IMG/VR virus record: IMGVR_UViG_3300042566_000315
Span: 1-20,088 of that record
Strand: one strand, 5' to 3'
Length of the DNA stretch: 20,088 nucleotides
Source of the DNA: a virus
Both the position numbers and the translations under genes were made by a program. The notes beneath the pieces were generated by a model that searched no databases, was not told the DNA's origin, and worked only from the letters and a program-made list of their open reading frames with translations. This document shows positions 1-20,088 of this stretch, one piece after another; position 1 is the stretch's first letter, and the number at the start of each line of letters is the position of its first letter.

Positions 1-1
1 C

Positions 2-2632
2 GTAACAAGAGTATTAGGTCTTACAGGATATAAACCATATAAAACTTTCGGTATTAAAACCGTAGGTGGAGTTATATTAGAAGAATTTCAAGGTGGTGGT
101 GATTATGAAGTAGATCCTACATCAACTACAACATTCGATAATACTCCCGAAATTTATAATAATTTAGTTGATAAGGTAGCACATGATGGTAGATTTATAA
201 CAAATTATATCATATCCAAGTACAGTGGTTTAACAAATGCAGATAATGGTAAGTGGTTCGTTATGGGTAAAATACCTACAGGTGAAACATTACCTAATTC
301 AGCAAAAGAATTAGAATCTCCTTTAACTGGAAAATTCAATAGTGAAAACAATAACACTAAAGAATGGTATAATTCATTATTTCATTTAGCAACACCTGGT
401 GATCCATCAACTGTTGATGAAGTTTATTCATATCTATTTGTGTGGAACAGTGGTATAACTAAATTTGATGTAACACAATACGTTTATGATGCAAGAGTTA
501 ACGAAGATTATAATGACGTAGTTGTTGCAGCTATTAGACCAAGAGGTGTTTATATCGGACAAACATTAGTTCATGAGGTTACCGGTAATACAAGTTTCAC
601 ATTAACTGAAGCTTCGGGTTACACATTAGATTTTAACCCAATGGGTGAATTCGTAATTAACGTAACAGGATATACAGAGGGTCCAAAAGAATTTACATGT
701 ACTTTTGATACTACATCATCAAAATATATTTCTAAAGTATTGGGAACGGAACCATTTGACAAAGATCGTGGTGATTATCCTGTTTATGTATATGAAGTTT
801 ATCCTAATTTATTAAAAGCTGCTTATGATAGAGGTTTTGTTAGAGGTATATCTATGGAGGCTTCATATGAATTAGAGGGTGATAATTTCTTAGATTCTTG
901 GGATACTACAATATCTCCAATGGTTGTTTCGGAAGTACGTGGAGGTAGTGTTGCTGACTTATTCCAAGTTCAAACAATTTCTGATGGTGAAGCCGCAAAT
1001 TACCAAGTTAAAATTAATATTCAGAATATTAATTTAGAAACAATGGAATTTGATTTAGTTGTTCGTGATTTTAACGATACAGACGACAATCAAGTTGCTC
1101 TTGAAAAATACACAAGATGTTCAATGAATCCTGATATGCCGGGTTATATTGCAAAGAAAATTGGTACATCTGATGGTGAATATGCATTAGTTTCTAAAAG
1201 AATCATGTTAATCATGGCTGATGGAGCACCTGTTGATTCGGTTCCGGCCGGATTTAAGGGTTTTGCAAATAACGAATCATTTGGATCTAATAATGATACA
1301 TTTGGTAGTATTATGTATAAAACAAAATATCATGACGCTGGTGACGTTGAAACTTATGACGTATCAGGAGCTCCAAACATTGAAGCGGGAGATAAGGTTA
1401 GAAAAGTAATGTTAGGTTTATCAAGTACAGTTGGTTTTGACCAAGATTTATTGAAATATAAAGGTTCTTCTGGAACAACTGAAACATTTGGTTTCCACTT
1501 ATCAACAAACGCTTCAACAATAGTTGATGCAAACGGTAAACAAATATTTCATACAACATCATACGATTTAGAAGGTCAAACTGATGAGGATACTAATAAA
1601 TTAGTTAATATTAATTTCCGTAAATTCACCTTTGCGGTGTACGGTGGTAGAGATGGTTGGGATATCTATAGAACAACAAGAACTAATACCGATGGTTTTA
1701 TATTTGGTAAATCAATATATAAGTCAGGTTGGACCCAAAATGGAGGTGTATTTAGTAAAAATGTAGGTAATTCAGATTATTACGCTTATTTACAAGGTAT
1801 TAATACATATGAAAATCCTGAAGCTGTGGATATTAACGTTTTTGCAACTCCGGGTATTAATTTCCAAGATCATAGTTCATTGGTAAGTCAAGCGATTGAC
1901 ATGATTGAAACTGAAAGAGCGGATTCATTGTATATCATGAACTCACCTAATATCACAGGTGCAACTGCTACCGATGAAATTGTATCAGCATTAGATACCG
2001 CATCAATTGATTCTAACTACTCAGCAACATATTGGCCTTGGATTCAAGTAAGAGATACTGATAACGCAACTCAATTATATATCCCACCAACAGGTGAGGT
2101 TGTTAAGAACATTGCCTTAACTGACAATGTGTCTTTCCCTTGGTTCGCAGTTGCGGGTTACAGTAGAGGTTTAGTGAATGCAATCAAAGCAACTAAAAAA
2201 CTTACATTAGATGATAGAGATGTATTATATAAGAACAGAATTAACCCAATAGCAACATTCTCTGATACAGGTACCATTATTTGGGGTAACAAAACGTTAC
2301 AAGTTAGAGAATCGGCTTTGGATAGAATCAACGTAAGAAGATTATTATTAAGAGCAAGAAAGTTAATTTCGGCGGTTTCTGTAAGATTATTGTTTGAACA
2401 AAACGATGACCAAGTAAGAAACGAATTCTTAAGGTTGGTAAATCCTATCTTGGATGCAATTAAGAAAGAAAGAGGTTTGTTTGACTTCCGTGTAACAGTT
2501 TCTAATGATCCTGAAGACATTGATGCAAACACAATGAGAGGTAAGATTTATATCAAACCAACTCGTTCTCTTGAATTTATTGATGTAGAATTCATTATTA
2601 CACCAACAGGAGCTTCATTTGAAAATATCTAA
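2..2632 (+). CDS. gp18: Contractile tail sheath protein, 5' partial
   Basis: The reading frame is open from base 2, so this is the 3' part of a longer gene; 876 residues are visible and the true start is upstream. The first visible residues (VTRVLGLTGYKPY) match the N-terminal region of T4 gp18-type sheaths. The last ~130 residues (about 748-876) form the typical sheath C-terminal domain: an IWGNKTL motif, then DRINVRRLLLRARK, then FEQNDDQVRNEF, and a final strand region with the IKPTRSLEFIDVEF pattern. This domain packs against the tube and links neighbouring subunits by strand exchange. The protein is larger than T4 gp18 (659 residues), so the middle part probably carries extra surface domains. 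The next gene but one in the tail pathway, the tube, lies just downstream, and a strong terminator follows the stop codon. The family call is very safe; the function of the insertions is unknown. Confidence 0.96.
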   Translation, partial: VTRVLGLTGYKPYKTFGIKTVGGVILEEFQGGGDYEVDPTSTTTFDNTPEIYNNLVDKVAHDGRFITNYIISKYSGLTNADNGKWFVMGKIPTGETLPNSAKELESPLTGKFNSENNNTKEWYNSLFHLATPGDPSTVDEVYSYLFVWNSGITKFDVTQYVYDARVNEDYNDVVVAAIRPRGVYIGQTLVHEVTGNTSFTLTEASGYTLDFNPMGEFVINVTGYTEGPKEFTCTFDTTSSKYISKVLGTEPFDKDRGDYPVYVYEVYPNLLKAAYDRGFVRGISMEASYELEGDNFLDSWDTTISPMVVSEVRGGSVADLFQVQTISDGEAANYQVKINIQNINLETMEFDLVVRDFNDTDDNQVALEKYTRCSMNPDMPGYIAKKIGTSDGEYALVSKRIMLIMADGAPVDSVPAGFKGFANNESFGSNNDTFGSIMYKTKYHDAGDVETYDVSGAPNIEAGDKVRKVMLGLSSTVGFDQDLLKYKGSSGTTETFGFHLSTNASTIVDANGKQIFHTTSYDLEGQTDEDTNKLVNINFRKFTFAVYGGRDGWDIYRTTRTNTDGFIFGKSIYKSGWTQNGGVFSKNVGNSDYYAYLQGINTYENPEAVDINVFATPGINFQDHSSLVSQAIDMIETERADSLYIMNSPNITGATATDEIVSALDTASIDSNYSATYWPWIQVRDTDNATQLYIPPTGEVVKNIALTDNVSFPWFAVAGYSRGLVNAIKATKKLTLDDRDVLYKNRINPIATFSDTGTIIWGNKTLQVRESALDRINVRRLLLRARKLISAVSVRLLFEQNDDQVRNEFLRLVNPILDAIKKERGLFDFRVTVSNDPEDIDANTMRGKIYIKPTRSLEFIDVEFIITPTGASFENI

Positions 2633-2656
2633 TCTAAAAGGAGATATAAAAAGAAG

Positions 2657-2685
2657 AAGGGTATCAGAAATGGTACCCTTTTTTT
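2657..2685 (+). terminator. Rho-independent terminator after the sheath gene
   Basis: A 10-bp stem (AAGGGTATCA, 2657-2666, with TGGTACCCTT, 2671-2680; one T-G wobble) closes a GAAA tetraloop and runs into seven T. This is a textbook intrinsic terminator 24 bases after the sheath stop codon. Confidence 0.93.
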
Positions 2686-2696
2686 ATGTGAAATGC

Positions 2697-2706
2697 TCCA
2701 CGTGGA
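2697..2706. repeat. Perfect 10-bp palindrome TCCACGTGGA
   Basis: TCCACGTGGA reads the same on both strands and stands out as GC-richer than the AT-rich spacer around it. It lies 12 bases past the sheath terminator. It could be a dimeric protein-binding site, but nothing in the sequence shows what binds it. Confidence 0.4.
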
Positions 2707-2749
2707 ACCATATTATATAATGATTATATCTTTATAAAATACCCAGAAT

Positions 2750-2825
2750 ACTGGAACTAGATATACTAGTATTTATTATTGATATTATATTTTATTAAAG
2801 TAGAGTATTAAACTGGAACTAGATA
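2750..2825 (+). repeat. Direct repeat ACTGGAACTAGATA (two copies) in the sheath-tube spacer
   Basis: The 14-mer ACTGGAACTAGATA occurs at 2750-2763 and again at 2812-2825, 62 bases apart. The first copy is entwined with small inverted repeats: CCAG-AATA-CTGG at 2743-2754 and ACTAG-ATATA-CTAGT at 2756-2770. The second copy is followed by a third ACTGG (2825-2829). The whole spacer from 2633 to 2963 holds no credible gene. Its contents are the sheath terminator, the palindrome at 2697, these repeats and the leader of the tube gene. A regulatory role is a guess. Confidence 0.5.
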
Positions 2826-2916
2826 CTGGGGCCTGTAAAAAACTACGAAAAATAATTGAGAAAAACAACCTTTTCGATATAATTAAATCAAAATAAAATT
2901 ATTTTCCTTTTGGATA

Positions 2917-2924
2917 TATTTATA
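2917..2924 (+). promoter_or_regulatory. TATTTATA octamer upstream of the tube gene
   Basis: TATTTATA lies 39 bases before the tube start codon. Because the sheath terminator is upstream, the tube gene needs its own promoter, and this octamer is the best candidate for part of it. It is one of four exact copies in the window, all in gene leaders (see also 4439, 6404 and 17375). Confidence 0.4.
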
Positions 2925-2963
2925 AGAAAGTAAATAATTAACAAAACTTAACAAACACACAAT

Positions 2964-3452
2964 ATGGCCGATTTATTAATGAAAATGCCGACACCTTACG
3001 AACCAAAAAGGACTAACCGATTTATCGTAAGATTTGACTCGTCTTTGGGTATAAACGAATGGTTTATATCTGCAGCAGCTAGACCAAGTGCAAAAATCGC
3101 ATCAGTTGCAATTCCTTTCTTAAACACTTCAACATATGTTGCAGGTAGATTTGAGTGGGAAGAAATTAAAGTAACATTTAGAGACCCAATCGGTCCTTCT
3201 GCTTCACAAGCTTTAATGGAATGGTTCCGTTTACATGCTGAATCTGTTACAGGTCGTATGGGTTATGCTGCGGGTTATAAAAAAGACGTAGAATTAGAAA
3301 TGTTAGATCCAACAGGAGTTGTAGTTGAAAAATGGTTATTAGAAAACTGTTTCTTAACTAACTTAAACTTTGGTGATTTAGATTACAATAGAGATGAATT
3401 AGCAAATATATCATGTTCATTGAGAATGGATAAATGTATTTTAATTTACTAA
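2964..3452 (+). CDS. gp19: Tail tube protein (T4 gp19-like)
   Basis: This 162-residue protein is the subunit that polymerises into the inner tail tube through which DNA is ejected. Its size equals that of T4 gp19 (163 residues). The N-terminal NRFIVRF strand, the central FEWEEIKVTFRDPIGPSASQ segment and the late ENCFLTNLNFGDLDY-type strand are the usual order in gp19-family tubes, which form a six-subunit ring of beta-sandwich domains. The start at ATG 2964 has an A-rich leader and no Shine-Dalgarno sequence. The gene sits between two terminators, so it is probably transcribed on its own at a high level, as fits a protein needed in well over a hundred copies per virion. The call is firm. Confidence 0.94.
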   Translation: MADLLMKMPTPYEPKRTNRFIVRFDSSLGINEWFISAAARPSAKIASVAIPFLNTSTYVAGRFEWEEIKVTFRDPIGPSASQALMEWFRLHAESVTGRMGYAAGYKKDVELEMLDPTGVVVEKWLLENCFLTNLNFGDLDYNRDELANISCSLRMDKCILIY

Positions 3453-3473
3453 TATTATAGTTTTTCATATATT

Positions 3474-3512
3474 AAAACCGGTAGTCCACAAGATTATCGG
3501 TTTTTCTTTTTT
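3474..3512 (+). terminator. Rho-independent terminator after the tube gene
   Basis: The arms AAAACCGGTA (3474-3483) and TATCGGTTTT (3495-3504) pair over 10 bp with one G-T wobble, followed by a T-rich tract (TTTTTCTTTTTT). It lies 21 bases after the stop codon of the tube gene. Confidence 0.85.
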
Positions 3513-3555
3513 AAAAACTTTACTTTACACTAGTTATTAGTTAAATTAAGATATT

Positions 3556-4305
3556 ATGGAAGACTATAAAATTGACCCCACAATCGCCTATGATGTGATT
3601 GAATTACCGAGTAGAGGTATACATTATACAAGTAAAAGAAAATCTGTTAGAATCGCGTATTTAACCGCGTCAGACGAGAACATTCTTTCGTCACCTAGTT
3701 TTCTTAACACAAATACAGTAATTACTGAATTATTAAAAAGAAAAATATTAGATAGAGATTTACCAATTGATGAAATAGTAGAAGAGGATAGACAAGCAAT
3801 CTTAATATTTTTAAGAAATACGGCTTTTGGTTCCGAATATACAATTACAACCGTAGATCCAAAAACAAATCAAGAATTTGATGTAGTAGTAAATTTAGAA
3901 TCATTAAAATTAAAAGATTTTAATTTATCAGAAAATTCCGAAGGTGAATATACATATTATTTAGAAAAAAGTAAAACAGACATCACATTCAAATTTTTAA
4001 CACAAAAACAGGAAAGTGAAATTAATAAAATAAAAGAAAGTTGGAACGGAAATGGTGTTGCACCAATTGTAACAAAACAACTTGAAATGATGATTAAATC
4101 TGTTGGTGATATTAGAGAGGCAATGAAAATCAGAAGTTTTATTGAAATGATGCCAATTAAAGATTCCCAAGATTTTAGAAAATTTGTACAAGATAATAAA
4201 CCAGGGTTAGATTTAACCCAACCAGTAACAACCCCATCAGGAGATACAATCCAAGTTAATATTGGATTTGGGGTAGAATTTTTTCGCCCTTTCTACGGAT
4301 TATAA
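3556..4305 (+). CDS. Baseplate hub assembly / tail assembly chaperone-like protein (T4 gp26/gp51 family)
   Basis: This 249-residue protein shows the pattern of the T4 baseplate family that includes gp26 and gp51 (Pfam T4_baseplate, by recollection): an N-terminal IELPSRGIHY, then VRIAYLTASDENILSSPS, then RKILDRDLPIDEIVEEDRQAILIFLRNTAFGSEY, then a TDP-like DPKTNQEFDVVVNLESL segment. In T4 these proteins act in hub assembly. Its place between tube and tape measure is also the place of tail assembly chaperones in many phages, which escort the tape measure. The zero frame ends only six codons after a TTT TTT CGC run (RPFYGL, then TAA at 4303-4305). A conserved-looking extension lies in the +1 frame (see 4286-4438), so this entry is probably the short form of two products. 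Forty-three bases separate it from the preceding terminator. Confidence 0.8.
   Translation: MEDYKIDPTIAYDVIELPSRGIHYTSKRKSVRIAYLTASDENILSSPSFLNTNTVITELLKRKILDRDLPIDEIVEEDRQAILIFLRNTAFGSEYTITTVDPKTNQEFDVVVNLESLKLKDFNLSENSEGEYTYYLEKSKTDITFKFLTQKQESEINKIKESWNGNGVAPIVTKQLEMMIKSVGDIREAMKIRSFIEMMPIKDSQDFRKFVQDNKPGLDLTQPVTTPSGDTIQVNIGFGVEFFRPFYGL
4279..4287 (+). promoter_or_regulatory. Candidate +1 ribosomal frameshift site TTT_TTT_CGC
   Basis: Codons 242-244 of the gp26-like gene read TTT TTT CGC. A tRNA-Phe on the second TTT (4282-4284) can move forward one base to TTC (4283-4285), a better match for its GAA anticodon, while the ribosome waits at CGC. By hand scan, this is the only in-frame CGC arginine codon in all the genes of the window. 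UUU_CGN is the same arrangement used for +1 shifting in influenza PA-X. The shift skips the stop at 4303-4305 and continues for 50 codons. A -2 shift on the T run would reach the same frame. Inferred from sequence only. Confidence 0.65.
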
Positions 4306-4438
4306 AAAAGGACAATTAGACGAAATTTTATTTTTAGTTAAAAAAGGATTCTCATATGGGGATATTTTAACTATGCCAATTTATTTAAGAAGATATTACG
4401 TTAGATATATAATCGATTTGGAAAATATTGAACAGTAG
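4286..4438 (+). CDS. +1-frame C-terminal extension of the gp26-like protein
   Basis: This segment encodes 50 residues in the +1 frame relative to the upstream gene. The frame opens after a TAG at 4274-4276 and ends at TAG 4436-4438. It looks like real protein: ALSTDYKKGQLDEILFLVKK followed by GFSYGDILTMPIYLRRYYVR, a helical region with the F-Y-x-D-I-x-x-MP-x-x-x-RR-x-Y pattern that I associate with C-terminal parts of tail/baseplate assembly proteins. No ATG, GTG or TTG lies near its beginning (the first ATG is at 4373, leaving only 21 residues), so separate translation is unlikely. With a shift at TTT_CGC, the product would be 293 residues: 243 zero-frame plus these 50. The alternatives are a true single-base change that split a fused gene, or a sequencing/assembly error. 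Only 11 bases then remain before the tape measure gene. Confidence 0.7.
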   Translation, partial: ALSTDYKKGQLDEILFLVKKGFSYGDILTMPIYLRRYYVRYIIDLENIEQ

Positions 4439-4446
4439 TATTTATA
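4439..4446 (+). promoter_or_regulatory. TATTTATA octamer 3 bases before the tape measure start
   Basis: An exact TATTTATA fills the gap between the TAG at 4436-4438 and the ATG at 4450. So close to the start codon, it could not be an ordinary -10 element for this start unless the mRNA is leaderless. A translational signal or operator is as likely. Confidence 0.3.
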
Positions 4447-4449
4447 GGT

Positions 4450-6372
4450 ATGGCAGTAGATTTAGCAACATACGCAAAAAACCACAGTTTATCTGAATTT
4501 GAAAAAGAATGGTGTAAACAAGTAACACCACCAATAACGTATGCAAATATGACTCCGAATGATCATACCAACGCAGCGGCAGCATATAATGCTTACAAGG
4601 GTGCGGGTACTAGTTCAACAGCATTGTCCGCACCTAGAGATTTTAATATTCAAAGTGTATTGACGGCCGGAGCAAATACTAAATCCACATTATCAGAAAC
4701 AACGGAAAAATATCTAACACCATTACAGTTAATGGATAAAAAAATATTAGGTGAAGAGATTTTAAAACAAATTGAAAGAGAATCTCAATTACATACTGAT
4801 ATTAATGAAAAAATGGGTATTTCGGGTGAATTATCCAGATCTTATAGAGATTCAATTATTGAAACGGTTCCACATGCGGTTAGATTAGGATTTGATATTA
4901 AAAATTTAACCGACTTAACAACAAAATTAGCGGAAGGTTCTGGTAAGTTTAATTTAATATCACAAGATACAATGGAAAAAACCGTTGTAACAACAAGAGC
5001 GTTTGGAACCACAATGGCGGAAATGGCGGGTACTATGGTTGAATTTGAAAAAATTGGTCTTGGTCAATCTGATACATTGGCTAAAATTAATGATGCAGGT
5101 AAAACATCGATGGCGTTAGGATTAAATTCTAAAAATGTAATTAAAGACTTACAATCTAATTTATCAAATTTAAACCAATATGGTTTTAAGAACGGTGTTG
5201 AGGGTTTAACTAGAATGGCTCAAAAAGCAACGGAATTTAGGATGGCCATGAGTGAAACATTTAAGTTAGCTGAAAAAGTTATGAATCCCGAATCTGCGAT
5301 TGAATTGACGGCAAATATGCAAATGTTAGGTGGTGCGGTGGGTGACCTTAATGATCCGTTAAAATTAATGTATATGGCCACTAATAACGTAGAAGGATTA
5401 CAAGATGCGTTACACGGTGCTGCTGCGGGTTTAGCAACATATAACAAAGAACAAGGAAGATTTGAATTAGTTGGTGCAAACTTAAGAAGAGCACAAGAAA
5501 TGGCTAAACAATTGGGAGTTGATTATAAAGAGTTTGCTAAGGGAGCAATTGCCGCAAACGAGAGAATATTGGCAGGAGAACAATTAGCGGCAAAGGGTTT
5601 TGATATAGATGATAAAGATAAGGAATTTTTAACCAACATGTCTCAAATGAAGGGAGGTGAAATGCAAATCACCATTCCACAATCATTAATGGATACTTTT
5701 GGTAAAGAATTTAATAATAAAACTGAAGTTAAATTATCTGAATTAAACTCTAATCAAGTTGCAATTTTAAAAGCAAATAGAGAAAAACTTGAGGAAATGA
5801 ATCCTGAGGATATAGCAAAAGGACAATTCACATCGTTAAAAAACTCTGAAAATTATTTAAAAAGTATGGCTGCTGAGGTGGTACAAGGAGGTAAAAATAG
5901 AATTGTGGGTAGAAATGAATATACAGGAGATAAATCAAAAGAAAGAGGTGCCGTTAATTTAGAAACTATTGGAAAAGGAATGTCAAATATTACGGATATA
6001 GGATCTAAAGAAGTTTTATTAGGTATTGAAAACAATGCAATAAAAGCAATTAATGTGATTACCAACACAGTACAAAAAGTTTTTGAAGCCGGAGCCAAAT
6101 ATCTAACTGGTGGTGAAACAGATCCTGAAAAATTGCAAAAAAAGATAGAAGGGTATTACAAAAAGTTAAACATGTTAGATGGAGGTGATATAGATAAAGT
6201 AAACGCAGAAAATGAAAGATTAAAAAAATGGTACCAAGAGGGTAATGGTAAAAATCAAATAGTAACATTTAATAATAATCTTAAAGTAACTCATTTAGGT
6301 TTAGGTAATAATATGACAATAGACCAAACGGAGAAAGGTTATTTAACACCTACAACCAATAATTACGTTTAA
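4450..6372 (+). CDS. Tail tape measure protein
   Basis: A 640-residue, strongly helical protein rich in Ala, Lys, Glu and Met, without cysteine clusters or clear membrane segments. It is the only long helical gene after the tube and the assembly gene, which is the standard place for a tape measure. Residues about 75-330 have the recurring form of phage tape measures: helices of the type LIISQDTMEKTVVTTRAFGT-like, then SAIELTANMQMLGGAVGDLN and NNVEGLQDALHGAAAGLATY. The size is close to T4 gp29 (590 residues). At about 1.5 angstrom per residue, it would specify a tail of roughly 95 nm; this is an estimate from the general rule. The protein fills the tube lumen during assembly and is ejected with the DNA. 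I find no CGN arginine codons in the gene. The start at 4450 is the first ATG, but a start at 4549 (MTPNDHTN) cannot be excluded. Confidence 0.8.
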   Translation: MAVDLATYAKNHSLSEFEKEWCKQVTPPITYANMTPNDHTNAAAAYNAYKGAGTSSTALSAPRDFNIQSVLTAGANTKSTLSETTEKYLTPLQLMDKKILGEEILKQIERESQLHTDINEKMGISGELSRSYRDSIIETVPHAVRLGFDIKNLTDLTTKLAEGSGKFNLISQDTMEKTVVTTRAFGTTMAEMAGTMVEFEKIGLGQSDTLAKINDAGKTSMALGLNSKNVIKDLQSNLSNLNQYGFKNGVEGLTRMAQKATEFRMAMSETFKLAEKVMNPESAIELTANMQMLGGAVGDLNDPLKLMYMATNNVEGLQDALHGAAAGLATYNKEQGRFELVGANLRRAQEMAKQLGVDYKEFAKGAIAANERILAGEQLAAKGFDIDDKDKEFLTNMSQMKGGEMQITIPQSLMDTFGKEFNNKTEVKLSELNSNQVAILKANREKLEEMNPEDIAKGQFTSLKNSENYLKSMAAEVVQGGKNRIVGRNEYTGDKSKERGAVNLETIGKGMSNITDIGSKEVLLGIENNAIKAINVITNTVQKVFEAGAKYLTGGETDPEKLQKKIEGYYKKLNMLDGGDIDKVNAENERLKKWYQEGNGKNQIVTFNNNLKVTHLGLGNNMTIDQTEKGYLTPTTNNYV

Positions 6373-6398
6373 TAAGAATACTATTAAAAAACCATATA

Positions 6399-6416
6399 TT
6401 ATCTATTTATAGATAA
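6399..6416 (+). promoter_or_regulatory. TATTTATA octamer inside a small hairpin upstream of the large baseplate gene
   Basis: TATTTATA (6404-6411) is embedded in TTATCTA-TTTA-TAGATAA, a perfect 7-bp AT-rich stem with a 4-base loop, 8 bases before the ATG at 6425. Without a T tract it is not a terminator. It may be an operator, a promoter element or a translational control hairpin. Confidence 0.4.
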
Positions 6417-6424
6417 ACAATAAG

Positions 6425-9400
6425 ATGCCATTAGATTTTAACACTACTAAAGATTTTAGGGATAAAATGTTAAATAGGACATTAAATCCTGTTTACGGAA
6501 GAAGTCCGTCCCCAAAAACTTTCACAAGTTCAAATTATAGTGTTCGAAATTTAGGAGACAGTCCAAATTTATTATTACCTGATGTTGACGATGATAGAGC
6601 CAATGATTTATTAACACCAAAAAAGTTTAATGTATTTAAACCAAATGAATACTTAGTAAAAGATTCATTTCAAGATATACCAAGAAGAGCAAATTTAAAT
6701 TTATATCCGTATTTCACACAAAGTGATAATAATTTAATTGGTATCATGTTAACAAGAAACTATGATACAGAATCCGAATTATTTAAATTTGCGGCAAATA
6801 ATATTAGAACAAACCCACAAGGACCTGTATTATCAAGAATAAGTCAAAACCTTAACACGAATATAAATGCCAAAAATAAGATAGGTGAGGCGTTAGCTGG
6901 TAATACAAATACACTAATTAATATCATTAGAGGTAAACAACCTTTAATTGAAGGTAATAATAGAATTACCGTATCAAGTAGTTTAGTAGGTAAAGGATTT
7001 GATTTTTTGGGAACTGTGGCGGGGGTAGAATTACCATTCAGTACAATACCGGGAGATTATTTAACAAATCCTCGTAATCCGATTAATATTAGACCTACTA
7101 GTGTTTCTACGGCGACTAAAGTTTGGCAAGATTTAACAGGTGTTTTAGGGTCAGTAGTGGGTATTGAAAGAAGACCACTACCATCAAGAAAACCATCCGA
7201 CATATTAATTGAACATATGGGTAGTTCATCAAAAAATAGACTTTTTGATTTATTATCATATTCAAAATATGCACCTGATTATACAACGACGGCGAGATCA
7301 CAAATGTCCACAGGTTTAGGTAGAATTCCTAGTCAAATAGCACAAGGTGTTAAATCACTTTTAGGTATGGAGGCACCAAAAAGTGGTGCGTATATTGGAG
7401 ACGACAGAGAAAACAATGTAAAACAAGCAACAAAAGATTTATTTAGTGGTAGACCTATCAGGAGTAGTTATTATCTAACACTTATGTTTGATAAAGTTTC
7501 GGCCGAATTATTTCATAGTACTAAAAATATTATTGAAAAGGGGCCGATTGGTGGTAATTTAACATGGATTAGTAAAAACAAAACAACTAAGGATGTTAAT
7601 ACAGATAGTATAAAAGATAGTTTATCTACAAAATTTGGATTTAGACAAGGATCAATATTAAATATAACACAAGATATATTAGATTCTAAACCACAAAATG
7701 GTGGAGATTCATTGGCACATATTGGACATATATTAGATCAAACAAGTAGGTACTTTAAAGATGGGGATACCCTAATATCAAGAGGTTCTGCGGTACGTTA
7801 TATTGATAACTCGGGTAAAGATATTGGTGTCGAATATGCTAGGGTATGGACTAAAGATAGACCTTATTTTAGATATAGTGACAGTATGCCACTTTATAAA
7901 GAAACAACAAAAAAACCATATTATAGTGGTGGAACAACCCCTTATAGAAGAACAGGAATTAGAAAATTTGACGGTAGTGTAATGACAAATACGTGGAATT
8001 TGAATATTGCTCCAATGTCAAATGGTACGACAGGTGAAGATGCTTTTAGGAACTCATCAAACATTTTTGAAAAAACAACAGGTAACTTTTATGCTAAAAA
8101 GTATATGTTATCTATAGAAAATTTAGCATGGGCCTCATCTACATTACCTGGATTTACCGTTAACGATTTACCTTATTCAGAAAGAGGACCAAACGGAGGT
8201 CGAGTTATGTGGTTTCCACCATATGATTTAAAAGTTTCCGAACAAAATAGTGCTAAATGGGAACCTAACACATTTTTAGGTAGACCTGAACCAATTTACA
8301 CATATCAAAATACCGAAAGAAGTGGACAGTTATCTTTTAAAGTAGTTGTCGATCATCCAAGTATTTTAAATCTATTAATTAGAGAACATTTCAAATCAGT
8401 TAATGATACTGATGTTGATACATTTATAACATCCTTTTTTGCGGGTGCAAAAGATATTGATTTTTATAGTTTAATTAGACAATATGCTAATTTAAATGAG
8501 GATGATTTAACAATGGTTAAAAACTATTTAAATAATGGTGGAGACACTAGTGATATAAAAAGACGATTAAACCCATTAAATTCACCTGTTGAAAATAATC
8601 CAGGTGGAACAAATACAAATGATGCAAATAAAGAAAACGTAAATACAAAATTAACGTTAAATTTTTCACATAACGTTCCACCACCAGAAGGACAACTCTA
8701 CATTTCATCTGCAAATTATGGGTCAATTATTAAAAGAATTTTAGAACCAGAAAATTTAGTAAATATTAAAAATACATTAAGAGAATCATTAATTAAATCT
8801 ATAATAGATAAAGATAATGATTGTAAAGTAATTTTTGGAACTACTGATATTCCATCGGCACAATCCGGTGATACTGTAAATAAAAAAATTACCGAATTTG
8901 AAAGTATTTTTACTGAATTACAAACAAGTTATGATAAATTAAAAGATAGTTTATCAAGTCTAAAATTAGACTTAAACAATAAAAATATTGGTAGTGATAT
9001 TGTAGTTCTAATAGATTCACACACCTCAAAAATGGGTGATATAAATCACAATTTTAACTTATCAATGAGAAGATCACATTCAATATTTTTATATATTCTT
9101 GAAGGTATTAAAAAAGATGGTACTAATATCGATGCTAATAAATGGAAATTTAAAAATTTAGAATCTTTTACATCTTCATCATCGGGAATGGAAAAATTTC
9201 CAATAGAAGTATCATACTCACTTAAAGAATTAGGATATGATGGTGAAGATAAAAATATAATTTTTAGAACAATAAATTACGGTTCTACAAATAACGGTGA
9301 AAATTCTCTTTGTAATGGAAGTGGTTATACCGACCCAACGTTAACAAACTATGCACCAAATACTTACGGTTGTCGAGCTTCAAATTTAAGTATTGATTAT

Positions 9401-11164
9401 GATAAAACTAAAAAAGTAGATAAACCATCTAATGTTTCAGTAAAGAATTCACTTTCACCCACTGGTAATATTCCAAGTAATAATACCAAACCACCAATAG
9501 ACTTAATGAAAAGAATTATAATGAAAACATTATCCGAAGATTATTACTTTAAGAAATTAGAGGAAACTTCACCAATGATTTATAGTTCATTAAAGGAAAA
9601 ATTAAAATATTTTCATCCTGGTTTTCACTCAATGACACCCGAAGGATTAAACTCACGTTTAACTTTTTTACAACAATGTTTAAGACCGGGTAATACTATA
9701 CCAATAAAAGGATTATCAGATAATTCAGACTTAAATGCTAGAAATACAACATTTGGACCACCACCCGTTTGTGTATTAAGAGTAGGTGATTTTTATAATT
9801 CAAAAGTTGTTATAAGAGACCTTAATATACAATTTGAACAAAATGTATGGGACATGAATCCAGAAGGTATTGGTATTCAACCAATGATTGCGGAAGTTAC
9901 AATGCAATTAAATTTTATAGGTGGTCAAGGATTAGAAAAACCTGTGGAAAGATTACAAAATGCATTATCATCTAATTTCTTTGCAAATACCGAAATGTAC
10001 GACGAAAGAGCAATATCAACAAACACAAAAATTGGAGGTAAGGATGCAAATGAATTCACAAAAGAATTTATACAAAGTATAAATGACACATATATACCAA
10101 AAACAGGATTAAAAGATAGTAATGGTAAGGATTTTGTTGAAGGACAATATATTGGTACGATTAATACTAATGATAAAACAATAGATTATACTACACTAGT
10201 TGGTGACGTTTATAAAAATGTTGAACCATATTTTAGTTCATATCAGAATATGTATAATAATTTATCATCCATATATGGTCATAAAATAACTAATTTAATT
10301 GTAAATAAAACAGAAAGAACAAATAACAAATACAATGTTTATTCCAGTACCGGCACACCAACTCAAATATTATTATTCGGAAATTTTAAAGAAAGTGCAC
10401 CTTTATCAAAATCAATGGAACAATTAACAAATAGATTCCAAATTTATTTAGAATTAAAAAGGGAAACCGACGAATATTATCTATTAAAATTATTAAAAAT
10501 AGACGATGTAATTACTGATAATTTAAAAGACTATTATAACGACGGTTTATACAATCATTTTCATGATAATTTTGACGACAAAGTTAACGATATTTCAACT
10601 TTAAAAATAGTAAAAGATTATGAAGAAATTCGTAATAAAATGACTAATAGTTTAGATAAGTTAAATACTGTTATTAAAAATAATTCAGATTATAAAATTG
10701 TTAAAAATAAAACATATAAATTAACCTTTACAGGAGATACTTCAACAATGTATAATGAATATAAAACATGTATTGATTATATAAAAAATAATGAAAGTAA
10801 AATGTATAGTAAATTAGACACCGCATTATCACAAGCATTTAATGATGATACGTTAAAAGATGTAATTTATTCTTTGTTTAATAATGATTATAAAGTTGCG
10901 TTAGAAAATATCGAGAGTCAATTTGACATGGGAAGTAAAGAAAATGAAAAAGTTGCAACTAAAGTAGAAAATAAATTAAGTAATAATTTTTATGAAACAA
11001 AGGAAACCAATATGAAATTTGGAAAAGCACCTTCAATTAAAAATACAAAAACCTTATCATTTACATATACAGGTGAAATTTTGGATGAAAATGAAGATAT
11101 TAAAAAACTTTATTCGGCACAATATAAACCATCGGATGATACATTAAATTATTATAAAATATGA
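6425..11164 (+). CDS. Very large baseplate structural protein with OmpA-like segment
   Basis: This 1579-residue protein lies directly after the tape measure, where genes for the tube cap and the central baseplate usually are. Three regions are recognisable. Around residues 563-650 is a beta-rich segment (SIENLAWASSTLPGF, GGRVMWFPPYDLKVSEQ, GRPEPIYTYQNTERSGQLSF, KVVVDHPSIL). Around 855-895 is an OmpA/MotB-like peptidoglycan-binding segment (IVVLIDSHTSKMGD, then FNLSMRRSHSIFLYIL), in the order expected for that fold. Around 1108-1200 is a second beta-rich segment (GPPPVCVLRVGDFYNSKVVI, VWDMNPEGIGIQPMIAEVTM), similar to tube-like baseplate domains that form rings below the tube. The C-terminal ~370 residues are Asn/Lys-rich and unplaced. 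The stop overlaps the next start as ATGA. The baseplate assignment is good from context; equating it with T4 gp48 or gp54 is not justified from sequence alone. Confidence 0.65.
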   Translation: MPLDFNTTKDFRDKMLNRTLNPVYGRSPSPKTFTSSNYSVRNLGDSPNLLLPDVDDDRANDLLTPKKFNVFKPNEYLVKDSFQDIPRRANLNLYPYFTQSDNNLIGIMLTRNYDTESELFKFAANNIRTNPQGPVLSRISQNLNTNINAKNKIGEALAGNTNTLINIIRGKQPLIEGNNRITVSSSLVGKGFDFLGTVAGVELPFSTIPGDYLTNPRNPINIRPTSVSTATKVWQDLTGVLGSVVGIERRPLPSRKPSDILIEHMGSSSKNRLFDLLSYSKYAPDYTTTARSQMSTGLGRIPSQIAQGVKSLLGMEAPKSGAYIGDDRENNVKQATKDLFSGRPIRSSYYLTLMFDKVSAELFHSTKNIIEKGPIGGNLTWISKNKTTKDVNTDSIKDSLSTKFGFRQGSILNITQDILDSKPQNGGDSLAHIGHILDQTSRYFKDGDTLISRGSAVRYIDNSGKDIGVEYARVWTKDRPYFRYSDSMPLYKETTKKPYYSGGTTPYRRTGIRKFDGSVMTNTWNLNIAPMSNGTTGEDAFRNSSNIFEKTTGNFYAKKYMLSIENLAWASSTLPGFTVNDLPYSERGPNGGRVMWFPPYDLKVSEQNSAKWEPNTFLGRPEPIYTYQNTERSGQLSFKVVVDHPSILNLLIREHFKSVNDTDVDTFITSFFAGAKDIDFYSLIRQYANLNEDDLTMVKNYLNNGGDTSDIKRRLNPLNSPVENNPGGTNTNDANKENVNTKLTLNFSHNVPPPEGQLYISSANYGSIIKRILEPENLVNIKNTLRESLIKSIIDKDNDCKVIFGTTDIPSAQSGDTVNKKITEFESIFTELQTSYDKLKDSLSSLKLDLNNKNIGSDIVVLIDSHTSKMGDINHNFNLSMRRSHSIFLYILEGIKKDGTNIDANKWKFKNLESFTSSSSGMEKFPIEVSYSLKELGYDGEDKNIIFRTINYGSTNNGENSLCNGSGYTDPTLTNYAPNTYGCRASNLSIDYDKTKKVDKPSNVSVKNSLSPTGNIPSNNTKPPIDLMKRIIMKTLSEDYYFKKLEETSPMIYSSLKEKLKYFHPGFHSMTPEGLNSRLTFLQQCLRPGNTIPIKGLSDNSDLNARNTTFGPPPVCVLRVGDFYNSKVVIRDLNIQFEQNVWDMNPEGIGIQPMIAEVTMQLNFIGGQGLEKPVERLQNALSSNFFANTEMYDERAISTNTKIGGKDANEFTKEFIQSINDTYIPKTGLKDSNGKDFVEGQYIGTINTNDKTIDYTTLVGDVYKNVEPYFSSYQNMYNNLSSIYGHKITNLIVNKTERTNNKYNVYSSTGTPTQILLFGNFKESAPLSKSMEQLTNRFQIYLELKRETDEYYLLKLLKIDDVITDNLKDYYNDGLYNHFHDNFDDKVNDISTLKIVKDYEEIRNKMTNSLDKLNTVIKNNSDYKIVKNKTYKLTFTGDTSTMYNEYKTCIDYIKNNESKMYSKLDTALSQAFNDDTLKDVIYSLFNNDYKVALENIESQFDMGSKENEKVATKVENKLSNNFYETKETNMKFGKAPSIKNTKTLSFTYTGEILDENEDIKKLYSAQYKPSDDTLNYYKI

Positions 11165-11487
11165 GTAGGGAATACTTCGACAGATACCAATTTTTTATAA
11201 ATGATGGTAATTTTAGAATTGTACCAGGTATTGAAATGCCAATAAAGGGAACGGACAAATACGTACAATATAAAAAGGGTAAAGATAGATTGGATAAAAT
11301 GTCACAAGAATATTACGGATCACCTACTTTTGGGTGGATGATAATGATTGCAAACCCAAATGCAGGACTTATTGAATTTGATATTCCCGATAATTTCTTT
11401 TTAAGAGTACCATATCCATTAATTAGCTCTTTACAAGATTATAAAAGAGGTGTAGAATTGTATAATCTATATTATGGTGAAAAATAA
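11161..11487 (+). CDS. gp53: Baseplate wedge protein with LysM-like domain (T4 gp53-like)
   Basis: A 108-residue protein with the gp53 pattern: an aromatic N-terminus (YFDRYQFFIND), then KGKDRLDKMSQEYYGSPTFG followed by WMIMIANPNAGLIEFDIPDN, and a final LRVPYPL strand. In this family the LysM-like fold does not necessarily bind peptidoglycan; in T4, gp53 links neighbouring wedges when six join around the hub. T4 gp53 is larger (196 residues), so this is a short version with the core domain only. The start overlaps the preceding stop (ATGA), and the gene overlaps the next one by 14 bases, indicating translational coupling within one operon. Confidence 0.8.
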   Translation: MSREYFDRYQFFINDGNFRIVPGIEMPIKGTDKYVQYKKGKDRLDKMSQEYYGSPTFGWMIMIANPNAGLIEFDIPDNFFLRVPYPLISSLQDYKRGVELYNLYYGEK

Positions 11488-14400
11488 CATAACAAATACA
11501 GAAGATATACATGTTAAAGTCGATCAAAATAATTTAATTTATATTGACCCAAATTCGACCATTGATAGTGAAGGAAATATATCACCAAGAAATATACAGG
11601 CTGAAAAATTAGTAATGTATGTTAATTTAGAGGCCGATATTATACCTAGATCTATTTTAGTTGCGGAAAATACAAATAATACATTAACGAGTATTGCAAA
11701 GGGAACATTAAATTTTTTGAAAAATAATGATGGACAAGATTATGATACATCTTGGACAGATTCTTATTTTAAGGCGGAAGAGAAAAAAGATAGTTCAGGA
11801 ACCCCAACAGGAGAATTCTATCAATCTGATAAAACAGGTCAATCTTTTGGTATTGATAATATTAATATTTCAATTAAAGGATTTAATTCAATCCCAACAA
11901 TTAGTATAACATTCATTGATGTTAGAGGTAAAACCTTATTTGAGTCACCAGAAAATTCACCATATAAAGCATTTTTTCACATACCATGGCCAATATTTTA
12001 TTTAACAGTTAAAGGGTTTTATGGTAAGGCTATTAAGTATAGATTACATTTAGTTAAATTTACAAGTAAGTTTAATGAATCAAATGGTAATTTTGAAGTA
12101 AACACTTCATTTGTTGGGTCAACATATGCATATCTATCTGATATACCTTTACAAGGTATATTAACAGCACCTTATCTTTTTCCTAATGAATCCACAAAAA
12201 CGACATCGTCAAATACAAATACAGGTAAAGAAGTTGAAAGTGTTAAAAAATCATCTAGGGGTTATGAAATGTTAAAAACAGTTTATAATGAGTATAAACT
12301 TAAAGGTCTCATACCTGACGATTTTCCCGTTAAAACACTAAAAGAGGTTTTAACAATATCAAAAACATTAGATACATTATTAGAGAAACAAATATTTGAT
12401 CAAGTTGTTGATATGAAAATATTTGCGGCATTAAAAGAATTTGGAGAAGATATAGATAAGTACGAACAGGCGGTTATTGGGTGGGGAAAACAAAATTTAG
12501 AAACGGTACCCGAATCTTCAATGACTAATACATCAGATCCCGCAAACCCAATTTTTTATTTTTTAGTTAATTCAACAGATAAAACAAAAAGAGATAATAT
12601 AGACGGTCCAGATACTGAGGGTACATTTGAACACATATTAAAATTTTATGGAGATAAAATTAAAAGAAGTCAATTATTAACAGATAATATCACAGATAAA
12701 CAACCGGCACTTACAAATCAAACTAACTCTGTTTTTTCTAAAAATTCGTTAGGGGTTAGTAAAGTTGGGAATGTGGGAAATTATGTTGAATTAAAAGAAC
12801 CTGATAAATTTGTTGCGGTTTCAATACAGAAATTATTAGATGATGTTAGGGAAATTAGAAAAAACTTTGAACAACAAAGAAATAAATTAGAAAGGGACGT
12901 TGAATTAAAAATGAACGAAATTGTTCGTAATAAAAAGAACGGTTTTGGTTTTGAACCAACAATTAGAAATTTATTTGCGGTTATTTTATCAAATGCGGAA
13001 GTTTTAATTCGTTTAATGAAAGACGTACATAAAAAGGCATTTGATCAGGCGGACACAAGAAAAAAAATAGTAGGTAATTTTTCTAAAGAAAGTAAAGGAG
13101 ACGCAATATACCCATGGCCTGAATTAAAGGCAACTGTTAAAAACAAAGAAAATACAATTATATATCCAGGAGATCCCGATTTCCAAGCACAGTTAGGATC
13201 TGAAAATTCATCAAGGTGGCCTGAGGTTGCATTTATTGAAAGTTACATTGGTATAACCACAAATAAAGTAGATCCATTGGCGGAAAAAGAGGGTACTGTT
13301 AGTAAGATACCTAATTTAACACAAAACGACGTAGACACTAAAAAAATAAAAAGGATTAGTACCGCAAATAGTGTTATTAATATACTACCTTATGTTAATA
13401 AATCAATTGATTCTTTTGTTTATGAGATTTATGAAAGAGCATTAAATTATACTTTAATCGATTCTTTTAATCTTTATAGTGTTAGAAAATTAGCGGAAAT
13501 TGAATATGAAAATATATTAGAGTCGGTTAAAGGTGAAAACAATATTAGAAAAATTTTAAAGGAAAATGTAAGTAGTAAATCTAGTTTAATTTCACAATTA
13601 CAAAAATTATCACCGTTTGAAAAATATTCGTATTATAAAGACAGTTTACCAACAACAGATTATATAAAATCATTTTATGGTCAATCATTTAGTATTGAAC
13701 AATATAAACCGTCAAGTAGTGTTGAAAATAAAGAAATGTATAAATTTTTGGATATTGATTTAGAAGAATACATTCCAGAAACATATAGAAAAAATATTTA
13801 TCCATTTTCATCAGAAACTTATTTGAGTTATTTAGGTGGATTAACATCAATAGACGACTCATTGTTAAATTGTAGAAATTTTTTAAATGTAGACACAACC
13901 CAAGGACTGATATCAGGAGAAATTGATTCTTCATTTTGGGTTAAAAGTAATGCAACAACGAATTTATTTACAAATAAATTTAGTATCTTAAACACAAAAA
14001 CAAATATATTAAACACACCATTTTTTCATAGACAATTATTTTCTGACTTTAATTCAATTGGGAGTTCAAGTGCAAAATATGCGGGTTCAGCATATTTGTT
14101 ATTAAATTCATTAGCGTTTACAGATTTAGATGACGTGAAGAGTGGAACAACAAAAACATATCAAAAACCATATAATCTTTTAGTTTCTTCTTTATTTAAG
14201 GAAATTGGTTCATCACAATATGTTCCATATCATCTAATGTTAAAATGGGGATCTGTTTATCATAGACATAAAAAATTCATTACAGAAGGAATTGATATAA
14301 TCGGTGACCAATATCAAAATAGTACATTAATTAAAGAAGGTGCCATTAAAACCGGTTCAACAGAAACCTTAACAGGATTTCAAACAAATAAAATTGATGG

Positions 14401-17362
14401 AGAAACATTCTTTGATAATGGAAATGGTTTAGTTTTTGAACCTGAAATCAACACATTTATAAGTTATAGTACAAAAGACTTCCAACTTGATCCAGATGAT
14501 CCGTTGTCGATTTATACAATAACAGGACAAACAGATATGGGTCTTCACCCATATTATGATGATATATTTTATAACGTAGTTAATGGTGTAAGTTATTTTG
14601 ATTTTGTTACAGGAAATACAAATAGTTTTTCCGACGCGGTTACGGGTGGAACATTAAATTTAAATAGTGTTGTAAAAACAAATACAGGTGGAACATTATA
14701 CTATTGGACACAATATGTTAACGATAGTAAAGTAACACCAACAAAATCAACGTTTACTCTACTACCATCTTCAGGAGGTAACTCAAAAGCGGGTGATAAA
14801 CAATCATTAAAAAATGTTAAAGAAACTGAACCTTCTAATAATTTAGGTGAAGTTGAAGAACAAAATCATTTTAGAATAGTTTGGGATGATGATATTATTG
14901 AAAATAACTTTAGTGGAAGAACCTTTGCGTCCCCAATAGAATATAGTAAAACTGTTACAGGTATTTACGGTACAAGTAATATAAATGATAATTACAAAAA
15001 AGTAATGGACTTAATTGCAACATTTAGTCCTACAATTTTAGATGAATTTGAAAAGTATTTTTTATTATTTGCATCAGAAAGAGTTAATTTAAGTGTAACT
15101 GATAAACCATTCACAGGTGTGGTATATGATAAATTTCAAGATTTATTAAAAGAAATAGTAACGGTACCACAAGATAGTCAAAATGATACCAATAATAAAA
15201 CTGCACAAATCTTAAATATAAAGACAAGACAAAATAATAAATTAAAAGATATAACAAATTCAATTTTATCTAGTAATAATTTATTGAAAATAACAATAGG
15301 AAATCCTAAGGAGTTTGACCCACATAGTTTAATTGGGTTTATTGGTAAGGATAAAAATAACACATTTAGTGTAAGACCATATGATTCGGCAACATTTGAT
15401 AAAGATACTATGAATCTTTATTTAGGTCCTGAACCTGAGGTAGATTGTTATAAAAATTTCTTTATAGATAACAATGTTCAATTTAATGACGAAAATGTAC
15501 AAATTTTTAGATCATTAATTTACATATATGCTGGATATAAAAAATTAAATCTAACTACCAATTTTAAGGATTACTTAGATCAATCCATATTATCAGGTTC
15601 AGTTGGGGCAAATACTAGATTAGATAGATACTTAGGTGAATTAACATCTCAATTTAGAAAATTTTTTATTGAAGAGGACTCATCAAAAGTTGAATTTTTT
15701 GATGGTTATAATAACAAACCGGTCAAAGTCGAACTTTATAATTTTTTTAAATCCATGAACGACAAATGGATTGCGGGTAATTCAATTGGTCAAAGATCAT
15801 TATTAGAGGAATTTTTATTTTTAGATAGAGCCAATAAAGATATTGGTAATGACTACTATTTTGACTTAACAAGATTAACAAATTTAGGAGACCCTAAAAA
15901 CTCAAAACAAAGTTTATACGGGGCAATATCTGTTTTATTACAGGGAACTGGTTTTGATATGAGAGCATTACCAGCATATATTAATTTCTATGGAACCAAT
16001 TTCTCAAATACACCAAAATTAATACCTTCTAAAAAAATAGCTCAAAATTTATTTGGTACATTTTTAGAAGTAGATTATCAGGAAGCAACACCTAAGATTG
16101 TAATTCAATACGTGGGTAAAAACTCAACACGTCCTGATATGGAAAATAATAATAAATTTAAATTTACGGACGATAGTTTCAATATTGGTAATGTTAATAA
16201 CAATCCGGTTATGATCACATTACCAAAAGTTTTTAAAACAGGTGACCTATCAAAAACAAATAAAGTAGTTGCGTTTGAAGTTAGTTTTGGAGATCAAAAC
16301 CAAAGTATCTTTAAAGGTATACAATTAGATCAGGCATCAATTAAAAATACAAGTGATTCTTTTTATGTATTGGAAAACTTAGCAAGATCAGAATCGGGTT
16401 CCGCATCACATAACGTAGATATTGGTTTATATGACTATTATAGACAAGCATCATATACGTGTGATGTAACATGTATGGGTAATGTAATGATTCAACCAAC
16501 AATGTATTTTTATCTTAAAAATGTTCCAATGTTTAAGGGAACATATTGGATTACCGAAGTTTCACACATGATTAAAAACGGAAATATAACGACAACATTC
16601 AAAGGATCAAGAATACCATATACGGCATTACCTGATCTGAAAGATTCGTTTATGTCAAGTTATAGAACTTTATTTGATAAATTACAACAGAAAGCAATTA
16701 ATAGACTTAACGGTAGTGATAAGGTTACTGAAACAAGTAGGACGGTTAGAACAGCTGCGGGTGAAACATATACATTCGATCCAGGAGATAATAAGAAAAG
16801 TGTATCAGGAGAGGAGTTTACTACTGACGCTGGTTATACTGTTGCGGGAGTACCATTTAATGGTTATCCAGGTGGTAGATTTATATCACAAGTTACTTAT
16901 AATGGAGGTGGTAAAAGTAATGAAAAATGGTTAAGAGCACAAGCGGTGATGATGGGAGAAAAGAATTATTCCGTAACCGATAGTGTTGTTATGTCAGTAG
17001 TATCGAAAAATAAAGAAATAGTAACAAACCCATCATTTACATGGAGTGAAGCGTTTAAATTTAGTGACAAGTATCAGTTTTATGCGACAAAATTCTTGTT
17101 CGATAATGTTCCAGCAACGACTGTTACTACGATGAATACAACATTTTTAAATCCAGCAAACAATAAATCATTCACCGTTAAACCAAAATATGAATTAAAC
17201 ACAGAACCGGTGAATGGTACACCAACAAAGTCAATCGAATTCTCAGGTCCAATAGATATAATTAGAGATGCTGAACCATACGGAATTGCGTTATCTGTTA
17301 AATTAATGAAAGATTTAGGTTTACAAGATGGTGATATAGTTTACTTTAATGTTGGAGAATAA
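11474..17362 (+). CDS. Giant baseplate hub-type protein
   Basis: This 1962-residue protein is the largest in the window. Residues about 126-236 are a beta-rich domain with NISIKGFNSIPTISITFIDV, FHIPWPIFYLTVKGFYGKAI and DIPLQGILTAPYLF, resembling the first tube-like domain of central hub proteins. Residues about 1490-1720 contain a second hub-like domain: GFDMRALPAYINFYG, KVVAFEVSFGDQNQSIFKGI, then MIQPTMYFYLKNVPMFKGTY and WITEVSHMIKNGNITTTFKG, the usual closing pattern of gp27/gpD-type hubs. Between them are about 1250 residues I cannot place, with a coiled-coil stretch near 450-500 (VREIRKNFEQQRNKLERDVE). The last ~220 residues are separate; the final ~40 (SIEFSGPIDIIRDAEPYGIA, then LSVKLMKDLGLQDGDIVYF) hint at a double-psi beta-barrel. 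T4 gp27 has 391 residues, so this is a large expansion or fusion. No lysozyme motif was recognised. The start at 11474 overlaps the gp53-like gene. Confidence 0.68.
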   Translation: MVKNNITNTEDIHVKVDQNNLIYIDPNSTIDSEGNISPRNIQAEKLVMYVNLEADIIPRSILVAENTNNTLTSIAKGTLNFLKNNDGQDYDTSWTDSYFKAEEKKDSSGTPTGEFYQSDKTGQSFGIDNINISIKGFNSIPTISITFIDVRGKTLFESPENSPYKAFFHIPWPIFYLTVKGFYGKAIKYRLHLVKFTSKFNESNGNFEVNTSFVGSTYAYLSDIPLQGILTAPYLFPNESTKTTSSNTNTGKEVESVKKSSRGYEMLKTVYNEYKLKGLIPDDFPVKTLKEVLTISKTLDTLLEKQIFDQVVDMKIFAALKEFGEDIDKYEQAVIGWGKQNLETVPESSMTNTSDPANPIFYFLVNSTDKTKRDNIDGPDTEGTFEHILKFYGDKIKRSQLLTDNITDKQPALTNQTNSVFSKNSLGVSKVGNVGNYVELKEPDKFVAVSIQKLLDDVREIRKNFEQQRNKLERDVELKMNEIVRNKKNGFGFEPTIRNLFAVILSNAEVLIRLMKDVHKKAFDQADTRKKIVGNFSKESKGDAIYPWPELKATVKNKENTIIYPGDPDFQAQLGSENSSRWPEVAFIESYIGITTNKVDPLAEKEGTVSKIPNLTQNDVDTKKIKRISTANSVINILPYVNKSIDSFVYEIYERALNYTLIDSFNLYSVRKLAEIEYENILESVKGENNIRKILKENVSSKSSLISQLQKLSPFEKYSYYKDSLPTTDYIKSFYGQSFSIEQYKPSSSVENKEMYKFLDIDLEEYIPETYRKNIYPFSSETYLSYLGGLTSIDDSLLNCRNFLNVDTTQGLISGEIDSSFWVKSNATTNLFTNKFSILNTKTNILNTPFFHRQLFSDFNSIGSSSAKYAGSAYLLLNSLAFTDLDDVKSGTTKTYQKPYNLLVSSLFKEIGSSQYVPYHLMLKWGSVYHRHKKFITEGIDIIGDQYQNSTLIKEGAIKTGSTETLTGFQTNKIDGETFFDNGNGLVFEPEINTFISYSTKDFQLDPDDPLSIYTITGQTDMGLHPYYDDIFYNVVNGVSYFDFVTGNTNSFSDAVTGGTLNLNSVVKTNTGGTLYYWTQYVNDSKVTPTKSTFTLLPSSGGNSKAGDKQSLKNVKETEPSNNLGEVEEQNHFRIVWDDDIIENNFSGRTFASPIEYSKTVTGIYGTSNINDNYKKVMDLIATFSPTILDEFEKYFLLFASERVNLSVTDKPFTGVVYDKFQDLLKEIVTVPQDSQNDTNNKTAQILNIKTRQNNKLKDITNSILSSNNLLKITIGNPKEFDPHSLIGFIGKDKNNTFSVRPYDSATFDKDTMNLYLGPEPEVDCYKNFFIDNNVQFNDENVQIFRSLIYIYAGYKKLNLTTNFKDYLDQSILSGSVGANTRLDRYLGELTSQFRKFFIEEDSSKVEFFDGYNNKPVKVELYNFFKSMNDKWIAGNSIGQRSLLEEFLFLDRANKDIGNDYYFDLTRLTNLGDPKNSKQSLYGAISVLLQGTGFDMRALPAYINFYGTNFSNTPKLIPSKKIAQNLFGTFLEVDYQEATPKIVIQYVGKNSTRPDMENNNKFKFTDDSFNIGNVNNNPVMITLPKVFKTGDLSKTNKVVAFEVSFGDQNQSIFKGIQLDQASIKNTSDSFYVLENLARSESGSASHNVDIGLYDYYRQASYTCDVTCMGNVMIQPTMYFYLKNVPMFKGTYWITEVSHMIKNGNITTTFKGSRIPYTALPDLKDSFMSSYRTLFDKLQQKAINRLNGSDKVTETSRTVRTAAGETYTFDPGDNKKSVSGEEFTTDAGYTVAGVPFNGYPGGRFISQVTYNGGGKSNEKWLRAQAVMMGEKNYSVTDSVVMSVVSKNKEIVTNPSFTWSEAFKFSDKYQFYATKFLFDNVPATTVTTMNTTFLNPANNKSFTVKPKYELNTEPVNGTPTKSIEFSGPIDIIRDAEPYGIALSVKLMKDLGLQDGDIVYFNVGE

Positions 17363-17374
17363 CAAAACTTGGGA

Positions 17375-17382
17375 TATTTATA
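17375..17382 (+). promoter_or_regulatory. TATTTATA octamer upstream of the 67-residue gene
   Basis: TATTTATA lies 17 bases before the ATG at 17400, in the 37-base gap after the hub gene. It is the fourth exact copy in the window. Its position supports 17400, rather than an upstream ATG at 17349, as the real start. Confidence 0.4.
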
Positions 17383-17399
17383 TTAATAAAACAAATATT

Positions 17400-17603
17400 A
17401 TGGAAAATAATAGATTAAATGATACCATGGATCGGTTTTTAAGTCCTAAACAGACTAAAAGAATATCAAATGATGGTATGGAAAGAGAAGAATGTGATTT
17501 AGTAACAGGTGAATGTTACACAATCAGAGAAAAAGACGGAATCGTTGAAAGAATAAATAAAAAATACGTTACAAACGACGGTAGACAATTATTACAAGAT
17601 TAA
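17400..17603 (+). CDS. Small conserved-looking protein of unknown function
   Basis: I do not recognise a named family. The frame is also open to an ATG at 17349, inside the hub gene, but the start at 17400 (MENNRLNDTMDRFL) follows an A-rich leader and the TATTTATA octamer, and gives a 67-residue protein. It is highly charged. A pair of cysteines frames a turn, ECDLVTGECYTI, followed by a short beta-hairpin-like REKDGIVERINKKYVTNDGR and a final QLLQD. The CDxxTGEC arrangement could bind a metal or form a disulfide, but two cysteines alone do not prove either. Only 3 bases separate it from the next start, so it belongs to the structural operon and may be a minor virion or assembly protein. Confidence 0.65.
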   Translation: MENNRLNDTMDRFLSPKQTKRISNDGMEREECDLVTGECYTIREKDGIVERINKKYVTNDGRQLLQD

Positions 17604-17606
17604 GCC

Positions 17607-18299
17607 ATGTTAGAGAAAAAATTATTAGAAGAAGTAAAACGTTTCAATGCTATCAACAAGTATAGTAAGAAAATGATTATGGAGCAAGATGCTCCCCCAC
17701 CTCCACCGGTAGATGATGCTGCGGGTGATGTTCCTCCTCCACCTCCAGCGGGTGATATGGGTGCACCAACAGATGTTCCACCTCCACCACCAGCTGGTGA
17801 TATGGGTGGCGAAGCACCTCCACCTCCGGGTGATGAAATGGGTGCAACCCCAATGGACGATCCAATTGGCGGTGATACAGAAGAGATTGATATTACAGAT
17901 TTAGTTAATATGACTAAGAATATCAAAAACGATCTTGAAAATAATAAACAAGACAATTCTGCGGTTATTAATAAAATGGATGACGTATTCACTAAATTGA
18001 ATGATTTAGAAAGTAAGTTAGCTCAAATGGATCAAGTTATGGCTAAGATTGATCAATTAGGTGCAACAGTTGAGGCTAATAAACCTAAAAGTGAAGTTGA
18101 GAAATTGGAAATGAGATCTTTGGATTCATATCCGTTTAACGAAAAACCACAAGAGTTTTTTGCTCACAAACAAGGTGAAATGAGAGCAAGTGGTAAGAAT
18201 GAATATGTATTAACTAAGGATGATGTTGAAAATTACCCTGTTGACCAAATAAGATCATCATTTAACCAAGAAGATCAAAAAGATGAATATAGCTTCTAA
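17607..18299 (+). CDS. Proline-rich, acidic coiled-coil protein (probable virion-associated)
   Basis: A 230-residue protein with four parts. Residues 1-26 are a basic helix (MLEKKLLEEVKRFNAINKYS). Residues 28-90 are low complexity, with four PPPP(P) blocks separated by acidic Gly/Asp/Met linkers, including two copies of DVPPPPPAGDMG. Residues 92-160 form a probable coiled coil with heptad leucines, isoleucines and methionines (DVFTKLNDLESKLAQMDQVM). The C-terminal ~60 residues include a globular-looking piece (SLDSYPFNEKPQEFFAHKQG) and an acidic end. No enzyme motif is present. The layout suggests a scaffold, linker or oligomerising structural protein; the operon position after the hub supports this, but the function is unknown. 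It overlaps the next gene by 17 bases. Confidence 0.7.
   Translation: MLEKKLLEEVKRFNAINKYSKKMIMEQDAPPPPPVDDAAGDVPPPPPAGDMGAPTDVPPPPPAGDMGGEAPPPPGDEMGATPMDDPIGGDTEEIDITDLVNMTKNIKNDLENNKQDNSAVINKMDDVFTKLNDLESKLAQMDQVMAKIDQLGATVEANKPKSEVEKLEMRSLDSYPFNEKPQEFFAHKQGEMRASGKNEYVLTKDDVENYPVDQIRSSFNQEDQKDEYSF
17727..17807 (+). repeat. Imperfect 36-bp repeat encoding DVPPPPPAGDMG
   Basis: Two in-frame 36-bp units (17727-17762 and 17772-17807) encode the same 12 residues. They differ only at a few third codon positions, so the DNA is drifting while the protein repeat is kept. Looser copies of the proline block flank them. Confidence 0.8.
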
Positions 18300-18654
18300 A
18301 ATAAAGTTCCTTATGGAACTTCAAGCTCAAGTTAAGATTAACCATTGGCAAACCAAAGGTTATGCAAGACATAAAGCTTTCGATGAACTTTACGGAGGTT
18401 TAGTTGACTTAACTGATACGTTTGCGGAGGCTGCGATGGGTAAGTATGGTAGATTTAAATTGGAAAATGAAGATAAAACATTAAACATTGTGAATTTAAC
18501 CGAATTAGATCTAAAAGAGATGTTACAAACATCTAAAGAAGCGTTAATCCAATGGAATAATGAGTTCGATACAACAGATACGGATATAATGAATATACGT
18601 GATGAAATTTTGGGATTATTAAATAAAATAACATATCTATTAACATTAGAATAA
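18283..18654 (+). CDS. DUF5856-type protein with ferritin/Dps-like look
   Basis: A 123-residue all-helical protein. The segment MELQAQVKINHWQTKGYARH followed by KAFDELYGGLVDLTDTFAEA is typical of the phage family DUF5856 (from memory) and resembles the first helices of Dps/ferritin-like proteins, where an HW...(F/H)...LY..L..L.D...E pattern carries metal-binding His, Asp and Glu. The end, NIRDEILGLLNKITYLLTLE, matches the last helix of this family. Whether it binds iron or DNA cannot be told from sequence; the family function is not established as far as I know. The start overlaps the previous gene by 17 bases, so its translation is probably coupled. It could help protect DNA or the virion from oxidative damage, or could use the helical fold for a structural purpose. 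Confidence 0.75.
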   Translation: MNIASKIKFLMELQAQVKINHWQTKGYARHKAFDELYGGLVDLTDTFAEAAMGKYGRFKLENEDKTLNIVNLTELDLKEMLQTSKEALIQWNNEFDTTDTDIMNIRDEILGLLNKITYLLTLE

Positions 18655-18669
18655 AACAATTAGAATAAA

Positions 18670-19035
18670 ATGATATCAGGTTCAGTAGCAAAAACAAGTT
18701 CAGATACCACCACAGGTTCGTTATCTTACATAAATAACTTAGTGACGGGAGCAACATCCTCAGGTTCATATTATATTTCAGTATCTAACAGATACATGAA
18801 TAATACAATGGCAACTTTATTGAGATCTTATGGTTATCGTGTAACTACTAAGAACGATCATATGGGAACCAATAATGATTATGTAATTACTTGGGGTAGT
18901 ATTTTAGACCCAACCCCAACTCCAACAGCTACCCCAACCCCAACAGCAACCGTAGTACCAACAGCAACACCTTCACCTACGGCAACACCGGTTCCACCAA
19001 CAGCAACACCTTCACCCACGGCAACACCAATTTAA
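18670..19035 (+). CDS. Small protein with Pro/Thr/Ala repeat tail
   Basis: A 121-residue protein in two parts. Residues 1-80 are a small Ser/Thr-rich domain with the compact motif YYISVSNRYMNNTMATLLRS then YGYRVTTKNDHMGTNNDYVI, which looks like a short alpha/beta fold; I cannot name a family. Residues 81-121 consist almost only of Pro, Thr, Ala, Ser and Val (PTPTPTATPTPTATVVPTAT and further copies), a mucin-like extended tail. There is no signal peptide or membrane segment. Such tails suit a surface-displayed virion protein or a flexible linker and could be glycosylated; this is an inference. It is the last gene before a terminator. The C-rich codons of the tail contrast with the AT-rich surroundings. 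Confidence 0.72.
   Translation: MISGSVAKTSSDTTTGSLSYINNLVTGATSSGSYYISVSNRYMNNTMATLLRSYGYRVTTKNDHMGTNNDYVITWGSILDPTPTPTATPTPTATVVPTATPSPTATPVPPTATPSPTATPI
18958..19028 (+). repeat. Tandem 39-bp repeat in the Pro/Thr tail
   Basis: A 32-bp stretch (CCAACAGCAACACCTTCACC and the next 12 bases) at 18958-18989 recurs at 18997-19028 with one T/C difference. The period is 39 bp (13 codons). The near identity at the DNA level suggests recent duplication by slippage or recombination. Confidence 0.85.
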
Positions 19036-19063
19036 TAACAAAAAAATACTTTAAAAATAATTC

Positions 19064-19092
19064 AACCCAGATTTTATAGTCTGGGTTTTTTT
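19064..19092 (+). terminator. Rho-independent terminator ending the tail operon
   Basis: AACCCAGA (19064-19071) and TCTGGGTT (19080-19087) form an 8-bp stem with an 8-base loop, followed by a run of seven T (19086-19092). It separates the structural genes from the gp32-like gene. Confidence 0.9.
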
Positions 19093-19139
19093 ATGTATAT
19101 TATATCATAAATGATTATTAAAATTTAAATCAAAATTAC

Positions 19140-19982
19140 ATGTCTACATTTGACGCAGTACTAGCACAGTACGAGAAAAACAAAAACGCCACAGGTGGCA
19201 ACAACAACAAGATATCCTCAGAGGATAGATTAAAACGTTATTTCACAACCGTATTACAAAAAGGTTCTAAGGGTGAAGAAAGACGTATCCGTATTTTACC
19301 TACAAAAGATGGTTCTTCACCATTTGTAGAAGTAAAGTTCCACGAAGTTCAAGTGGATGGAAAATGGGTTAAATTATACGATCCAGCACAAGAAGGAAAA
19401 CGTTCTCCATTAAATGAGGTTTACGAAGGATTAATGATGAGTGGTGTGGATTCTGATAAAGAATTAGCACGTAACTACCGTTCTCGTAAGTTTTATATCG
19501 TTAAAGTGATCGATCGTGATCATGAAGCGGATGGAGTTAAATTTTGGAGATTTAAACATAATCACAAAGGTGATGGTGTTATTGATAAAATCTTCCCAAT
19601 CTTCCGTAATAAAGGAGATGTTACCAATCCTGAAAATGGTCGTGATTTGATCTTGTCTTTAGCTTTAACAAAGGCTGGTACAGGTAAAGAGTACACAGTT
19701 ATCAATTCAGTATTAAACGATGACCCAAGTGCACTACACACTGATGCAGACGTTGCAAAAACGTGGTTAGATGATGAGTTAACTTGGTCCGATGTTTACT
19801 CTAAAAAGGGTGAAGATTATTTAGAAATGGTTGCAAGAGGTGAAGTTCCACGTTGGGACACCGCAAGTAGCAAATGGGTTTCTAATTTAACAACAGAAGA
19901 AACTATTGGAGCACCGAAGTCTTCAACTCCCGTTGTTGACCCACAAGACGATGCAGATGTGGATGGAGATCTTCCATTTTAG
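19140..19982 (+). CDS. gp32: Single-stranded DNA-binding protein (T4 gp32-like)
   Basis: This 280-residue protein coats single-stranded DNA in phage replication, recombination and repair. The N-terminal part has the gp32 layout: a short basic-helix region, then RRIRILPTKDGSSPFVEVKF, HEVQVDGKWVKL and later RKFYIVKVIDRDHEADGVKF, which correspond to the OB-fold core (T4: VIRFLPSK, NGKW and so on). The zinc site of T4 gp32 is not kept: His68 lies at the place of T4 His64, but the CPVC pair is replaced by SPLN (residues 89-92), and the protein has no cysteine. The C-terminus is acidic and ends DDADVDGDLPF, like the tip of bacterial SSB. The leader (19093-19139) is almost pure A/T and unstructured, as would suit autogenous control by gp32, but no pseudoknot is seen. 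Arginine codons are mostly CGT (11 of 15), unlike the tail genes. A terminator precedes it. Confidence 0.9.
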   Translation: MSTFDAVLAQYEKNKNATGGNNNKISSEDRLKRYFTTVLQKGSKGEERRIRILPTKDGSSPFVEVKFHEVQVDGKWVKLYDPAQEGKRSPLNEVYEGLMMSGVDSDKELARNYRSRKFYIVKVIDRDHEADGVKFWRFKHNHKGDGVIDKIFPIFRNKGDVTNPENGRDLILSLALTKAGTGKEYTVINSVLNDDPSALHTDADVAKTWLDDELTWSDVYSKKGEDYLEMVARGEVPRWDTASSKWVSNLTTEETIGAPKSSTPVVDPQDDADVDGDLPF

Positions 19983-19998
19983 TAAATAAATTAACGGA

Positions 19999-20030
19999 GG
20001 GGTGGAGATAACGTCAGAAACCCCATTTTT
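19999..20030 (+). terminator. Weak hairpin with T tract after gp32 (possible attenuator)
   Basis: GGGGT (19999-20003) pairs with ACCCC (20020-20024) across a 16-base loop, followed by ATTTTT. The stem is short and the loop large, so full termination is doubtful. It could attenuate expression of the next gene or control its translation; the ATG follows 12 bases after the T tract. Confidence 0.35.
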
Positions 20031-20041
20031 AAAAACAAATT

Positions 20042-20088
20042 ATGGCAGGTATTAAAAAAACAGACTTTTCGGCAATTAAGAAGAAATT
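20042..20088 (+). CDS. Start of a gene cut by the window edge (possibly recombination protein)
   Basis: The ATG at 20042 follows an A-rich leader (AAAAACAAATT) and opens a frame of 15 complete codons, MAGIKKTDFSAIKKK, to the window end. The N-terminus is too short to identify. A UvsX/RecA-type recombinase would make sense next to gp32, its partner in T4, but this is a guess from context. Confidence 0.5.
   Translation, partial: MAGIKKTDFSAIKKK

Follow-up and report, generated by a model that had tools for sequence, protein, structure and literature searches.

One gene, two products: a highly probable programmed +1 frameshift behind an RNA hairpin in a T4-type gp26/gp51-family gene

The window, by which we mean the whole stretch of 20,088 nucleotides of viral DNA analysed here, encodes a gp26/gp51-family protein whose gene is flanked by a gp19-type tail tube gene on the 5' side and by a gene at the tape-measure position on the 3' side (Table 1), the gene position typical of G/GT-type tail assembly chaperones. 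The frame-0 protein belongs to the T4_baseplate family (34.9 bits with PF12322, the curated cutoff being 24.5) and matches phrog_150 with E=5e-12. The 640-residue product of the 3' neighbour did not match any family in Pfam or the PHROG profiles; in Flavobacterium phage immuto the next large gene is annotated as tail tape measure protein. Based on family and position, the gp26/gp51-family gene probably encodes a chaperone. Its 3' end reads GAA TTT TTT CGC CCT TTC TAC GGA TTA TAA, so that the frame-0 protein ends with EFF-RPFYGL. In the +1 frame an extension opens with GCC CTT TCT, and the fused protein would have 293 residues; it matches phrog_150 with E=4.7e-13. The +1 frame is closed by a TAG at 4274, just 5' of the slip site, and the earliest ATG, GTG, or TTG after this stop is the ATG at 4373, which leaves the first 29 residues of the extension without a start codon. 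Re-translation reproduced the coordinates, the frames, and both protein lengths (249 and 293 residues) given in the initial annotation, as well as its statement that the extension has no usable start of its own. Further downstream, positions 6425-11164 of the window encode a tail protein of 1579 residues in which residues 836-893 weakly resemble OmpA (E 0.006, below the cutoff), and the proteins encoded at 17607-18299 and 18670-19035 contain stretches of proline (PPPPP) and of repeated Thr-Pro (TPTPTATPT).

Table 1. Features at and around the gp26/gp51-family gene of the window
Feature	Position	Strand	Evidence or remark
Tail tube gene, gp19-type	2964..3452	+	5' neighbour; phrog_4542 E=1e-27
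Short form, gp26/gp51 family (PF12322 T4_baseplate, phrog_150)	3556..4305	+	Frame-0 gene, 249 aa
Conserved 5' RNA stem-loop	4231..4274	+	Fold -14.6 kcal/mol, synonymous-codon null, covariation
Hairpin P1, ACCCCA/UGGGGU	4231-4236/4269-4274	+	Outer stem
Constant 5' bulge of the hairpin, UCAGGAGAUAC	4237-4247	+	Contains UCAGGAG
Hairpin P2	4248-4254/4262-4268	+	Inner stem
Spacer AGAATTT	4275..4281	+	7 nt, hairpin to P-site codon
Candidate slip site TTT_CGC	4282..4287	+	P-site TTT, A-site CGC; TTT_CGN in 75/75 representatives
Putative +1-frame extension, ALSTDYKKGQLDEILFLVKKGFSYGDILTMPIYLRRYYVRYIIDLENIEQ	4286..4435	+	50 codons; pN/pS and translation
TAG, +1-frame stop	4436..4438	+	
640-aa protein at tape-measure position	4450..6372	+	3' neighbour; named by position and analogy to immuto

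Among the 6293 in-frame codons of the window CGC is used only once, at 4285, exactly as had been claimed from a scan by hand, and TTT_CGN appears in frame only as TTT 4282_CGC. The arginine codons of the window genes are AGA (164), CGT (28), AGG (17), CGA (5), CGC (1), and CGG (1), and a P-site UUU is thus combined with an A-site CGN that is rare in this genome. Homologous loci were collected with the frame-0 protein alone, the extension not being part of the query. This resulted in 161 loci including the window, of which 156 could be evaluated, while five, mostly at contig ends, have no readable site or extension (one of these, L061, has a stop inside the extension). All evaluable loci (156/156), which represent 111 distinct fused proteins with identities down to about 40%, combine TTT_CGN with 46-64 residues of open +1 frame. 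Because the loci were found through the frame-0 protein only and nevertheless all retain both features, their combination is not a matter of chance. A conserved shift site near the 3' end that provides a C-terminal extension is also what characterises G/GT-type genes. In the Pseudomonas QdP_Psa3 match (H3) a clear +1 extension was not seen. Past the frame-0 stop the extension shows a pS of 0.61 and a pN of 0.15 in the +1 frame (pN/pS 0.243), compared to ratios of 1.11 and 2.40 in the other frames. In the 75 representatives, the set below 85% identity, the P-site codon is invariably TTT and the A-site arginine is invariably encoded by CGN, whereas elsewhere in the same genes CGN accounts for only 64 of 675 arginine codons (9.5%) and AGA/AGG for 611. 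The A-site codon is followed by CCT or CCC in 73 of the 75. Over the 111 distinct relatives all four A-site codons are found (CGT 45, CGC 41, CGG 22, CGA 3). The sequences are related and such counts are not independent events, although the alternatives are excluded many times over.

A comparable architecture is present outside the clade of the window. Loci similar to that of Microcystis phage Mel-JY01 (67 distinct) have TTT_TGG in 64 cases and TTT_TAC in one, followed by extensions of 65-99 residues with a pN/pS of 0.24. A like layout is also found in the isolates Flavobacterium phage immuto (TTT_CTT), Rhodothermus RM378 (TTT_TGG), Bacillus SP-15 (TTT_CAC), and Streptococcus SagM-GXN1 (TTT_CGT), and in the metagenomic LR756508 (TTT_CTA). 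In all these groups UUU is always followed by C or U, and the shifted codon would therefore always encode phenylalanine. The Mel-JY01 clade and the isolates with their other A-site codons seem to represent an independent recurrence of the architecture. Most sequences are metagenomic contigs, and one might suspect an indel introduced by assembly or sequencing, or a pseudogene in decay. The probability of this is negligible: the architecture is found in isolates and in 111 distinct proteins that come from a large number of samples, and the extension is under strong purifying selection, so that a pseudogene is already refuted by the conservation. An indel error is excluded because numerous independent metagenomes show this architecture, as do the second clade and isolates with other A-site codons.

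The initial annotation had overlooked a covarying RNA hairpin 5' of the slip site as well as the gp26/gp51 relationship treated below. Compared to synonymous recodings of the same protein, the 54-nt hairpin region of the 75 representatives folds with a mean z of -2.31, 80% of the sequences being below -1.5, while control parts of the same gene give values of -0.2 to -0.5. Exchanging the 3' arms between sequences makes the fold less stable, with -15.1 kcal/mol for native and -12.3 kcal/mol for chimeric arms. Ungapped RNAalifold recovered only the outer CCCC/GGGG stem because sub-clades differ by one or two positions in the register of the inner stem, and register-free tests were therefore used. 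When the arms were dealt to other sequences and the register was chosen anew, the inner stem formed 5.86 pairs per sequence (maximum of 200 null sets 6.19), compared to 7.27 with the native arms. At one position of the inner stem CG, GC, TA, and AT pairs all occur, and in three sequences the outer stem shows a double change from C-G to A-T. The glycine codon at position -4 is GGG in 72 of the 75 representatives compared to a background of 9%. The sub-clade L112-L115 departs from the CCCC/GGGG pairing; L112 has a compensated GGGCACC/GGTGCCC helix, and no pairing is apparent in L114 and L115. Nor is the hairpin universal, since the Mel-JY01 clade has only a weak one and the cyanophages have none. 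A conserved structure 3' of the site was not found (z +1.07 in the window; RNAalifold), and a search of Rfam with the RNA element gave no match. Stimulation by a Shine-Dalgarno-like element is conceivable, although the AGGAG in the hairpin bulge is located about 40 nt upstream and beyond the known spacing. Judged by the comparison of the sequences, the slip site, the +1 extension, and the hairpin are all demonstrably under strong selection, and we infer that the hairpin stimulates the +1 slip.

Ribosomes that shifted by -2 at this position would enter the same frame as well, but with one more residue (EFFFALST). There is a precedent for such a shift in phage Mu (PMC5009743), and the TTT TTT C of most members would permit re-pairing two bases back. 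Transcriptional slippage on the run of Ts, six or seven bases long in most members, could likewise open the extension if one U were lost in some of the mRNAs. Both fit poorly because members without the T-run, TTC TTT CGN or AAC TTT CTA, keep the site. Five members with TTC TTT CGN (L004, L009, L077, L096, L134) as well as L083 (AAC TTT CTA) and L086 (AGC TTT CTT) lack the upstream Ts needed for a -2 shift but retain UUU_Y and the extension, and we consider this shift improbable. Slippage of the polymerase seems more improbable still, given that the run is reduced to only three Ts in several members with intact architecture, and it would leave both the restriction of the A site to CGN and the 5' hairpin unexplained. 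It is similarly hard to imagine that the extension forms a gene in its own right, with initiation at a start codon of its own or through coupling to frame-0 termination. Although 86 of the 111 relatives have an ATG, GTG, or TTG in the +1 frame by residue 12 of the extension, mostly inside the frame-0 gene, and short ORFs starting with ATG exist in the related phages Cygsa01 and S-SCSM1, 25 of the 111 do not have any such start. In the window itself the TAG at 4274 is not followed by a start before 4373, and the constraints on UUU_CGN and on the hairpin would again be left unexplained.

The comparative evidence therefore favours the slip site, the +1 direction, the two-product outcome, and the tail-chaperone context proposed in the initial annotation, and one gene very probably yields, by programmed +1 frameshifting, two forms of a T4-type tail or hub assembly chaperone, one short and one long. 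Translating ribosomes would melt the hairpin, which would refold behind them at the moment when peptidyl-tRNA-Phe is located on UUU and the slowly read CGN is in the A site. The pause together with the forward push might then allow tRNA-Phe to re-pair on the overlapping UUC, and translation would resume with the +1-frame codon GCC. The majority of ribosomes would terminate six codons past CGC and release the gp26-like protein of 249 residues, while a minority fraction would synthesise the form of 293 residues, whose added helices may be the counterpart of those at the C-terminus of T4 gp51. The two forms are likely to function ahead of or in the course of hub, tape measure, and tube assembly, in analogy to lambda gpG and gpGT. 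In T4 the same two forms would be supplied by two genes.

Adding the extension shifts the end of the phrog_150 match from 233 to 264 of 282 profile positions and increases the score from 46.8 to 50.2 bits; T4 gp51 spans positions 13-280 of the same profile. A direct hhalign comparison of the extension of the window clade with gp51 is weak (E 0.009). In profile comparisons the extensions of the window clade match those of the Mel-JY01 clade (E 2e-19), the latter match those of the cyanophages (E 8e-6), and the cyanophage extension matches the C-terminus of gp51 (E 5e-9). Homology between the extension of the window and gp51 is thus suggested by the intermediate clades together with the PHROG profile. 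For structure prediction the fused protein of the relative L108, read with one four-letter step, was modelled in place of the window protein. The AlphaFold models have a pLDDT of 82 for the fused relative and of 90 for a T4-like gp51, and they show a matching order of elements when the element lists are compared (the models were not superposed). The last helices comprise residues 247-262, 267-272, and 275-289 in the fused relative and residues 208-221, 226-230, and 234-248 in the T4-like gp51. The reach of the PHROG match and the order of the elements in the models both indicate that the long form contains the C-terminal helical segment of gp51. T4-like baseplate hub proteins are among the best viral structure matches of the fused model. 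Sequence and fold searches of the PDB did not reveal a significant match, and comparison with the HK97 chaperone (2ob9) was not significant either (E=1.3, prob 0.38).

Concerning known systems, the lambda-type G/GT genes (HK97 gp13, P2, and others) share with the window the gene position between tube and tape measure, a shift near the 3' end, a short and a C-terminally extended product, and a wide conservation. However, they use a -1 shift and belong to another sequence family, whereas the shift proposed here is in +1 direction with a hairpin at the 5' side. The -1 heptamer X_XXY_YYZ of the G/GT type is accordingly not found in the +1-shifting window clade but is present in the cyanophage relatives. 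The initial annotation had regarded a +1 shift on UUU_CGN in this family as not described. For the motif alone this does not hold. TTT-CGC had been proposed in 2020 as a +1 site for the tail chaperone of the HF1-group haloviruses (PMC7230728), and the +1 site of influenza A PA-X is UCC_UUU_CGU (PMC3498833). The HF1-group site resembles that of the window in slip motif, gene position, and direction, but these are archaeal viruses, and the passage on this chaperone gene in PMC7230728 mentions no RNA structure. Homology of the HF2 chaperone to the gp26/gp51 family was considered as well and is not supported by Pfam or PHROGs: the protein belongs to phrog_14268/12163 and does not match PF12322. 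PA-X shares the P-site UUU, which re-pairs to UUC, and the rare A-site CGN, but it is encoded by an unrelated gene of a eukaryotic virus, and the covarying 5' stem-loop is a feature of the window clade. Among the published open-access papers covered by the search we did not find one that ties gp26 or gp51 to frameshifting. Within the literature searched, the use of UUU_CGN for a +1 shift in the T4 family, the hairpin, and the link to gp26/gp51 therefore appear to be new, while the motif itself is not wholly new. Examples of this mechanism are few, and the locus would contribute a strongly supported phage case, a +1 frameshift accompanied by a covarying RNA element on its upstream side.

T4 gp26 and gp51 are hub assembly chaperones, and gp51 is essential but of unknown function (PMC3004832). 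They share PF12322 and phrog_150 with the protein of the window and likewise form a pair of a short protein without (gp26) and a long protein with the C-terminal helices (gp51), but are encoded by two genes and do not depend on a frameshift. Two phrog_150 genes are present in T4 and Aeromonas phage 31, and one each in eight large window relatives, Mel-JY01, and immuto. In 80 marine cyanophage-like loci (L298-L377, e.g. L299) gp26 ends with TTT TTC near the stop, and a perfect U_UUU_UUC is spanned by an open -1 frame that encodes about 60 further residues (pN/pS 0.16). Marine cyanophage gp26 is thus likely subject to a -1 programmed frameshift, apparently unannotated, with the short annotated 'gp51' as the extension. 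This 'gp51', like the extension of the window, is a short C-terminal segment straight after gp26, although reached by -1 at U_UUU_UUC instead of +1. Cyanophage gp51 has been described to lack the first ~200 residues of T4 gp51 and to have ~20% of its length (Sullivan et al., PMC3037559), which a frameshift extension of gp26 would explain. In the region of S-PM2 examined, gp26 was not contained.

The frameshift of the G-T genes has been called conserved 'except T4' (PMC5009743). It is quite probable that the T4-type phages are no exception to the short and long pairs of tail chaperones but have found several solutions within the family: a +1 shift with 5' hairpin in the window clade, a +1 shift at UUU_UGG in the Mel-JY01 clade, a -1 shift at U_UUU_UUC in marine cyanophages, a small separate ORF, and two genes (26 and 51) in T4, whose essential gp51 would be the GT-like form. 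The existence of two sister genes in T4 may be explained by the one-gene frameshift pair of its relatives. This provides a testable answer to the questions why T4 seemed to be without the widespread G/GT frameshift, what the essential gp51 is (PMC3004832), and why gp51 of cyanophages is oddly short. Single phages show further arrangements. In Vibrio phage Bakedbeans (L255 3670-3850) the extension is in the -1 frame at T_TTT_TTC, and in Pseudomonas phage Cygsa01 (L256 3300-3482) the gp26 stop is overlapped by a separate ORF (TAATG). S-SCSM1 (L254 3665-3874) has kept U_UUU_UUC, but the gp51-like segment has its own ATG and occupies the +1 frame; either bases were inserted past the site or the sequence is in error there. 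In the huge phage LR756511 (L090 2250-2480) the gp26-like gene has an arginine-rich tail, and the gp51-like segment is located in the -1 (+2) frame and has its own ATG.
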